Part shown: positions 1-64,000 of the stretch, piece by piece
Layout: each line of letters starts with the position of its first letter
Position numbering within the stretch: the first letter of the stretch is position 1
The notes under the pieces: model-generated
The model's database searches: none
Told to the model about the DNA's origin: nothing
Seen by the model: only the letters and a program-made list of their open reading frames with translations
Made by a program: the position numbers and the translations under genes
Origin: Chryseobacterium gleum
GTDB taxonomy: Bacteria > Bacteroidota > Bacteroidia > Flavobacteriales > BACL11
Assembly: GCA_945865535.1 (NCBI GenBank)
Contig: CAMBDW010000002.1
Span: 1 to 64,000 of the forward strand
Reading direction: 5' to 3'
Length of the DNA stretch: 64,000 nucleotides

Positions 1-61
1 TACTTGGGCTGATGGAACTGTAATAGAAGGCTTATGGAAAAACGGAGACTTTAAAAAATAA
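1..61 (+). CDS. MORN-repeat protein, C-terminal end (partial)
   Basis: Frame 2 is open from the window edge to a TAA at 59-61 and reads TWADGTVIEGLWKNGDFKK. The pattern G-x-x-x-E-G-x-W-x-x-G is that of a MORN repeat, usually found in tandem in proteins that organise membranes or are secreted. Only the last 19 residues are visible, so the size and exact role of the protein cannot be judged. Confidence 0.6.
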   Translation, partial: TWADGTVIEGLWKNGDFKK

Positions 62-67
62 AACATT

Positions 68-106
68 ATGAAAAATGTACTACTTTTATTTACTTTGCTA
101 ATATGA
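68..106 (+). other. 12-residue signal-peptide-like mini-ORF
   Basis: ATG at 68 opens a 12-codon frame, MKNVLLLFTLLI, ending in TGA at 104-106. It looks like the beginning of a secretory signal peptide cut off by a stop. It overlaps the next ATG at 103 (ATGA overlap). It may be the stump of a lost exported protein or have no coding role. Confidence 0.25.
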
Positions 107-195
107 TTACACTTGAAGGCTATAAGATAATTAAGAAGATAGGCTCAGGCGGTATGGGAGATGTATACCTTGGTGATATCATTGATAATAAATAA
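103..195 (+). pseudogene. Serine/threonine protein kinase, N-terminal remnant
   Basis: A 30-codon frame starts with ATG at 103 and ends with TAA at 193-195. Residues 5-23 contain GYKIIKKIGSGGMGDVYLG, the first strand and glycine-rich ATP loop of a Hanks-type (PknB-like) kinase. The frame ends just after this loop, before the catalytic lysine, so no functional kinase is possible. No further kinase sequence was seen downstream; the next 60 bp are AT-rich leader for the following operon. It is best explained as the 5' stump of a deleted kinase gene beside the MORN-repeat gene. Confidence 0.6.
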
Positions 196-200
196 TTTTA

Positions 201-208
201 TATATTTG
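201..208 (+). promoter_or_regulatory. Candidate -7 box (TATATTTG)
   Basis: TATATTTG matches the Bacteroidota -7 consensus TAnnTTTG and lies 54 bp upstream of the ATG at 263. No clear -33 TTG is seen at the expected spacing. A 10-codon mini-ORF (238-270) lies between box and gene and could be a leader or chance. Confidence 0.35.
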
Positions 209-262
209 TGAATTATTAAATTAAGAAAAGATTGTTCATGAAAAAATATTTTGTTTACGATA

Positions 263-484
263 ATGAATAACACAACTAAATATTTTTTGGCAATATTAGC
301 TTGCTCAGTTATTTTTTTTATTTATGCAATAATTGGTAGTGTATTAGGATGGAAAGCTGGTGGAGGAGCAATTCCAGTTTTAATTTTTGGGTTTTTGATA
401 AAAACTGTATGGAAGGCTATAATTGGCACTAAAGAATCCAATGTTTCTACATCAAGTAAAAAAGTTGTAATACTCACTCACTGA
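263..484 (+). CDS. Small two-helix membrane protein
   Basis: Function not recognised. The 73-residue product has two hydrophobic segments (about 8-26 and 31-48) separated by a glycine-rich turn, then a short polar tail. ATG at 263 was chosen over an in-frame TTG at 251 because it begins directly before the membrane helix. The stop codon overlaps the start of the SCO gene (TGATG), so translation is probably coupled. The context suggests a small accessory factor for respiratory oxidase assembly, but this is inference only. Confidence 0.6.
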   Translation: MNNTTKYFLAILACSVIFFIYAIIGSVLGWKAGGGAIPVLIFGFLIKTVWKAIIGTKESNVSTSSKKVVILTH

Positions 485-1161
485 TGAGGTTTCTACCTAT
501 TTTTTTATTATTGGTATTACCTCTAATAGTTTATTTTTATGTTACTAGAGGATTCAACACTTTTATGAAATTAGAAGTTGTTGGAGAGAAGAATCATAAA
601 ATTGCCGAATTCTCCTTTATTAATCAAAATAGTGAAGTAGTTAATAATGATAGCTTTAAGGGTAATATTTATATTACCAACTTCTTTTTTACTTCATGTC
701 CTACCATTTGTCCAATAATGACAAAAAATATGGCTTACGTTCAAAAGCAACTGGCCGTATATCCAGACATCAAATTTTTATCACATACAGTCGACCCTCA
801 AAATGATACACCTAAAAAAATGTTAGATTATGTAAATGATTTAAAAGCTAAAAATGTTTATATTAATTTAGCTAACTGGGATTTTGTTACGGGTGATAAA
901 GATGCTCTTTATGCAATAGCGCAATCTTATTTTGTAAATGTAAGTATGGATTCTTTAGCTCCTGGAGGGTTTTTACATTCGGAATATTTTGTATTAATTG
1001 ATAAAGAAGGAAGAGTTCGTTCAGGCATTGACCAATATAATAATCCAGTTGGAGTTTATGATGGAACAAATGAAGCCCAGATGAAAGATTTAATAAATGA
1101 TGTTAAAGTTTTAATGGCTGAATATAAAAGACCAACTAAAGAAAAAGAAAATGAAAAATAA
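484..1161 (+). CDS. SCO1/SenC family copper chaperone
   Basis: The 225-residue protein has an N-terminal membrane anchor (residues 3-20) and a thioredoxin-like domain. Cys72 and Cys76 in TSCPTICPI and His165 in GGFLHSEYF are the three copper ligands of SCO proteins, which deliver copper to the CuA site of cytochrome c oxidase and keep its cysteines reduced. It would act on the periplasmic face of the inner membrane. It is translationally coupled to the genes on both sides (1-nt overlap upstream, 11-nt overlap downstream) and lies in a run with cyoE. Confidence 0.92.
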   Translation: MRFLPIFLLLVLPLIVYFYVTRGFNTFMKLEVVGEKNHKIAEFSFINQNSEVVNNDSFKGNIYITNFFFTSCPTICPIMTKNMAYVQKQLAVYPDIKFLSHTVDPQNDTPKKMLDYVNDLKAKNVYINLANWDFVTGDKDALYAIAQSYFVNVSMDSLAPGGFLHSEYFVLIDKEGRVRSGIDQYNNPVGVYDGTNEAQMKDLINDVKVLMAEYKRPTKEKENEK

Positions 1162-1384
1162 ATTTTTGCTTTTGTGTTTAATACTGCTAGTTTTTCAAGC
1201 TAAATTAAATGGACAATGCGCTATGTGTAAGGCAGTAGTGGAGGCAAATTTAAAAGAAGGCGGAAGTGCTGGAGCTGGCTTAAATGAAGGCATCCTTTAT
1301 TTAATGGCCACGCCTTATATTATAATTATGCTATTCGGACTTTTTTATTTTCTGCAAAAAAGAAGTCAAAAGCCAACGGCATAA
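1151..1384 (+). CDS. Small secreted or membrane protein of oxidase-assembly cluster
   Basis: The 77-residue protein has a signal peptide ending near residue 21 (KLNGQ), then a CAMC motif, a glycine-rich stretch and one C-terminal membrane helix (about 50-68) followed by a basic tail. From memory, proteins of this layout are common next to SCO and cyoE in Bacteroidota, but I know no assigned function. The CxxC directly after the signal peptide could bind copper or act in thiol exchange; that is inference. It starts inside the end of the SCO gene. Confidence 0.7.
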   Translation: MKNKFLLLCLILLVFQAKLNGQCAMCKAVVEANLKEGGSAGAGLNEGILYLMATPYIIIMLFGLFYFLQKRSQKPTA

Positions 1385-1393
1385 TTCTTTACT

Positions 1394-2278
1394 ATGCTTA
1401 AATATTTCGGACAATTATTGAAATTTAAGCTGTCTATTACTGTAGTTTTTTCAGCTATAATTGGGTATTTGCTAGGCTTTGACCAGTTTAATCTACAGCA
1501 CTTTATCTATTTGATTTTTGGGGGATTTCTGGTAACAGGATCTGCAAATGCTTTCAATCAAATTCTTGAAAAAGAGAAAGATAAATTAATGCAAAGAACT
1601 GTCGTTAGGCCCCTACCACAAGACAATTTAAGTGTTCTGCAAGCAGTCATTTTTGCATTTATTATTGGAGGGATAGGCTTATTTTTATTAAATAAAATTA
1701 ACCCTCAAGGAAGTCTTTATGGAGTAATGTCAAAGTCATCTTTTTTTGGTTTGATTTCTATTTTATTATATGTTCTATCATATACTCCTCTTAAAAGAGT
1801 TTCTACTATCTCTATTTTTGTAGGAGCAATACCAGGTGCAATTCCTTTTTTATTAGGTTATGTAGCAGCAACTGATAATTTTGGACTGGCTTCTGGAGTA
1901 TTGTTTGCTATTCAGTTTTTTTGGCAATTTCCTCATTTTATTGCTATCGCTTGGGTACAGCATGACGACTATAAAAAAGCGGGATTTAAAATGCTTTTTG
2001 GGGGAGAGAAAAACAAATATCCTGGATTAATTTCAATTGCTACTTCAGTTTGTATGACGGGAATTTCTGTGGCTCCTTTCTTTTTTGAGATACCAGGCTT
2101 AACATTATCTATTTATGGGTTTATAGTGGTGTTATTATTAGGAATTTGGTTCACTTTAAAATCTATAAAATTGTATCAAAATACAGATGATATTTCAGCA
2201 AGAAAATTAATGCTTTCTTCTTTTGCATATTTGCCTCTTATGCAGTTGGTGTATGTTACTGACCGATTTTTAACTTAG
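1394..2278 (+). CDS. cyoE: Protohaem IX farnesyltransferase (haem O synthase)
   Basis: The 294-residue, multi-helix UbiA-family enzyme adds a farnesyl group to haem B, giving haem O. The polyprenyl-diphosphate-binding motif is seen as EKEKDKLMQRTVVRPLP (about residues 72-88), and the second conserved loop as FWQFPHFIAIAW. It follows the 77-residue gene by 9 bp. The stop TAG shares the sequence TTAG with the stop of the convergent ctaA, so the enzymes for haem O and haem A lie tail to tail. Confidence 0.93.
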   Translation: MLKYFGQLLKFKLSITVVFSAIIGYLLGFDQFNLQHFIYLIFGGFLVTGSANAFNQILEKEKDKLMQRTVVRPLPQDNLSVLQAVIFAFIIGGIGLFLLNKINPQGSLYGVMSKSSFFGLISILLYVLSYTPLKRVSTISIFVGAIPGAIPFLLGYVAATDNFGLASGVLFAIQFFWQFPHFIAIAWVQHDDYKKAGFKMLFGGEKNKYPGLISIATSVCMTGISVAPFFFEIPGLTLSIYGFIVVLLLGIWFTLKSIKLYQNTDDISARKLMLSSFAYLPLMQLVYVTDRFLT

Positions 2279-3252
2279 GATTGCTTAAATATAGCTAAGT
2301 TAAAAACTAACGATAGCAGTAGCAAAAAGGCAATAATTTGATGAGTAAGCGCAAGTGAAATTGGGGCAATCATAATAAGAGTTAAAATACCCAATAAGGT
2401 TTGTAAAGAAACAATTGTAGGTAAAATATTAAGTGATTGATTTTGTAATTTGGAGAGCTCTATTTTTTTCCCCTTTTGCCAAATATAAAATGTAAAAGCT
2501 ACAATAATTAGAGCTAAAGTTCTGTGTATAAATTGGTATCCAGCTCCAGGATCTAGAAAAACAGATTCAGGAATCCATTGCTCATCCATTTTAGGCCAAG
2601 TGTTATATATTCTACCAGCCTTTAATCCAGCCACAAACGCCCCATAAATTATTTGTATAACCACTAAAATAAAAAGACCTACTAAATGGTAAAAAATGGA
2701 TTTATTTCCTTCCCTATTTGATGGAAGAATTAGAGATAATGCAATCCATAAGGCGTAAGAGCAGGTTAAAAATGCTGTTATTAGATGAACTGCTAATCTA
2801 AAATGACTTACATCAGGCCTATCAACCAAACCGCTTTTTACCATCCACCAGCCAATAAGCCCTTGGGAAGCTCCCATAACTAAAAGTATGCAAGTTTGTA
2901 GTATTAACTTTTTTGAAAGTTTCTTTTTAATTAAAAAATAACAAAAAGGAATTAGAAACACAATACCTAATAACCGACCCATCATTCGGTGTAAATATTC
3001 CCAAAAAAAGATAGCTTTAAAATCACTTAATATAAAATGAGAATTCATTTTCCCTTCAGGAGTTGCTTTATAGATGTCAAAAGCAGCAATCCATTCTTTC
3101 ATATTTAATGGAGGAGCTCCGCCAAGTAATTTCCAGCTTGACATTGAAAGTCCTGAATCGGTAAGTCGTGTAATTCCACCAATTAAAACCATTATAAAAA
3201 TCAGAAAACATCCCGATAAAAGCCAAATAATTACGGATTTGTTTTCCTTCAT
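2275..3252 (-). CDS. ctaA: Haem A synthase, COX15/CtaA family
   Basis: The 325-residue integral membrane enzyme oxidises the C8 methyl of haem O to the formyl group of haem A. The family opening GGITRLTDSGLSMSSWK is seen, with eight predicted helices and conserved histidines in EYLHRMMGR, HFRLAVHL, FIHRTLAL and LTHQIIAF that bind haem. It lies 1 bp after the DUF420 gene on the same strand, below aspS, and is convergent with cyoE, overlapping by 4 nt. Confidence 0.93.
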   Translation of the reverse strand: MKENKSVIIWLLSGCFLIFIMVLIGGITRLTDSGLSMSSWKLLGGAPPLNMKEWIAAFDIYKATPEGKMNSHFILSDFKAIFFWEYLHRMMGRLLGIVFLIPFCYFLIKKKLSKKLILQTCILLVMGASQGLIGWWMVKSGLVDRPDVSHFRLAVHLITAFLTCSYALWIALSLILPSNREGNKSIFYHLVGLFILVVIQIIYGAFVAGLKAGRIYNTWPKMDEQWIPESVFLDPGAGYQFIHRTLALIIVAFTFYIWQKGKKIELSKLQNQSLNILPTIVSLQTLLGILTLIMIAPISLALTHQIIAFLLLLSLVFNLAIFKQS

Positions 3253-3253
3253 C

Positions 3254-3760
3254 TTAGTAATAAGGGGAAATTAAAATATAGACCAAAACTCCTGTTGCCG
3301 ATACATATAACCAAATAGGGAAAGTTATTCTGGCAATTTTTTTATGATCCTCAAAATTTTCTTTTAATGCTCTTGATAAAGTAACAAGAACTAAAGGAAT
3401 AATTATAGCAGATAATGCAATATGTGAGATTAAAATAAAATAGTAGAAGTACTTTAAAAATCCTTCTCCTCCATAGCTAACAGGATCATGAGTTGCGTGA
3501 TGGATTACATATGAAACTAGAAAAATTGTAGAGAGGATCAATGAGATATAAATTAGTTTTTGGTGTAGCTCTTTATTCCCATTCTTAATGGCTTTTATTG
3601 CAAAGATTAAGGTGAAAAATACAGTTCCATTTATTGTAGCATTTAAAAGTGGTAAAAAATCAATTTCAACTCCTGAAAATTTAGGGGTTATGTAAAGCAG
3701 CCCAACTAAAATCGGTACTACTAACGACAATATAATAATAAGAGGCTTGTGATTCATCAT
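3254..3760 (-). CDS. DUF420 family membrane protein
   Basis: The 168-residue protein has about five hydrophobic helices and conserved histidines in VSYVIHHATHDPVSYGG and SHIALS. The DUF420 family includes CtaM, which is needed for maturation of haem-A oxidases in Firmicutes. Here it lies between aspS (6 bp upstream) and ctaA (1 bp downstream), so a role in haem A insertion into cytochrome oxidase is likely but inferred. Confidence 0.85.
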   Translation of the reverse strand: MMNHKPLIIILSLVVPILVGLLYITPKFSGVEIDFLPLLNATINGTVFFTLIFAIKAIKNGNKELHQKLIYISLILSTIFLVSYVIHHATHDPVSYGGEGFLKYFYYFILISHIALSAIIIPLVLVTLSRALKENFEDHKKIARITFPIWLYVSATGVLVYILISPYY

Positions 3761-3766
3761 AGGTTG

Positions 3767-5509
3767 TTATTTTAATTTTATATGTAATTCTGTCAATTGA
3801 TCCTCAGCAATATTAGATGGTGAATCAATCATAACATCTCTTCCAGAATTATTTTTAGGGAAAGCTATAAAGTCACGGATACTTTCTTGACCACCCATTA
3901 TGGCACAAAGCCGGTCAAAACCAAATGCAACTCCTCCGTGTGGTGGCGCGCCATATTCAAAAGCCTCCATAAGAAAACCAAATTGATCTTTTGCTTCATC
4001 ATCTGAGAATCCTAAATGTTGGAACATAAGTTTTTGTAATGTTTTATCATGTATTCGGATACTTCCTCCCCCAATTTCATTTCCATTGAGGACCAAATCA
4101 TAAGCATTTGCTCTCACTGCTGCTGGATCGGTATCTAGTTTTTCTATGTCATTTGGTTTTGGAGAAGTAAAAGGGTGGTGCATAGCGTGATATCTTTTAG
4201 AATCTTCATCCCATTCTAATAAGGGGAAGTCCAATACCCAAAGAGGGGCAAATTCTTGGGGGTTTCTAAGTCCCAATTCGTTTGCTAAATGTAATCTTAA
4301 AGTAGAAAGGGCTTTTCTTGTTTTTTCTGTTTCGCCTGCCATTATTAAGAGCAAATCCCCTTCTTTACATCCAGCTTTTTTAGCCCAAGCATTTCTTGAG
4401 TTTTCATCAAAGAATTTATCAATTGTTGATTTTGAAGTTCCGTCTTCACTGTATTTGCAGTAGATAAGTCCAGTTGCTCCAACTTGAGGAGTTTTTACAA
4501 AATCTACTAATTCGTCCAATTGCTTTCTGGTGTAATTTGCACATCCTTTTGCATTTATTGCAACTATTAATTCAGCACTATCAAATAGCCCAAAATCTTT
4601 TCCTTTGCACAAATCCGTCATCTCTACAAATTGCATATCAAAACGAATATCTGGCTTGTCAGAGCCGTATAATTTCATAGCCTCATCATAAGTCATTCTA
4701 GGGAAGTTTTTCAAATCCACTCCTTTTACTGCTTTTAAAATATGTCTGGTTAACCCTTCAAACATATTTAAGATATCTTCTTGTTCTACAAAGGACATTT
4801 CACAGTCAATTTGAGTAAATTCAGGCTGTCTGTCAGCTCTTAAATCTTCATCTCTAAAACACTTTACAATCTGATAATATTTATCCATTCCAGCAACCAT
4901 TAAGAGCTGCTTAAATGTTTGTGGAGATTGTGGAAGGGCATAAAATTGTCCCTCATTCATTCTGCTTGGGACCACAAAATCTCTTGCTCCTTCAGGAGTT
5001 GATTTAATTAAATAAGGCGTTTCCACTTCAATAAATCCTTGAGCGTCTAAATATTTTCTTGTTTCGGAAGCAACTTTAGCTCTTAGCATCAAGTTTTCTT
5101 TAACTGGTGTTCTTCTAATATCTAAATAGCGGTACTTCATTCTGAGCTCATCTCCGCCATCTGTTTCATCCTCAATTGTAAAAGGAGGTGTTTTAGATTT
5201 ATTTAAAATAGTCAATCCAGTTACTTCAATTTCAATTTCACCAGTACAGATGTTTTTGTTTTTTGAGGATCTTTCAATAACTTTTCCTTCAACTTGTATA
5301 ACAAATTCGCGGCCTAACTTCCTTGCACTAGTACACAAAGGGGCATTCACATCCATATTAAAAACCAGTTGAGTAATCCCGTATCTGTCTCTTAAGTCAA
5401 CAAAAGTCATTCCACCAAGATCTCTTGTTTTTTGGACCCACCCACTTAGAGTAACGAGCTTAGAAACATGAGTGATATTTAATATCCCGCAATTGTGTGT
5501 TCTTAGCAT
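3767..5509 (-). CDS. aspS: Aspartyl-tRNA synthetase
   Basis: The 580-residue class II synthetase charges tRNA-Asp. It has an N-terminal OB-fold anticodon-binding domain ([19 protein letters not shown]), class II motif 2 ([18 protein letters not shown]), the bacterial GAD insertion in the middle and motif 3 (AFGFDRL) near the end. The frame stays open 17 codons upstream, but ATG at 5509 (MLRTHNCG) is the family start and is 18 nt after a minus-strand -7 box (TAAATTTG, 5528-5535). It probably leads an operon with the DUF420 gene and ctaA. Confidence 0.95.
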
Positions 5510-5520
5510 CTTTAAAATTA

Positions 5521-5549
5521 TTTGGGGCAAATTTAACATATTAGTTTTG
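5521..5549 (+). promoter_or_regulatory. tadA promoter, overlapping the aspS promoter
   Basis: TTTG at 5521-5524, a 17-bp spacer and TAGTTTTG at 5542-5549 fit the Bacteroidota -33/-7 consensus for tadA, 12 nt before its ATG. The minus-strand -7 box of aspS (TAAATTTG, 5528-5535) lies inside this spacer, so the two divergent promoters overlap and RNA polymerases should compete. Confidence 0.6.
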
Positions 5550-5561
5550 TAATTTAGCACT

Positions 5562-6008
5562 ATGGAAATAAATCCTTTTAGTGATAATTATTTTATGAAA
5601 GAGGCCTTAAAAGAGGCTCAAAAAGCACTAGAAAAAGATGAAGTTCCTGTTGGCTGTGTAATAGTGTGTGACAATCAAATTATTGCCAGAGCACATAATT
5701 TTACTCAGAGGCTAAATGATGTAACTGCCCATGCCGAAATGCAAGCCTTTACTGCTGCAGCTGATTTTTTGGGCGGGAAATATTTAAATGAATGCACCCT
5801 TTATGTTACTTTGGAGCCCTGTGTAATGTGTGGTGGGGCAGCTTATTGGACCCAATTAAAAAAGATAGTTTATGGAGCAAAAGATATTACAAGAGGATAT
5901 GCTCAACTATCAGAAAATATTTTACACCCAAAAACAAAAGTTATTAGCGGAATTATGGCTACAGAATGTTCTAAATTATTAACTGATTTTTTTAAAACTA
6001 AAAGATAA
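5562..6008 (+). CDS. tadA: tRNA-specific adenosine deaminase
   Basis: The 148-residue deaminase converts adenosine-34 to inosine in tRNA-Arg(ACG). The zinc site is complete: His57 and the proton-shuttle Glu59 in TAHAEMQAF, and Cys87 and Cys90 in PCVMCGGA. Length and N-terminus fit the family. It is transcribed away from aspS from an overlapping promoter region. Confidence 0.93.
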
Positions 6009-6043
6009 ATAAGCGTATTTTCGCGTCAATAAAAACATAAAAA

Positions 6044-6460
6044 ATGAATTACCCAGAAGAAATGTGCGCCCCTATGCGTAGCGATTTAACATCAGTAGGA
6101 TTTGTAGAATTAAGAACTCCTGAGGCTGTTTCAGCACTGTTAGACAAAAAAGAAGGAACTGTTTTAGTAATTGTAAACTCTGTTTGCGGCTGCGCGGCAG
6201 GCAATGCAAGGCCAGCTGTAAAAATGACAGCAGGGTTTGACAAAAAAGTAGATGTTTTTGCAACAGTTTTTGCCGGACAAGATATTGGCGCTACTGCAAA
6301 AGCTAGAGAATATATGGCTCCATTCCCACCCTCATCACCTTCTATTGCGGTTTTTAAGGATGGCAAATTAGTACATTGTATAGAGCGTCATCATATTGAG
6401 GGGAGATCGGCTGAAATGATAGCCGATAATTTAAAAGATTGCTTTGACCAAATTTGCTAA
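6044..6460 (+). CDS. BrxA/BrxB family bacilliredoxin
   Basis: The 138-residue thioredoxin-fold protein carries the CGC active site (residues 48-50, SVCGCAAGNARPA) of the YphP/YqiW (DUF1094) family. In Firmicutes these remove bacillithiol from oxidised protein thiols; the family is also common in Bacteroidota. The end (HHIEGRSAEMI) matches the family. A -7-like TATTTTCG lies at 6016-6023. A role in thiol redox repair in the cytoplasm is likely; the thiol partner in this organism is unknown. Confidence 0.88.
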   Translation: MNYPEEMCAPMRSDLTSVGFVELRTPEAVSALLDKKEGTVLVIVNSVCGCAAGNARPAVKMTAGFDKKVDVFATVFAGQDIGATAKAREYMAPFPPSSPSIAVFKDGKLVHCIERHHIEGRSAEMIADNLKDCFDQIC

Positions 6461-6512
6461 TTAGCTTTTACGCTAATATTTCTAGTTTTTTAAAATAAAA
6501 AAAGGGATTATT

Positions 6513-6537
6513 AAAAGCTTTTCTTGATGGCTTTTTT
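6513..6537 (+). terminator. Possible weak terminator before the SprB-repeat gene
   Basis: AAAAGC (6513-6518) and GCTTTT (6530-6535) can form a 6-bp stem that runs into a T-tract. A second 6-bp hairpin (6460-6465 with 6472-6477) overlaps the bacilliredoxin stop codon. Both are short and AT-rich, so support is weak. Confidence 0.3.
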
Positions 6538-6618
6538 AGCTAGTTATTTTTTATAGAGTGTAATTAAAAAATTTGTATCTTGCGCGACTAATAAAAGACT
6601 ATAAACTTTCGAAATAAT

Positions 6619-9600
6619 ATGAAGAAGATATTCCTTTTAACGAGTATAATTGTATTGGCATTTTCATCCAATGTTTTTGCTCAACCTACAACTCTTGGAT
6701 GGTCAACCATTACACCTACTTCTGCAATTTTATCATGGAATGCTACTCCTTGTACTCCTGGTACTGTAAGTTTAAGGTACAGAGTTGTGGGAAACGTATG
6801 GCCGGTAGGCATAGTTGTTACATCACCCTATACTCTAACAGGATTAACAGCTAATACTGCTTATGAATGGCAGGTAAAATGTACAAGTTGTTCAGGGGCA
6901 GCTTGTTGGTCAGCAGCACAATCGTTTTCAACTTCAATACCTGAGATTTCAAACGCATTCATTTCTCAACCTATTTTATGTTTTGGAGGTACTGGTCAAA
7001 TGCAAGTAGATATTAATCAAACTTCACCAGTTAAAACATATAAATGTGTTGTAGGGCGTTATCTTGGTACATTTTTCATTTCTTCTTCCACTACAGCTAA
7101 TACTACCGCTACTCAGCTTAACTTAAATGGTTTCCAGCCGAATCAAAATTACTATGTTCGACTAGTTGATTCAACATTATACTATACTGCTAATGGAAAT
7201 TCTTTTAGCGGTACAAGTACAGTAGGGATTTATGATGAATTTGGACCGCTTAATTTTTCTCAGCCATCTGCAATAACATCAATAACATCACAAACTAATT
7301 TAATTTGTAATGGAGGAAGTAATGGTACTGCTACTGCTAATCCAAGTGGAGGTACTCCATTTGCTGGACCAAATCCTTATACTTATTCATGGAACACAAT
7401 ACCTGTTCAAACTTCTCAAACAGCCACTGGCTTATCGGCAGGAACTTATACTTGTACCATAACTGATGCTAATGGTTGTCAAACAATCCCTTCAGTTACC
7501 ATTACACAGCCATCTGCAATAGCTGCAGCAATATCAGAAACTAATATTACTTGTAATGGATTTAATAATGGTACTGCTACTGCTGATCCAAGTGGAGGGA
7601 CTCCATTTGCCGGACCAAATCCTTATACTTATTCATGGAACACAACACCTATTCAAACCACTCAAACTGCAACTGGTTTATCAACTTTAACTTATACTTG
7701 TACCATAACTGATGCTAATGGTTGTCAAACAATCCCTTCAGTTACTATTACACAGCCATTAGCAGCATTAACAGCACCCATACCAACAACAACTAATTTA
7801 AGTTGTAATGGAGGAAGTAATGGTGCTGCTACTGCTAATCCAAGTGGAGGTACTCCATTTGCTGGACCAAATCCTTATACTTATTCATGGAACACAATAC
7901 CTGTTCAAACTTCTCAAACAGCCACAGGCTTATCAGCAGGAACTTATACTTGTACAATAAGTGATGCTAATAGCTGTACTTTTACAACCCTTCCAGTTAC
8001 TATTACAGGGCCATCTGCAATAACTGCAACAACATCAAAAACTAATATTACCTGTAATGGATTTAATAATGGTACTGCTACAGCTATTGCAAGCGGAGGG
8101 ACTCCATTTGCTGGACCAAATCCTTATGCTTATTCATGGAACACAATACCTGTTCAAACTTCTCAAACAGCCACAGGCTTATCAGCAGGAACTTATACTT
8201 GTACAATAAGTGATTTGAATAATTGTGCTATTACCACTAGTTCTGTCACAATTTTAAATCCATCTGCAATAACAGCAACAACATCACAAACTAATATTAC
8301 TTGTAATGGATTTAATAATGGAACTGCTACGGTTAATCCAAGCGGAGGGACGGTAGCTGGTGGATACACTTATTTATGGGATGATGCTAGTGCGCAAACA
8401 ACTCAAACAGCCACTGGTTTATCAGCTGGAAGCTATACATGTTCCATAACTGATGATAATAATTGTCCTGCTTTTATAACCCCTTCAGTTACTATTACAC
8501 AGCCATTAGCATTAACAGCAGCAACATCACAAACTTATATGACTTGTAATGGAGGTAATAATGGTACTGCTACAGCTATTGCAAGCGGAGGGACTCCATT
8601 TACATTTGATAGTCAGATTTTAAGTTGGACACTTGTATGTTCTAATTTTACTGTACAGTATAGAGTTTTGGGAGCAAGTTCTTGGCTCAATATTACTGGA
8701 ACCACCACCTCTTCATCCCCTTATATTTTAACAGGTTTAACTGCAAATACTAGTTATGAATGGAGAGTGAAATGTACAGGACAACCTTGGACTGGTATTC
8801 CAATTAATACTTTTATAACTGGAGATTCTTACACTTATTCATGGCTGCCTGGAGGCCAAACTAGTTCAACTGCAACAGGTTTATCAGCAGGAACATATAC
8901 TTGTACAATAAGTGATGCGAATAGTTGTATTTTAGTAGCTAATTCTGTTACAATAATAGATCCATCGACTTTAACAGCAGATTCTACAGCACATACAAAT
9001 ATAACTTGTAACGGTCTTACGGATGGGGCAGCAACAGTTGTTAATCCAAGTGGAGGAACTCCATTTTCCGGACCAAATCCTTATATTTACTTATGGTCAA
9101 ATGGTCAAACAACTCAAACAGTCACGGGCTTATCGCCAGGAACATATACTTGTACAATAAGTGATGCTGGTGCATCATGCCCTTTTATAGTTACTGCAGT
9201 AATAACAGAGCCAGATTTATTAGAGATTGACAGTACAGAATTTTCCCATATTTCTTGTTTTGGATTTGATGATGGAGAAATTTTATCAATTGATGTATTA
9301 GGAGGAACATCTCCTTTTGAGTATTCAGTTAATGGATCTACCCATTACTCTAATATGGCTTATTTTAATGGATATGGGCCAGGTACTTATACTGTTGAGG
9401 TATTTGATGCAAATAATTGTGTTGGGGCGGATATTATAATTATATCTGAACCAAATGAGTTAGTTGTTGATATTACAACATCTGGATGGGTGTTTAATAG
9501 TAATAGCGGATTGTATAGTTATCAAATAAAATGTCATGGAGATAATTCAGGATTTGCTAATCTTACAATTACTGGAGGTACCGCACCATATATTAGAAAA

Positions 9601-11781
9601 TTATATGATGCTTCATCTGGAATTTTGATAACAACAACTAATTTAAATTCATTTACAGGTTTAACAGCTGGAGAATATGAATTTAAAGTGATTGATGCTA
9701 AAGGATGTACTTATTCTGAAACAATAATGTTTAATCAGCCGAGTCTTATTCAACATAACTTTATTCCAACACATGTAACTTGTAGTGGCTGGAGTAATGG
9801 ATCATTAACAGATGTAATTTCAGGAGGAGTGGGTAATGCAACTACTTATAGTTACTCATGGAATACTGGGGCTAATACATATACTATTAATGGTATTCCT
9901 GTGGGGACATATACAATGACGGTTACAGATGAAAATGGTTGTCATTCCGATTCTTCATTTAGCATTAACGCGAATAATGCTTTAGTGGCAAATGTATCGT
10001 CTTTTATAAATATAAGTTGTTATGATTATTGCGATGGGGAGATATTTACTGCGGTATCAGGAGGGATGCCTAATTTTAATAATACTGGAAATCCTATTTA
10101 TAACTATCAGTGGGATGATGTTTTGTCACAAACTGCTCCATCTGCTATAGGCTTATGCGCAGACAATATTTCTAATACAGTCCAATATAGTTGTATTATA
10201 ACAGATGGGCAAGGATGTTCAGTTGTTTTAACCCAAAATTTATCCCAACCTGATTCATTGACAGTTACGGCCACAATAACTTCAAATTACAATCTTGAGG
10301 ATATCTCTTGTTATGGAGCTAATGATGGTAAGTTAAAAGCAGTTGCTGTTGGAGGCAATACTCCATATGATTATATTTGGTCCACAGGATTTACACAGAA
10401 TAATACGAGCATTTCTAATATTACAAATTTATCAGCAGGAACTTATACTGTTGTTGTAGAGGACTCCAAAGGTTGTTTGGATACTACAGCAATAACATTA
10501 ACTGAGCCTACAGAATTGACTATATTGGTATCTCAAACAAATGTAAATTGTTTTGGAATTTATGATGGTACAATTACAGCAAATGCAGATGGGGGAAATC
10601 CAGTTAATGGAATTCCTCCAATGTATAATTATTCTTTTTCAAGTGGGTTTAATCAACAAGTGGATGTTTCCACTGATGTTGATGTAGCTCCTGGAATTTA
10701 TACTGTAACTGCAACTGATGAAAATGGCTGCACTGTTACATCCGGCTCTATTTTTATCTCTCAGCCAACAGATTTGTTAACCATTGATTTAGATTCGATA
10801 GACGAAAGTTGTAATGGAAATAATGGGGTAGTAACTTCATTTGTTTTTGGGGGAACAACTCCTTATACCTATGCTTGGAGTAATAGTGGTATTAGTGCGT
10901 CAATTAATAGTCTCTCTCCAGGGTTTTATTCTGTTGAGGTAGTAGATGGTAATGGCTGTGTTGTTAATGATACTATTAGAGTAAATGGAAGTGATGAAGT
11001 TTTCTTGCCAGGCAATATTTCTTCTTTTGATACTACAATTTGTTTAGGAACAACCTTTGAATTAAATGTTGAAGAGAAATTAGGATTTACTTATGTTTGG
11101 ACAAATGGAAATGACACATTATTAAATAGTTTAATTAATAATCTTACTAATGAGAGTGCTGATATTAGCGTAACTCCTGCTGATTATATAAATATATATA
11201 CCTTAAATATTAACGACCCGACTTGTACTAGCTCATATGAAGTAGTTGCAACTATTAATGTTGACTTTATCGATCCTATGCCGGCCTCAAATCCTGGAGT
11301 GGAGTATGGAAATTTCCCAGTTGTATTAAATGGTGAAAGCATTCAAATTTTCTCTGATAATAATAATTGTGAAGACTATACTTGGACTTGGAGTCAAGAT
11401 ACTGTTTCTCAGAAATCAATAAATGTTAGCCCACAAGAATCAGGCTGGTATTATATAGATGTTAAAGATTATGATGGTTGTTTGGGTTATGATTCTATTT
11501 ATGTTGTAGTAGGAGTTAAACCTTATGAAGCGATAACGCCAAATAATGATGGATTTAATGACACTTGGACTCCTTTAGATATTGCATCTTATGAAAATGC
11601 TTTAGTTCAGGTATTTAATAGATGGGGAGGTTTAGTATTTGAGTCGAAAGGAGGGCAAAACTATCAAGCTTGGGATGGAACGAATGATGGCGAAGAACTT
11701 ACTGTAGGAACATATTATTACATTATAGATCTCAATACTGGTGATGAACCTCAAACTGGCCCAATAACAATCATTAGATAA
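6619..11781 (+). CDS. Giant SprB-repeat surface protein with T9SS C-terminal domain
   Basis: The 1720-residue secreted protein starts with a signal peptide (cleavage near FAQP, residue 22), then a fibronectin-III-like domain (about 24-105). Fourteen SprB-type repeats follow from about residue 225 to 1450, each opening with a Cys-Asn/Phe/Tyr-Gly core and a downstream GG and LSAGTYTCTITD block. A PKD-like segment (about 1460-1560) precedes the gliding-motility-associated C-terminal domain (about 1634-1720; ITPNNDGFNDTW, VFNRWGG), a type B T9SS signal. The sixth repeat holds a second fibronectin-III-like domain (662-736). The PorP/SprF gene starts 1 bp after the stop, the classic sprB-sprF arrangement. 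It is probably an adhesin for gliding or attachment. Confidence 0.93.
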   Translation: MKKIFLLTSIIVLAFSSNVFAQPTTLGWSTITPTSAILSWNATPCTPGTVSLRYRVVGNVWPVGIVVTSPYTLTGLTANTAYEWQVKCTSCSGAACWSAAQSFSTSIPEISNAFISQPILCFGGTGQMQVDINQTSPVKTYKCVVGRYLGTFFISSSTTANTTATQLNLNGFQPNQNYYVRLVDSTLYYTANGNSFSGTSTVGIYDEFGPLNFSQPSAITSITSQTNLICNGGSNGTATANPSGGTPFAGPNPYTYSWNTIPVQTSQTATGLSAGTYTCTITDANGCQTIPSVTITQPSAIAAAISETNITCNGFNNGTATADPSGGTPFAGPNPYTYSWNTTPIQTTQTATGLSTLTYTCTITDANGCQTIPSVTITQPLAALTAPIPTTTNLSCNGGSNGAATANPSGGTPFAGPNPYTYSWNTIPVQTSQTATGLSAGTYTCTISDANSCTFTTLPVTITGPSAITATTSKTNITCNGFNNGTATAIASGGTPFAGPNPYAYSWNTIPVQTSQTATGLSAGTYTCTISDLNNCAITTSSVTILNPSAITATTSQTNITCNGFNNGTATVNPSGGTVAGGYTYLWDDASAQTTQTATGLSAGSYTCSITDDNNCPAFITPSVTITQPLALTAATSQTYMTCNGGNNGTATAIASGGTPFTFDSQILSWTLVCSNFTVQYRVLGASSWLNITGTTTSSSPYILTGLTANTSYEWRVKCTGQPWTGIPINTFITGDSYTYSWLPGGQTSSTATGLSAGTYTCTISDANSCILVANSVTIIDPSTLTADSTAHTNITCNGLTDGAATVVNPSGGTPFSGPNPYIYLWSNGQTTQTVTGLSPGTYTCTISDAGASCPFIVTAVITEPDLLEIDSTEFSHISCFGFDDGEILSIDVLGGTSPFEYSVNGSTHYSNMAYFNGYGPGTYTVEVFDANNCVGADIIIISEPNELVVDITTSGWVFNSNSGLYSYQIKCHGDNSGFANLTITGGTAPYIRKLYDASSGILITTTNLNSFTGLTAGEYEFKVIDAKGCTYSETIMFNQPSLIQHNFIPTHVTCSGWSNGSLTDVISGGVGNATTYSYSWNTGANTYTINGIPVGTYTMTVTDENGCHSDSSFSINANNALVANVSSFINISCYDYCDGEIFTAVSGGMPNFNNTGNPIYNYQWDDVLSQTAPSAIGLCADNISNTVQYSCIITDGQGCSVVLTQNLSQPDSLTVTATITSNYNLEDISCYGANDGKLKAVAVGGNTPYDYIWSTGFTQNNTSISNITNLSAGTYTVVVEDSKGCLDTTAITLTEPTELTILVSQTNVNCFGIYDGTITANADGGNPVNGIPPMYNYSFSSGFNQQVDVSTDVDVAPGIYTVTATDENGCTVTSGSIFISQPTDLLTIDLDSIDESCNGNNGVVTSFVFGGTTPYTYAWSNSGISASINSLSPGFYSVEVVDGNGCVVNDTIRVNGSDEVFLPGNISSFDTTICLGTTFELNVEEKLGFTYVWTNGNDTLLNSLINNLTNESADISVTPADYINIYTLNINDPTCTSSYEVVATINVDFIDPMPASNPGVEYGNFPVVLNGESIQIFSDNNNCEDYTWTWSQDTVSQKSINVSPQESGWYYIDVKDYDGCLGYDSIYVVVGVKPYEAITPNNDGFNDTWTPLDIASYENALVQVFNRWGGLVFESKGGQNYQAWDGTNDGEELTVGTYYYIIDLNTGDEPQTGPITIIR
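7285..8500 (+). repeat. Near-identical tandem repeats, about 245 bp each, within the SprB-repeat gene
   Basis: The first five SprB repeats are strongly alike at the DNA level. Words such as CCAAATCCTTATACTTATTC and GCAGGAACTTATACTTGTAC recur at intervals of about 243-253 bp. Later repeats (from about 9000) are diverged and keep only the protein pattern. The similar block points to recent expansion by unequal recombination. Confidence 0.8.
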
Positions 11782-11782
11782 T

Positions 11783-12712
11783 ATGAAAATTATAAAAATG
11801 AAAAGAATATCAATTTTACTATTTGTGATTTGTTTTGGAGGTTTGTTAAAAGCACAACAACTGCCTCAAATCACACAATATATGAATAATAATTATGTGA
11901 TAAACCCAGCTGTTGCGGGGATGTATGATTATTACCAAGTAAATACTACTATTAGAAATCAATGGGCTGGGATCAATGATGCCCCAAGAACATCTGTGAT
12001 AAGTATTTACGGTAGACATAGTGAACATGTAGGCTTAGGAGGTATGGTTTATAATGATGTTACAGGTCCTACAAGTAGAATTGGGGGCTCTGCTTCTTAT
12101 ACATATGCTTTCCAATTAACACAAAAAGTGAAACTTTCTCTAGCGCTGCAGGGTGGCTTTACTCAGTTTAAAATTATTAAAAATAATATTCCTGTGATGG
12201 ATCAAGACGATCCTTTAATGCTTGGTGGGGATGTTGTTAGAACTTTACCTGACGCAACCTTTGGCTTCAATGTAAGTGGAAATAAATGGTATATTGGAGC
12301 TGCAATACCTCAGCTATTAAGTTCTGAACTTAAGTTGATGGATCCTAAATTTGCAAGAATATATGATACTACCAGTCAAAATGGAAAATTAGCAAGTCAT
12401 ATTTATGTTTTGGGATCTTACACTTATGATATAAATCCTACAATATCTATTGAGCCTTCTTTCTTCTTAAAATCAGTAGCGGGAGCTAAAACTCAAATTG
12501 ACTTTGGTGTTAAATCAGAATATAAAGAAATGATTTGGGTAGGAATGAATTATGAGATGAATAATGATTTATCTTCTATAGCTGCTTTATTGGGCTATAA
12601 GATAAATGATAGGTTTAATATAGGTTATTCATACGGGATGCCTTCTTCAGCTACTAGCAGCTATCATTCTGGATCGCATGAATTTATGCTAGGCATTAAA
12701 TTACCTAAATAA
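11783..12712 (+). CDS. PorP/SprF family T9SS outer-membrane protein
   Basis: The 309-residue protein has a signal peptide (cleavage after LLKAQ) and the family opening QLPQITQYMNNNYVINPAVAG, followed by a predicted beta-barrel. PorP/SprF proteins help T9SS secrete or anchor their partner adhesin, here the SprB-repeat protein 1 bp upstream. The first ATG (11783) is used; ATG at 11798 (MKRISILL) is an equally plausible start. A strong terminator follows, closing a two-gene operon. Confidence 0.92.
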   Translation: MKIIKMKRISILLFVICFGGLLKAQQLPQITQYMNNNYVINPAVAGMYDYYQVNTTIRNQWAGINDAPRTSVISIYGRHSEHVGLGGMVYNDVTGPTSRIGGSASYTYAFQLTQKVKLSLALQGGFTQFKIIKNNIPVMDQDDPLMLGGDVVRTLPDATFGFNVSGNKWYIGAAIPQLLSSELKLMDPKFARIYDTTSQNGKLASHIYVLGSYTYDINPTISIEPSFFLKSVAGAKTQIDFGVKSEYKEMIWVGMNYEMNNDLSSIAALLGYKINDRFNIGYSYGMPSSATSSYHSGSHEFMLGIKLPK

Positions 12713-12728
12713 TAAGTAAGGGATAAAG

Positions 12729-12757
12729 AAAAACCCTCACAGGTTCCGAGGGTTTTT
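12729..12757 (+). terminator. Rho-independent terminator of the SprB/PorP operon
   Basis: AAAAACCCTC (12729-12738) pairs perfectly with GAGGGTTTTT (12748-12757) across a 9-nt loop, with a T-tract in the 3' arm. It lies 17 bp after the porP/sprF stop. Confidence 0.9.
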
Positions 12758-12930
12758 TATGTTGTAGCATAAGAAGCATACAACCCAAAACAAGTATTAC
12801 GACACTGCAAGTATACAGCAAAAAATAAATGCCGTCTGTTAACAAAAAAATAAGATACAAACACCTTTTTGTTAACTTTAGAAGCATGTAAATCGAGTAA
12901 TAAATCCCCCACCAACTAATAGCAAGTTGG

Positions 12931-12962
12931 CTTGTTGAGTTTCAACTAAAGTACTATATTTG
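12931..12962 (+). promoter_or_regulatory. Promoter of the rhodanese-thioredoxin gene
   Basis: CTTG (12931-12934), a 20-bp spacer and TATATTTG (12955-12962) fit the Bacteroidota consensus. The box ends only 4 nt before the ATG at 12967, so the transcript should be leaderless or nearly so. Confidence 0.6.
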
Positions 12963-12966
12963 TTAG

Positions 12967-13671
12967 ATGAAAAAGATTTTATATTTATTGAGTGCGATTT
13001 CACTAATTTCTTGTGGTAATACAAACTCTCAAATTATTGAAAATATAGAGGCTCCACAATTCCAAAGCCTAACAAATAAAGAAAATGGGATCATTATTGA
13101 TGTAAGAACCCCTGAGGAGTTTTATTCTGGCCATATTAAAGACGCAACTAATATAGATTTTTATTCGGATAAGTTTATAGAAAAATTAAAAATCGTCAGA
13201 AAGGATGTCCCTATTTATGTTTATTGTAGAAGCGGAGGAAGATCTTCCTCCGCAGCTAATAAGATGGAAGAATTGGGATTTACTAAGGTTTATAATTTGG
13301 TTGGAGGAATAGGAGCTTGGGATTCAGAAAATTATCCGACCATTAAATCAAAAGAGGAAAACTCATCAAGCCAGCCTATTTTTACTGTTTTAGAAATTGA
13401 GAATGTTTTAAAAACTAATGAGCTTGTTTTAATAGATTTTAGCACACAATGGTGCGTTCCTTGTAAAAAAATGAAGCCAGTAATTCAGCAGATTCAAAAA
13501 GAAAATTCAAATGTAAAAGTTCTAGTTATAGATGCGGATGCAAATAAAGAACTAATTAAAAAGCACCAAATAAAAGGAGTGCCTGTTTTTATTGTTTTTA
13601 AAAATTCTAAGGAAGTTTTTAGGCATGTAGGCATAGTCTCAAAAGAAGAACTACTCAAACAACTAAATTAA
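12967..13671 (+). CDS. Periplasmic rhodanese-thioredoxin fusion lipoprotein
   Basis: The 234-residue protein has a lipoprotein signal with lipobox LISC (Cys16). Residues about 28-125 are a rhodanese domain with catalytic Cys87 in YCRSGGRSSS. Residues about 135-234 are a thioredoxin domain with WCVPC (Cys163, Cys166). Rhodaneses carry persulfide sulfur on cysteine and thioredoxins reduce such bonds, so the two sites may work in sequence outside the cytoplasm. It stands alone between a terminator and the glycosyltransferase gene, 47 bp downstream. The substrate is unknown. Confidence 0.9.
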   Translation: MKKILYLLSAISLISCGNTNSQIIENIEAPQFQSLTNKENGIIIDVRTPEEFYSGHIKDATNIDFYSDKFIEKLKIVRKDVPIYVYCRSGGRSSSAANKMEELGFTKVYNLVGGIGAWDSENYPTIKSKEENSSSQPIFTVLEIENVLKTNELVLIDFSTQWCVPCKKMKPVIQQIQKENSNVKVLVIDADANKELIKKHQIKGVPVFIVFKNSKEVFRHVGIVSKEELLKQLN

Positions 13672-13718
13672 CCAAAAGATATTGCTATTGTGATTATTTT
13701 TGGGACTCATTATAAAAT

Positions 13719-14825
13719 ATGAAAATTGCAATCCTAGGAACTAGAGGAATCCCTAATAATTATGGAGGATTTGAACAGTGCGCAGAGTATTTATCGATAG
13801 GATTGACGCACAAAGGGCATGATGTTACTGTTTACTCTCCTCATTTTCACCCTTATAAAGAGAATGTCTATAAAGGGGTTAAAATTATAAAGAAATTAAG
13901 TCCTGAGAGCTTTTTTGGGAATTCCGCTGCCAATTTTTTTTATGATTATCTATGTTTTAAGGATGCCACTGGTAGAGATTTTGATATTATTCTTGAGCTA
14001 GGGTTAATAACATCTTCATTAGCAATTATTTTTTGTAGCCATAAAGGAAAAATAGTTGTCACCAATCTAGATGGATTAGAATGGAAAAGAGCAAAATGGA
14101 GTAAATTAGTTCAACAAGTCACTAAAAAATTAGAAAAATATGGTGTTTTGTATTCAGATTATTTAATTTCAGACAATATTGGTATTCATGATTATATTAA
14201 AAAAGAGTATCATCTAGAGTCAAAATTTATAGCATATGGTGCGGTTGACATGTTATCTCCAGTAGATACTTGTTTAAACAATTATGGCCTAACTAAGGAT
14301 AATTATTTTTTATCAATCGCTAGATTGGAACCAGAAAATAATTTGGAAATGATGTTTGATGCATATATTTCAAGTAAAAGCCAAATACCTTATTATTTAG
14401 TTGGAAATCACATTACTCCTTATGGTGATTTTCTTAAAGATAAGTATCGTAATAAAGGAATTGTATTTTTAGGAGGGATATATAATAAAACACATTTAGA
14501 TAATATTCGGTATTACTCTAAACTGTATATACATGGCCATTCGGTAGGTGGGACAAATCCTGCTTTACTTGAGGCAATGGCTGCTAAAACTTTAATTTTA
14601 GCGCATGGCAATATTTTTAACAGGTCAGTGCTTGGAGAAAATGCATTTTACTTTTTATCGTCTGATGAATTAAGTAAATTATTTACTGAAGATTTAGAGC
14701 TTAAAAAAGCGGAATTTATTACTAATAACTTAAATAAGATTGATAAAATATATAGATGGTCAGTTGTTGTAGATCAATACGAATCTTATTTTGAGAATAT
14801 ATTCAAAGGATCTAAGAAACAATAA
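13719..14825 (+). CDS. Glycosyltransferase, DUF1972/GT4-like
   Basis: The 368-residue protein begins KIAILGTRGIPNNYGGFEQ, the glycine-rich nucleotide-sugar loop of DUF1972 glycosyltransferases, and has the C-terminal GT-B motif GGTNPALLEAMAAK, which holds the E-x7-E-like region binding the sugar nucleotide. It probably adds a sugar, perhaps rhamnose, to an envelope polysaccharide; the substrate cannot be told. A -7 box (TATTTTTG, 13695-13702) lies 16 nt before the start. Its end overlaps the end of convergent hemW by 14 nt. Confidence 0.85.
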   Translation: MKIAILGTRGIPNNYGGFEQCAEYLSIGLTHKGHDVTVYSPHFHPYKENVYKGVKIIKKLSPESFFGNSAANFFYDYLCFKDATGRDFDIILELGLITSSLAIIFCSHKGKIVVTNLDGLEWKRAKWSKLVQQVTKKLEKYGVLYSDYLISDNIGIHDYIKKEYHLESKFIAYGAVDMLSPVDTCLNNYGLTKDNYFLSIARLEPENNLEMMFDAYISSKSQIPYYLVGNHITPYGDFLKDKYRNKGIVFLGGIYNKTHLDNIRYYSKLYIHGHSVGGTNPALLEAMAAKTLILAHGNIFNRSVLGENAFYFLSSDELSKLFTEDLELKKAEFITNNLNKIDKIYRWSVVVDQYESYFENIFKGSKKQ

Positions 14826-15942
14826 ATAAATCAGATGCAATGGCATCAGCAAATATTTTTCCTTTTGAGCTTAGGGTATAAATATTTGAAACAGCAACAA
14901 TATATTTTTTGGCCTCCCATTTTTTGATTTCCTTAAAGAAATACAATGCAATTTCATCCCCATATCTTTTTAGTATAGTAGCTTTATCTATTCCCCAAAT
15001 TGTTCTTAATGATGTGAAAATGTATTCATTATATTGCTGCTCAGTAGTTAAATTTTCAGATTCAGAATAACTACTATTAGTTATAATACCTTCAATATAT
15101 TTTTTGTTTGAAGAAACATTCCATCTTCTGCTAGTTCCATTAAAAGAATGTGCTGATGGGCCTATGCCTAAATAATGACTGCCTGTCCAATAAGCTGTGT
15201 TATGTTTTGAAAAATACCCCTGCTTACCAAAGTTAGATATCTCATAATGTACAAACCCTTGTGCTTTTGCCATTATCTGTAATAGATTAAATTGAGAAAT
15301 TGTTTTTTTATCGGATAGTACTTTTACTTTTTCATTTTTTACCAAATGATACAATGCGGTTTTTTCTTCAATAGTTAGTGAGTAAGCAGAAAAATGTTGA
15401 ATCCCTAAGCTAAACATAATATCAAGATTCTTCCGCCATTGTTTTAGTGTTTGATTAGGAAGTCCATAGATTAAATCTATAGTAATATTTTGAAATCCAA
15501 CTTTTTTGGCGAGCTCAATACTCTCAATAGCTTCTTTTGCATTGTGAGATCTATTCATGAATTTCAAGTCAGCATCAGCAAATGATTGAACTCCTATACT
15601 CAAACGATTTACTCCTATTTTTTTATAGGATGAAAGTTTAGGGCCCGTCAAATCATCAGGATTGCACTCAACTGTAATCTCAGCATCTTCATTAACTGAG
15701 TATAGTGTATAGATAGTCTGTATCAGATGTTTAATTTCAGAGATACTTAGAATAGACGGGGTACCTCCACCAAAATAGATGCTGCTAACTTCTTTGCCAT
15801 TAAGAAAATCTTTCCTTTCTTTAATTTCTTTGTGCATACTTTTTAGCATTTCAAGTTTGTCTTTTTGGGCAATTTTGAAATGAAAATTACAATAAGTGCA
15901 CTGCTGTTTACAGTAGGGAATATGTATATAAATACCAGCCAC
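14812..15942 (-). CDS. hemW: Radical SAM haem chaperone HemW
   Basis: The 376-residue protein has the HemW form of the radical SAM cluster motif CKQQCTYCNF (C-x3-C-x2-C) at residues 11-20, followed by GGGTPS and GVNRLSIGVQSF, and a HemW C-terminal domain. HemW binds haem and delivers it to respiratory proteins; it was formerly called an anaerobic coproporphyrinogen oxidase. The start is GTG (15940-15942), since the family begins directly at MxGIYIHIP. It is divergent from the haem-acquisition operon, a suggestive neighbour. Confidence 0.9.
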   Translation of the reverse strand: MAGIYIHIPYCKQQCTYCNFHFKIAQKDKLEMLKSMHKEIKERKDFLNGKEVSSIYFGGGTPSILSISEIKHLIQTIYTLYSVNEDAEITVECNPDDLTGPKLSSYKKIGVNRLSIGVQSFADADLKFMNRSHNAKEAIESIELAKKVGFQNITIDLIYGLPNQTLKQWRKNLDIMFSLGIQHFSAYSLTIEEKTALYHLVKNEKVKVLSDKKTISQFNLLQIMAKAQGFVHYEISNFGKQGYFSKHNTAYWTGSHYLGIGPSAHSFNGTSRRWNVSSNKKYIEGIITNSSYSESENLTTEQQYNEYIFTSLRTIWGIDKATILKRYGDEIALYFFKEIKKWEAKKYIVAVSNIYTLSSKGKIFADAIASDLFIVS

Positions 15943-15961
15943 AAAATATGTTTAAAAAAGT

Positions 15962-15991
15962 TTTGCTAATATAAAAAACTATTTAATTTTG
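15962..15991 (+). promoter_or_regulatory. Promoter of the haem-acquisition operon
   Basis: TTTG (15962-15965), an 18-bp spacer and TAATTTTG (15984-15991) are a close match to the Bacteroidota promoter. The leader to the ATG at 16028 is about 30 nt and contains GAGGA just before the start. No operator could be assigned by eye. Confidence 0.65.
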
Positions 15992-16027
15992 CGCTTATTA
16001 ATAATTAATCTAAATAAGAATAGAGGA

Positions 16028-17203
16028 ATGAAAAAAACAGTTGTTATACTTTTGCTAATTGGATTAGTAACTAATGTAAATGGACAAAATAGTGCAGAAA
16101 AAATTATTGCCGGAAATCCAGGGCTACATATTGGGGGGTATGGTCAAATTGATTTTAATTTAAAAGAAAGAGATGGTACAATTTATAATAACGGGACTTT
16201 AGATGTACACAGATTAGTTACTTTCTTGGGATACAATTTTAATGAAAAGACTTCTTTTGTATCTGAAATAGAATTCGAGCATGTATCAGAAGTTTATGTT
16301 GAACAAGCATTTTTGGATTATAAGATAAAAAATAATTTATCTATTAATGCAGGTTTAATGCTCATTCCAATGGGGATTCAGAATTTATATCATGAGCCAC
16401 CAACTTATAATGGAGTAGAAAGAACCAATATTGACACCTATATAATTCCCACTACTTGGAGAGAGATTGGTATTGGTTTATCCGGCAGAAGTATCGAACA
16501 TTCAATAAACTATCAAGCTATGGCGGTAAATGGGTTTAATGGATTTGAAGATAGTGTAGGTGTATTTAGTGGTAAAAGCGGACTAAGAAGTGGAAGGCAA
16601 AAAGGCGCAGAATCTTACATTACATATCCTGATTTTGCAGCAAGAGTTTCCTATTATGGGAATCCAGGTTTAAATCTTGGGTTTTCTGCTTATTTAGGAG
16701 ATTCGGAAACCAAAGCTTATGATGGTTTAGATTTAGCAGATGATGCGGCTGTTTCGTCTGCAGATTCTACTATAATTGGGATTCAAATGATTGGAGTAGA
16801 TGCAAGATACAATAAGGGGGCTTTAAAATTAACGGGTCAATATATTATTGCAGAATTATCAAATACTGATCAATATAATGGCTTTACAGGAAAAGATTTA
16901 GGAAGTAAATTAACAGGTTACTATGCTGAGGCAGGGTATAATTTATTAGATGGAATAATTCCGTCTATTACTAGTGAGACTGAGGAGTTAATTGCTTTTG
17001 TAAGATATGAGAATTACAATACACATGCAGCTGTTGAAGGGATTGAGTTAAAAGATGCTTACAATAGAACTGATATTACAATTGGGTTAGGATTTAAGCT
17101 TGCGCAGGGAGCTGTATTTAAAGCAGATTATCAAATTAAATCTGATGCCAGCTCTGATGAGGAAAAAGGGCAATTTAATTTTGGTGTAGGAGTTTGGTTT
17201 TAA
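16028..17203 (+). CDS. Outer-membrane porin-like beta-barrel protein
   Basis: The 391-residue protein has a signal peptide (MKKTVVILLLIGLVTNVNGQ) and alternating beta-strand sequence ending in an aromatic residue (GVGVWF), as in outer-membrane barrels. The opening GGYGQIDFNL and the strand pattern resemble phosphate-selective or general Bacteroidota porins. The frame extends upstream to 15989, but ATG at 16028 gives the signal peptide at the N-terminus and lies downstream of the promoter. It leads a same-strand cluster with an FMN-binding protein, a TonB receptor and HmuY. The solute is unknown. Confidence 0.8.
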   Translation: MKKTVVILLLIGLVTNVNGQNSAEKIIAGNPGLHIGGYGQIDFNLKERDGTIYNNGTLDVHRLVTFLGYNFNEKTSFVSEIEFEHVSEVYVEQAFLDYKIKNNLSINAGLMLIPMGIQNLYHEPPTYNGVERTNIDTYIIPTTWREIGIGLSGRSIEHSINYQAMAVNGFNGFEDSVGVFSGKSGLRSGRQKGAESYITYPDFAARVSYYGNPGLNLGFSAYLGDSETKAYDGLDLADDAAVSSADSTIIGIQMIGVDARYNKGALKLTGQYIIAELSNTDQYNGFTGKDLGSKLTGYYAEAGYNLLDGIIPSITSETEELIAFVRYENYNTHAAVEGIELKDAYNRTDITIGLGFKLAQGAVFKADYQIKSDASSDEEKGQFNFGVGVWF

Positions 17204-17223
17204 TTTTTAGTTAATACTATCAA

Positions 17224-17721
17224 ATGAGTTTAAAATCTGAATTAAGTAAAGCGATAACTTTAATGGTTATTGCTTTGCTTTTTTTCTCTTTTAAAGCATC
17301 CTATTGGGAATTTGATAAAAAAAGCAGAGAGATTGTTTCCTCATCAATAGCTAAAATTTTTAAAAGTCAAAATTGTGGTATTGCTGAAATTGATGATACT
17401 TTTTACACTATTAAAAAGGACAATGCTATTGTTGGATATTTAGCAGTAACTGATGCGCCTTCAAAATTCCACACTTTTGATTATTATATACTATTTGATA
17501 ATAAAGCAGAAATATTAAAAGTTGAAATATTACATTATAGAGAAAATTGGGGAGCCGAAATTTGTAGTCCAAAATGGTTGAAACAATTTATAGGTATTGA
17601 TACTGAGAATTCTCAAGCATACAATAATGGTGTTGATGGGATTTCAGGAGCAACTTTATCTGTAAATAGTTTGAAATACGACTTACTTAAAACCTGTAAA
17701 GCGTTAAAATTAAAACTATGA
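17224..17721 (+). CDS. FMN-binding domain protein, membrane anchored
   Basis: The 165-residue protein has an N-terminal membrane helix (about 10-24) and an extracytoplasmic FMN_bind domain. The motif DGISGATLS carries Thr144, the residue to which ApbE attaches FMN covalently in this family (as in NqrC and RnfG). It lies 20 bp after the porin gene and 52 bp before the TonB receptor. A flavin carrier here could move electrons into the periplasm, for instance to reduce ferric haem or iron; this is inference. No apbE gene is in the window. Confidence 0.85.
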   Translation: MSLKSELSKAITLMVIALLFFSFKASYWEFDKKSREIVSSSIAKIFKSQNCGIAEIDDTFYTIKKDNAIVGYLAVTDAPSKFHTFDYYILFDNKAEILKVEILHYRENWGAEICSPKWLKQFIGIDTENSQAYNNGVDGISGATLSVNSLKYDLLKTCKALKLKL

Positions 17722-17751
17722 TAGATAGTATAAAAGCTGAAAAATTAACTT

Positions 17752-17759
17752 TATTTTTG
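17752..17759 (+). promoter_or_regulatory. Candidate internal -7 box before the TonB receptor
   Basis: TATTTTTG matches TAnnTTTG and lies 14 nt before the GTG start of the receptor gene. No good -33 element is seen at the expected distance. It would allow the receptor and HmuY genes to be expressed apart from the porin. Confidence 0.4.
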
Positions 17760-17773
17760 CAGCAAATTTTGAA

Positions 17774-19837
17774 GTGAAAAATTGTATTATGATATCTTGT
17801 ATGCTAACAACTTATTTTGCTTTCTCTCAGGGGCAGAATGATACTATTTTAATTGATAAAGACTTACAAGAAGTAATAATTTCTGCAACAAAAACATCTC
17901 AAACAATAACTCAATTGCCTATTCCAGTTGTAGTAATTTCAGAAAATGAAATTAAGAATTTTTGTTCCAGTAAATTACATGATGTAATTACTGCCCAAAC
18001 TGGTATTGTAAGCGTTACTACCCAAACCGGTACAGAGGGCTTACAAATGCAAGGTTTAGACGCTTCTTATATCACTATTCTTATGGATGGCTTTCCAATT
18101 ATTGGAAGATCATTTGGGACTTTAGATTTAAATAGAATCTCGGTATCAGATATTCAAAGTATTGAAGTTGTAAAGGGAGCGTCTTCAAGTTTGTATGGAT
18201 CTAATGCTTTAGGGGGAGTTGTAAATTTAATTAGTAAAACTGACATGAATGATGGCCCAATAATTAAGACCTCATTTAAATTAGCCACTCATAATACTAC
18301 TAATGCAAGTTTAATTTATCAGTACAAAGAAGGATCTTTCCAGATTTCAAATGCGGTTGATTATTACAATACTGATGGATACGATTTAATAGATTCGGAT
18401 TTGCTTAGTACTGTTAATCCTTATTCTAATTACACATTTCGATCGAATTTAAAATTTGCAATATCTGATAAACTTTCACTTAAGACCAATGCTCATTATT
18501 ATAAACAAGAACAACTAAATATTGCTAATGAATCGAGTTCCTTGCTGCAGGGGGAGAGCAAAATTAAGGAATGGAGTGCTGGGGCTTCTGTTAAATATTT
18601 GATGTGTCCTCATTTTTCTCCAGAGCTAGAGATTTACAAAACCAATTACAGAACGGATGAGTTTTTAAATACTGAAGATGGGGCCTTGTATGAAGAAAAT
18701 TATTTTGATCATACATTGTTACAATCAGAATTGAAATCACATTTTACCTATAAAGGAGTGAATAGTATTGTAGGTCTAGGAATAACAAAAGATGAATTAT
18801 CAAGAAGAGATTTTACTAATGATGCAACCCAAGATTTAAAGTTTATTTACGGACAATTTGACGCTACTGCTTTTAAAAAAGTGAATATTATACTCGGAAG
18901 CAGGTATGATAATTATGCTAATTACACTCCAGTTGTATCTAATAAATTAGCACTAGGATTTTCTCTTACCAATAAAATAAAAATAAATAGTTCCGTGGGG
19001 ACAGGCTTTAAAACTCCTGATTTTAGGCAAAAGTATTTTGACTTTACCAATTCAACCATTGGATATATAGTGCTTGGAAGAGATGTTGTTATTGATAGGC
19101 TAGAGGCCATGCCAAATGTTCAGCAAATAATCCCACTTTCAGAATTGAATACTCCTTTAAAATCGGAAACTTCACTCAATATCAATATTGGATTAAGATA
19201 TAACCCAACAAATAATTTGTCTTTTGATTTCAACTTCTTTAATAATAAAGTAAATGATTTGATTGAATGGAAGTTGGTTGCTAAAGATGAAAACAACATA
19301 AATATTTACAGCTATTTTAATGTAAATCAAGTTGAAACTAAAGGGTTGGAGTTTAATTCAACTTTTACAAAAATGGATAAATGGGAAATTAAATTCGGAT
19401 ATCAATTGCTTTACGCCTACGATACAGAGGTTGTAAACAATATTAAAAATGACACTTCCTACTTTGCTCGTGATCCAGAAACATTAACAAGTATTAAGCT
19501 TAATAAAGATGACTATTTTGGACTTTTTAATAGATCCAGACATATGGGAAATATCAAACTCAACTATCATCTAAATGATAAAACGGACTTGAATGGCTTA
19601 CTTACTTACAGAAGTAAATATGCTCTTTCTGATTCTAATGGAAATGATATTTTGGACACCTATGATAACTTTACAGATGGCTATAGTTTATGTGATATAG
19701 GAATTACACATCATATAAACTCACTTAGATCTTTTCAACTTGGGGTAAAAAACATCTTTGGATTTACAAATCCAGAATACATAAGTAATATAACAGGAAG
19801 GTTATATTATATGAGTTGTACAATCAATTTTAAATAA
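17774..19837 (+). CDS. TonB-dependent receptor, probable haem/haemophore receptor
   Basis: The 687-residue protein starts with GTG and a signal peptide ending near FAFSQG. The plug domain is clear (about 35-150: EVIISATKTSQ, ILMDGFPIIG, VVKGASSSLYGSNALGGVV), followed by a 22-strand-type barrel ending in an aromatic-containing strand (YYMSCTINFK). The block GFKTPDFRQKYFDFTN resembles HmuR-type receptors of Bacteroidota. The downstream HmuY-family gene strongly supports haem as ligand. Transport needs TonB; ExbB/ExbD-type genes lie at 45.5-47.6 kb. Confidence 0.9.
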   Translation: MKNCIMISCMLTTYFAFSQGQNDTILIDKDLQEVIISATKTSQTITQLPIPVVVISENEIKNFCSSKLHDVITAQTGIVSVTTQTGTEGLQMQGLDASYITILMDGFPIIGRSFGTLDLNRISVSDIQSIEVVKGASSSLYGSNALGGVVNLISKTDMNDGPIIKTSFKLATHNTTNASLIYQYKEGSFQISNAVDYYNTDGYDLIDSDLLSTVNPYSNYTFRSNLKFAISDKLSLKTNAHYYKQEQLNIANESSSLLQGESKIKEWSAGASVKYLMCPHFSPELEIYKTNYRTDEFLNTEDGALYEENYFDHTLLQSELKSHFTYKGVNSIVGLGITKDELSRRDFTNDATQDLKFIYGQFDATAFKKVNIILGSRYDNYANYTPVVSNKLALGFSLTNKIKINSSVGTGFKTPDFRQKYFDFTNSTIGYIVLGRDVVIDRLEAMPNVQQIIPLSELNTPLKSETSLNINIGLRYNPTNNLSFDFNFFNNKVNDLIEWKLVAKDENNINIYSYFNVNQVETKGLEFNSTFTKMDKWEIKFGYQLLYAYDTEVVNNIKNDTSYFARDPETLTSIKLNKDDYFGLFNRSRHMGNIKLNYHLNDKTDLNGLLTYRSKYALSDSNGNDILDTYDNFTDGYSLCDIGITHHINSLRSFQLGVKNIFGFTNPEYISNITGRLYYMSCTINFK

Positions 19838-19868
19838 AATCAATTAATAAATAAAAACAAAAACAAAA

Positions 19869-20366
19869 ATGAAAACAAAAATGAAAACAATTTTATCAGT
19901 ATGTATGCTTGCGAGCTTACTTTATGCGTGCACAAAAAGTGATAAGGGACCTTTAGATTGTAGCGGTATTGAAAATGGTGTAGCTGCTTTGGATGATTGT
20001 GGTACTTGTCAGCAATCCTATATTTATAATCTTGCAACTAATACCCCAACTTACGTTGATGATACAGCTGGCATTTATCTAGCAGCAAATGAAATGCTTA
20101 TTTTAGCAGGATCAGCTGCAGATATTGCTTCTAATCCAGCTTGGAACGCTAGTTGTACAGACTGTAATGATATTGTAAATGGAATAGCTGCACTTGATTC
20201 TTGTGACGTATGCCATCAATCATACATCTATAATTTTGTAACTCATATCCCAACTTATATTGTTGATACAACTGGATTGTCATTAGATCCTTCAACTCAA
20301 ATGCTTATTTTAGCAGGCTCACCTCAAGATATTGCTTCTAATCCAAATTGGAATAATTGTAAATAA
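19869..20366 (+). CDS. Duplicated Cys-rich lipoprotein of the haem operon
   Basis: Not a family I recognise. The 165-residue protein has a lipobox (LLYAC, Cys21) and two tandem modules of about 66 residues (31-96 and 99-164). Each module holds NGxAALDxC, CxxC, QSYIYN, a PTY-x-x-DT block and MLILAGSxxDIASNPxWN, and begins and ends with Cys. In module 2 the CxxC is CDVCH (112-116), a haem-attachment-like CxxCH; module 1 has CGTCQ instead. ATG at 19881 (161 residues) is a possible start. Its place between the receptor and HmuY suggests a surface haem-binding or docking role. Confidence 0.8.
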   Translation: MKTKMKTILSVCMLASLLYACTKSDKGPLDCSGIENGVAALDDCGTCQQSYIYNLATNTPTYVDDTAGIYLAANEMLILAGSAADIASNPAWNASCTDCNDIVNGIAALDSCDVCHQSYIYNFVTHIPTYIVDTTGLSLDPSTQMLILAGSPQDIASNPNWNNCK

Positions 20367-20370
20367 TATT

Positions 20371-20982
20371 ATGAAATACACTAGCTTTTTTTTTCTACTT
20401 AGCCTTTTTCTTTTTGCTTCTTGTGAGAAAAGTAATAATGATGAAATTATTATAGATGAAGCTGTAATTAAATTTGTAGAGTTAAATGCCAGTGAGTATA
20501 CTGTTAATACTTCTGATACATCATTAGCAATTGGTAAATATACAAGATTCAGTTTCTCTGAAGGAGATACGGTTAGTCATGATAATTGGGATGTAGCCTT
20601 TAGCGGGACAACAATACTTGTTAACGGGGGCAGCCCTTTTGGGGATAATCAACCTGGCAGATCAGGAAATGCCGCAGTTTATATTGCTACAGGTATTATG
20701 TCAGATATTAAAACGGTTGATGTAAGTAAATTTATTCAAGATGATACTAACTCTCCAGCAATAGCTAATGATTATGGTTTTTCAGATAAAGGGTGGTGCT
20801 CATATTCGGGAGCTCCAGATCATATAATAAGTCCTATCCCAGGAAAGATATTAGTATTTAGAACACATGATGGGAAACATTATGCTAAAATGGAGATTCT
20901 TAATTTCTATGACACGCCTATAACTAGTCAATATGGTGGATATTATACATTTAATTATGTCTATCAATCTGATAACAACTAA
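20371..20982 (+). CDS. HmuY family haem-binding lipoprotein
   Basis: The 203-residue protein has a lipobox (FASC, Cys17) and the HmuY fold pattern: KYTRFSFSEGD, DNWDVAFSG and the closing strand GGYYTFNYVYQ. HmuY of Porphyromonas is a surface haemophore that takes haem from host or environmental proteins and passes it to its TonB receptor. Candidate ligands are His residues in SGAPDH and RTHDGKHYAK. The frame is open from 20332, inside the upstream gene, but ATG at 20371 gives the lipoprotein signal. It is the last gene of the operon, before a strong terminator. Confidence 0.88.
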   Translation: MKYTSFFFLLSLFLFASCEKSNNDEIIIDEAVIKFVELNASEYTVNTSDTSLAIGKYTRFSFSEGDTVSHDNWDVAFSGTTILVNGGSPFGDNQPGRSGNAAVYIATGIMSDIKTVDVSKFIQDDTNSPAIANDYGFSDKGWCSYSGAPDHIISPIPGKILVFRTHDGKHYAKMEILNFYDTPITSQYGGYYTFNYVYQSDNN

Positions 20983-21006
20983 TTTTTAAAAGAAGTTTTA
21001 TTTAAT

Positions 21007-21034
21007 AAAAAAGCCTCCAACTGGAGGCTTTTTT
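21007..21034 (+). terminator. Strong terminator of the haem operon
   Basis: AAAAAAGCCTCCA (21007-21019) pairs perfectly with TGGAGGCTTTTTT (21022-21034), a 13-bp stem with a 2-nt gap and a T-tract. The symmetric A and T tracts would let it act on both strands. Confidence 0.93.
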
Positions 21035-21042
21035 TATTTTTG
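21035..21042 (+). promoter_or_regulatory. msrB -7 box inside the terminator T-tract
   Basis: TATTTTTG (21035-21042) matches TAnnTTTG and ends 4 nt before the msrB ATG. It begins where the terminator T-tract ends, so terminator and promoter are fused. No clear -33 element is seen, since that position falls in the hairpin. Confidence 0.5.
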
Positions 21043-21046
21043 CATA

Positions 21047-21421
21047 ATGCAAGAAGATTATTTTTCGCACCTAACACCTGAGGAAAAACACATCCTCAAA
21101 GACAAAGGCACTGAAGCTCCTTTTACTGGAGAATACAATGACTTTTATGAAGTCGGTATTTTTATATGTAGAGCATGTAAATCGCCACTTTACCAATCTA
21201 GCACCAAATTTAACTCTGGTTGTGGCTGGCCCTCATTTGATGATGAGATTAAGGGAGCTATTGTGCGCTATGAAGATTTAAGTAGAGGTAGAGTAAGAAC
21301 AGAAATTTGCTGCGCTAAGTGCGATGGTCATTTAGGCCATGTTTTTCATGGAGAGCAGATTACTGAAAAAGACACAAGGCATTGTGTAAATTCTTTAAGT
21401 ATACAGTTTAAAGCTTTGTAA
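21047..21421 (+). CDS. msrB: Peptide-methionine (R)-S-oxide reductase
   Basis: The 124-residue enzyme reduces the R-epimer of methionine sulfoxide in proteins. Zinc ligands are seen in CRAC and CAKC, the fold signature in SGCGWPSF and GHLGHVF, and the catalytic Cys in RHCVNSLS. It lies between the terminator of the haem operon and a convergent histidine kinase gene. It is predicted to have a leaderless mRNA. Confidence 0.94.
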   Translation: MQEDYFSHLTPEEKHILKDKGTEAPFTGEYNDFYEVGIFICRACKSPLYQSSTKFNSGCGWPSFDDEIKGAIVRYEDLSRGRVRTEICCAKCDGHLGHVFHGEQITEKDTRHCVNSLSIQFKAL

Positions 21422-21445
21422 AAAGAGTTAAGGTAATTCTATAAT

Positions 21446-22639
21446 TTAGGCTTTTGGCAATTTAATTGTAAAAGTAGTTCCTACTCCTTTTTCCGACTGC
21501 ATTACAAATAGACTTCCTTTATGATATTGCTCCACTATTCGTTTAGAAAGAGATAACCCCAAGCCCCATCCTCTTTTTTTTGAGGTAACACCAGGCTTAA
21601 AAATATTTTTTAAAATGGAGCGATTAATTCCTACTCCATTATCAGAAATGTTGATTAGAACATGGGTTTTCTCTTCAATTACACTCACTTCTATTTCTCC
21701 CTTACCTTTTATAGCGTCAACGGCATTTTTGCAAATATTTTCAATCACCCAATTAAGCAGCACTTGACTTACAGGCACTAAAACTTCCTCCTTTTCAAAA
21801 TTCATTTTGATGTTTACTTTTTCTGGAAAACGAGATTTTAAATAATTGGTAGACTCTTTTAATAACTCGATAATATTAAGAGTTTCTAAGTTTGGTTTTG
21901 ATCCTATTTTTGAAAATCTGGCTGTTATTGTCTCCAAACGAATAATATCTTTTTCCATTTCTACAACCATCTCTTTCATTCCCTCTTTTGATTTTAATAG
22001 CTCTAACCAAGCCATTAGAGAAGATAGTGGAGTCCCTAACTGATGTGCCGTTTCTTTAGCCATGCCTGCCCACACTTGGTTTTGTTCAGATCTTCTGCTT
22101 GAACTAAATATAAAGTAAGCAATAAACATGAAAATGCCAATAAATCCAAGTTGATAAATGGGATAAAAACGCAATCTGTTAAGTAGAACAGAGTCTTTAT
22201 AATAAATCCATTGGGTATCTCCAATTATAGGAACTTCAATAGGCGTTTCTCCATTTTCTTTGATGCTAGTTAATTCCTTTCTAAGGAATTCCGGTGTAAT
22301 TTCGGTAGGACTTAAAACCCCAATGCTAAAAAAGAAACTATCAACTTTTGTGTAAATCTCAAAATTTCTACTCTCTAGAATAGTATCACAGTCATCCACT
22401 AATATAACAGGGATATTGTTATTTTCAGAAATCACTTTTATGGCTAAAGAAAAATCTCCCTCTCCTGTTAAATTTACCAATTGGTTAGTTGCTGCTGCCC
22501 AAAGTTCTATCTTTTTTCTTTCCTCTTGTTTTAGTTCTTTTACTAGAATATTTGTGACAAAAAGAGATGAAATTCCAATAAGAATTGCAAATCCAATTAA
22601 TGCAAATTTCCACTTTTGTTTTTTAGCGTATATATCCAT
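21446..22639 (-). CDS. Orphan membrane sensor histidine kinase
   Basis: The 397-residue kinase has two membrane helices (about 13-33 and 162-180) around a 125-residue extracytoplasmic sensor segment. The phosphorylated His lies in MAKETAHQLGTPLSSLMAW, followed by the ATPase N box (ENICKNAVDAI), G1 box (DNGVGI) and G2 box (RGWGLGLSL). No response regulator gene is adjacent. It lies 3 bp after the AsmA-like gene on the same strand, so envelope sensing is possible but unproven. Confidence 0.9.
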   Translation of the reverse strand: MDIYAKKQKWKFALIGFAILIGISSLFVTNILVKELKQEERKKIELWAAATNQLVNLTGEGDFSLAIKVISENNNIPVILVDDCDTILESRNFEIYTKVDSFFFSIGVLSPTEITPEFLRKELTSIKENGETPIEVPIIGDTQWIYYKDSVLLNRLRFYPIYQLGFIGIFMFIAYFIFSSSRRSEQNQVWAGMAKETAHQLGTPLSSLMAWLELLKSKEGMKEMVVEMEKDIIRLETITARFSKIGSKPNLETLNIIELLKESTNYLKSRFPEKVNIKMNFEKEEVLVPVSQVLLNWVIENICKNAVDAIKGKGEIEVSVIEEKTHVLINISDNGVGINRSILKNIFKPGVTSKKRGWGLGLSLSKRIVEQYHKGSLFVMQSEKGVGTTFTIKLPKA

Positions 22640-22642
22640 TTT

Positions 22643-25141
22643 TTATAATTCAGGATTCCATTCAATTTCTATTTCTTGGCCTTTTTCTTCTTCTTTCTCC
22701 TTTTCTTCTGTTTGCAAGATATCTTCTTTAATAATATTGGTTATTATTTCTTTCTCTTTTTTCACGCTTTTATTTACATCTTCCATAAAACGAATCTTAT
22801 CCAAAGAGATTTTAGGATCATCTGTATTCCCAGTCATCTTAAAGTATACAGTAGTAAACATTTTTCCATCTTTTTTTTCTTCTCCAAATTCAGTTATTTT
22901 GGTATTCTTTTTTCTGAATGAAGTGGAAAGAAGTTCAGATAACAATAATGTCACTTCATAATTAATGTCTTGTTTAAACGTATGTGTGCCTGATAAAAAG
23001 ATAGAAAGAGCAGATGATTTTATTTCCATAGTTGGAATAGTGATAATCTCATTAGCTACATCAATAGTATTTTCAAGAGTTGAAAATTTTACATGTTTTA
23101 GTTCGTTTAAACTTACATATGATGATAAACTTTCTAATGGTTTGAAATCGATTAATTCCCCTTTTTCAATAATTAAATGAGATTTTATTTTTAGCTTTTT
23201 TGTATCTAATACAAAATTAGGCTTCCAATGGGATTCAATATTTAACTCAGCAGTCCCTACTCCTTTTAGCTGCTCTTTTGAAATAAATGTCTGACCATAA
23301 TTATTAAATGCATCAAAAGAATTTCTGATATTGATTTGTTTTAATCTGATATTGCTTAGTAATTTTAGATGATTATTTATTGGCTCAGTTAAAGTGAACC
23401 CGCCAGCTATTTCTCCATTTAATGATTTGGCAGTTAAATTATTTCCATTAATTTCTCCATTTTTATATGAGATAATTCCACTTAAATTAGTAGCGATAAA
23501 ATTTTCATATGCAAAGTTCTTAATATCAATGGTTGTATTAGCATCAATCCAATTTGACATTATTGCTTTGCTCTCCCCATTACCCTTGCCATCTCCTTTA
23601 GAAAGATTTCCTAAGGTCATCACTTCAGAGAAATTTGTGTAAGTTGATTTTATATCACCATCAACATAAATTTTAGGAGCCGCCTCAAGTATATAGGCAA
23701 TAAAGTTCAGCATTTCGCCCTTAAACTTAAAATCTGTTTCTGAGATAGTTGCTTTACATGAATTTACTAAAATCTTATGATTAACAAGTTTGCAATCGAT
23801 AGATTCAAAAGTAAATTTTAGAGGAAATTTTTGGTAATTAAATGCTACATTTTCAAATTTAGCATCCGAATTATGATTGGCATTTAAAAACATCTTTTTA
23901 AAGCGACTATCAAAAGCGACATTTCCTTTATAATTAGTGGCTGTAATTAGCCTTCCTCTTAATCCGATAAAAGGAGAGTTTTCAAAATAGCGGTTTACTT
24001 CTGTTAAATCCCAAGATGATTTAAATTGAGAGTCCAAAAAATAATTATTCAGATTTGTTATAGTAAACTTTCCATTTATATCCCCATTTTTTGTTTTGGC
24101 GTTAAATAAATTAGACACGATTTTTGTAGAATTGAAATTTCTATCTTTTCCATTACTGAGATCTCCATTCATTTGCACATTATGTAATTCAAAAGGCATA
24201 GATTTCAATTTAAAATCTCCTTGCGTAACCTCATAGTTCATCTCAAATAATGGATTGTTGTCTTTATTTATCAAGCCTTTCAAGGAGCTATTAAAAGTGA
24301 TTTTTCCATTTACAATAAATGGCGAGCATATCTTCTGTATATTTTCTGGTAGATGGGTGATTATTTGCTTTATTTCTTGCCCTTGTCCGTCAATTTCTAA
24401 ATCAAGTGTATTTGCCTGAAATACAGATCCTTTTACATTAAAGAGTATATTCTCAATATTTAAATCAGATTCTAATATGGTAATGGTATCCTTTGAAATT
24501 TCAGTGTTGGCAGTAAAATCAAATTTTTTAGCATTCATATAATCTGTAATTCCTACAACTAATTTATTTGAGAAACCATCAACATTAAATTCGTATTTAG
24601 TTTTGTTATTAATCGAAATAATAGATCTTTTTAAAGCCCAACTCATGTTAAGTATAGGAACTTCTTTTTTAATATTTAGCTCAGTATTAAGAAGGCTAAT
24701 TTTCTGAATGGAAACAGGAGTTTTTTCTTTGGTATTTTTCTTGAAAATCAGGAAATTTGGGAGGTTTAAATCATTGTATTTGATATTAATTTTTGCATCA
24801 GTAATTATAATACTTTGCAAATCATAAACTTTATTAATAATATCAAGTAGACTTAATTCTACATAAGCACACTTAGTAAATAAAAGGGTATCATTATTGA
24901 ATCCTTTTGATTCGAGAATTAATAAATTTGTAATTTTTACAGAGGCATAGGGAAAATTATCATAAACTGTAAACTCAACATCATCAAAAATTAATGGAGA
25001 CTCTAGATTTTGCTGGATTTTATTTATTACACTTTTTTTTATGTCGTCAGCAAAGTAGGTAATAATTATAAAAATAATACTCCCTAGAAGAAATAGAGAG
25101 ATTAGCAAAACCTTAAGAATACGTTTGAAAATTTGTTTCAT
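22643..25141 (-). CDS. AsmA-like envelope protein
   Basis: The 832-residue protein has one N-terminal membrane helix (about 10-29), then FADDIKKSVINKIQQNL and a very long beta-rich periplasmic region, with an AsmA-like C-terminal segment (about 600-770) and a charged coiled tail rich in Glu and Lys. AsmA and TamB relatives form bridges that carry phospholipids between the inner and outer membranes. The gene is probably first in a two-gene unit with the histidine kinase. Confidence 0.82.
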   Translation of the reverse strand: MKQIFKRILKVLLISLFLLGSIIFIIITYFADDIKKSVINKIQQNLESPLIFDDVEFTVYDNFPYASVKITNLLILESKGFNNDTLLFTKCAYVELSLLDIINKVYDLQSIIITDAKINIKYNDLNLPNFLIFKKNTKEKTPVSIQKISLLNTELNIKKEVPILNMSWALKRSIISINNKTKYEFNVDGFSNKLVVGITDYMNAKKFDFTANTEISKDTITILESDLNIENILFNVKGSVFQANTLDLEIDGQGQEIKQIITHLPENIQKICSPFIVNGKITFNSSLKGLINKDNNPLFEMNYEVTQGDFKLKSMPFELHNVQMNGDLSNGKDRNFNSTKIVSNLFNAKTKNGDINGKFTITNLNNYFLDSQFKSSWDLTEVNRYFENSPFIGLRGRLITATNYKGNVAFDSRFKKMFLNANHNSDAKFENVAFNYQKFPLKFTFESIDCKLVNHKILVNSCKATISETDFKFKGEMLNFIAYILEAAPKIYVDGDIKSTYTNFSEVMTLGNLSKGDGKGNGESKAIMSNWIDANTTIDIKNFAYENFIATNLSGIISYKNGEINGNNLTAKSLNGEIAGGFTLTEPINNHLKLLSNIRLKQINIRNSFDAFNNYGQTFISKEQLKGVGTAELNIESHWKPNFVLDTKKLKIKSHLIIEKGELIDFKPLESLSSYVSLNELKHVKFSTLENTIDVANEIITIPTMEIKSSALSIFLSGTHTFKQDINYEVTLLLSELLSTSFRKKNTKITEFGEEKKDGKMFTTVYFKMTGNTDDPKISLDKIRFMEDVNKSVKKEKEIITNIIKEDILQTEEKEKEEEKGQEIEIEWNPEL

Positions 25142-25189
25142 TTAAGCTATAAAAGTACGATAATCAGAAGAATAACGAAACAAATAGAT

Positions 25190-25996
25190 TTATAGTCTTT
25201 TTAAAATATTAATTTCATCTTGAGAGAGATGTCGATACTTTTTTCTGGGTAAATTTTTCTTTGTTAATCCCCCAAAAAACACTCGGTCTAATTTTGTAAC
25301 GGTATAATTTATTTTTTCAAAAATCTCTTTTATATACTTTATTCCTCCTCTATTATGCTCAATGCCAATTTCATTTTTTTCTTTACTTTGTATGTAAGAG
25401 ATAGACTCAAAAGTATTGGTTTTACCATTCATAAATACACCTTCTCTTATTTTCTCTAAATCTGATTGGCTCAAATTCTTATCAAGTGTTATTTGATAAA
25501 TAGATTTAATGGTTTGACTTCTACTTCCAAGTTTTTTAGCTAGTGTAGTGTCATTGGTAAAGACTAGTAATCCAGTTTCTGTTTTTAGTAGTTTATCAAT
25601 TGGGAAAACTCTTTCTTTACAAGCAGAAGAAATTAAACTCATTACTGAGACTGTTTGAGTTCCACTATCAATTCTTCCTGAATAATTTTTTGGCTTGTTT
25701 AAAAGCACATATCTTAGAGCTTCTGACTTGAGTTTTTGGTCATTAAATTTTACAATATCAGTGGAGCTTACTCTATACCCCATTTCAGTAACGCCAATTC
25801 CATTTACAGTTACTAAGCCTGCTTCAATAAATTTATCTGCCTCTCTTCTGCTACAAATTCCAGCATTTGAGATAAATTTATTTAATCTCATCTTGCCATC
25901 ATCTATTTTTTTCTGAGCATTTTGCTTGGCTCTAAATGATGATTTAGTAGGATTTTTTGGGCTAAAGTCTTTTTTTGATTTCCCTTCTCTTTTCAT
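25190..25996 (-). CDS. RsuA/RluB-family pseudouridine synthase, catalytic Asp missing
   Basis: The 268-residue protein has a basic N-terminal tail, an S4 RNA-binding domain (about 36-95; MRLNKFISNAGICSRREAD) and a pseudouridine-synthase fold ending in TKLDRVFFGGLTKKNLPR. The family catalytic motif GRLD before TGLL reads DKLL here (residues 134-137), so the nucleophilic Asp is Leu137. The usual KNRQVRRMF loop is also altered to HNRGGIKYIKEIF. It keeps the RNA-binding fold but is probably inactive as a synthase. ATG at 25996 is preferred to an upstream start at 26014; a -7 box (TATATTTG, 26012-26019) lies 15 nt before it and overlaps the longer version. Confidence 0.85.
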   Translation of the reverse strand: MKREGKSKKDFSPKNPTKSSFRAKQNAQKKIDDGKMRLNKFISNAGICSRREADKFIEAGLVTVNGIGVTEMGYRVSSTDIVKFNDQKLKSEALRYVLLNKPKNYSGRIDSGTQTVSVMSLISSACKERVFPIDKLLKTETGLLVFTNDTTLAKKLGSRSQTIKSIYQITLDKNLSQSDLEKIREGVFMNGKTNTFESISYIQSKEKNEIGIEHNRGGIKYIKEIFEKINYTVTKLDRVFFGGLTKKNLPRKKYRHLSQDEINILKRL

Positions 25997-26028
25997 AACT
26001 GAAATTTTCCGCAAATATAAGCAGTTCT

Positions 26029-26379
26029 TTAAAAGGCATTAGAGATATGCTCTATTTCTGTTTCGTCTTTTCCGATAATAATACTTATTACATCAAAACG
26101 AATTTCAAGTTCACAGGGGTATTGCTCTAAATATCCCTCAACAGCATCTTTGTAAAGTGCAATTTTCTGTTTGTCAATTGCATCTGATGGTTTTCCGTAT
26201 TTAGTATTTCCTCTTGTTTTTACCTCAATAAATATTAAGAAATCATCTTTTTCAGCTATGATATCAACTTCTGCCTTTTTGTATTTCCAATTAGTATGCA
26301 GGATATTGTAATTATCCCTTTGTAAAATCATGAAGGCAATTAACTCACCATCTTTTCCTAGCTGATTATGATCGGCCAA
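26029..26379 (-). CDS. YraN family protein (UPF0102)
   Basis: The 116-residue protein has the restriction-endonuclease-like core of YraN: GKDGELIAFMIL, then KKAEVDIIAEKDDFLIFIEVKTR with the D-x-E-x-K metal-site pattern. The biological role of YraN is unclear; Holliday-junction-type nuclease folds are the nearest relatives. It abuts the esterase gene without a gap (26379/26380) and so is co-transcribed with metG and the esterase. Confidence 0.9.
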   Translation of the reverse strand: MADHNQLGKDGELIAFMILQRDNYNILHTNWKYKKAEVDIIAEKDDFLIFIEVKTRGNTKYGKPSDAIDKQKIALYKDAVEGYLEQYPCELEIRFDVISIIIGKDETEIEHISNAF

Positions 26380-27486
26380 TTAGTTAATAATAATCTTATG
26401 CTCAACACTTCCGTCAGAATAGATGTAAAATAATGGGCTATTTGTAATTACATCTGAGGATCTTCCTAAGATATCTATAATTTTAATTAATTGTCTTTCC
26501 TCTTTCGAGAATTCAGTAATATCAGTCGTGTTGTTACAAGGCAATAAAGGGAAAAGAAAATTGCTTGTAAAGTTTACTGCTTGTGTAAATTTAGTATTAC
26601 TATTTCCATATCCAGCCCATCCATGACCCTCTCCATTAAATATTAATTTATCATTAAGCACTCCAACTAAATCAGCCTGTGGGTGCATTTCTCCTGAACC
26701 GCACAAAGTGAGAATTGCAGCATTATTCATCCCTGGTCCGCAATTGTAATTAACAGTAAGGTCTGTAGTCCCTTGTACGCTAACCAATGGCTCATCATTT
26801 GCATCTATCCAACTAACATCATTTATCCCGCCCGCAAAACTAATAACTCCACTTACATCTGAAGAATAGCCATAATTTCCAGCATCTCCTTCTAAGCCAT
26901 AAGATCCACCTACATTAGTTACAATTGTCTGCACATTTATAGGTGTAGTTGGAAGATCTGAAATGGCATCAATATAAGCTAAATGGATTGCTATTACCGC
27001 TCCTGCTGAATAGCCACCAACAAAAATAGTATTAGAATCAATTCCATATGTATCACCATTGGCAAAATCTTTTCGAAAATACCGAATAGCAGCTTTTGCA
27101 TCAGAAACAGCTTTTAAGACGGTTTCATATTGAGTTGCGTTACTTGTCAAAAACGAAATTATATTGGCTAGTCTGTAGTTTAAAGAAGCTGTAACATAAC
27201 CTCTTTTTGCCATGCTTTCACAGAAATCTATACAATCAGTCATTGTTTTATCCCCGCCATAAAAGGAGCCTCCATGCATATATAAAATTAGGGGTCTATT
27301 TATTTCTGTATCTCCATTAGGAGTATAAATATCCATTTCATGAAAAGAGTTTGTATAAACATCCGAATAGTTAACTGTGGTTTTAGTGACTGAGCTAAAT
27401 ATTTCTGTTTGGTACCTTCCATTACATTGAGAGAAAATAAAGTTACTGATTAAAAGAGTTAAGCATAGTAAAAGTAATTTTTTCAT
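26380..27486 (-). CDS. Secreted alpha/beta-hydrolase (esterase) with T9SS-type tail
   Basis: The 368-residue protein has a signal peptide (cleavage near FSQC), an oxyanion-hole motif LYMHGGSFYGGD and the nucleophile elbow GGYSAGA, typical of carboxylesterases. A late GHGW supplies the likely catalytic His. The last 35 residues (KIIDILGR, then LFYIYSDGSVEHKIII) match the tail of the arylsulfotransferase at 54.3 kb and fit a short type A T9SS sorting signal. It probably acts on an extracellular ester. It lies 32 bp after metG. Confidence 0.87.
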   Translation of the reverse strand: MKKLLLLCLTLLISNFIFSQCNGRYQTEIFSSVTKTTVNYSDVYTNSFHEMDIYTPNGDTEINRPLILYMHGGSFYGGDKTMTDCIDFCESMAKRGYVTASLNYRLANIISFLTSNATQYETVLKAVSDAKAAIRYFRKDFANGDTYGIDSNTIFVGGYSAGAVIAIHLAYIDAISDLPTTPINVQTIVTNVGGSYGLEGDAGNYGYSSDVSGVISFAGGINDVSWIDANDEPLVSVQGTTDLTVNYNCGPGMNNAAILTLCGSGEMHPQADLVGVLNDKLIFNGEGHGWAGYGNSNTKFTQAVNFTSNFLFPLLPCNNTTDITEFSKEERQLIKIIDILGRSSDVITNSPLFYIYSDGSVEHKIIIN

Positions 27487-27518
27487 AATATTATTTTTTG
27501 CTAAAAGTAATAAAAAAT

Positions 27519-29213
27519 TTACGACTTTAATTTTTCTAATTGCTTTGCAATCTTTTCATCTTCAATTTTTTCAAATAAATGAGTTGCTTGGTTAAGTTGA
27601 TGATTTTCTTTAATAATAACCCCACCAGCATCATTCCAATTAACATTCTTAAGAGCTAATATGGTTTTTAATTTTTTAGATGAAAAAGGTAAAAATGGCT
27701 CAGATAAAATGGCTAAAGAAGCAGCAATTTGAATTGCAATATTTAGGATTGTTTCAGTTCTTTTCTCATCCGTTGTTTTTAATTTCCAAGGCTCAGTATC
27801 TGCTAGATATTTATTGCCTAATCGGGCTAAATTCATTAGCTCTGCTAGAGCTTCTCTAAATCTGAATTTTTCAATTGAATCACCTATTTTTTTAGGAAAT
27901 TCCCCAAGTTTTTCCAAAACTTCTTTATCATAATGATCAAGATTATTTAACCTAGGCACATTCCCTTCCCAATATTTATGGGTTAAAACTACAACACGAT
28001 TTATAAAATTTCCAAAGATAGCAACCAACTCATTGTTGTTTCTAGACTGAAAGTCCGCCCAGGTAAAGTCAGTATCTTTTCCCTCAGGGGCAGTAGCGCA
28101 AAGGGCATAACGCAAAGCATCTTCTTGGCCTTTAAAATCTTCCAGATATTCGTGCAGCCAAATTGCCCAATTACGAGAAGTTGAAAGTTTTTTACCTTCC
28201 AAATTTAAGAACTCATTAGCAGGAACATTTGTTGGCAGAATATAATCTCCATGCGATTTTAATATGATTGGAAAAATAATACAATGGAAAACGATATTGT
28301 CTTTTCCAATAAAATGTACAAGTTCTGTTTCTTCATTTTTCCAGTAATCTTCCCAATTTTTACCATTATCAGCAGCCCATTGTTTGGTTGCTGAAATATA
28401 TCCAATTGGGGCGTCTAACCAAACATAAAGTACTTTTCCTTGAGTTTCTTTTAAAGGAACTTTTACTCCCCAATCTAAATCTCTGGTCATAGCTCTTTCT
28501 TGCAATCCTCCGTCAATCCAAGATTTGCATTGTCCTAAAACCTGACTTTTCCAAGCCTTAGAGTCATGATGATTTTCCCCATCAAGTTCTCCCTTTTCAA
28601 TCCATTCTTTCAACCATTTTTCATGATTTTGCATTGGTAAATACCAATGGGAAGTTTCTTTTTTAATAGGAGTGTTTCCACTTAAAGTAGATTTTGGATT
28701 GATTAATTCTTCAGGGCTTAAAGTGCTCCCACATTTTTCGCATTGATCTCCATAAGCGCCAGCTCCCCCACATTTTGGGCATTCACCAGAAATGTATCTA
28801 TCCGCTAAGAATTGCTTGTTTTCTTCATCATAAAATTGCTCAGTAGTTTTTTTAGTAAAAACATTTTTCTCTTCTAATGTTTTGAAGAAATCCTGGGCAG
28901 TATCATGATGGAGTTTTTCAGAAGTTCTGTGGTAAATACTAAAATCAATACCAAAATCAGCAAATGTTTTTTTGTTGATGGGATGGTATTTATCTATAAT
29001 TTTTTGAGGAGAAATTCCTTCTTTTTTTGCCTGCAAAGTAATTGCCGCACCATGTTCATCAGAGCCACAAATAAAAGCAACATCATGTCCTTTTCCTTTT
29101 AAATACCGAACATAAATGTCCGCCGGCAAATAAGCCCCAGCAATGTGCCCAATATGTATAGGCCCGTTTGCGTAAAGAAGAGCTGATGTAACAGTATATC
29201 TTTTTGTGCTCAT
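27519..29213 (-). CDS. metG: Methionyl-tRNA synthetase, short form
   Basis: The 564-residue class I synthetase has the HIGH motif ([10 protein letters not shown]), SDEHG, a zinc knuckle ([18 protein letters not shown]) and the KMSKS equivalent KKLSTSRNW. It ends soon after the anticodon-binding helices and lacks the C-terminal OB-fold tRNA-binding domain that many Bacteroidota MetRS carry. The next gene starts 32 bp later, so no split domain is hidden there. ATG at 29213 (MSTKRYTV) is preferred to 29222. Confidence 0.93.
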
Positions 29214-29230
29214 TTTTATCAAAAAAAATT

Positions 29231-29246
29231 TATTTTCGCAAAGATA
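29231..29246. promoter_or_regulatory. Back-to-back -7 boxes for metG and the carboxypeptidase gene
   Basis: TATTTTCG (29231-29238, plus) is followed directly by CAAAGATA (29239-29246), which is TATCTTTG on the minus strand. The 60-bp gap between the two divergent starts thus holds two abutting -7-like boxes in a near-palindrome. Leaders would be about 25 nt (metG) and 35 nt (plus gene). Confidence 0.45.
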
Positions 29247-29273
29247 AGTTTTACAACTAAATAAATTGGATTT

Positions 29274-30170
29274 ATGATAATACCTGAAAAAATTAAAATT
29301 GGCGATAAGATTGGAATTATTGCTACGGCCAGAAAAATTTCATTAGAAGATTTAAATCCTGCTATAGAAATTCTTCAATCTTGGGGACTAGAAGTAGTTC
29401 TTGGAAATTTTTTATTTGAAGAGGATAATCAGTTTGCAGGAACTGTAGAGCAAAGAACAATTGATTTGCAAAATATGATTGATGATGATGCTATCAAAGC
29501 AATCTTGTGCGCAAGAGGAGGCTATGGTACAGTTCAAATTATTGATAAAATCAATTTTTCTAAGTTGCTAAAAAATCCTAAATGGATTATTGGTTTTAGT
29601 GATATTACGGTTTTGCATTCTCATTTAAATCAACTTGGAGTAGCAACTTTGCATGCTACTATGCCAATTAATTTTTCTAAAAATACCCCAAAATCTTTAG
29701 AGAGTTTAAAAAATTCTCTTTTTGGAAAAGCAAATAGTATTGAAAGCCCAGTTCATAAATTTAATCGATTAGGTAAGGTTAATGCAGAAATTATTGGAGG
29801 TAATTTATCTATTTTATATTCATTGCTTGGGTCAAATTCGGATATAAATACAGATGGAAAAATTCTATTTATGGAAGATTTAGACGAATATTTGTACCAC
29901 ATTGATAGAATGATGATAAATATGAAAAGAAATGGCAAATTTAATAATTTGAAGGGCATGATAATTGGAGGAATGAGCAAGATGAATGATAATAATATCC
30001 CTTTTGGAAAAACAGCTGAAGAGATAATTTTAGATCATTTAAAAGATTATACTTTCCCTACTTGTTTTGGATTTCCATCTGGACATTTAGACGATAATAG
30101 AAGTATAAGATTAGGAGTAAGTTCGGTATTAGATATTAATGAAAATGGCGTAAGTTTGTCGCAATTCTAA
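29274..30170 (+). CDS. LD-carboxypeptidase (peptidase S66 family)
   Basis: The 298-residue enzyme belongs to the LdcA/MccF family, which removes the terminal D-alanine from murein tetrapeptides during cell-wall recycling. [13 protein letters not shown] and WIIGFSDIT (nucleophile Ser) are seen, with a likely Glu in LFMEDLDEY and His in [10 protein letters not shown] completing the Ser-Glu-His set. It is followed after 5 bp by the PLP-enzyme gene. Confidence 0.92.
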
Positions 30171-30175
30171 TAATT

Positions 30176-31642
30176 ATGAATTTAGAGAAATACTTTACTC
30201 CTTTTAGAGAAAATATTGTTGGTAGAAATCAAACCTTTCTCTCTCCTTTTGGAGAGAAAAAAATTATTTATGCTGATTGGATTGCTAGTGGTAGAATCTA
30301 TAAGGGTATTGAGGAAAAGTTAAACAATGAAGTATTCCCTTTTGTAGCAAATACACATACTGAAACTTCTACTACAGGAGCCACTATGAGTTTAGCTTTT
30401 GATGAGGCTGTTCATATTATCAAGAATCATGTTGGGGCAAATGATGATGACGTTCTTATTTCAGGAGGCGCAGGAATGACAATGCTGGTTAATAAATTTC
30501 AAAGAATTTTAGGATTAAAAATTCATGAGAAGTATGCAGATAAAATTAAAATTGAAAATAGACCAATTGTTTTTGTTACCCATATGGAGCATCACTCTAA
30601 CCAAACTTCATGGATCGAAACTATTGCTGAGGTAATAGTGATCCCCCATACCAAAGATGGACATGTGGATTTGGAACAACTGAAAGTTTTGCTTGAAAAA
30701 TATAAGGATAGAGATTTTAAAATTGCTGCTGTTACTTCTTGCTCTAATGTTACGGGTGTTTTCACTCCGTATTATGAAATTGCAGAAATAATGCATGAAA
30801 ATAAGGGATTTTGTTTTGTTGATTTTGCTTGTTCGGCACCCTATATTGATATTGACATGCACCCAAAAAATACTAAGCAAAAACTGGACGCTATTTATTT
30901 TTCTCCGCACAAATTTTTAGGAGGTCCTGGGGCATCAGGGATCTTAGTGTTTAATAAAGATTTGTATACAAATAAAGTACCCGACAGCCCAGGTGGAGGA
31001 ACTGTGGATTGGACAAACCCGTGGGGAGAACATAAATATGTGAATGATATTCAGCTAAGAGAAGATGGAGGAACACCAGCATTTTTACAGACCATAAAAA
31101 CAGCACTTGTCTTGCAGTTAAAACAGCAAATGGGAGTAAAAAACATATTAGAAAGAGAGCATGAACTGCATAAAATAGTGTGGCAAAAATTTTCACAACT
31201 AAAAAATACACATGTTTTGGCTAGTAATTTTTCTGGAAGATTAGGAGTTTATTCTTTTTATATTGATGATTTGCATTTTAATCTTGCGGTACAATTGTTA
31301 AATGATAAATTTGGCATACAAGTAAGAGGAGGATGTTCATGCGCAGGAACATACGGGCATATTTTGTTAAATGTTGAAAAAGAACAATCTTGCGAGATCA
31401 CTACAAAAATAAATGATGGCGACTTAACTTTAAAGCCTGGTTGGGTACGTATGTCAATTCATCCAACTATGACCGATGTGGAGATGCATTTTATTATGAA
31501 TGCTATTGAAGAATTATCAAAAAACCATAAAGAATGGGGCGCTGATTATAGCTACAATAATAAAACTAATGAGTTTATGTATAAAGATAATTCTTTTTCA
31601 TTAAAGAATAAAGAGAGAGCGGAAAGCTGGTTTAATCTGTAA
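30176..31642 (+). CDS. Aminotransferase class V PLP enzyme (cysteine-desulfurase-like)
   Basis: The 488-residue protein has a class V fold with the PLP lysine at Lys246 (SPHKFLGGPGASG), a substrate-phosphate pattern TETSTTG near residue 63 and a Cys-containing loop GGCSCAGTYGH near the end. It is longer than SufS/IscS and lacks their standard active-site Cys context, so it may be a selenocysteine-lyase-like or other C-S enzyme. It is coupled to the carboxypeptidase gene; its stop directly abuts the stop of convergent gatC. Confidence 0.82.
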   Translation: MNLEKYFTPFRENIVGRNQTFLSPFGEKKIIYADWIASGRIYKGIEEKLNNEVFPFVANTHTETSTTGATMSLAFDEAVHIIKNHVGANDDDVLISGGAGMTMLVNKFQRILGLKIHEKYADKIKIENRPIVFVTHMEHHSNQTSWIETIAEVIVIPHTKDGHVDLEQLKVLLEKYKDRDFKIAAVTSCSNVTGVFTPYYEIAEIMHENKGFCFVDFACSAPYIDIDMHPKNTKQKLDAIYFSPHKFLGGPGASGILVFNKDLYTNKVPDSPGGGTVDWTNPWGEHKYVNDIQLREDGGTPAFLQTIKTALVLQLKQQMGVKNILEREHELHKIVWQKFSQLKNTHVLASNFSGRLGVYSFYIDDLHFNLAVQLLNDKFGIQVRGGCSCAGTYGHILLNVEKEQSCEITTKINDGDLTLKPGWVRMSIHPTMTDVEMHFIMNAIEELSKNHKEWGADYSYNNKTNEFMYKDNSFSLKNKERAESWFNL

Positions 31643-31945
31643 TTATTTTTTTAAAACAGTAGGCACTTTAAAGTAATCTGAATCTTTTTGAGGTGCATTT
31701 TTAAGGGCGTCTTGTTGCGACACTTCATTTCCAATTTCATCAGTGCGCAATACATTTACCTCCTCACTCATATAAATTAGTGGCTCTACTCCGTTAGTAT
31801 CTACTTTTGAAATAGCATCTACAAAGCCAAGAATTGTGCTTAAGTCTGATTTCATTTTTTCAGCGGATTGCTTGTCAAATTTTAGTTTTGCTAATTTAGA
31901 AAGATCGGCTATTAATTTGTCATCAACCTTTATGTTATTGCTCAT
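31643..31945 (-). CDS. gatC: Asp/Glu-tRNA amidotransferase subunit C
   Basis: The 100-residue protein has the GatC pattern: an N-terminal helix (LIADLSKLAKLKF), a helix ending LSTILGFVDAISKVDT, then GVEPLIYMSEE and NAPQKDSDYFKVPTVL. GatCAB turns Glu-tRNA-Gln and Asp-tRNA-Asn into the correct amides. gatA and gatB are not in the window. It overlaps plsC by 11 nt. Confidence 0.92.
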   Translation of the reverse strand: MSNNIKVDDKLIADLSKLAKLKFDKQSAEKMKSDLSTILGFVDAISKVDTNGVEPLIYMSEEVNVLRTDEIGNEVSQQDALKNAPQKDSDYFKVPTVLKK

Positions 31946-32672
31946 AATTTTTCAATTGCTCAAAAATAGTATTGTAAACTGAGGTATTCAAATTCTCAAT
32001 GGTTTTTTCTTCTAATTTATTTGGGTCAATAGCTTTATGTACTTTTACTCTGACAATTCCAGGCCTCCCTTTAAAATATTCTTGAGGGAAAATATTTTTA
32101 TTATCAGGCATTGTAATAGGAATTATAGTAAGATTTTGCTCAATTGCTAATCGAAAAGGGCCATTTTTAAACTTTTTTAGAAATATATTGGTTCTAGGGA
32201 TACCTCCTTCAGCAAATATACATATATTCAACCCCATCTTTAGTCTTTCTCCTGCTTTTAAAAAGGCAGTGTAGGCATCTTTTCTATTTTCTCTATTTAC
32301 AATAACAGAGTTATTTTTATAGAAGTAGCCAAATAAAGGAATTTTTGCCAGTTCTACTTTTCCAATATATTGTAAGGGAAGAGGGAGGACTGCTAAAATT
32401 AATGGGATGTCAAGTGTTGATACATGGTTAGGGCAAAATATATAATGTCCTTTTTTGTCAATTTTTTCTTCCCACTCTACTACAGGAAATACAAATGAAA
32501 ACCAAAGGGTTAGCTTGCTCCAATACCTAGATAAGTGGGCAACAACTATCTGATTTTTTTTAATTGCTGTAAAGAAAAATAAAGCAGGCATAAAAGCAAT
32601 AAACACTAGAATAAATACCATTAAAAACCACAATCGCCAAATACTACTAAAAAGATAGCCTATCCATTTCAT
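31935..32672 (-). CDS. plsC: 1-acyl-sn-glycerol-3-phosphate acyltransferase
   Basis: The 245-residue membrane enzyme makes phosphatidic acid. It has an N-terminal helix, the acyltransferase motif NHVSTLD and the acceptor-binding motif FAEGGIPR. The frame is open to 32801, but that would overlap trpS; ATG at 32672 (MKWIGYLF) is preceded after 5 nt by a minus-strand -7 box, which supports it. It is the first gene of a unit with gatC. Confidence 0.9.
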   Translation of the reverse strand: MKWIGYLFSSIWRLWFLMVFILVFIAFMPALFFFTAIKKNQIVVAHLSRYWSKLTLWFSFVFPVVEWEEKIDKKGHYIFCPNHVSTLDIPLILAVLPLPLQYIGKVELAKIPLFGYFYKNNSVIVNRENRKDAYTAFLKAGERLKMGLNICIFAEGGIPRTNIFLKKFKNGPFRLAIEQNLTIIPITMPDNKNIFPQEYFKGRPGIVRVKVHKAIDPNKLEEKTIENLNTSVYNTIFEQLKNYEQ

Positions 32673-32677
32673 GGGCA

Positions 32678-32685
32678 CAAAGATA
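32678..32685 (-). promoter_or_regulatory. plsC -7 box
   Basis: TATCTTTG on the minus strand matches TAnnTTTG and ends 5 nt before the plsC ATG, so the mRNA should have almost no leader. The divergent trpS starts 37 bp further on. Confidence 0.55.
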
Positions 32686-32721
32686 AAAATCCTATTTTTA
32701 CAGAACCAAATTTTTAAATAA

Positions 32722-33690
32722 ATGGCAAGAATACTTACAGGAATCCAAAGTACGGGAACGCCCCATTTAGGAAATCTATTAGGAGCAATCATCCCAGCCA
32801 TAAAACTTTCTAAAGATGCAAAAAATGAAAGTTTATTTTTTATTGCCGATCTTCATTCTTTTACAACAATAAGAGATGCAAAGTTATTAAAAGAGAATAC
32901 CTATGCTACTGCTGCCGCTTGGCTTGCCTTTGGTTTTGATACCAATAAGAATTTGTTCTATCGCCAATCTGATGTTGCTGAGGTTTGTGAGCTAACTTGG
33001 TTTTTGAATTGTTTTGCTCCATTTAACAGGCTGCAATTGGCCCATTCCTTTAAAGATAAATTGGATAGAATTACAGATGTAAATGCGGGACTTTTTACTT
33101 ATCCTGTTCTTATGGCAGCAGATATTTTACTCTATGATGCTAATATTGTTCCTGTAGGAAAAGACCAAGTTCAACATTTAGAAATCACAAGAGATATTGC
33201 ATCACGGTTAAATCATATATTCCCAAATACATTGGTATTGCCAGAGGTAAAAGTAGATGAGAGAGTAATGATTGTTCCTGGTACTGATGGCCAAAAAATG
33301 AGCAAATCATACTCTAATGTTATAGATATTTTTCTTCCAGAAAAAAAATTGAGGAAGCAAATAATGGGTATCAAAACCGATTCCATATCAATAGAAGAGC
33401 CAAAAGATGCAGAAAGTTGCAATGTATTTAAGTTGTATAAATTATTAGCCTCTGAGAAGCAATCGGCTGAATTAAAAGCAAATTATGCTGCCGGAAATTA
33501 TGGCTACGGAGATGCCAAACAGAAACTTTTTGAGTTTATTTGCACTAACTATAAAACTGAAAGAGAAAAGTTCAATTACTTGATGGAGCATAAAGATATT
33601 TTAGATGCCGAACTCGCAAAAGGAGCTGAAAAAGCAAGAGTTATAGCACGAAAAGTTTTGAGTAGAGTACGGAAAAATATAGGATATTAG
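32722..33690 (+). CDS. trpS: Tryptophanyl-tRNA synthetase
   Basis: The 322-residue class I synthetase charges tRNA-Trp. It has the HIGH equivalent GTPHLGNLLGA at about residues 12-22, the Trp-pocket block HSFTTIRDA and a perfect KMSKS (GQKMSKSYSN). Length fits the bacterial family. It is divergent from plsC. Confidence 0.95.
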   Translation: MARILTGIQSTGTPHLGNLLGAIIPAIKLSKDAKNESLFFIADLHSFTTIRDAKLLKENTYATAAAWLAFGFDTNKNLFYRQSDVAEVCELTWFLNCFAPFNRLQLAHSFKDKLDRITDVNAGLFTYPVLMAADILLYDANIVPVGKDQVQHLEITRDIASRLNHIFPNTLVLPEVKVDERVMIVPGTDGQKMSKSYSNVIDIFLPEKKLRKQIMGIKTDSISIEEPKDAESCNVFKLYKLLASEKQSAELKANYAAGNYGYGDAKQKLFEFICTNYKTEREKFNYLMEHKDILDAELAKGAEKARVIARKVLSRVRKNIGY

Positions 33691-33765
33691 TAACAATCAA
33701 AGAGTTTCCTTTAATGGTAAATTTGATAATTAAAAGAAATAAAAACAGAATTTAAAAAACATATT

Positions 33766-34272
33766 ATGAGTAAAAAGATAGAAAACATATTTGAAAAAAT
33801 CATTTTTGCAAGCCGCTGGATCCAAGCCCCACTCTACACTGGACTTATTGTAGGAGCTCTTTTATACACTTACAAATTTATTGCAGAACTTATTCATCTT
33901 TGTTTAACTATAAGTGTAATTTCAGAATCGGCATTGATGCTTGGGGTACTCACATTGGTCGATATAACAATGGTAGCCAACCTGCTTATCATGGTTATTA
34001 TTGGAGGATATTCAACTTTTGTAAGTAGAATTGATATTGATGGCCATGAAGATAAACCTGAATGGCTTCAGAAAGTGGATGCCGGAACATTAAAGGTTAA
34101 ACTGGCTGGCTCGCTAGTTGGGGTTTCGGGTATTCATCTACTACAAACATTTATAAATATTGAAAATAATGAAATGGAGCATGTAATGTGGCAGGTCATC
34201 ATACATGTGGTATTCTTGCTTTCTTCATTAATGCTTGCATACACTGAAAAAGTGTTGCATCAGAAACATTAA
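33766..34272 (+). CDS. UPF0114 (YqhA) family membrane protein
   Basis: The 168-residue protein begins IENIFEKIIFASRWIQAPLY, the family opening, and has four predicted membrane helices with VDITMVANLLIMVIIGGY as the third core region. The function of UPF0114 proteins is not known to me. It stands alone, 75 bp after trpS and convergent with the amidohydrolase pair. Confidence 0.9.
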   Translation: MSKKIENIFEKIIFASRWIQAPLYTGLIVGALLYTYKFIAELIHLCLTISVISESALMLGVLTLVDITMVANLLIMVIIGGYSTFVSRIDIDGHEDKPEWLQKVDAGTLKVKLAGSLVGVSGIHLLQTFINIENNEMEHVMWQVIIHVVFLLSSLMLAYTEKVLHQKH

Positions 34273-34315
34273 ATACTAGAAAGTTTCAATAGAAAATTGT
34301 AAAGCCAAAGCAATA

Positions 34316-35593
34316 TTATCTATTTCTATATTTTTCAAAAAGCTCTTTCTGATGATTATTCAAATCAATAGCAATTCCATTAATAAAAGCTTGCTCAACA
34401 TTATTTGTTCGCATATCTAAAGCATCTCCAGAGCTGATAAAGAAAGTTGCTTTTTTCCCACTTTCAATAGAGCCAACAATATCAGCTATCCCAAGAATTT
34501 TAGCAGTATTCAATGTAATTGATTGTACTGCTTTTTCATATTCCTGCCCGTACGCAATAGTGGTTCCAGCGGTAAAAGATAAATTTCTTGCTCCCATTGC
34601 CTCCATATCTCCTTCATAGCTCAGACAAAATAATACTCCAGCATCTTGTAATTCCTTGGCTTGCTTAAAAGGTTCGTCAACTGGACTGTCTTGCGATTTT
34701 GGCAATCTATGTACTCTATTAAGTATAACTGGAATATTTTTTTCAACTAAAATAGTAGCAATGGCAAGAGCATCTTCTCCGCCTACAATTATAATATTTC
34801 TCACAAGATGTTTTTCTGAAAAATCAATAGCATCACGAATGTCACTTGCACTATTAGCATGAATATACAATTTTTTTGTCCCATCAAAAAGCCCTTTCAT
34901 GCTTTCCATTTTAAGATCTATAATATTTATTGAAGATTCGTAAGCTTTTGCTTTTGAAAATAATTTTTCAAGTTCAATTATTTTATTTTCATACTCTTTG
35001 TTTTCTTCTGTTTCTCCTGGTTCAGCCCACCATCCAGTATTGTAGTAAGAATTTGGCCAATTAATATGTATACCATCATCTGCTTTTAATGCCGCATCTT
35101 CCCAATTTTCTCCATTTAAATACATAATTGATGACTGCCCAGAAATCAATCCTCCTCTTGGGGTAACTTGGGCTATAAGCACTCCATTTGTTCGTATCGT
35201 TTTAACTAATTTGGAGTCAGTATTGTATGCAATTAATGACCTGACATTGGGGTTAATTCCACCTGTTTCATTGAAATCGTGAGAGGCCCTTACTTGATCA
35301 ATTTCAGTAATACCTAATGTAGTATTTGGTACTATAAATGAAGGGTAAATATGTTTTCCATAAATCTTATAAATAGTATCAAAAGCGCTAGGGTCAATTC
35401 TTATCCTGCTAGCATCAGCCACTAAATCAAACTTCCCGTTTTTTATGCTTATGGCAGCATTTTGGATTACTTCTCCATTTCCTAAATGTGCGGTTGCACC
35501 AATAAATAATGTTGGTTTTTGTCCATGCCCACTTATAGTTATAAGTAAGATAAAAATTGTTGTTAATAGTCTATTCATCATCTTCGGTATCAC
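34316..35593 (-). CDS. Secreted amidohydrolase-like protein lacking the HxH metal site
   Basis: The 425-residue protein has a signal peptide (cleavage near ISGHGQ) and an amidohydrolase fold: a composite beta-sandwich start, the strand KHIYPSFIVPNTTLG, a TIM-barrel and a C-terminal GSIESGKKATFFISSGD strand. The usual metal-binding HxH after the first strand is replaced by PNTTL, so it is unlikely to be a standard two-metal hydrolase. It overlaps the end of the 994-residue relative upstream by 23 nt, implying a paired role. Confidence 0.85.
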   Translation of the reverse strand: MIPKMMNRLLTTIFILLITISGHGQKPTLFIGATAHLGNGEVIQNAAISIKNGKFDLVADASRIRIDPSAFDTIYKIYGKHIYPSFIVPNTTLGITEIDQVRASHDFNETGGINPNVRSLIAYNTDSKLVKTIRTNGVLIAQVTPRGGLISGQSSIMYLNGENWEDAALKADDGIHINWPNSYYNTGWWAEPGETEENKEYENKIIELEKLFSKAKAYESSINIIDLKMESMKGLFDGTKKLYIHANSASDIRDAIDFSEKHLVRNIIIVGGEDALAIATILVEKNIPVILNRVHRLPKSQDSPVDEPFKQAKELQDAGVLFCLSYEGDMEAMGARNLSFTAGTTIAYGQEYEKAVQSITLNTAKILGIADIVGSIESGKKATFFISSGDALDMRTNNVEQAFINGIAIDLNNHQKELFEKYRNR

Positions 35594-38555
35594 AATGGTA
35601 TAATTTTTCTACAGTTGGCTCGGGTTTTGTTTTTTCTCCCCCATTTTTATCTTTACTCATTAGGGTAATAATCCGCATTCTTTCTTGCTTATCTCTTTGT
35701 TGTAATTGTTTGTCAAGGGCTACATCAAACATTAGTTTTCCATCAACATAAGTCTGTATTACCTTAGCGTAAACCGAAAGAGGATTATCAGTCCAAAGTA
35801 CAATATCGGCATCTTTACCTATTTTGATGCTTCCCATTTTACTATCTAAATGTAATAATTTAGCAGGATTAAGGGTTACCATTTTCCAAGCATCTTCTTC
35901 TGATGTCCCACCATATTTTACTGCTTTAGCGGCTTCTTGGTTTAGCCTTCTTCCCATTTCGGCATCATCAGAATTAATGGCTGTAACAACTCCAGCATTA
36001 TTAAGTAGTGTTGCATTATAGGGGATAGCTTCATTTACTTCAAATTTATAGGCCCACCAATCAGAGAAGCTAGAAGCACCAACCCCATGCTCCTTCATTT
36101 TATTTGCCACTTTATATCCTTCCAAAATATGAGTAAAAGTATTAACGGTAAATCCCATAGAGTCAGCCACATGCATTAGCATATTTATCTCAGATTGGAC
36201 ATAAGAATGGCAAGTAATAAACCTTTCAGCATTTAAAATTTCAACCAAAGCATTTAGTTCTAAATCTTCTCTTGGTGCTATAGATTTTTTCTTCTCCCCA
36301 GCGGATAAAGAATTATAGTCTTTCCAATCCTTTTGATAGGCTCTTGCTCTGTAAAAGGCATCATAAAACACTTGCTCAACTCCCATTCTTGTTTGAGGAA
36401 ATCTTTCATTTTCAAAATCTCCCCAATTACTCTGTTTTACGTTCTCTCCTAGTGCAAATTTTATAAATTGATCAGCATCTGCAATTTTCATATCTTCAGC
36501 GCTAGCTCCCCATCTTAGTTTAATAATTGCTGATTGCCCTCCCACAGGATTAGCCGAACCATGAAGTAATTGAGCAGCAACTGTTCCTCCTGATAATTGC
36601 CTGTAAATGTTATGATCGTTTGGATTGATGACATCACCAATTCGAACTTCTGCAGTAACAGCTTGGCTGCCTTCATTCACCCCTCTACTGATTGCAATAT
36701 GCGAATGCTCGTCAATTATTCCAGATGTTAAATGCAAGTTTGAGCCATCAATAGTTTCAAATGGTTCTTTTTTAAAATAATCAAGAGGAATTAATAAATT
36801 ACCAATTGCCACAATCTTGCCATTTGATATTATGAGATCTGAATTTTGTAAAATGCCCTCAGCTTCATTTGTCCAAATAGTAGCATTTTTGAAAAATACA
36901 TTTTTATGTTGTGATAAATTTTCAAATCCAGAGGCTTGATTAGGCATCCAAATTTTAGGAATTGGAGCATTTATTGCCTCATCCTCTGGAGTTTTTTCTT
37001 TTTCAACAAATAGAGAGTCACGAACCATATTAAAATCATAGTATTCTCCATTTTGGTTTTGATACCTACCAGTTATTTCTCCATCTATAAATTTTCCAAC
37101 AGCCCTAAAACTACCATTATTATTTGACAAATTCAGCTTATTTTCGGACAGGATTGTAATAATAGCGGTAGAGTCTAATTCATAAAATATTGTTTTAGGT
37201 TTTGATAGCTCTCCTTTAATAGTGATTGGCTCATTAACAAATTCCTTAGAATTAAAAGTATAATAACCCCTTACATCAGTAGTTTGTTTTTTTGTAATAA
37301 TATGTTGATCACCTAAAGTCCAGTTCTCATAAATCTCTCCTTTTTCAAATACATCATCTGAGGTAATTATAAAATTAGCAAGCATTCCAGCTTTTAAAGT
37401 TCCTACTAGATTATCAGTGCCAATAAGAGAAGCCGGAGTAATTGTTAATGCAGCTAAAGCGTCTTCTTTGCTAAGTCCTTTTGTAATTGCAATTCGTAAA
37501 TTTTTTAAGAAATTTTTACCATCTTTTAAATCTGCAGATGTAATACAAAACTCAATTTCTTTTTTTGCAAGTAGTCCAGGATTATAAGGTGCAGATTCCC
37601 AATTTTTTAGTTTTTCTAAACTAATCCAATCTGCAGTTTCTGGATTGCTTACTTCATATGCGTTAGGGAAGTTAAGTGGAATAATCACTGGAAATTCAGT
37701 ATTTGCTATTTCATCAATTCTAAGGTATTCCTTGCCATTTCCCTTTAATATAAAATCAAATTCAAACTCGTCAGCAATTTTGTACACCCTACTATAATCC
37801 AGTTCGTCATTTAAGGCAAATATCTTTGGCAATTCTTGCTGATTGATAAATGCATCAAATGATAGATTTGTTTGATTTTTTTGGTTTTTATACCATTCTA
37901 CATCAAAAAAAGTTTGCCTGATAAGAGCAATACTTCCCATAAGTGAAGAAGGATTTTTTTGGCTTGAAACACCTTTACTAAACGAGTAGAAAGTTCCTCC
38001 ATTTTTAATTAAAAGATTCTCATTATCTGTTTTCTCTGACAAGGAAACAAAGGCGGCAGTTCCTCTTAATAGACCATCTTGAGCATGAGTAAGTACGGCC
38101 CCAAATCCGTTTGAAAGATATGCTTTTGCGCTTTTTGCATCTGAACTAAATTCTTGACTAGCATTAATCTCTGGGTGTATTGCTTCATTCCAGTGGTAAG
38201 CTCCTGCTTTATTGCTTTTGTATTGTGGGCGGTAATTGTACTTGTCTTGTTTAGCTTTTGGTAAGCCATAATCTGAGTATAAATCGATAAATGAAGGATA
38301 AATATAATCGCCATTTAAATCATAAATAATAGCTCCCTTTGGGATGTTGAGGTTGCTATCTAAAGCAAGTATTTTATCTCCTTGTATTAGTAGGGTACTA
38401 TTTTTAAATTCAACTCCAGGACTACTTATAATAGTTGCATTTGTAAAAGCATAAATAGGCTTAAAATTATCAGAAACTCCATTTACTGGAAAGGTTTCTT
38501 GTCCAAGTAAAGAGTTGCAAAAAAGAAATAGTACTACTAATTTAAGGATCTTCAT
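35571..38555 (-). CDS. Secreted tandem amidohydrolase, one degenerate and one intact domain
   Basis: The 994-residue protein has a signal peptide (FCNSLLGQ) and two amidohydrolase halves. The N-terminal half (about 30-430) has IDLYSDYG where a metal HxH should be. The C-terminal half (about 550-960) has the intact motif GIIDEHSHIA, further His ligands in CHSYVQ and THILEGYK, and Asp in INSDDAE. Periplasmic proteins of this type are often annotated as imidazolonepropionase-like or dipeptidase-like; the substrate cannot be told. It is coupled to the single-domain homologue downstream. Confidence 0.87.
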   Translation of the reverse strand: MKILKLVVLFLFCNSLLGQETFPVNGVSDNFKPIYAFTNATIISSPGVEFKNSTLLIQGDKILALDSNLNIPKGAIIYDLNGDYIYPSFIDLYSDYGLPKAKQDKYNYRPQYKSNKAGAYHWNEAIHPEINASQEFSSDAKSAKAYLSNGFGAVLTHAQDGLLRGTAAFVSLSEKTDNENLLIKNGGTFYSFSKGVSSQKNPSSLMGSIALIRQTFFDVEWYKNQKNQTNLSFDAFINQQELPKIFALNDELDYSRVYKIADEFEFDFILKGNGKEYLRIDEIANTEFPVIIPLNFPNAYEVSNPETADWISLEKLKNWESAPYNPGLLAKKEIEFCITSADLKDGKNFLKNLRIAITKGLSKEDALAALTITPASLIGTDNLVGTLKAGMLANFIITSDDVFEKGEIYENWTLGDQHIITKKQTTDVRGYYTFNSKEFVNEPITIKGELSKPKTIFYELDSTAIITILSENKLNLSNNNGSFRAVGKFIDGEITGRYQNQNGEYYDFNMVRDSLFVEKEKTPEDEAINAPIPKIWMPNQASGFENLSQHKNVFFKNATIWTNEAEGILQNSDLIISNGKIVAIGNLLIPLDYFKKEPFETIDGSNLHLTSGIIDEHSHIAISRGVNEGSQAVTAEVRIGDVINPNDHNIYRQLSGGTVAAQLLHGSANPVGGQSAIIKLRWGASAEDMKIADADQFIKFALGENVKQSNWGDFENERFPQTRMGVEQVFYDAFYRARAYQKDWKDYNSLSAGEKKKSIAPREDLELNALVEILNAERFITCHSYVQSEINMLMHVADSMGFTVNTFTHILEGYKVANKMKEHGVGASSFSDWWAYKFEVNEAIPYNATLLNNAGVVTAINSDDAEMGRRLNQEAAKAVKYGGTSEEDAWKMVTLNPAKLLHLDSKMGSIKIGKDADIVLWTDNPLSVYAKVIQTYVDGKLMFDVALDKQLQQRDKQERMRIITLMSKDKNGGEKTKPEPTVEKLYHCDTEDDE

Positions 38556-38647
38556 CTAATTAAAATTAAAGCCGTGAAATTACTAAAATTTTATCTAATA
38601 ATTTTGTTTCTTTGTATCAAGAAAATTACAAATTAAAAAATAATTAT

Positions 38648-39019
38648 ATGAAAACTTATCAAGCTAATATGCTAAATGTTTTAACACTAATTGCAATGTC
38701 TTTATGGGCGTATTTTGCATATGAACCAACTCCAGATAAAATGAGTCCATCAGTAACAACATTCATTCCTTTAGTATTTGGAGTTATCTTGTTGTTATGT
38801 CATAATGGTATTAAAAAAGAAAACAAAATTATTGCTCATGTTGCAGTATTGGTTACATTATTAAGTGTTATTGGACTCACAAAACCCTTTATGTCAGCGC
38901 TTGATGAAGAAAGATTTATGTCTGTTTTTCGTGTTGGAGCTATGATTTTGACTGGTGTACTTGCTATGACTATATTCATACAAAGTTTTATTAGAAACAG
39001 AAGGAAAAATAAGATGTAA
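38648..39019 (+). CDS. Hypothetical four-helix membrane protein
   Basis: Not recognised. The 123-residue protein has four hydrophobic segments (about 8-24, 32-48, 59-75 and 92-110) and a basic tail (RNRRKNKM), so both ends probably lie in the cytoplasm. The frame is open from 38612, but ATG at 38648 puts the first helix near the N-terminus. A -7 box (TAATTTTG, 38599-38606) lies 41 nt upstream. hflX follows after 7 bp, so the two are likely co-transcribed. Confidence 0.72.
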   Translation: MKTYQANMLNVLTLIAMSLWAYFAYEPTPDKMSPSVTTFIPLVFGVILLLCHNGIKKENKIIAHVAVLVTLLSVIGLTKPFMSALDEERFMSVFRVGAMILTGVLAMTIFIQSFIRNRRKNKM

Positions 39020-39026
39020 TCATAAA

Positions 39027-40196
39027 ATGGAGAGGGCAGTACTTGTTGGCTTGATAACTCCTGATGTTACTCATGATCAGGCTTATGAATATTTAGAGGA
39101 GTTAGCATTTTTAGCAAAGACTGCAGGAGCTGAGCCTTTAAGAAATTTTACTCAAAGATTACCCCACCCTGACAATAAAACGTTTATTGGAAAAGGTAAA
39201 ATTGAAGAAGTGAAATTGTATGTTGAAGAAAATGAAATTGACGCTATAATTTTTGATGATGATTTAACTCCTTCTCAAATTAGAAATCTTGAAAGTCTAT
39301 TTGAAGGAGAATGTAAGATATTAGACAGGAGTAGCTTAATATTAGATATTTTTGCCAGTCGAGCTCAAACAGCTCAAGCACGCACACAAGTAGAATTGGC
39401 CCAATATCAATACCTTTTACCAAGATTAACAAGAATGTGGACTCACCTTGAAAGGCAAAAAGGAGGGATTGGAATGAGAGGACCAGGAGAGACTCAAATT
39501 GAGACAGATAGGCAAATTGTTAGAGATAAAATAGCCCTTTTAAAACAGAAATTACAAAAGATTGACAAGCAATCATCCACAAGAAGAAAAGGTCGTGAGC
39601 ATTTAATAAGGGTAGCTTTAGTTGGTTATACCAATGCAGGAAAATCTACTTTGATGAATAAATTGGCAAAATCTGAAGTATTTGTTGAAAACAAACTTTT
39701 TGCAACACTTGACACAACAGTTCGAAAAGTGGTTATTGAGAATCTTCCTTTTTTATTAACTGATACGGTCGGTTTTATTCGCAAACTACCACATCAATTG
39801 GTCGAAAGTTTTAAATCCACTTTAGATGAGGTAAGAGAAGCTGATTTTATGATTCATGTAGTAGATATTTCAAATCCAAATTTTGAGGATCATATTGATG
39901 TAGTTAATAAAACGCTTGCCGAACTTGGCGTAAATGATAAACCAATGCTTTTAGTATTTAATAAAATTGATGCCTATACCTTTATTGAAAAAGAGGAGGA
40001 TGATTTAACTCCCTCAAGTAAGGAAAACCTTTCATTAAAAGATTTGCAAAAAACTTGGATGTCTAAAATTGAGGGCAATGCAATGTTTATTTCTGCGCTT
40101 AATAAAACTCATTTTGATGATTTGAAAGATGAAATATATAGTAGAATTAAACAACTACACGAGATAAAATATCCCTACAATAACTTCTTGTACTAG
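39027..40196 (+). CDS. hflX: Ribosome-associated GTPase HflX
   Basis: The 389-residue GTPase has the HflX N-terminal domain (LPHPDNKTFIGKGKIEE), a GGIGMRGPGETQIE linker, the P-loop GYTNAGKST, the switch DTVGFIRKLPHQLVESFKST and the base-specificity motif NKID. HflX splits stalled 70S ribosomes under stress. Its stop shares CTAG with the stop of the convergent ABC exporter gene. Confidence 0.94.
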   Translation: MERAVLVGLITPDVTHDQAYEYLEELAFLAKTAGAEPLRNFTQRLPHPDNKTFIGKGKIEEVKLYVEENEIDAIIFDDDLTPSQIRNLESLFEGECKILDRSSLILDIFASRAQTAQARTQVELAQYQYLLPRLTRMWTHLERQKGGIGMRGPGETQIETDRQIVRDKIALLKQKLQKIDKQSSTRRKGREHLIRVALVGYTNAGKSTLMNKLAKSEVFVENKLFATLDTTVRKVVIENLPFLLTDTVGFIRKLPHQLVESFKSTLDEVREADFMIHVVDISNPNFEDHIDVVNKTLAELGVNDKPMLLVFNKIDAYTFIEKEEDDLTPSSKENLSLKDLQKTWMSKIEGNAMFISALNKTHFDDLKDEIYSRIKQLHEIKYPYNNFLY

Positions 40197-42013
40197 GCAA
40201 AAGATTGTAAATCAGAAAGTTTTCTGTAATGTCCATTTTGAGCTATTAACTGCTGATGAGTTCCTCTTTCAATTATCTTACCTCTTTCTAAAACAATAAT
40301 TTCATCTGCTTTTTTTATAGTAGAAAGTCGGTGAGCAATTACTAATGAGGTTCTGGAGTGCATCAAGTTTTCAAGTGCTTCTTGAACTAATTTTTCTGAT
40401 TCAGTATCAAGTGATGAGGTTGCTTCATCAAGAATGAGTATTTCCGGATTTTTAAGGATTGCTCTAGCAATGCTCAATCTTTGTTTTTGTCCTCCAGATA
40501 ATTTATTGCCTCTATCACCGATATTGGTTTGATAACCATTTTCAGTTTCTAAAATAAAATGATGGGCGTTAGCTACTTTAGCCGCAGCAATTACCTCCTC
40601 CTCAGGGGCATCAATTTTTCCCAAACGGATATTATTATAAATAGTATCATTGAATAGTATTGATTCCTGACTTACAATCCCCATTAAACTTCTTAAATCA
40701 GCAAGTGCAATTTCTTTTATATTGTTATTGTCAATGAGTATTTCGCCACTTTGAATATCATAAAAACGAGCCAGAAGATCGGCTAAAGTAGATTTTCCTC
40801 CTCCAGAGTGTCCAACAAGAGCAACCATTTTCCCTTTACCAATACTAAAATTGATATTGGATAATACTTCAGCATTTTCATATTTGAAAGACAGATTTTT
40901 AAACTCTATAGTATTGTTAAGTAGTTTTATATGTTTTGGGTTTTCTACATCAGTTATTTCATTTTCTGTATCTAGTATTTCATAGATTCTTTCAGCAGCA
41001 GCACTTCCTTTTTGTATGTGGTAATAAGAAGTTGTTAATGATTTTGCTGGAGGAATAATCTGAGAGAAAATAAGAATATAGCCAATAAATTCTTCTGCCG
41101 AAAGAGAGCCATTTCCACTTAAAACCAATTGGCCACCAAACCACATTACCACGACCATAACTATGGTGCTCAAAAACTCACTCATAGGAGAGGATAAATC
41201 TTTTTTTCTGAGTAATTTGGTCATGATACTTTTGTACTCAGTACTCTCTTTTTCAAAGTTTTTATTAATATGTTTCTCGGCATTAAAGGCTTTAATAATT
41301 CTCAGGCCTGAAATATTTTCATCAATAATAGAAAGCAAATCACCCATCTTATTTTGTCCTCTGTCTGATGATTTTTTTAGGGATCGTCCAATTACTCCAA
41401 TAATTATACCAGTTACTGGAAATAGAATAACAACAAATACAGTTAGCTGCGGACTAATAATAATAAGAGTAATTAAATAAATGATGATATTTAGAGGGTC
41501 TTTAAATATCATTTCAAGGGAGCTCATAATACTCCACTCAATCTCCACTAAATCAGAGGTAAGTCTTGCGGTTAAATCCCCTTTTCTTTTCTCTGTAAAA
41601 AAAGGCAGTGGTAAGGAAATGATTTTTTTGTGTAAATCCATCCTCAAATCGTGAACTATCCCATTACGAATAGGAGTAAGAAAATAAAGAGCCAAATACC
41701 GAAATAGATTTCGAAAAAAGAAGGTAATTAGTACTAAAATACAGATAAATAATAAAGCGTCTACCTTTCCTTTTTCATCAATTGTTGAACTTATGATGGC
41801 ATAAAAATTATCTTTTATGGCAGCAGCAGAAAAGCTAAGTGGTTGAGGATTGTAAACTTTTGCTTGTGTTCCAAAAAGTATGCCTAAGAATGGAATTACC
41901 ATTGTAAGGGAAACCAATGAAAATAAAATACTTATAATGTTCGATACGATATTTAGTATTGCGAATGAGGTATAAGGTTTTATATATTTTAGAATCCTTA
42001 AGAAATAATGCAT
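40193..42013 (-). CDS. ABC exporter, fused permease and ATPase (MsbA-like)
   Basis: The 606-residue half-transporter has a six-helix domain (about 15-320) and an ATPase domain with Walker A GHSGGGKST, the signature LSGGQKQRLS, Walker B ILILDEATSSLD and the H-loop IAHRLST. It would work as a homodimer and export lipid or a small hydrophobic compound. MsbA-type lipid A flipping is possible but cannot be shown here. The start at 42013 lies 4 nt after a minus-strand -7 box. Confidence 0.9.
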   Translation of the reverse strand: MHYFLRILKYIKPYTSFAILNIVSNIISILFSLVSLTMVIPFLGILFGTQAKVYNPQPLSFSAAAIKDNFYAIISSTIDEKGKVDALLFICILVLITFFFRNLFRYLALYFLTPIRNGIVHDLRMDLHKKIISLPLPFFTEKRKGDLTARLTSDLVEIEWSIMSSLEMIFKDPLNIIIYLITLIIISPQLTVFVVILFPVTGIIIGVIGRSLKKSSDRGQNKMGDLLSIIDENISGLRIIKAFNAEKHINKNFEKESTEYKSIMTKLLRKKDLSSPMSEFLSTIVMVVVMWFGGQLVLSGNGSLSAEEFIGYILIFSQIIPPAKSLTTSYYHIQKGSAAAERIYEILDTENEITDVENPKHIKLLNNTIEFKNLSFKYENAEVLSNINFSIGKGKMVALVGHSGGGKSTLADLLARFYDIQSGEILIDNNNIKEIALADLRSLMGIVSQESILFNDTIYNNIRLGKIDAPEEEVIAAAKVANAHHFILETENGYQTNIGDRGNKLSGGQKQRLSIARAILKNPEILILDEATSSLDTESEKLVQEALENLMHSRTSLVIAHRLSTIKKADEIIVLERGKIIERGTHQQLIAQNGHYRKLSDLQSFA

Positions 42014-42017
42014 TGCA

Positions 42018-42045
42018 CAAAAGTAGGTAATATTCCTTATTTTTG
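42018..42045. promoter_or_regulatory. Compact divergent promoter, ABC exporter and rbfA
   Basis: The 37-bp gap holds a minus-strand TACTTTTG (42018-42025), 4 nt before the exporter start, and a plus-strand TATTTTTG (42038-42045), 5 nt before the rbfA start. Both transcripts are predicted to be leaderless. Any -33 elements must lie inside the opposite gene. Confidence 0.6.
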
Positions 42046-42050
42046 GCCTT

Positions 42051-42389
42051 ATGGAAACAACAAGACAAAAAAAAGTATCGCGTTTACTACAAAAAGAACT
42101 CTCCAGTATTTTTCAGAAGGAAATCCCTGCATTACTAGGTAATGTTATGGCCAGCATAACCATTGTAAGAGTGTCTCCAGATTTAGCTAATGCCAATGTT
42201 TTTGTAAGTCTTTTTCCTGTTGAAGATCCTAAAGAAGCTTTAAAAGTGATAAAAAATAATAGTGGATTATTTAGAAAACACTTAGGTTATAGGGTAAAAA
42301 ATCAACTTAGAATTGTTCCAATTGTGGAATATTTTCTGGATGACTCAGCTGCTTATGCTGAAGAAATTGACAGACTTTTGAAAAAATAA
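42051..42389 (+). CDS. rbfA: Ribosome-binding factor A
   Basis: The 112-residue KH-fold protein has the RbfA pattern TRQKKVSRLLQKELSSIFQ, SITIVRVSPDLANANVFVS and the end YRVKNQLRIVPIVEYFLDDS. RbfA matures the 30S subunit and helps process 16S rRNA. It is followed after 6 bp by the LolC/E-type permease gene. Confidence 0.93.
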   Translation: METTRQKKVSRLLQKELSSIFQKEIPALLGNVMASITIVRVSPDLANANVFVSLFPVEDPKEALKVIKNNSGLFRKHLGYRVKNQLRIVPIVEYFLDDSAAYAEEIDRLLKK

Positions 42390-42395
42390 CAAAAA

Positions 42396-43595
42396 GTGAA
42401 TTTTCCATTTTTTATTGCCAAAAGATATTTTTCAACTAAGAAGAATAGCAATTTTGTGCATATTATTTCGTGGGTATCATTAGTGGGGGTGGCTATTGGG
42501 ACGGCTGCACTTATTTTAGTGTTATCGGTTTTTAATGGCTTTGAAGATTTGATTTTAAAGATGTATAATTCTTTTGATCCTCATCTTAAAATAACATCAG
42601 CAGAAGGGAAAGTTTTTGACTCAAGTAATATAACAATTAACAATCCTGAAATTTCGGAAAAGGCTTATGTTTTGGAAGAAAAAGTACTTTTAAAGTATCA
42701 AGAAAAGCAATTTATCGCAACAGTAAAAGGAGTTTCTTCTTCTTATAAAAACCTTACAAATTTTGACAGTCTTTTAGTTACTGGGGATTATATAGATGCT
42801 TCTAAAAATAATAATGTTGCAGTTGTTGGTAGAGGGGTTGCGTATTACCTTTCAATGGGGGTTGGGAATATGTTTGAGCAGTTGCAGGTATATGTTCCTA
42901 ATCGTTCAGCAAAAACATTATTAAATCCTCAGACTGCTTTTAAACAAGGAAGTGTGCTTCCTGTTGGGGTTTTTAGCATACAAGCTGAAATAGATGAACA
43001 ATATATTATTACCCCACTGGCCTTTATTCAAAATTTAGCCGAAAGGGATAATCAAATTTCAGCTATAGAAATAAAACTTAAAAATGGGGATAAAATGCTA
43101 AAAGTTCAAGAGCAATTAAAAGCAGAGTTAGGAGATAAATTTAGAGTACAAAACAGATTAGAGCAACAAGAGTTTTTGTATAAAATACTGAACACTGAAA
43201 AGCTAGCCGTTTTCTTAATTTTGGCTTTTATAATGATAATTGCTACTTTCAATATTGTGGGGTCATTAAGCATGTTAATGCTAGATAAAAAGCAAGATAT
43301 TAAAACATTAAAAAGTTTTGGAGCCACCAAAAAGGAGATTCGATCTATCTTTTTTAATAAAAGTATGCTTACCATTTTTGCAGGGATCTTTATTGGACTT
43401 GCAATTGGCTTGCTACTTGCTTTTTTACAACAAACTTACGGTTTTATCAGTATGGGAAGTGGGAGTTTTGTAGTCAATTCTTATCCTGTAGTAATGAAGT
43501 TAACGGATATCTTTTTGGTAAGCATTACTGTTTTAGCTATTGGGGTATTAGCTTCTTGGTATCCGGCTAAAGTTTTGAGTAAGAAGTTATTCTAA
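42396..43595 (+). CDS. LolC/LolE-type ABC permease (FtsX family)
   Basis: The 399-residue protein has an N-terminal helix (about 24-46), a large periplasmic domain (about 47-265) and three C-terminal helices of the FtsX type (MIIATFNIVGSLSMLMLDKK, LKSFGATKKEIRSIF). The opening FPFFIAKRYFSTKK is typical of lipoprotein-releasing permeases of Bacteroidota, which pass lipoproteins to the Lol chaperone. It starts with GTG. The partner ATPase (LolD) is not in the window. Confidence 0.88.
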   Translation: MNFPFFIAKRYFSTKKNSNFVHIISWVSLVGVAIGTAALILVLSVFNGFEDLILKMYNSFDPHLKITSAEGKVFDSSNITINNPEISEKAYVLEEKVLLKYQEKQFIATVKGVSSSYKNLTNFDSLLVTGDYIDASKNNNVAVVGRGVAYYLSMGVGNMFEQLQVYVPNRSAKTLLNPQTAFKQGSVLPVGVFSIQAEIDEQYIITPLAFIQNLAERDNQISAIEIKLKNGDKMLKVQEQLKAELGDKFRVQNRLEQQEFLYKILNTEKLAVFLILAFIMIIATFNIVGSLSMLMLDKKQDIKTLKSFGATKKEIRSIFFNKSMLTIFAGIFIGLAIGLLLAFLQQTYGFISMGSGSFVVNSYPVVMKLTDIFLVSITVLAIGVLASWYPAKVLSKKLF

Positions 43596-43597
43596 TT

Positions 43598-44575
43598 CTA
43601 AAAAGTCATAGCTACTTTATCAAGTAAGCTTTGTATTTCTTTTTCGCTTTCAGAGGTAACCATTTTTATACGATAATCTTTAAAATGGGCAATTCCTTTA
43701 AAGTAGTTGGTGTAGTGGCGTTTCATCTCAGTAATTCCTAAAATTTGACCCTTCCATTCAATAGAATGTCTTAAATGTTGCTTACATGCAATTACTCTAT
43801 CAGCAATAGTTGGTGGAGCTAGATGTTCTCCGGCTTTTAGAAAATGTTTGATTTCGTTAAAAATCCAAGGGTAGCCAATGGCTGCACGTCCAATCATCAC
43901 TCCGTCCACTCCATATTTATTTTTTACTTCAGCTACTTTTTCTGGAGTATCAACATCTCCATTTCCAAAAATAGGAATATGCATTTTTGGGTTGTTTTTC
44001 ACCTCACCAATTAAGGTCCAATCAGCCTCTCCTTTATACATTTGCTTTCTAGTACGTCCGTGAATAGATAAAGCTTTTATTCCTACATCTTGCAATCTTT
44101 CGGCAACTTCAACGATATACTTTGTTTCTTCATCCCATCCTAATCGGGTTTTTACAGTAACAGGTATGTTAGTGGCATCAACAATTTCTTTGGTCATAGC
44201 AACCATTTTTGGAATATCTTTAAGTATTCCTGCTCCAGCCCCTTTGTCTGCTACTTTTTTTACTGGACATCCATAGTTGATGTCAATAAATTCAGGTTTT
44301 GCTCTTTCGCAAATTTCTGCAGCTAATCGCATAGATGTAATTTCATTTCCAAAAATTTGAATACCTATAGGGCGTTCAAAATCATAAATATCTAACTTCA
44401 TGATACTTTTTTCGGCATCACGAATTAATCCTTCTGATGAGATGAATTCTGTATACAGAATATCTGCACCATGCTCCTTGCACAGGGCCCTAAATGGGGG
44501 GTCGCTTACATCCTCCATTGGGGCTAATAATAGCGGGAATTCTCCTACATCAATATTTCCTATCTTTACACCCAT
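43598..44575 (-). CDS. dusB: tRNA-dihydrouridine synthase
   Basis: The 325-residue FMN enzyme reduces uridines in the tRNA D-loop. It has the family opening FPLLLAPMEDVSDPPFR, the catalytic Cys in INYGCPVKKVADKGAGAGIL, and KTRLGWDE and SIHGRTRKQMYKG, which bind FMN and tRNA. ATG at 44575 (MGVKIGNID) is preferred to 44611 because a minus-strand -7 box (44580-44587) ends 4 nt before it and because the longer form would overlap the next gene. Confidence 0.93.
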   Translation of the reverse strand: MGVKIGNIDVGEFPLLLAPMEDVSDPPFRALCKEHGADILYTEFISSEGLIRDAEKSIMKLDIYDFERPIGIQIFGNEITSMRLAAEICERAKPEFIDINYGCPVKKVADKGAGAGILKDIPKMVAMTKEIVDATNIPVTVKTRLGWDEETKYIVEVAERLQDVGIKALSIHGRTRKQMYKGEADWTLIGEVKNNPKMHIPIFGNGDVDTPEKVAEVKNKYGVDGVMIGRAAIGYPWIFNEIKHFLKAGEHLAPPTIADRVIACKQHLRHSIEWKGQILGITEMKRHYTNYFKGIAHFKDYRIKMVTSESEKEIQSLLDKVAMTF

Positions 44576-44579
44576 ACGG

Positions 44580-44587
44580 CAAAAATA
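44580..44587 (-). promoter_or_regulatory. dusB -7 box
   Basis: TATTTTTG on the minus strand matches TAnnTTTG and ends 4 nt before the dusB ATG. It lies inside the 19-bp gap to the divergent CPBP protease gene, so the mRNA is predicted to be leaderless. Confidence 0.55.
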
Positions 44588-44594
44588 CACAATA

Positions 44595-45476
44595 ATGGGA
44601 TTTAAAGGCATTTATAAAGAGAAGTCATCAGCAAGTAAAATTGGGATTTTATTTTTGCTAATTTTTGTATCAGCAATATTACATATCATAGTTGCTTCAG
44701 CTTTAACTATTTTATTTGCCGATAACGGTGTGGCACTTATTCAAAACCAAGATTTAACCAATCAAGTATCGGTAAACTATTTAAAATTAATTCAACTTTT
44801 TAGTGGCATAGGACTTTTTATTACGCCTACATTATTATATGCTTACCTCACAGATTTTGAGTTTAAATTTTCTCGAATCATAAGGCAAAATATATTATTG
44901 GTTATTGCTATAATGATGCTGGTTATTCCTTTTATTGGCTTACTTTTAGAGTGGAACATGAGTATTGCTTTTCCAGAGTGGATTTTAAGTTTAGGTAATG
45001 ATTCCGAAAAGATAGTGGAGTCCTTTTTAAAAATGAATCATTTAGGCGACTTGCTATTTAACCTCTTAGTTATTGCAATAGTACCGGCAATAGGAGAAGA
45101 ATTGCTTTTTAGAGGATATTTTCAGCAATCATTCTCAAAATGGTTAACAAACCATCATATTGCAATTCTAATAACCGCATTTTTATTTAGCGCAATTCAT
45201 TTAGACGCTCAAGGAATCATTCCAAGATTTGTTTTAGGAGTTTTGTTAGGATATTTATATTACTGGAGTGGAAGTTTATGGCTCCCCATATTAGCCCATT
45301 TTGTAAATAATGCACAAGTGGTAATTTTTTCTTACCCTTTGTTTAAAGTAGATAGTGGGGCATATTCCATTCTTTCTGAGGCAAAGGTTGATCCTATGCT
45401 TGGGCTATTTTCTTTTTTATCTGTTATTTTTTTACTGTATGTTCTCTATCAAAATTTAAGCATAAAAAAAGGCTGA
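44595..45476 (+). CDS. CPBP family intramembrane metalloprotease
   Basis: The 293-residue protein has about seven membrane helices and the CPBP (Abi) motifs GEELLFRGYFQQ (Glu-Glu-x3-Arg), SAIHLD and HFVNNA, which hold the metal and catalytic residues. Relatives process prenylated or other membrane proteins, and some take part in bacteriocin immunity; the role here is open. The frame runs back to 44400 inside dusB, but ATG at 44595 gives a natural start. Its stop lies in the terminator stem. Confidence 0.9.
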   Translation: MGFKGIYKEKSSASKIGILFLLIFVSAILHIIVASALTILFADNGVALIQNQDLTNQVSVNYLKLIQLFSGIGLFITPTLLYAYLTDFEFKFSRIIRQNILLVIAIMMLVIPFIGLLLEWNMSIAFPEWILSLGNDSEKIVESFLKMNHLGDLLFNLLVIAIVPAIGEELLFRGYFQQSFSKWLTNHHIAILITAFLFSAIHLDAQGIIPRFVLGVLLGYLYYWSGSLWLPILAHFVNNAQVVIFSYPLFKVDSGAYSILSEAKVDPMLGLFSFLSVIFLLYVLYQNLSIKKG

Positions 45477-45494
45477 TAAAATCAGCCTCTATTT
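45464..45494. terminator. Bidirectional terminator between CPBP protease and exbD
   Basis: GGCTGAT (45471-45477) pairs with ATCAGCC (45481-45487) over a 3-nt loop. An A-tract precedes it and a T-rich tract follows it, so it can stop transcription in both directions. The TGA of the CPBP gene is part of the left arm. Confidence 0.85.
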
Positions 45495-45522
45495 TATTTT
45501 CAAAAATTATTACTACCTAAAC

Positions 45523-45996
45523 TTAGTAAGTGCCTTTTCTAGTTGAATAGTTTATTTTAAGTGCATTTGCTTTTCTGAGCTCCTGCTTTACATCAGTAAT
45601 AATTCCCATTTTAGCAGTCTCATCAGCTTTAATTGATGTTGTCATATATGGGATTTCTTTCTCATCTCTAGCTTCACGCTCACTAGCTATAAATTCTTGT
45701 ATTTCCTCAACACTTGCAAAAGCATCATTCAGTTGAATTCTTGCAGCAGTACCATAAGAGTCCTGCATTCTTTTAATTGGCGAACCAATATAAATGTAAC
45801 TAATTAATGATTTTTTTTCTAATTTTTTAATTTCTGTAGCTTTTGGAGTGGTAACACTCACAAAAAGAGTAGTTTCACGCATAACAGTAGTTACCATAAA
45901 AAAGAAAAGTAACATAAACACAATATCTGGCAATGATGCAGTAGAAATTTCCTGCATTTTTTTGCCCCCGTTTTTTTTGAATTTACTCATCTCCAC
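45523..45996 (-). CDS. ExbD/TolR family proton-channel subunit (distal copy)
   Basis: The 157-residue protein has one N-terminal helix with the proton-carrying Asp in STASLPDIVFMLLFFFMV and a periplasmic domain. ExbD proteins use proton flow to energise TonB. It is the last gene of the ExbB-type operon and overlaps the first exbD by 14 nt. Two different ExbD subunits per operon are usual in Bacteroidota. Confidence 0.9.
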   Translation of the reverse strand: MEMSKFKKNGGKKMQEISTASLPDIVFMLLFFFMVTTVMRETTLFVSVTTPKATEIKKLEKKSLISYIYIGSPIKRMQDSYGTAARIQLNDAFASVEEIQEFIASEREARDEKEIPYMTTSIKADETAKMGIITDVKQELRKANALKINYSTRKGTY

Positions 45997-46531
45997 CTAT
46001 GTTTTTAGGTTCAGCTTCTGATATTTTTTGAGGATACATTTTTTGTATCTCATTTTGCTGTGTCTTATTCAAGTTTTCAAATCTTTCCCCAAATTTATTT
46101 AGGGCTGCTTCATTTCTTAATTCACTATAGGCTGCTGCTAGCTCATTTTGCACTCTAATATATGTTACATATTGAGTGCCTCTGTCATTTTGTAATGAAA
46201 TAATTGCTTTGTCAGGATTATCAGATGAGGAAGGATCGGCTCCATTGTTATTTATAAACTTTTTAGCCCCTTCTTTAAGTTCTGAGATTTCTGTCCATTG
46301 GTTCTCAACTAAAAGCTGATTATTTGCATTTATAAGTACAACATAAATATTTTTAGCATTAATCTCTGGCGGTTTCTCCTGATCTTCTTCAGGCATTGGT
46401 GGTAATTTTCTTGAAATACCTGTATCTTGATCCATAGTTGTAGTTACCAAGAAAAATATAAGTAGCAAAAAGGCAATATCTGCCATTGAACCTGCATTTA
46501 TTTCGGGCACCCCCCTTCTATTACTTGCCAT
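45983..46531 (-). CDS. ExbD/TolR family proton-channel subunit (proximal copy)
   Basis: The 182-residue protein has a single helix with Asp in GSMADIAFLLLIFFLVTT, followed by a longer periplasmic domain than the second copy, with a charged C-terminal region. It starts at the last base of the 109-residue gene and overlaps the next exbD, which suggests strict co-translation of the complex. Confidence 0.9.
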   Translation of the reverse strand: MASNRRGVPEINAGSMADIAFLLLIFFLVTTTMDQDTGISRKLPPMPEEDQEKPPEINAKNIYVVLINANNQLLVENQWTEISELKEGAKKFINNNGADPSSSDNPDKAIISLQNDRGTQYVTYIRVQNELAAAYSELRNEAALNKFGERFENLNKTQQNEIQKMYPQKISEAEPKNIGGDE

Positions 46532-46860
46532 TATTTAGAAAATACTTTAGATAATTCTGAATATAAAACTGCACCTACTGCACCAAAAGCTAATATGTAA
46601 AAGGTAGTTAATCCCATTCCTACTTGCTTAGCATTTGAAGCTGTAATTTCATATTTTTCATACGAACCTAATACTTCATCAGAAGCCATAAGGTATGATA
46701 AAAGAATGATAACAAAAAGCCCTCCAATAGTGTATAGTGTCTTCTTAGCATTATTAGTTTTTTGCATCATTTGCTTGATGCCGAAACCAATTGCTGCAAA
46801 AGCTGCAAAAGCAACCATCACATAAGTTAAAATGATTCCTATATTAATTAAGCTCTCCAT
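46531..46860 (-). CDS. Small membrane protein of the ExbB/ExbD operon
   Basis: The 109-residue protein has three hydrophobic segments (about 4-26, 42-60 and 85-103). I do not recognise a named family, but from memory a small membrane protein in this position, between exbB and two exbD genes, is a common arrangement in Bacteroidota. Its overlap with exbD and 2-bp gap after exbB suggest a stoichiometric part of the complex. The role is inferred from context only. Confidence 0.75.
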   Translation of the reverse strand: MESLINIGIILTYVMVAFAAFAAIGFGIKQMMQKTNNAKKTLYTIGGLFVIILLSYLMASDEVLGSYEKYEITASNAKQVGMGLTTFYILAFGAVGAVLYSELSKVFSK

Positions 46861-46862
46861 GA

Positions 46863-47618
46863 TTATTTATTTTTAACCAATAAGTCAATTAATGAGATAG
46901 AAGCATCTTCCATTGAGTTAACAATTGAATCTACTTTTGCAATTAAGTAATTATAGAAAACTTGAAGAATCATGGCCACAATAAGTCCAAATACAGTAGT
47001 TAAAAGTGCAACTTTAATCCCTCCAGCAACTAATGATGGGGAAATATCTCCGGCAGCTTCAATAGCATCAAAGGCTTCAATCATACCAATTACAGTCCCC
47101 ATAAATCCAAGCATAGGAGCAAGTGCAATAAATAATGAAATCCATGACAAGCCTTTTTCTAAAAGTCCCATTTGAACGGACCCATAAGAAACAATAGATT
47201 TTTCTACCATATCAATCCCTTCACCGGAACGATCTAATCCTTGGTAAAAGATAGAAGCCACAGGCCCATTAGTATTTCTACAAACCTCTTTAGCAGCATC
47301 AACTCCTCCTGATTTTAATGCTCCTTCAACATTATTTAAAAGCTTATCGGTATCAGTTGTAGCCATATTAAGGTAAAGAATTCTTTCAATTACTAAAGCT
47401 AGTCCTAAGATTAAACATAAAAGAATTGGGAACATATAACCGACCCCACCTTCAATAAATTTTTGTTTCATTACTTGGTGAAAAGATGCAGACTCTTCAT
47501 TTCCAGCTTCTGGCGCAGCTTGTTCAGTTGCTGTTGTATCTGATTCTTGTGCATAAACATTGTAAGATCCTACAAGGAATAATCCTAATAGCGCTAATAA
47601 GGTAAATTTGTTTTTCAT
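46863..47618 (-). CDS. MotA/TolQ/ExbB family proton channel
   Basis: The 251-residue protein starts with a signal-like helix and an acidic linker (TEQAAPEAGNEES), then three channel helices: MFPILLCLILGLALVIERIL, LSWISLFIALAPMLGFMGTV and VALLTTVFGLIVAMILQVF. It forms the pentameric channel around ExbD. An N-terminal exported extension is usual for this subgroup in Bacteroidota. It leads the operon; a minus-strand -7 box (47657-47664) lies 38 nt upstream. Confidence 0.92.
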   Translation of the reverse strand: MKNKFTLLALLGLFLVGSYNVYAQESDTTATEQAAPEAGNEESASFHQVMKQKFIEGGVGYMFPILLCLILGLALVIERILYLNMATTDTDKLLNNVEGALKSGGVDAAKEVCRNTNGPVASIFYQGLDRSGEGIDMVEKSIVSYGSVQMGLLEKGLSWISLFIALAPMLGFMGTVIGMIEAFDAIEAAGDISPSLVAGGIKVALLTTVFGLIVAMILQVFYNYLIAKVDSIVNSMEDASISLIDLLVKNK

Positions 47619-47672
47619 TTTCTTTTTAATTTGTTAGTGTATTAATTTAAGTGTGGCAAATTTATAAAAATA

Positions 47673-48272
47673 TTATAAAGTTGCATTATATCGATTATTT
47701 ACTTCTTCCCAATTTATTAGATTGAAGAAAGCGCTGATGTAATCAGGGCGTCTATTTTGGTAATTTAAATAGTAAGCATGTTCCCAAACATCTAAGCACA
47801 ATATTGGAGTCCCACCACATTGGTCGGCCATTAATGGATTGTCTTGATTGGCTGTTGAACATACGGATAGCTTTCCGTTTTTAACACAAAGCCAGGCCCA
47901 TCCTGATCCAAATCGTGTAGTGGCTGCTTTTGCAAATTCTTCTTTAAAAGTTTCAAAAGAGCCAAAAGCTGTATCAATTACCCCTGCGATTTTTCCAGTT
48001 GGATTTCCACCTCCATTTTGGCTCATTAAAGCCCAAAACATATTGTGATTGTAATATCCCCCTCCATTATTTCTTACAGCTCCACTTAGCCCTGGAGTTT
48101 TACAAATTTCTTCAATTGATTTTCCTTCCAAATCAGTTCCAGCAATGGCATTGTTTAAGTTGGTGGTATAAGCATTATGGTGTTTGCTATGGTGTATTTC
48201 CATAGTTTTAGCATCAATATGTGGCTCTAATGCATCATATGAGTAAGGTAGTTTTGGTAATTCGAATGACAT
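47673..48272 (-). CDS. Superoxide dismutase, Mn/Fe family
   Basis: The 199-residue enzyme has the ligands and signatures of the family: [26 protein letters not shown] and the metal motif [18 protein letters not shown]. Gly residues at GGGYYNHN and Gln in TANQDNPLM are as in Mn-dependent forms, so Mn is the likelier metal, although cambialistic use is possible. No signal peptide is seen, so it is cytoplasmic. It lies 21 bp after the flavin reductase gene. Confidence 0.93.
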
Positions 48273-48293
48273 AATTTATTTAGTTTTAATTAT

Positions 48294-49130
48294 TTATAAT
48301 AACACCTGCCAAGCCTCTTGAGCTTTTCCTTGGCTTAAAAGCTCTTTGGCTAAGATATGTTTTTCTTTTAAAGTTTTATTTTCTCTCAACACAAACTTAA
48401 TTTTAGCTGGAATATTTTCTGAAGTTGCTAAAATTGCTAAATCACTGTCTGATAAAATTTTACTTGCTCTTATTTCCTTTGGCAAATTATCAAATCCCAT
48501 ACTGATTTTTCCAATGGGTTTTTCCAATTCAAAAATACTGTCTTTTGTAGCTTTTCCATACCAATTATCCCCAAGTCGCGAAAGTGCATTTAGCTTTAAA
48601 GGGTCAATATTTTTATTGGCATCTAAAATGGCTTCATCAATATGAATTTTAAGTACTTCACAAATTACCAGATTTCCTGCACCACCCTCTTGTCCTAAAG
48701 CAATAACTTCATTCACTTTACATTCAAAATTTACAGGAGATTCTTTTATTAAAAATGGCTTTACTAAATCTGCTTTTACTGCAGTAAAGCCCGCTTTATC
48801 AAATTCATTTACTGCTTGTGCAAAATCACAACTGCTTAAGGAAACTTGCTCGGCCATGTCAGCCGTTACTATTCCAATAACTACTTCCTTTGTTTCGAGT
48901 ACATTATTAAGTGTGTGTTTTACAGTATTGTCTCTTACTCTTCTGGATGGAGAAAAAATTAAAATAGGTGGATTTGCAGAAAAAGCATTGAAAAAACTAA
49001 AAGGACTCAGATTTAAATTCCCTGCTTTGTCAATAGTGCTTGCAAAAGCTATTGGCCTTGGGGCAACAGCGCCTAAAATGTACTTATGTACAAGTGCTGT
49101 TTTTTCTGATTTTGGGTCAATAGTCAACAT
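48294..49130 (-). CDS. Flavin reductase-like (FMN-binding split barrel) protein
   Basis: The 278-residue protein has the flavin-reductase-like opening KTALVHKYILGAVAPRPIAF and SFFNAFSANPPILIFSPSRR, typical of FMN-binding split barrels of the DIM6/NTAB type. The C-terminal 70 residues form an extra helical segment. It lies 4 bp after the FAH-family gene and so belongs to the tyrosine-catabolism unit. Its reaction in that pathway is unknown. Confidence 0.85.
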   Translation of the reverse strand: MLTIDPKSEKTALVHKYILGAVAPRPIAFASTIDKAGNLNLSPFSFFNAFSANPPILIFSPSRRVRDNTVKHTLNNVLETKEVVIGIVTADMAEQVSLSSCDFAQAVNEFDKAGFTAVKADLVKPFLIKESPVNFECKVNEVIALGQEGGAGNLVICEVLKIHIDEAILDANKNIDPLKLNALSRLGDNWYGKATKDSIFELEKPIGKISMGFDNLPKEIRASKILSDSDLAILATSENIPAKIKFVLRENKTLKEKHILAKELLSQGKAQEAWQVLL

Positions 49131-49134
49131 AAAG

Positions 49135-50133
49135 TTACATATTTTTCTTTAGTGCAAATAAAGAATGAGAATTATTTTCTAAAACTACTTTATTTTTGAT
49201 TCTTCCCAAGCTTTCAATTTCCATTTCTACGATATCCCCATTTTTTAACCATACTGGCTCGTAATTTGGATTTTCTAATTTATGAGTTCCATTTAGTTCA
49301 AGTAAACATCCTGTGCCAACAGTTCCAGAACCAATAACATCTCCAGGTAAAATATCAGTACCATATGCACATCTTTCAACAATTTCGGCAAAAGTCCAGT
49401 TCATATCTTGCGTATTTCCTTCAGATAGCAGCTCTCCATTTACCCAGCACTTCATATTTAAACTATATGTATCCCCTTCATGAGCTTGAGTTGTTGCTAC
49501 TTTTTTAGTTTGTAATTCATCTTTTGTAACTAAATAAGGGCCAATGATAGTGCAAAAATCCTTTCCTTTTGCAGGGCCTAGATTTAATTTCATTTCTTCC
49601 ATCTGCAGTTTTCTAGCGCTCATGTCATTCATGATTAAATAGCCAGCAATATAATCATCAGCATCTTTTGCTTTTATATTCCTTCCTTTTTTACCAATTA
49701 CAATAGCAACTTCCAACTCAAAATCCAATTGTTGCATATGGTCGGGCATACAAATTATATCATCAGTTGGGCCTAAAATAGAATTATGATTGGTAAAATA
49801 AAAAATAGGAAATTGATCAAATTCGGGAATCATATCTACCCCACGATTTCTTCTAGCTGTTGCAACATGTTGTCTAAAAGCGTAAGCATCCCTGCAAGAG
49901 GGAGGATTTGGAACAGGAGCTAATAATTTGCTTTTATTTAGAGCAATCCCTTCCAAATTTGAATTGCCATTTAGTATACTTTCTTCTATAGTTTTTGCTT
50001 TAGCCATTGCACTTTCTCCCATTTGCAAAAATTCAATCATGTTGCTTGCAATAGTATTTAAGGAATATATCTTTTCGTCAACCAAAAGACCTAAATCATT
50101 TCCTTTTCCATTGGAATAAGTTACAATTTTCAT
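49135..50133 (-). CDS. Fumarylacetoacetate hydrolase family protein
   Basis: The 332-residue protein has the FAH fold with metal-binding and catalytic blocks DFELEVAIVIGKKGRNI, GYLIMNDMSARKLQ, KGKDFCTIIGPYLV and GDVIGSGTVGTGCL. Next to hmgA and hpd it most likely splits fumarylacetoacetate into fumarate and acetoacetate, the last step of tyrosine breakdown. ATG at 50133 (MKIVTYSNG) is chosen over 50193; a minus-strand -7 box (50151-50158) lies 17 nt upstream of it. Confidence 0.9.
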   Translation of the reverse strand: MKIVTYSNGKGNDLGLLVDEKIYSLNTIASNMIEFLQMGESAMAKAKTIEESILNGNSNLEGIALNKSKLLAPVPNPPSCRDAYAFRQHVATARRNRGVDMIPEFDQFPIFYFTNHNSILGPTDDIICMPDHMQQLDFELEVAIVIGKKGRNIKAKDADDYIAGYLIMNDMSARKLQMEEMKLNLGPAKGKDFCTIIGPYLVTKDELQTKKVATTQAHEGDTYSLNMKCWVNGELLSEGNTQDMNWTFAEIVERCAYGTDILPGDVIGSGTVGTGCLLELNGTHKLENPNYEPVWLKNGDIVEMEIESLGRIKNKVVLENNSHSLFALKKNM

Positions 50134-50230
50134 TTCAATTTTATTTTGTGCAAACTTATTAAAAAAAATGCTTTTGGATTTGTTTTCAGGCAATCAAAAA
50201 TTATCCGTAATTTGCACTAAAATTAAAGAC

Positions 50231-51391
50231 ATGCCATTTTATCATAAATTGGGTAAAATCCCACACAAAAGACATACCACTTTTAAAAAAGAAAATGGTA
50301 AATTTCATTATGAAGAATTATTTGGGACTATTGGTTTTGATGGGATGGCTTCTCTTTTGTATCATTTACAAAGGCCCACACAAGTAAAAGAAATTAAAGA
50401 AGGATATTCAGTAGCGCCAGAAATTGCTGTAGATAAAAACATGAAAGCTTATTTATTAAAAGGCTTTGAAGCTCCTAAAGTTGCCGATCATTTAGAAAGC
50501 AGAATTTCTATTTTAATAAATAATGATTTGAATATTATGCTTTCGGCCCCAACTAATCTGGAAGAAAATTATTTTTATAAAAATACAGATGGAGATGAAG
50601 TAATTTTTGTTCATAAAGGAACTGGAACACTTAGAACTTTTATAGGAAATATCAAATTCAAAGAAGGAGATTATTTGGTGATTCCAAGGGGAATGATTTA
50701 TACTATGAAATTTGACAGTCCAGCAAACAGATTATTTATTGTTGAGTCTTACACTCCTGTTTATACTCCAAAAAGATACCGCAATCATTTTGGTCAATTA
50801 CTAGAACATTCTCCATATTGCGAAAGAGATTTACGAGCACCAGAGGAGCTAGAAACTCATGATGAGCAAGGAGATTTTATTATTAAAATAAAAAAGGAAC
50901 ACATGATTCATGAGTATACTTACGCCTCACATCCTTTTGATGTGGCGGGTTGGGATGGGTACAATTTCCCTTATGCTTTTTCTATTCATGATTTTGAACC
51001 AATTACTGGGAGAGTGCATCAGCCACCACCGGTACATCAAACTTTTGAAACAAGTAGGTTTGTGATTTGTTCTTTTTGCCCAAGGATGTACGATTATCAT
51101 CCTCAATCTATCCCAGCACCTTACAACCATTCCAACATTGATTCAGATGAAGTTCTTTATTATGTAGACGGAGATTTTATGAGTAGAAATCATGTTGAGG
51201 AAGGGTATATTTCTTTGCATCCTGCAGGAATTCCGCACGGACCTCATCCAGGGGCAATGGAAAGAAGTATAGGCCAGACTAAAACAGACGAATTAGCAGT
51301 AATGATTGATACTTTTGCTCCTTTGAAATTAACAAAAGCTGCCATAGCGCTTTCAGATGGAAAGTATCACAAATCCTGGCTAGAACATTAA
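50231..51391 (+). CDS. hmgA: Homogentisate 1,2-dioxygenase
   Basis: The 386-residue enzyme opens the ring of homogentisate to maleylacetoacetate. The iron site is seen as His and Glu in YNHSNIDSDEVLYYV and the further His in HPAGIPHGPHPG. A start with MPFYHKLGKIPHKRH at 50231 is used; the frame is open further upstream. It is divergent from the FAH-family gene, with about 97 bp between, and is followed after 21 bp by hpd. Confidence 0.94.
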   Translation: MPFYHKLGKIPHKRHTTFKKENGKFHYEELFGTIGFDGMASLLYHLQRPTQVKEIKEGYSVAPEIAVDKNMKAYLLKGFEAPKVADHLESRISILINNDLNIMLSAPTNLEENYFYKNTDGDEVIFVHKGTGTLRTFIGNIKFKEGDYLVIPRGMIYTMKFDSPANRLFIVESYTPVYTPKRYRNHFGQLLEHSPYCERDLRAPEELETHDEQGDFIIKIKKEHMIHEYTYASHPFDVAGWDGYNFPYAFSIHDFEPITGRVHQPPPVHQTFETSRFVICSFCPRMYDYHPQSIPAPYNHSNIDSDEVLYYVDGDFMSRNHVEEGYISLHPAGIPHGPHPGAMERSIGQTKTDELAVMIDTFAPLKLTKAAIALSDGKYHKSWLEH

Positions 51392-51412
51392 TGTAAATTA
51401 CAAAAAAATATT

Positions 51413-52570
51413 ATGAGCGGCATAAAAAATGTTGAATACGGATTAGACAAAATATTTGAGGGAGCTCAAGATTTTCTGCCTTTATTAGGAACTGATTATA
51501 TTGAGTTTTATGTTGGAAATGCAAAGCAAGCAGCTTATTATTATAAGACGGCATTTGGGTTCCAATCCTTTGCATATAAAGGGCTAGAAACAGGAAATAA
51601 AGAATACGCATCTTATGTTGTTAAACAGGATAAAATTAAAATTGTACTTACAACTCCGTTAAATTCAAAATCTCCAATTAACGATCATATTGTAAAACAT
51701 GGCGATGGGGTTAAAGTAATTGCTCTTTGGGTTGATGACGCCACCAAATCATGGGAAGAAACAACTAAAAGAGGGGCTAAATCTTTTATGGAACCCACTT
51801 TAGAAAAAGATGAACACGGGGAAGTTGTTCGCTCTGGAATTTACATTTATGGCGAAACAGTACACATATTTGTAGAAAGAAAAAACTATAGAGGGGTCTT
51901 TTTACCGGGGTATCAAAAATGGGATTCGGATTATAATCCAGAGCCAACAGGATTAAAGTTTATTGATCACATGGTTGGAAATGTGGGCTGGAATGAAATG
52001 AATAAATGGGTTAAATTTTATGAAGATGTTATGGGCTTTGTTAACTTTTTATCTTTTGATGACAAACAAATTAATACCGAATATTCTGCTTTAATGAGTA
52101 AGGTAATGAGTAATGGAAATGGAAGGATTAAATTTCCAATTAATGAGCCGGCAGAAGGTAAAAAGAAATCTCAAATTGAAGAATATTTAGATTTTTATGA
52201 AGGTCCTGGAGCTCAGCATATAGCTGTAGCTACAGATGATATCATCAGCACTGTTGCCAAATTACGAGCTAGAGGTATTGAGTTTCTTTCTACTCCGCCT
52301 GAAGAATATTACAAAACTGTTCCATTAAGATTAGAAGCTCATAATCACAAGCTAAAAGAAGATATAGAAACTTTAAAAGGATTGGGTATTTTGATTGATG
52401 CTGATGAAGAAGGTTATTTATTGCAAATATTTACCAAACCTGTTGAGGATAGACCAACACTATTTTTTGAAATCATTCAAAGAATGGGAGCCAGAGGTTT
52501 TGGGGCGGGTAATTTCAAAGCATTATTTGAATCTATTGAAAGAGAACAAGCAAAAAGAGGAACATTATAA
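51413..52570 (+). CDS. hpd: 4-hydroxyphenylpyruvate dioxygenase
   Basis: The 385-residue enzyme turns 4-hydroxyphenylpyruvate into homogentisate. The two vicinal-oxygen-chelate halves are clear, and the iron ligands lie in FIDHMVGNV (His), GAQHIAVATDD (His) and TLFFEIIQR (Glu). The C-terminal signature MGARGFGAGNFKALFESIE is intact. It lies between hmgA and the peroxiredoxin gene on the same strand. Confidence 0.95.
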   Translation: MSGIKNVEYGLDKIFEGAQDFLPLLGTDYIEFYVGNAKQAAYYYKTAFGFQSFAYKGLETGNKEYASYVVKQDKIKIVLTTPLNSKSPINDHIVKHGDGVKVIALWVDDATKSWEETTKRGAKSFMEPTLEKDEHGEVVRSGIYIYGETVHIFVERKNYRGVFLPGYQKWDSDYNPEPTGLKFIDHMVGNVGWNEMNKWVKFYEDVMGFVNFLSFDDKQINTEYSALMSKVMSNGNGRIKFPINEPAEGKKKSQIEEYLDFYEGPGAQHIAVATDDIISTVAKLRARGIEFLSTPPEEYYKTVPLRLEAHNHKLKEDIETLKGLGILIDADEEGYLLQIFTKPVEDRPTLFFEIIQRMGARGFGAGNFKALFESIEREQAKRGTL

Positions 52571-52580
52571 ATAAAAAATT

Positions 52581-53036
52581 ATGAGTATATTAAAAATAGG
52601 AGCAAGTGCTCCGGCAATAAATTCTGTTGATCAGAATAAGCAGTCAATTTCATTAGAACAGTTTAAAGGTAAAAAAGTAGTGCTTTATTTTTATCCCAAA
52701 GATATGACTCCAGGATGTACCGATCAAGCTTGTAATTTGAGAGATAATTACAAAGCACTTTTAGCCAAAGGATATGTGGTATTGGGCTGCTCGGTGGATA
52801 GCCCAGCAAAACACGTAAAATTTATTGAGAAATACGATTTGCCATTTTCGCTAATATCGGATGAAGACAAAAAAGTAGTTGGGGATTATGGAGTTTGGGG
52901 GCTTAAAAAGTTTATGGGTAAAGAGTATATGGGAATAAGCAGAACCACTTTTGTAATTGATGAAAAAGGAATTATAGAGGATATTATTACTAAGGTGGAT
53001 ACTAAAGAACATACTACACAGATATTAAAACAATAG
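52581..53036 (+). CDS. bcp: Thiol peroxidase, BCP/PrxQ type
   Basis: The 151-residue peroxiredoxin reduces hydroperoxides using thioredoxin. The peroxidatic Cys and resolving Cys are seen in MTPGCTDQACNLRD with the PrxQ spacing of five. The closing pattern SRTTFVIDEKGIIE is typical. It follows hpd by 10 bp and lies 3 bp before the arylsulfotransferase pseudogene. Confidence 0.94.
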   Translation: MSILKIGASAPAINSVDQNKQSISLEQFKGKKVVLYFYPKDMTPGCTDQACNLRDNYKALLAKGYVVLGCSVDSPAKHVKFIEKYDLPFSLISDEDKKVVGDYGVWGLKKFMGKEYMGISRTTFVIDEKGIIEDIITKVDTKEHTTQILKQ

Positions 53037-53039
53037 ATT

Positions 53040-54373
53040 ATGCAAAAACTACTACTTGTATTACTTGCTTTGCCTTTGATTGGCTTTGGCCAAGCAAATT
53101 ATAACATTACAGTTAGTACGCCTAACGCATGGCAGGCTAATCTTTTCTTTCAAACTGGAGGAATGCTTATAAAACCTGTAAAGATTATAGATTCAAATCA
53201 AACAGAAATATTTTCACAAAATTGGGGTATGAAAGGGTGGGATTTTAAAGTAAACTATAACAATAAACTTTCTTATTTTGATAGAGCATCAAAAGGTTGG
53301 TTTATTATGGATTCACTGCAAAATGAAGTTGATTCTGTCTATGCTCAAAATGGTTATATAGCTGATAATCATGATTTTTTAGCTTTACCAAATGGGAATT
53401 ATGTGCTTTTCGCATATGATGAACAGCCGTATGCTATGGATACAGTCGTAACAGGGGGCGTCCGAATGCTGTTGTAGAAGGTCTAATAATTCAAGAATTA
53501 GATCCTAATCATAATGTTATTTTTGAGTGGAAAAGTTGGGATCATTTTCATGTAACAGATAACATTTACCTTAATTTAACAAATGCATCTCTTCCCTTCA
53601 TACATGCTAATGCAATCGATATTGACTTTGATGGGCATTTTTTAGTTTCCTGTAGACATTTAGTTGAAATAACTAAAATACACAGAACAACAGGTGAAAT
53701 TATTTGGAGATTTGGAGGTTCTCAAAATGAATTTAATTTTATAAATGACTATCCCTTTACTCATCAACATTCAATAAGGAGTTTAGGAAATAATAGATAC
53801 ATTTTGTTTGACAATGGAAATTATAGTGCTCAATATACTGGCACAAATATCTCAAGAGCGGTTGAATATGAATTAGATACAAATCTAATGACAGCTACAA
53901 AAGTGTGGGAATTTGTTCATCCTGATTCATTGTATTCACCATCAATTAGTGGAGTTCAAAGGTTGCCAAACGGAAATACACTTATTGATTTTGGCAACCT
54001 ACAATGGTTAAATTTGGGCTCGATTGTAACAGAAGTGGATGCAAACAATCAAATTGTTTTTCAATTAGAATATGATAATGGCGGAAATCTTTATAGAGCA
54101 CAAAAATTTGATTGGTTCTTCTATACAGCGCCAACGCCTAGTTGGAATTGTGTTGCTGGTTCATGTATAGATTCAGGAACAGGAAATGGAATTTACGCTT
54201 CACTTTCTGATTGTCAAGCTTCTTGTGGAACAACAGAGGTAGAAGAACAAACTACCAACAAAGAACTACTTAAAATTACAGACCTCTTAGGTAGAGAAAC
54301 AAAAGCCACTAACCAACTTCTCTTTTACCTCTATAATGATGGAACAGTAGAGAAAAAAGTAGTAATTGATTAG
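53040..54373 (+). pseudogene. Secreted arylsulfotransferase (ASST-like), frameshifted
   Basis: A signal peptide (LPLIGFGQ) and the first 140 residues are read in one frame, which stops at 53475-53477. The protein continues in another frame directly after the G5 tract at 53454-53458: reading one extra G gives VVTGGRPNAVVEGLIIQELD, then FEWKSWDHF, FLVSCRHLVEITK, IIWRFGG and FTHQHSIRS, the beta-propeller pattern of arylsulfotransferases. The end has a Cys-rich linker (WNCVAGSC, CQASC) and a T9SS-type tail (LFYLYNDGTVEKKVVI). One missing G explains all, so this is a natural mutation, phase variation or a sequencing error. Confidence 0.85.
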
Positions 54374-55725
54374 AATAATAAGCGGAAAACGTCTTCAATT
54401 TTTCCAAATTGTACTATCTCAATCTTAAAGCCTTTAGGGCTGAATTTATTGTATTTGGAAATAATAATTTGCTTATAACCTAGCTTTTCGGCCTCTGCAA
54501 TTCTGCTTTCAATTCTATTTACTGCTCGTATTTCTCCAGATAAACCTATTTCCCCAGCAAAGCAAGTAAGCATATCTAAAGCAATATCTTGATCAGAAGA
54601 CAATATAGAGCAGACCACAGCTAAATCGATAGCAGTATCGTCAATTTTTATGCCTCCAGTAATGTTTAAGAAAACATCTTTTGCTCCTAATTTAAAGCCG
54701 CATCTTTTTTCTAAAACAGCCAAAAGCATGTTCATTCTTCTGGTATCATATCCGGTGGCAGATCTTTGTGGCGTGCCATAAACTGCTGAGCTTACTAAGG
54801 ATTGTATCTCTACTAAAAGTGGGCGAGCTCCTTCAATGGTAGCGGCAATTCCCACTCCACTTGTGGCTTCATCTCTTTCAGAAATTAGAATTTCAGAAGG
54901 ATTATTTACCTGTCTAAGTCCTTCTTGATTCATTTCATATACCCCAAGCTCAGATGCTGAGCCAAAACGGTTTTTTATGGTTCTTAAAATTCTATACACA
55001 TAATTTCTATCGCCCTCAAATTGCAAGACAGTATCCACCATGTGTTCCAAAATTTTTGGTCCTGCTATTGCTCCATCTTTATTGATGTGCCCGATTAAAA
55101 AAACTGCCGTTTCAGTTTCTTTAGCAAATTTTATAAGTTCTGCAGTGCACTCTCTAATCTGAGAAACACTACCAGGAGAAGATTCAATATGTGCTGTGTG
55201 CAGGGTTTGTATAGAATCCACTACTAATATGTCAGGTTGTAATTGCTCAATTTGCTGAAAAATATTTTGAGTAGAAGTTTCGGTAAGAATATAGCAATGT
55301 TCAGAATTTTTATTGATGCGTTCAGCACGCATTTTTAGTTGCTTTTCACTTTCCTCTCCTGATACATAAAGTATCTTTTTGCTTTTTGAGCTCAGCGCAA
55401 ATTGGAGCAATAAAGTGGATTTCCCAATTCCAGGATCCCCTCCTATGAGTATAACTGAACCAGGAACAATGCCTCCTCCCAAAACTCTATTGAGCTCTTT
55501 GTCATTGGTGACTATTCGTTTTTCATTGGTGTAATCAATATCACTTATTAAGGTTGGTTTGCTTATCTTAGTACTTTTAAAACCGCTTTTTAGGTCTTTT
55601 TCTTTTGCAAGAATTTCCTCAACAAAGGTATTCCACTCATTACATTGTGGGCATTTCCCTAGCCATTTAGGAGATTGAGTTCCGCAACTTTGACAAAAAA
55701 ATGCTGATTGTATCTTCTTTGCCAT
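54370..55725 (-). CDS. radA: DNA repair protein RadA
   Basis: The 451-residue protein has an N-terminal zinc finger (CQSCGTQSPKWLGKCPQC, residues 11-28), a RecA-type ATPase with Walker A GGDPGIGKST, the RadA motif KNRFG and a C-terminal Lon-like domain. RadA helps branch migration in recombination. It overlaps rfaE2 by 1 nt, and its stop shares TTAG with the stop of the convergent arylsulfotransferase. Confidence 0.94.
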   Translation of the reverse strand: MAKKIQSAFFCQSCGTQSPKWLGKCPQCNEWNTFVEEILAKEKDLKSGFKSTKISKPTLISDIDYTNEKRIVTNDKELNRVLGGGIVPGSVILIGGDPGIGKSTLLLQFALSSKSKKILYVSGEESEKQLKMRAERINKNSEHCYILTETSTQNIFQQIEQLQPDILVVDSIQTLHTAHIESSPGSVSQIRECTAELIKFAKETETAVFLIGHINKDGAIAGPKILEHMVDTVLQFEGDRNYVYRILRTIKNRFGSASELGVYEMNQEGLRQVNNPSEILISERDEATSGVGIAATIEGARPLLVEIQSLVSSAVYGTPQRSATGYDTRRMNMLLAVLEKRCGFKLGAKDVFLNITGGIKIDDTAIDLAVVCSILSSDQDIALDMLTCFAGEIGLSGEIRAVNRIESRIAEAEKLGYKQIIISKYNKFSPKGFKIEIVQFGKIEDVFRLLF

Positions 55726-56216
55726 TAAGAATTTTTGATTTTTTCAATAATATGAGTGCTAGAAAAACCATCAACAAAAGGGACAAGTTTTACCTCACCT
55801 CCATTTTTCTGAACGATTTCATGGCCAACTATTTTGCTAATTTTATAATCCCCCCCTTTTGCTAGTATATCAGGCTTCAAAGTGCTTATTAAATTGATTG
55901 GTGTGTCCTCTGAGAACAAAACTACCGCATCAATAAATGCAAGACTTGCCAATAAAATTGCTCTGGATTTTTCATCCATAATTGGCCGACTTTTTCCTTT
56001 TAATTTTTGTATAGAACTATCAGAATTTAATCCAATAATTAATTTATCTCCTAAATCAGCAGTGCGGGCTAATACTTCAATATGGCCTCTGTGGATGATA
56101 TCAAAACAGCCATTAGTAAACACTATTTTTTGTCCGGCTTTTTTCCAAGTGCTTACTTGAATAGTTAAACTTTCAAGAGACACTATCTTACTGTTTATGT
56201 TTTTAAGATGTGACAT
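55725..56216 (-). CDS. rfaE2: Haptose-1-phosphate adenylyltransferase (HldE C-terminal type, RfaE2)
   Basis: The 163-residue nucleotidyltransferase makes ADP-heptose for lipopolysaccharide. The HxGH motif is seen as TNGCFDIIHRGHIEVL, with GLNSDSSIQKLKGKSRP and LAKGGDYKISKIVG closing the site. In many bacteria this domain is fused to the kinase RfaE1; here it stands alone. ATG at 56216 (MSHLKNIN) is preferred to 56255. It overlaps the UPF0104 gene by 14 nt. Confidence 0.9.
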   Translation of the reverse strand: MSHLKNINSKIVSLESLTIQVSTWKKAGQKIVFTNGCFDIIHRGHIEVLARTADLGDKLIIGLNSDSSIQKLKGKSRPIMDEKSRAILLASLAFIDAVVLFSEDTPINLISTLKPDILAKGGDYKISKIVGHEIVQKNGGEVKLVPFVDGFSSTHIIEKIKNS

Positions 56217-57228
56217 TTTTTTTCTTTTTTGATAAAAATAAAACAAGTAAACCAATTAAACCCAGAATAATGGCTACTAAAGTTTGAGCAACATGTACTA
56301 TTGTTGGGAAGATGAGTGCCGGATTTGTTGGGTCGCCTCCTTTACCTACATACACAGTTCCTACACCAAGTACGGCTAAGCCAATCATAACAAGATAATG
56401 ATAAGATCCCATCCCTCCGGGTGTTGGAATTATCATGCCTATACCTCCTAAAACAAGTAGAAAAATTGCATCATCTACAGTTAAATGATTGGTTTCGGCC
56501 ATACTAAAAAAACAAACATAGGTCATTAAAAAATACATTATCCAAATACTGAAAGTATGAAACCAAAAAGTAGATTTTTTCTTTATAGTTTTGATGCTTT
56601 TGAATCCTTCTTTTATCCCTTGAATAAAAGTTAGTATTTTTTTATAAAAAGAAGATTTCTTTAGCCATTTTTTAAAGAAAATAAAAGACATTATCAAAGC
56701 CGATATCATTACTATTGGTAAAAGGATATTTTTTTCATTAGCACTTTCTATTTGTTGGGCTTGATAGGTGGTATAGAATTTAAAGATTGCATCAAATTGT
56801 AATGCAATAATTAGAAATATTAAGCCAAAAAGGATAATAAAGTCAATTACTCTTTCTATTAAAATAGTTCCGAAAAGTTTATCTACTGGTATTTTTTCTA
56901 CTTGTGAGAGTGTCGTGCATCTTGAAATTTCGCCACCCCTTGGTATAAACAGATTTGTAAAATACCCAACTGAAACAGCTGATATCGCATTCCATTTTGA
57001 AGACTTATAGCCTAGGGCATCAATTAAAATAATCCATCTTAGCCCTCTGCTTACATAGGCCCACCCCCCAAAAATCATGGATAAAACTACCCATTTCCCT
57101 TCTACTTTTTTGATCTCTTCAATAAGCTTTACAGGGTCTTGGTTTTTAAAAAGCAAATAAATTATTCCAAATGCAAAGCCTAATGATGCAATATATTTTA
57201 AGATTTTTAAAAATGCTTTTTTACTCAT
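56203..57228 (-). CDS. UPF0104/lysylphosphatidylglycerol-synthase-TM family membrane protein
   Basis: The 341-residue protein has about eight membrane helices and family blocks AYVSRGLRWIILIDAL, FIPRGGEISRC and IPTPGGMGSYHYLVMIG. It matches the membrane part of MprF or AglD-like proteins without a catalytic domain. It may move or handle a lipid. It is flanked by panC (10 bp upstream) and rfaE2, which suggests a role in the envelope, inferred only. Confidence 0.85.
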   Translation of the reverse strand: MSKKAFLKILKYIASLGFAFGIIYLLFKNQDPVKLIEEIKKVEGKWVVLSMIFGGWAYVSRGLRWIILIDALGYKSSKWNAISAVSVGYFTNLFIPRGGEISRCTTLSQVEKIPVDKLFGTILIERVIDFIILFGLIFLIIALQFDAIFKFYTTYQAQQIESANEKNILLPIVMISALIMSFIFFKKWLKKSSFYKKILTFIQGIKEGFKSIKTIKKKSTFWFHTFSIWIMYFLMTYVCFFSMAETNHLTVDDAIFLLVLGGIGMIIPTPGGMGSYHYLVMIGLAVLGVGTVYVGKGGDPTNPALIFPTIVHVAQTLVAIILGLIGLLVLFLSKKKKNVTS

Positions 57229-57238
57229 GGCTGTAAAA

Positions 57239-58075
57239 CTATAAAATTATATTGTCAATCAATCTCACGCCATCAATATATGCAGCAATGCAAATAGCAC
57301 TTTCATTTTTTCCTTGCCATTTGTTAATTGGAAGCAGGGTGTTTAAATCAACAAATTCAGCATATTCTAATTGGAGATTTTCTTGCTGCCCAAACTGATG
57401 AGTGATGTGTAATTTTAAATTTTCTATTCCTTTTTCTTTATTGGTAAGGCAATAGTTAAGGCAGTTGTAAATGAGAGTGGCTTTATTTTTCGCACTCTGG
57501 GAAAGTAGTTTATTCCTAGAACTCATAGCAAGCCCATTTTTTTCTCTAGTAGTTGGGATACTTACAATTTCTATTGGAGCATTCATTTGTTTTACTAGCG
57601 CTGTTACAATTTGTAATTGTTGTAAATCTTTTTGTCCGAAAAATGCTTTTGTTGGGCTTATAATATTGAAGAATTTTTCTATAATAGTGGCCATGCCGTT
57701 AAAATGTCCTGGCCGAAACCCTCCTTCCATAACGTTTGCTAATGTGCCAAAATCAAATTCTTTCGCTTTTTCTGATTTTGCATATACATCATTAATAGAA
57801 GGAGCGTAAACAATATCGCAATATAATTTTTGTAACTTTTCTAAATCTGCATCTAAAGTATTTGGATAATTAGCAAAATCATCAGGATTATTAAACTGTG
57901 TTGGATTTACAAATATGGTACAAATAGTAATTTGGCATTCTTTTTGTGATGCTTCTATAAGATGTAAATGTCCTCTGTGCAAGGCTCCCATAGTTGGAAC
58001 AAAACCAACAGATTTACTTTGTCTGCAGGCACTTAAATATGATAAAAGTTTGGCTTTTGTTTTAAAAACCTTCAT
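57239..58075 (-). CDS. panC: Pantothenate synthetase
   Basis: The 278-residue enzyme joins pantoate and beta-alanine using ATP. It has the PTMGALHRGHLHLI motif (HxGH) at residues 27-40, FVNPTQFN, the pantoate pocket FFGQKDLQQLQIV and the KMSKS-like MSSRNKLL. It is divergent from the starch-synthase-like gene; this neighbourhood is well conserved in Flavobacteriia. Confidence 0.94.
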   Translation of the reverse strand: MKVFKTKAKLLSYLSACRQSKSVGFVPTMGALHRGHLHLIEASQKECQITICTIFVNPTQFNNPDDFANYPNTLDADLEKLQKLYCDIVYAPSINDVYAKSEKAKEFDFGTLANVMEGGFRPGHFNGMATIIEKFFNIISPTKAFFGQKDLQQLQIVTALVKQMNAPIEIVSIPTTREKNGLAMSSRNKLLSQSAKNKATLIYNCLNYCLTNKEKGIENLKLHITHQFGQQENLQLEYAEFVDLNTLLPINKWQGKNESAICIAAYIDGVRLIDNIIL

Positions 58076-58123
58076 CCATAATAGTATTAATAGTTACAAA
58101 GCGAACAAAACTAAGCGAAAAGC

Positions 58124-58155
58124 TTTGAGGTTACGCTTTTTTTTCTATATTTTTG
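58124..58155 (+). promoter_or_regulatory. Promoter of the starch-synthase-like/DUF4270/glmS operon
   Basis: TTTG (58124-58127), a 20-bp spacer and TATTTTTG (58148-58155) closely fit the Bacteroidota consensus. The box ends 18 nt before the ATG at 58174. Confidence 0.65.
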
Positions 58156-58173
58156 CAAATTAAAATTTAGTAA

Positions 58174-59040
58174 ATGAAGAAAAAGAGAATATTGTATGTT
58201 TCGCAGGAAATCAATCCTTATACTGGAGAAACAACAATGGGTGGTGTAGCAAATTTATTGCCTCAAAAAACACAAGAAAAAAAGAAGGATATAAGAATAT
58301 TTTTACCAAGTTTTGGTACTATAAGCGAAAGAAGGCATCAACTTCATGAGGTAATTCGTCTTTCTGGAATGAATCTTATCATTGATGATTTTGATCATCA
58401 GTTAATTATTAAAGTCGCTTCAATTCAGAAATTACGGTTGCAAGTTTATTTTATCGATAATGAGGAGTATTTCCCTAGCAAACAAATGTTCCATGATTTA
58501 GAGGGTAATTTTATGTCTAATAATGATGAAAGAATGATTTTTTATTGCAAAGGAGTAATTGAGACTGTTCGTAAGCTAGGATGGGCACCAGATATTATTC
58601 ATTGCCAAGGCTGGTTTACATCATTAGTTCCTATGTATATAAAAAAATTGTATACTCAAGAACCTTTATTTGATAATGTAAAAGTAATTTATTCGGTATT
58701 TGATACTCCTTTTGATGGCGCACTAAGTTCTAATCTTTCGGACAAATTATTATTTGAAAAACTAGAAAAAAGTGATGTTTCTATGGTTGAGGAATCAACC
58801 ATTAGTAATTTGCATAAATTTGCTGTTGATTATTCTGATGCTGTAGTACAAGCAAGTGACACTATTGATAAAGATGTTCTTTCGCATATTAAATCTTCAG
58901 GGAAACCGTTTATGGAGTACCCTGGAGCTGAAAATTATATTGGTGCTTACCAAGATTTTTACGAGCAGTTTATTGAGCAAGATGAGGAATGTAAAGAATT
59001 AGAGGAGTTAGAAGAGGAGGTAGCATTAATAGAGATTTAA
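58174..59040 (+). CDS. Glycogen/starch synthase-like protein, N-terminal GT5 domain only
   Basis: The 288-residue protein matches the N-terminal Rossmann half of GT5 starch synthases: KKRILYVSQEINPYTGE, GGVANLLPQ, RIFLPSFGTI and DIIHCQGWFTSLVP. The C-terminal half of the GT-B fold, with the ADP-glucose site, is absent; instead it ends in an acidic tail. The short form next to panC is common in Flavobacteriia. It is unlikely to be a complete synthase and may be regulatory. Confidence 0.85.
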   Translation: MKKKRILYVSQEINPYTGETTMGGVANLLPQKTQEKKKDIRIFLPSFGTISERRHQLHEVIRLSGMNLIIDDFDHQLIIKVASIQKLRLQVYFIDNEEYFPSKQMFHDLEGNFMSNNDERMIFYCKGVIETVRKLGWAPDIIHCQGWFTSLVPMYIKKLYTQEPLFDNVKVIYSVFDTPFDGALSSNLSDKLLFEKLEKSDVSMVEESTISNLHKFAVDYSDAVVQASDTIDKDVLSHIKSSGKPFMEYPGAENYIGAYQDFYEQFIEQDEECKELEELEEEVALIEI

Positions 59041-59043
59041 TAA

Positions 59044-60249
59044 ATGAACAAAATATTTTCATTAAGCCTATTTATTGGCTTAGTTGCAATTGCCTGTAGC
59101 GATCCTAACACTATAGGGCTAGAAGTTCAGCCCACATCTGACGCTATTATTATTAGTGATACAAGTAGTTTTAGTTGGCAAAACTCCTACACAGAATCAG
59201 AAAACTCTTTACGAACTGATGAAGCCCTAAATTTAATTTTGGGAAAGATAGTTGATTCTAAGTTTGGAGTAAATAGAGGCAGTTTTTATACTCAAATTTT
59301 ATTGACTGAGAATAATACAAATTTAGGCACTAACCCTGTAGTCGATTCAGTTATTCTATCATATTCTTATTCGGGTTATTATGGCGATTTGGATGAGTTT
59401 ACAAGTTTAGAGGTTAATCAAATTTTAGAAGATATTTATAAAGACTCTATTTATTATTCAAATTCGTTTGAAATCGATTTTAATTCAGCTGATTTTGTTG
59501 ATGCATTTTCACTATCAAATGACTCTGCAAATCCATTTATAAAGATTAATCTAAATGATCAATTTGGGCAGCAGATTTTGAACTTAGGAGCGCAAGGGAA
59601 GTTGGTAGATAATGAAACCTTTTTGCAAGCTTTTAAGGGAATTAGTGTTTTGGCTGAGGCATCAAATACTATGCTGTATATAAATCCTAACGGGACCAAT
59701 TCATATTTGAAAATATATTACCACAATAATGAAAGTGGGACAGATACTTTATCCTTAGACTTTGAATTAGGCGGAGATGCGGCAAGAGTTAATCTATTTA
59801 ATTCCAAACCTACATCTAATTTAAGCCAAGATGGTAAAATTTACATTCAATCTATGGCAGGTTATAAAGTGAAAATTTCTATCAATAATACGGAGAGTAT
59901 TAAATCACTATTAGAGGGGAAAGTAATCAATAAAGTAACTATGAGTTTTGATGTTGAGAGCGGCTCTCAGTTAGAATATGAAGCTCACCAAAAATTAGTT
60001 TTAGTGCGTGTAAATGAGGAGGGAGACAATGTCTTTTTATCCGATTTTACTATTGAGGGAGAGGCACATTTCGGAGGTAATTTAGAAAATGATAAATATG
60101 AATTTAATATCACCCGATATTTCTCAGAATTATTACAAAACGATTCCTACAAGGAGCTTTATTTATTACCAGCTGGTGCAGCTGTAAACGCAAACAGAAC
60201 AATTCTTACTAAGGATATCAAATTGCAAATTTACTATTCAGAATTATAA
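59044..60249 (+). CDS. DUF4270 family lipoprotein
   Basis: The 401-residue protein has a lipobox (VAIACSD, Cys18) and the DUF4270 pattern GLEVQPTSD, LNLILGKIVDSKFGVNRGSFYTQI and TNSYLKIYYHN. The family is confined to Bacteroidota and has no known function. It starts 3 bp after the starch-synthase-like gene and ends 3 bp before glmS, so the three are co-transcribed. Confidence 0.9.
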   Translation: MNKIFSLSLFIGLVAIACSDPNTIGLEVQPTSDAIIISDTSSFSWQNSYTESENSLRTDEALNLILGKIVDSKFGVNRGSFYTQILLTENNTNLGTNPVVDSVILSYSYSGYYGDLDEFTSLEVNQILEDIYKDSIYYSNSFEIDFNSADFVDAFSLSNDSANPFIKINLNDQFGQQILNLGAQGKLVDNETFLQAFKGISVLAEASNTMLYINPNGTNSYLKIYYHNNESGTDTLSLDFELGGDAARVNLFNSKPTSNLSQDGKIYIQSMAGYKVKISINNTESIKSLLEGKVINKVTMSFDVESGSQLEYEAHQKLVLVRVNEEGDNVFLSDFTIEGEAHFGGNLENDKYEFNITRYFSELLQNDSYKELYLLPAGAAVNANRTILTKDIKLQIYYSEL

Positions 60250-60252
60250 AAT

Positions 60253-62094
60253 ATGTGTGGAATTGTAGGCTATGTTGGTAGTAAGGAGGCATATCCGATT
60301 ATCATCAAAGGATTAAAGCGTTTAGAATATAGAGGGTATGATTCCGCAGGTGTTGCAATTGGGAATTCTAATGGGATTTCTGTCATAAAACAAAAAGGAA
60401 AGGTAGCTGATTTAGAAGCTTATATTTCTGATAAAAATACTAATGGTTCAATTGGTATTGGACACACAAGATGGGCAACTCATGGAGTTCCTAATCAAGC
60501 AAATGCACATCCTCATACTTCAGGGGATGGTAAATTATCATTAATACACAATGGAATTATTGAAAATTATGACTCCATTAAGAAGGCTCTTATGGCAAAA
60601 GGACACGCTTTCGAAAGTGATACAGATACAGAAGTACTTGTTCATTTGATTGAAGAAATTAAAAATCATGAGGAAGTAAGTTTGTTTGAGGCAGTAAGAA
60701 TTGCATTAACTGAGGTGGTAGGAGCCTATGCAATTATAGTTATGGAAAAAGGAGTAAATAATGAATTTATTGCGGCAAGAAAAGGGAGCCCTTTGTTAAT
60801 TGGAGTTGGCAGGGATGAGTATTATGTAGCATCAGATGCTACACCAATTATTGAATATACTAATGAAGTAGTTTATCTTCAAGATGGAGAAATTGCTAGA
60901 TTAAATTCTACGGATGCACTTGAGATTAAGACAATTGCCAATGAGGAAATAACTCCTTATATACATGAACTAAAACTTAGTTTAGATACTATTGAAAAGG
61001 CCGGCTTTCCTCATTTTATGCTAAAAGAAATTTATGAGCAGCCTAAAAGCATACTTGATACTTTGAGGGGAAGAATTGACCCAGAGACTAAGGAGGTGAA
61101 ATTAGGAGGAATTCTTGATTACGAACAAAAAATTATAAATGCAGATCGTATTATTATTGTAGCTTGCGGTACTTCATGGCATGCAGGCTTAATTGGGGAA
61201 CATCTAATTGAAGATTTGGTAAGAATTCCGGTTGAGGTGGAATATGCTTCTGAGTTTAGATATAGAAATCCTATTATAAGAGAAAGAGATGTTGTTTTAG
61301 CTATTTCTCAATCAGGAGAAACTGCCGATACCTTAGCTGCTATTGAACTTGCCAAAGAAAAAGGAGCCACTGTTTTAGGAATTTGTAATGTGGCAGGATC
61401 TTCCATACCAAGAATGACTCATGCAGGAATTTATACTCATGCTGGCCCAGAAATTGGAGTAGCATCTACTAAGGCATTCACCACTCAAGTTGTAGTGTTG
61501 GCATTAATGGCACTTAGGATAGGCAAGCAAAAAGGCACATTATCGAATACGAATTACCATCAACTTATTACTCAACTGGAACTTATCGCAGAAAAAATAG
61601 AAAAAGTATTAGCGACAAATAGTCAAATTGAGCTAATTGCTCAGCAATTTAAGGATGCTACTAATTTTCTTTATTTAGGCAGAGGATACAATTTCCCTGT
61701 TGCATTAGAAGGAGCTCTTAAACTTAAAGAAATTTCTTATATACATGCAGAAGGTTATCCTGCAGCAGAGATGAAACACGGGCCAATTGCTCTTATTGAT
61801 GCTGAAATGCCAATAGTTGTTATTGCTACTAGAAAAGGAAATTATGAAAAAGTAGTAAGTAATATTCAAGAAGTAAAAGCAAGAGGAGGAAGGTTGATTT
61901 CCATAGTTACAGAAGGAGATAAAACGGTTAAAGAGTTATCGGATTATTGTATTGAAATTCCTAAATGTTTTAATGAACTTTCTCCACTTTTAACTAATAT
62001 TCCATTGCAATTACTTTCTTATCATATTGCACTTTTAAGAGGATGTAATGTAGATCAGCCAAGAAATTTAGCTAAATCAGTTACGGTAGAGTAG
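60253..62094 (+). CDS. glmS: Glutamine-fructose-6-phosphate aminotransferase
   Basis: The 613-residue enzyme makes glucosamine-6-phosphate, the first step to peptidoglycan and lipopolysaccharide amino sugars. It has Cys2 of the glutaminase (MCGIVGYVG), the glutaminase pocket GHTRWATHG, two SIS domains (ISQSGETADT, YLGRGYNFPVALEGALKLKE) and the end NLAKSVTVE, which carries the C-terminal active-site tail. No glmS ribozyme is expected, as it sits inside an operon. Confidence 0.96.
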   Translation: MCGIVGYVGSKEAYPIIIKGLKRLEYRGYDSAGVAIGNSNGISVIKQKGKVADLEAYISDKNTNGSIGIGHTRWATHGVPNQANAHPHTSGDGKLSLIHNGIIENYDSIKKALMAKGHAFESDTDTEVLVHLIEEIKNHEEVSLFEAVRIALTEVVGAYAIIVMEKGVNNEFIAARKGSPLLIGVGRDEYYVASDATPIIEYTNEVVYLQDGEIARLNSTDALEIKTIANEEITPYIHELKLSLDTIEKAGFPHFMLKEIYEQPKSILDTLRGRIDPETKEVKLGGILDYEQKIINADRIIIVACGTSWHAGLIGEHLIEDLVRIPVEVEYASEFRYRNPIIRERDVVLAISQSGETADTLAAIELAKEKGATVLGICNVAGSSIPRMTHAGIYTHAGPEIGVASTKAFTTQVVVLALMALRIGKQKGTLSNTNYHQLITQLELIAEKIEKVLATNSQIELIAQQFKDATNFLYLGRGYNFPVALEGALKLKEISYIHAEGYPAAEMKHGPIALIDAEMPIVVIATRKGNYEKVVSNIQEVKARGGRLISIVTEGDKTVKELSDYCIEIPKCFNELSPLLTNIPLQLLSYHIALLRGCNVDQPRNLAKSVTVE

Positions 62095-62119
62095 GCTAGT
62101 TTTTCAGGCTGATTTCTAT

Positions 62120-62623
62120 TTAGATTATTATTTTCTCAAAACAATAATACTCATTTTTGTTGGGCTTTAAATCAATTGTCCCTAATTTACTATAGCCCAA
62201 TCTTCTGTAAAATTCCATAGCTTTTGGGTTGCCCGAATAAGTATCTAGCCGTATGGATTTTAGTCCTTTTTCTATAACCAACTTTTGTGTAAATAACATT
62301 AATTCTTTGCCAATTTTTTTATTCCAAAACTCTTCTTTAACTGCTAATCTATGCACTACTAAAAAAGAATCAGATGTATCTTCCCAATTAATATCTAAAT
62401 AAGTTTTGTCTTGATTTTGATCTATATTTATTCCTCCAATAATTTCTGCTTTAATTTCAGCAACATAATAAGTTGCAGCCTGTAAATCAGCTCTTATAAT
62501 TTCTGGATTAGGATAACTTTCATCCCACTGATCAATGCCATTTTTTATCATCCCTGCAACACAGGACCTGTACAGCTTCATGATGTTTTCTAAATCTGTT
62601 TTATCTGCTTTTCGGATTATCAT
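62120..62623 (-). CDS. GNAT family N-acetyltransferase
   Basis: The 167-residue protein has the GNAT fold: IIRKADKTDLENIMKLY at the start, VHRLAVKEEFWNKKIGKELM with the acetyl-CoA loop and GNPKAMEFYRRLGYSKLG near the end. The substrate is unknown. Its start overlaps the stop of the LuxE-like gene by 4 nt, so the two are translated together and may act on the same protein or metabolite. Confidence 0.88.
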   Translation of the reverse strand: MIIRKADKTDLENIMKLYRSCVAGMIKNGIDQWDESYPNPEIIRADLQAATYYVAEIKAEIIGGINIDQNQDKTYLDINWEDTSDSFLVVHRLAVKEEFWNKKIGKELMLFTQKLVIEKGLKSIRLDTYSGNPKAMEFYRRLGYSKLGTIDLKPNKNEYYCFEKIII

Positions 62624-63588
62624 TGTAGTAGTAAATTACAACCTCTGAGATCTGAATTGTCAAACCTTCCAAGCACTATAAAAGTTCCGTCTTCAAAAGT
62701 TTTTCCTAAATCTTGTGTTGCTATAAATGGGCAGGAATAAATATTGGCTAAATCAATGACATTGATTCCTCCAGTTTTGTTGTCACCGATTATTGATAAA
62801 GGGTCATTGGTGTCTCTTATGAGTATTTTTTTCCAAGGTGGAGATTTAAAAATACCCTCTCCATTAGAATAGCTTTGGGATAAGAGTTCGCTCATTCCAT
62901 ACTCTGAGTGAATAACATCTAAAGAAAAAGCGGCTTTAAGATTTTGGTGAAGTTCTTCTTTTAGCATTTCTTTTCTTTTCCCTTTTGTGCCACCTGTTTC
63001 AATAATTATAGTGTGCTCTAATTTTTGGGGAAACTGCTCCGCCAAATCCAAAAGAGCATAACTAACCCCAAATAAAATTGTTTTCTGACCTTCTTTTTCT
63101 AGTTTTTGAAGTCTCTTTGACAAACTTTCATAATCATTGAGGTAAAAACCACTTTGTTCGTGTTTACTTTTTGAAATCAAATCATCTACCATATAAATGA
63201 GTGAAGATCCTTCTCTTTCTCTATAGTTTGGAAGTAGAGATAAGATGCAATACTGTGTAATATCGCCATAAAATAGTTCGAATGCTTTTAGGTAAGATTC
63301 TCTATAAAGCAAAATATCAGAAACCAAGTGTTTGCTTTGATCTCCTGTTGTTCCGCTACTTAAAAATACTTCTTCTACGGCTCTGCCTTGGCAGATTATT
63401 TGCTCGGTTTTAAAAAAGGAAATAGGCAAGAATGGAATTTCAAATATGTTGTTAGGAGCTTTCCCTTTTAAGATTAGTGCTGCATATGGAGCATATATGG
63501 AATTGCTTTCCATTTGGTAATCAAAAATTGAGAGTGCCAACATCTCAAATTCTGCATCATTTTTTATGTCAAAAATTTCTTTTTGCAT
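62620..63588 (-). CDS. LuxE/PaaK-like acyl-protein synthetase family protein
   Basis: The 322-residue protein has the adenylate-forming P-loop SSGTTGDQSKH (about 77-87) and LuxE-type blocks FLPISFFKTEQI, GGTKGKRKEML and SEYGMSELLSQSY. LuxE activates fatty acids for luciferase, but no luxAB-like gene is present and relatives are widespread in non-luminous Bacteroidota. It is probably an acyl-activating enzyme of unknown pathway. A -7 box ends 4 nt before its start. Confidence 0.85.
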   Translation of the reverse strand: MQKEIFDIKNDAEFEMLALSIFDYQMESNSIYAPYAALILKGKAPNNIFEIPFLPISFFKTEQIICQGRAVEEVFLSSGTTGDQSKHLVSDILLYRESYLKAFELFYGDITQYCILSLLPNYREREGSSLIYMVDDLISKSKHEQSGFYLNDYESLSKRLQKLEKEGQKTILFGVSYALLDLAEQFPQKLEHTIIIETGGTKGKRKEMLKEELHQNLKAAFSLDVIHSEYGMSELLSQSYSNGEGIFKSPPWKKILIRDTNDPLSIIGDNKTGGINVIDLANIYSCPFIATQDLGKTFEDGTFIVLGRFDNSDLRGCNLLLQ

Positions 63589-63592
63589 ACGG

Positions 63593-63600
63593 CAAAATTA
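63593..63600 (-). promoter_or_regulatory. -7 box of the LuxE-like gene
   Basis: TAATTTTG on the minus strand matches TAnnTTTG and ends 4 nt before the start at 63588. The mRNA is predicted to be leaderless. Confidence 0.55.
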
Positions 63601-63826
63601 AGCCAATAAAAAAGGCGATACTTCTACAGTACCGCATTTTAATAAAATTCTTTTGTTAATTAAAATTTGTATTCAGAGTTTAAAAATAGTGTGTTTTCAT
63701 CAACTTATTTTTCAGTAATGAATCACAGAAATTATAGCTTTATTTTTGTTGGGATTTTGGTGCTAAGGCATAACTTTTTTTCGAAAAAAATTTACTAACT
63801 AGTGCATATTTGATTTAGATAAATCT

Positions 63827-63834
63827 TAATTTTG
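63827..63834 (+). promoter_or_regulatory. -7 box of the last gene
   Basis: TAATTTTG ends 4 nt before the ATG at 63839. The rest of the 250-bp divergent gap (63589-63838) is AT-rich; apart from this box and the one for the LuxE-like gene, only an imperfect hairpin near 63610-63632 was seen. Confidence 0.55.
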
Positions 63835-63838
63835 CAAA

Positions 63839-64000
63839 ATGAAATTATTAGTCTTTATTTTCTTTCTTTTTTTGCTAGACATGTACTTTTATTTGGGCAC
63901 GGTTTCGGTAGTGAATAAGTTACTGAACAATCAAATTATTTATAAGATATTTTATTGGCTGATCTGCATATTAGCATACACAGGAATTATTTATATTGCA
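63839..64000 (+). CDS. Probable metallophosphoesterase, N-terminal membrane region (partial)
   Basis: The frame from ATG 63839 is open to the window edge (54 codons). It shows one hydrophobic helix at the N-terminus (MKLLVFIFFLFLLDMYFYLG) and a second (YKIFYWLICILAYTGIIYIA). Membrane-anchored metallophosphoesterases of Flavobacteriia begin in a similar way, but the catalytic domain is beyond the window, so the call is tentative. Confidence 0.45.
   Translation, partial: MKLLVFIFFLFLLDMYFYLGTVSVVNKLLNNQIIYKIFYWLICILAYTGIIYIA

Follow-up and report, generated by a model that had tools for sequence, protein, structure and literature searches.

A gene pair for a porin and a flavin carrier lies directly before a TonB receptor-HmuY locus in the window, the 64,000-nucleotide stretch of DNA analysed here, which belongs to a genome of 1.5 Mb (94% complete). 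The five genes are on one strand (16028-20982, +) and encode a porin, an FMN_bind protein, a TonB-dependent receptor, a Cys-rich lipoprotein and an HmuY-family lipoprotein. Judged by their sequence, they are best read as two adjacent units and not as one operon, the first consisting of the porin and FMN_bind genes and the second of the receptor, Cys-rich lipoprotein and HmuY genes. We give about an even chance to the reading that these units are separately promoted and functionally linked, with the flavin carrier aiding the use of haem or ferric iron by TonB-dependent uptake. To our knowledge, little is understood of how Bacteroidota free the iron of haem or ferric complexes once these have been imported by the TonB-dependent route. 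A flavin carrier that is conserved and found at HmuY loci, and whose flavinylation site does not vary, is a testable candidate for the reducing step, and it points to a likely function for a number of uncharacterised families, namely a four-helix (4-TM) protein, DUF6607 and the porin of the window.

Gene Organization of the Locus

The features of the locus are as follows.

14812-15942, minus strand: hemW, a divergent fixed neighbour outside the system
15963-15991, plus strand: putative porin promoter of the Bacteroidota type, TTG-N18-TAATTTTG
16028-17203, plus strand: outer-membrane porin, PF07396-like, with signal peptide
17224-17721, plus strand: FMN_bind protein, membrane-anchored and periplasmic, motif DGISGATLS with Thr144
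17752-17759, plus strand: -7 element TATTTTTG of a putative second promoter, before the receptor
17774-19837, plus strand: TonB-dependent receptor, start GTG at 17774 or ATG at 17789
19869-20366, plus strand: Cys-rich lipoprotein with two similar halves, lipobox Cys21
20371-20982, plus strand: HmuY-family lipoprotein
21007-21034, plus strand: intrinsic terminator, 12-pair stem, 4-nt loop and T run

An initial annotation had described five same-strand genes, and this is borne out by gene calls and Pfam matches with small corrections to the start codons (ATG at 16028 for the porin and ATG at 20371 for HmuY). The terminator after HmuY, the SGAT motif with Thr144 in the FMN_bind protein and the duplication within the Cys-rich lipoprotein were also found as described. 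The match of the porin is marginal (PF07396, Porin_O_P; 21.9 bits, cut-off 20.9), and the 165-residue FMN_bind protein scores 28.4 bits with PF04205 (cut-off 22). The receptor matches PF00593 with 108 bits and PF07715 with 74 bits.

The divergent gene at 15942 is hemW (TIGR00539, 303.6 bits), as annotated. Its use as evidence of a haem role was rejected, because hemW is a fixed neighbour of the porin-FMN_bind pair also where HmuY is not on site. Upstream of a glycosyltransferase gene, positions 12967-13671 of the window encode a lipoprotein that combines rhodanese and thioredoxin domains. The msrB gene downstream of the locus (21047-21421) is a 124-aa single-domain gene, and most relatives have a 280-aa protein at that place.

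Arrangement of the Two Modules in the Window's Family

The relatives named here are Flavobacteriales metagenome assemblies. The gene order taken in the initial annotation as a check on the system is conserved in part: among the family genomes with copies of both modules, they are adjacent in 5 of 11 and apart in 6. The receptor and HmuY genes, with or without the Cys-rich lipoprotein gene, lie between FMN_bind and msrB in the window and in G021, G029, G009 and G020. In G012, G034, G046 and G047 the porin-FMN_bind pair is situated directly between hemW and msrB, and the receptor, Cys-rich lipoprotein and HmuY genes are elsewhere; in the first three of these and in others, that set is followed by genes for a 147-aa membrane protein, a response regulator and a histidine kinase. 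The G028 locus ends at a contig end in this comparison of FMN_bind and msrB neighbours. On a receptor tree of the family, those encoded behind FMN_bind are intermixed with those encoded elsewhere, at a cost of at least three changes, which indicates that the co-localisation was gained or lost repeatedly.

A C-terminal HmuY remnant is present between FMN_bind and msrB in G041 (L054:9997-10230), which points either to a deletion of the TonB-HmuY module in that genome or to a join in the assembly. The 147-aa protein is of a four-helix type, and together with the OmpR-type regulator and the histidine kinase it occurs behind porin-FMN_bind in genus g7 and behind the TonB-Cys-HmuY set in g10 and g12 (L066:5557-7920 and L077:9726-12086). 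A methionine-sulfoxide (MsrQ-like) role suggested by the msrB neighbour was rejected, because msrB adjoins porin-FMN_bind only in the window's family; elsewhere the neighbour is usually guaB.

Co-localisation beyond the Family

From 84,980 genomes scanned, 331 relatives of the FMN_bind protein were obtained, and the best 80 were analysed. The porin gene lies directly upstream of FMN_bind in 78 of these 80 loci, and 70 of them have a gene for a 161-aa 4-TM membrane protein behind FMN_bind, which guaB often follows in turn. TonB and/or DUF6607 genes of an HmuY-type locus are found within 9 kb in 8 of the 71 loci outside the family (L108, L109, L110, L132, L143, L144, L152 and L173). A search of viral contigs found no relatives.

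An FMN_bind gene is present in 135 genomes of a Flavobacteriaceae sample (n = 395), and 131 of these were searched for HmuY. A strong HmuY match was obtained in 30 of the 131 and none in about 100, which indicates that the coupling to haem is optional and that the basic task of the carrier is wider than haem. Where both are present, FMN_bind and HmuY lie within 5 kb of one another in 12 of 30 genomes, and 0.09 are expected by chance; the computed probability of 4e-23 takes no account of shared ancestry, which inflates the statistic, and should not be read at face value. Across genomes, the two modules lie close together more often than chance would give. Their arrangement varies and is divergent, on the same strand with HmuY first, or convergent. 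Co-occurrence at the level of whole genomes is weak, with 3 genomes outside the window's family carrying both strongly in the sample of the order.

The FMN_bind tree (126 proteins) requires 13 changes of the label "near HmuY", at least 7 of them forced by well supported branches. One clade of 15 members is encoded directly behind DUF6607, lacks the porin and is divergent from TonB-HmuY or TonB-double HmuY in all the regions seen, which were partly picked for nearness to HmuY or for low score. Four genomes (G446, G453, G523 and G742) have two FMN_bind copies, and the lower-scoring one is right behind DUF6607 and divergent from TonB-HmuY. The HmuY-first loci of Flavobacterium-type genomes (L083, L084 and L086-L088) contain genes of DUF6607 size and no FMN_bind, which marks the carrier as an optional addition. 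The redox link to haem or iron uptake that had been proposed for the window is soundly drawn, since the pairing of FMN_bind with TonB-HmuY recurs far more than chance would give, in several lineages and with several arrangements. Its repeated occurrence in related marine bacteria suggests that flavin-borne electrons may help in the use of haem iron.

The porin and FMN_bind genes, with or without the 4-TM protein, might instead serve the envelope as a general redox module for some other task, so that its nearness to haem loci would reflect shared regulation or an accident of gene order. HmuY is missing from most genomes with the module, beside which the 4-TM protein and guaB are usually encoded, and in the window's family the site of hemW, porin, FMN_bind and msrB also occurs without HmuY. 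Such a reading does not account easily for the recurrent co-localisation in several arrangements or for a dedicated DUF6607-FMN_bind clade at TonB-HmuY loci, and we regard it as rather doubtful.

The DUF6607 protein (PF20311) is highly conserved (L189:9038-9961 and relatives); its gene runs divergently to TonB-HmuY and is often the first in a unit that includes an FMN_bind paralogue. No mention of DUF6607 was found in the open-access literature searched.

HmuY, the Cys-rich Lipoprotein and the Receptor

The protein encoded at 20371-20982 matches PF14064 with 29.7 bits (cut-off 27). The AlphaFold2 model is modest (pLDDT 64.6, from 9 sequences), and its top fold matches are HmuY relatives, 8b6a (Z 15.6) followed by 3h8t, 6ewm, 6r2h and 6eu8. 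Superposition on haem-bound HmuY (3h8t) gives a Z score of 15.2 and an rmsd of 3.1 over 148 residues with 27% identity. As judged from this predicted model, membership in the HmuY fold is firm. In a comparison of 20 relatives, His-151 and His-166 are nearly invariant.

The Cys-rich lipoprotein has no significant match among Pfam and other family models, and its relatives are found at TonB-HmuY loci of the window's family. It would be an accessory protein in an HmuY-type haem-uptake locus. Relatives contain one to three repeats, with CxxC mostly followed by Gln or His. Assignment as a c-type cytochrome was rejected, as CxxCH accounts for 9 of 28 CxxC sites and CxxCQ for 14 of 28, and the motif is not conserved.

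The receptor scores 129.4 bits with the haem-receptor model TIGR01785, below its cut-off of 316.85, and its best sequence matches among solved structures are the colicin I receptor and catecholate siderophore receptors. The ligand is thus not given by the sequence. These siderophore-type matches are in keeping with a carrier that assimilates iron generally, for example by reducing ferric iron delivered by siderophore or other receptors, with the HmuY-linked copies as one branch. It is already known that flavinylation clusters can include TonB genes and iron transporters (PMC8238504), and the module is common without HmuY. We consider a general iron role unlikely in view of the specialised clade, all observed members of which were at HmuY or double-HmuY loci, in a sample partly chosen for HmuY.

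Promoter Elements and the Gap between the Units

The putative porin promoter recurs at the same position and with the same pattern in most relatives. The initial annotation had assigned this one promoter to all five genes. A second conserved element, TATTTTTG, precedes the receptor in the 52-nt gap behind FMN_bind, inside the block ACTT..ATTTTTGCA..AAATTTTTGAAGTGAAAA, and it is shared with relatives whose receptor is not behind FMN_bind. The block is closely matched upstream of receptors that in relatives stand behind a class-III aminotransferase gene and not behind FMN_bind. In G009 and G020, where the receptor is behind FMN_bind, the TATTTTTG-type element is degenerate. The background of TAnnTTTG inside open reading frames is about 0.14 per 160 nt, which makes a lone match weak evidence; the promoter argument rests on conservation.

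In G029, a divergent AraC-family gene is located between FMN_bind and the receptor. An assignment of this 300-aa gene to DUF6607 was rejected; it encodes an AraC-type regulator. Because of this gene and the conserved gap element, the five genes are read as two units. No terminator was found in the gap in the window, and read-through from FMN_bind into the receptor gene is therefore possible.

A porin and flavin carrier built into a single haem operon with one promoter, as first annotated, would agree with the shared strand, the 52-nt gap and the lack of a terminator there, but it is very improbable given the conserved -7 element before the receptor, the divergent AraC-type gene in G029 and two separable modules that lie apart in 6 of 11 family genomes.

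Proposed Role of the Flavin Carrier

In the reading of two linked units, the HmuY lipoprotein would capture haem, and the TonB receptor would import haem or haem iron to the periplasm. The [SA]GATxS motif with the flavinylation threonine is present in 126 of 126 FMN_bind homologues, and in the carrier of the window Thr144 is the predicted site of flavinylation by the ApbE protein encoded beside nqr. An apbE gene elsewhere in the genome had been anticipated; there is one, at C10:66.0-67.0 kb, found only near nqr genes, with an nqrC-like FMN_bind gene at 62.9 kb.

From the quinone/NQR side of the membrane, the carrier probably passes electrons to an acceptor in the periplasm. This would most likely be ferric iron or haem iron from TonB-dependent uptake, whose reduction would ease iron release and onward transport. 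The porin may admit a small substrate or a counter-ion, and the two units would presumably be regulated together.

The electron donor, NQR or another quinol-linked protein, is a guess, and none is encoded in the unit: no core transmembrane electron-transfer protein was found among the genes from hemW to msrB. In the window's genome, a search with the 4-TM protein gave only a chance-like match of 35 residues, the 147-aa membrane protein had no match, and DUF6607 had none either, a result that is not firm, as no control genome matched. By these searches, no dedicated membrane donor was found in the genome.

Comparison with Known Systems

In Flavobacterium psychrophilum, the locus hfpR-THC0290_1813-hfpY is iron-repressed with a promoter before hfpR, and HfpY, a flavobacterial HmuY relative, is a haem-binding protein required for the use of haem (PMC9331221). 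The locus shares a region of 19 kb with further genes that respond to iron, some of them putatively involved in electron transfer (PMC9331221). The second unit of the window has the same order of TonB receptor, middle gene and HmuY-like gene, with a promoter element before the receptor. In contrast, the middle gene of the Hfp system belongs to the DoxX family, whereas that of the window encodes the Cys-rich lipoprotein, and no porin-FMN_bind pair is mentioned for Hfp (PMC9331221). The hmuYR(STUV) locus of Porphyromonas gingivalis also combines an HmuY-fold lipoprotein with a TonB receptor, but the window's unit has no CobN-like chelatase or membrane transport genes, and its receptor gene precedes HmuY.

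Across 31,910 genomes, flavinylation clusters have been described that have iron roles, and some of these include TonB genes (PMC8238504); the text of that paper contains neither "porin" nor "Bacteroid-". As in its PepSY- and MsrQ-like clusters, an FMN_bind protein would carry flavin outside the cytoplasm in a link to TonB-dependent iron uptake. Unlike them, the window's unit has a conserved porin partner and lacks PepSY, MsrQ or any other recognised transmembrane donor, and an association with HmuY is not described for these clusters in the literature found. The carrier shares the FMN_bind domain and SGAT flavinylation motif with NqrC and RnfG, but it is far below the nqrC and rnfG cut-offs and outside any nqr or rnf operon. 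No paper joining FMN-binding and HmuY was found in the open-access literature, which is weak evidence of novelty with most subscription papers outside that scope.

More broadly, Flavobacteriia may have an undescribed flavin-based envelope system, made up of a porin, a flavinylated carrier and the 4-TM protein or of DUF6607 and a flavinylated carrier, which would have been recruited repeatedly to HmuY loci to drive the reductive use of haem or ferric iron. This is a tentative proposal that we hold to be possible and short of probable.

The model of the 4-TM protein is confident (pLDDT 92.1), and comparison with solved structures listed no convincing relative. The 161-aa family has no Pfam match over cut-off, contains invariant His-77 and His-79, and in Flavobacteriaceae is almost always encoded behind FMN_bind (L068:9114-9602 and relatives). 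FMN_bind genes with one or two in-frame stops occur in G769:C10, G436:C6 and G602:C3, which points to possible decay of the gene in a few Flavobacteriaceae.
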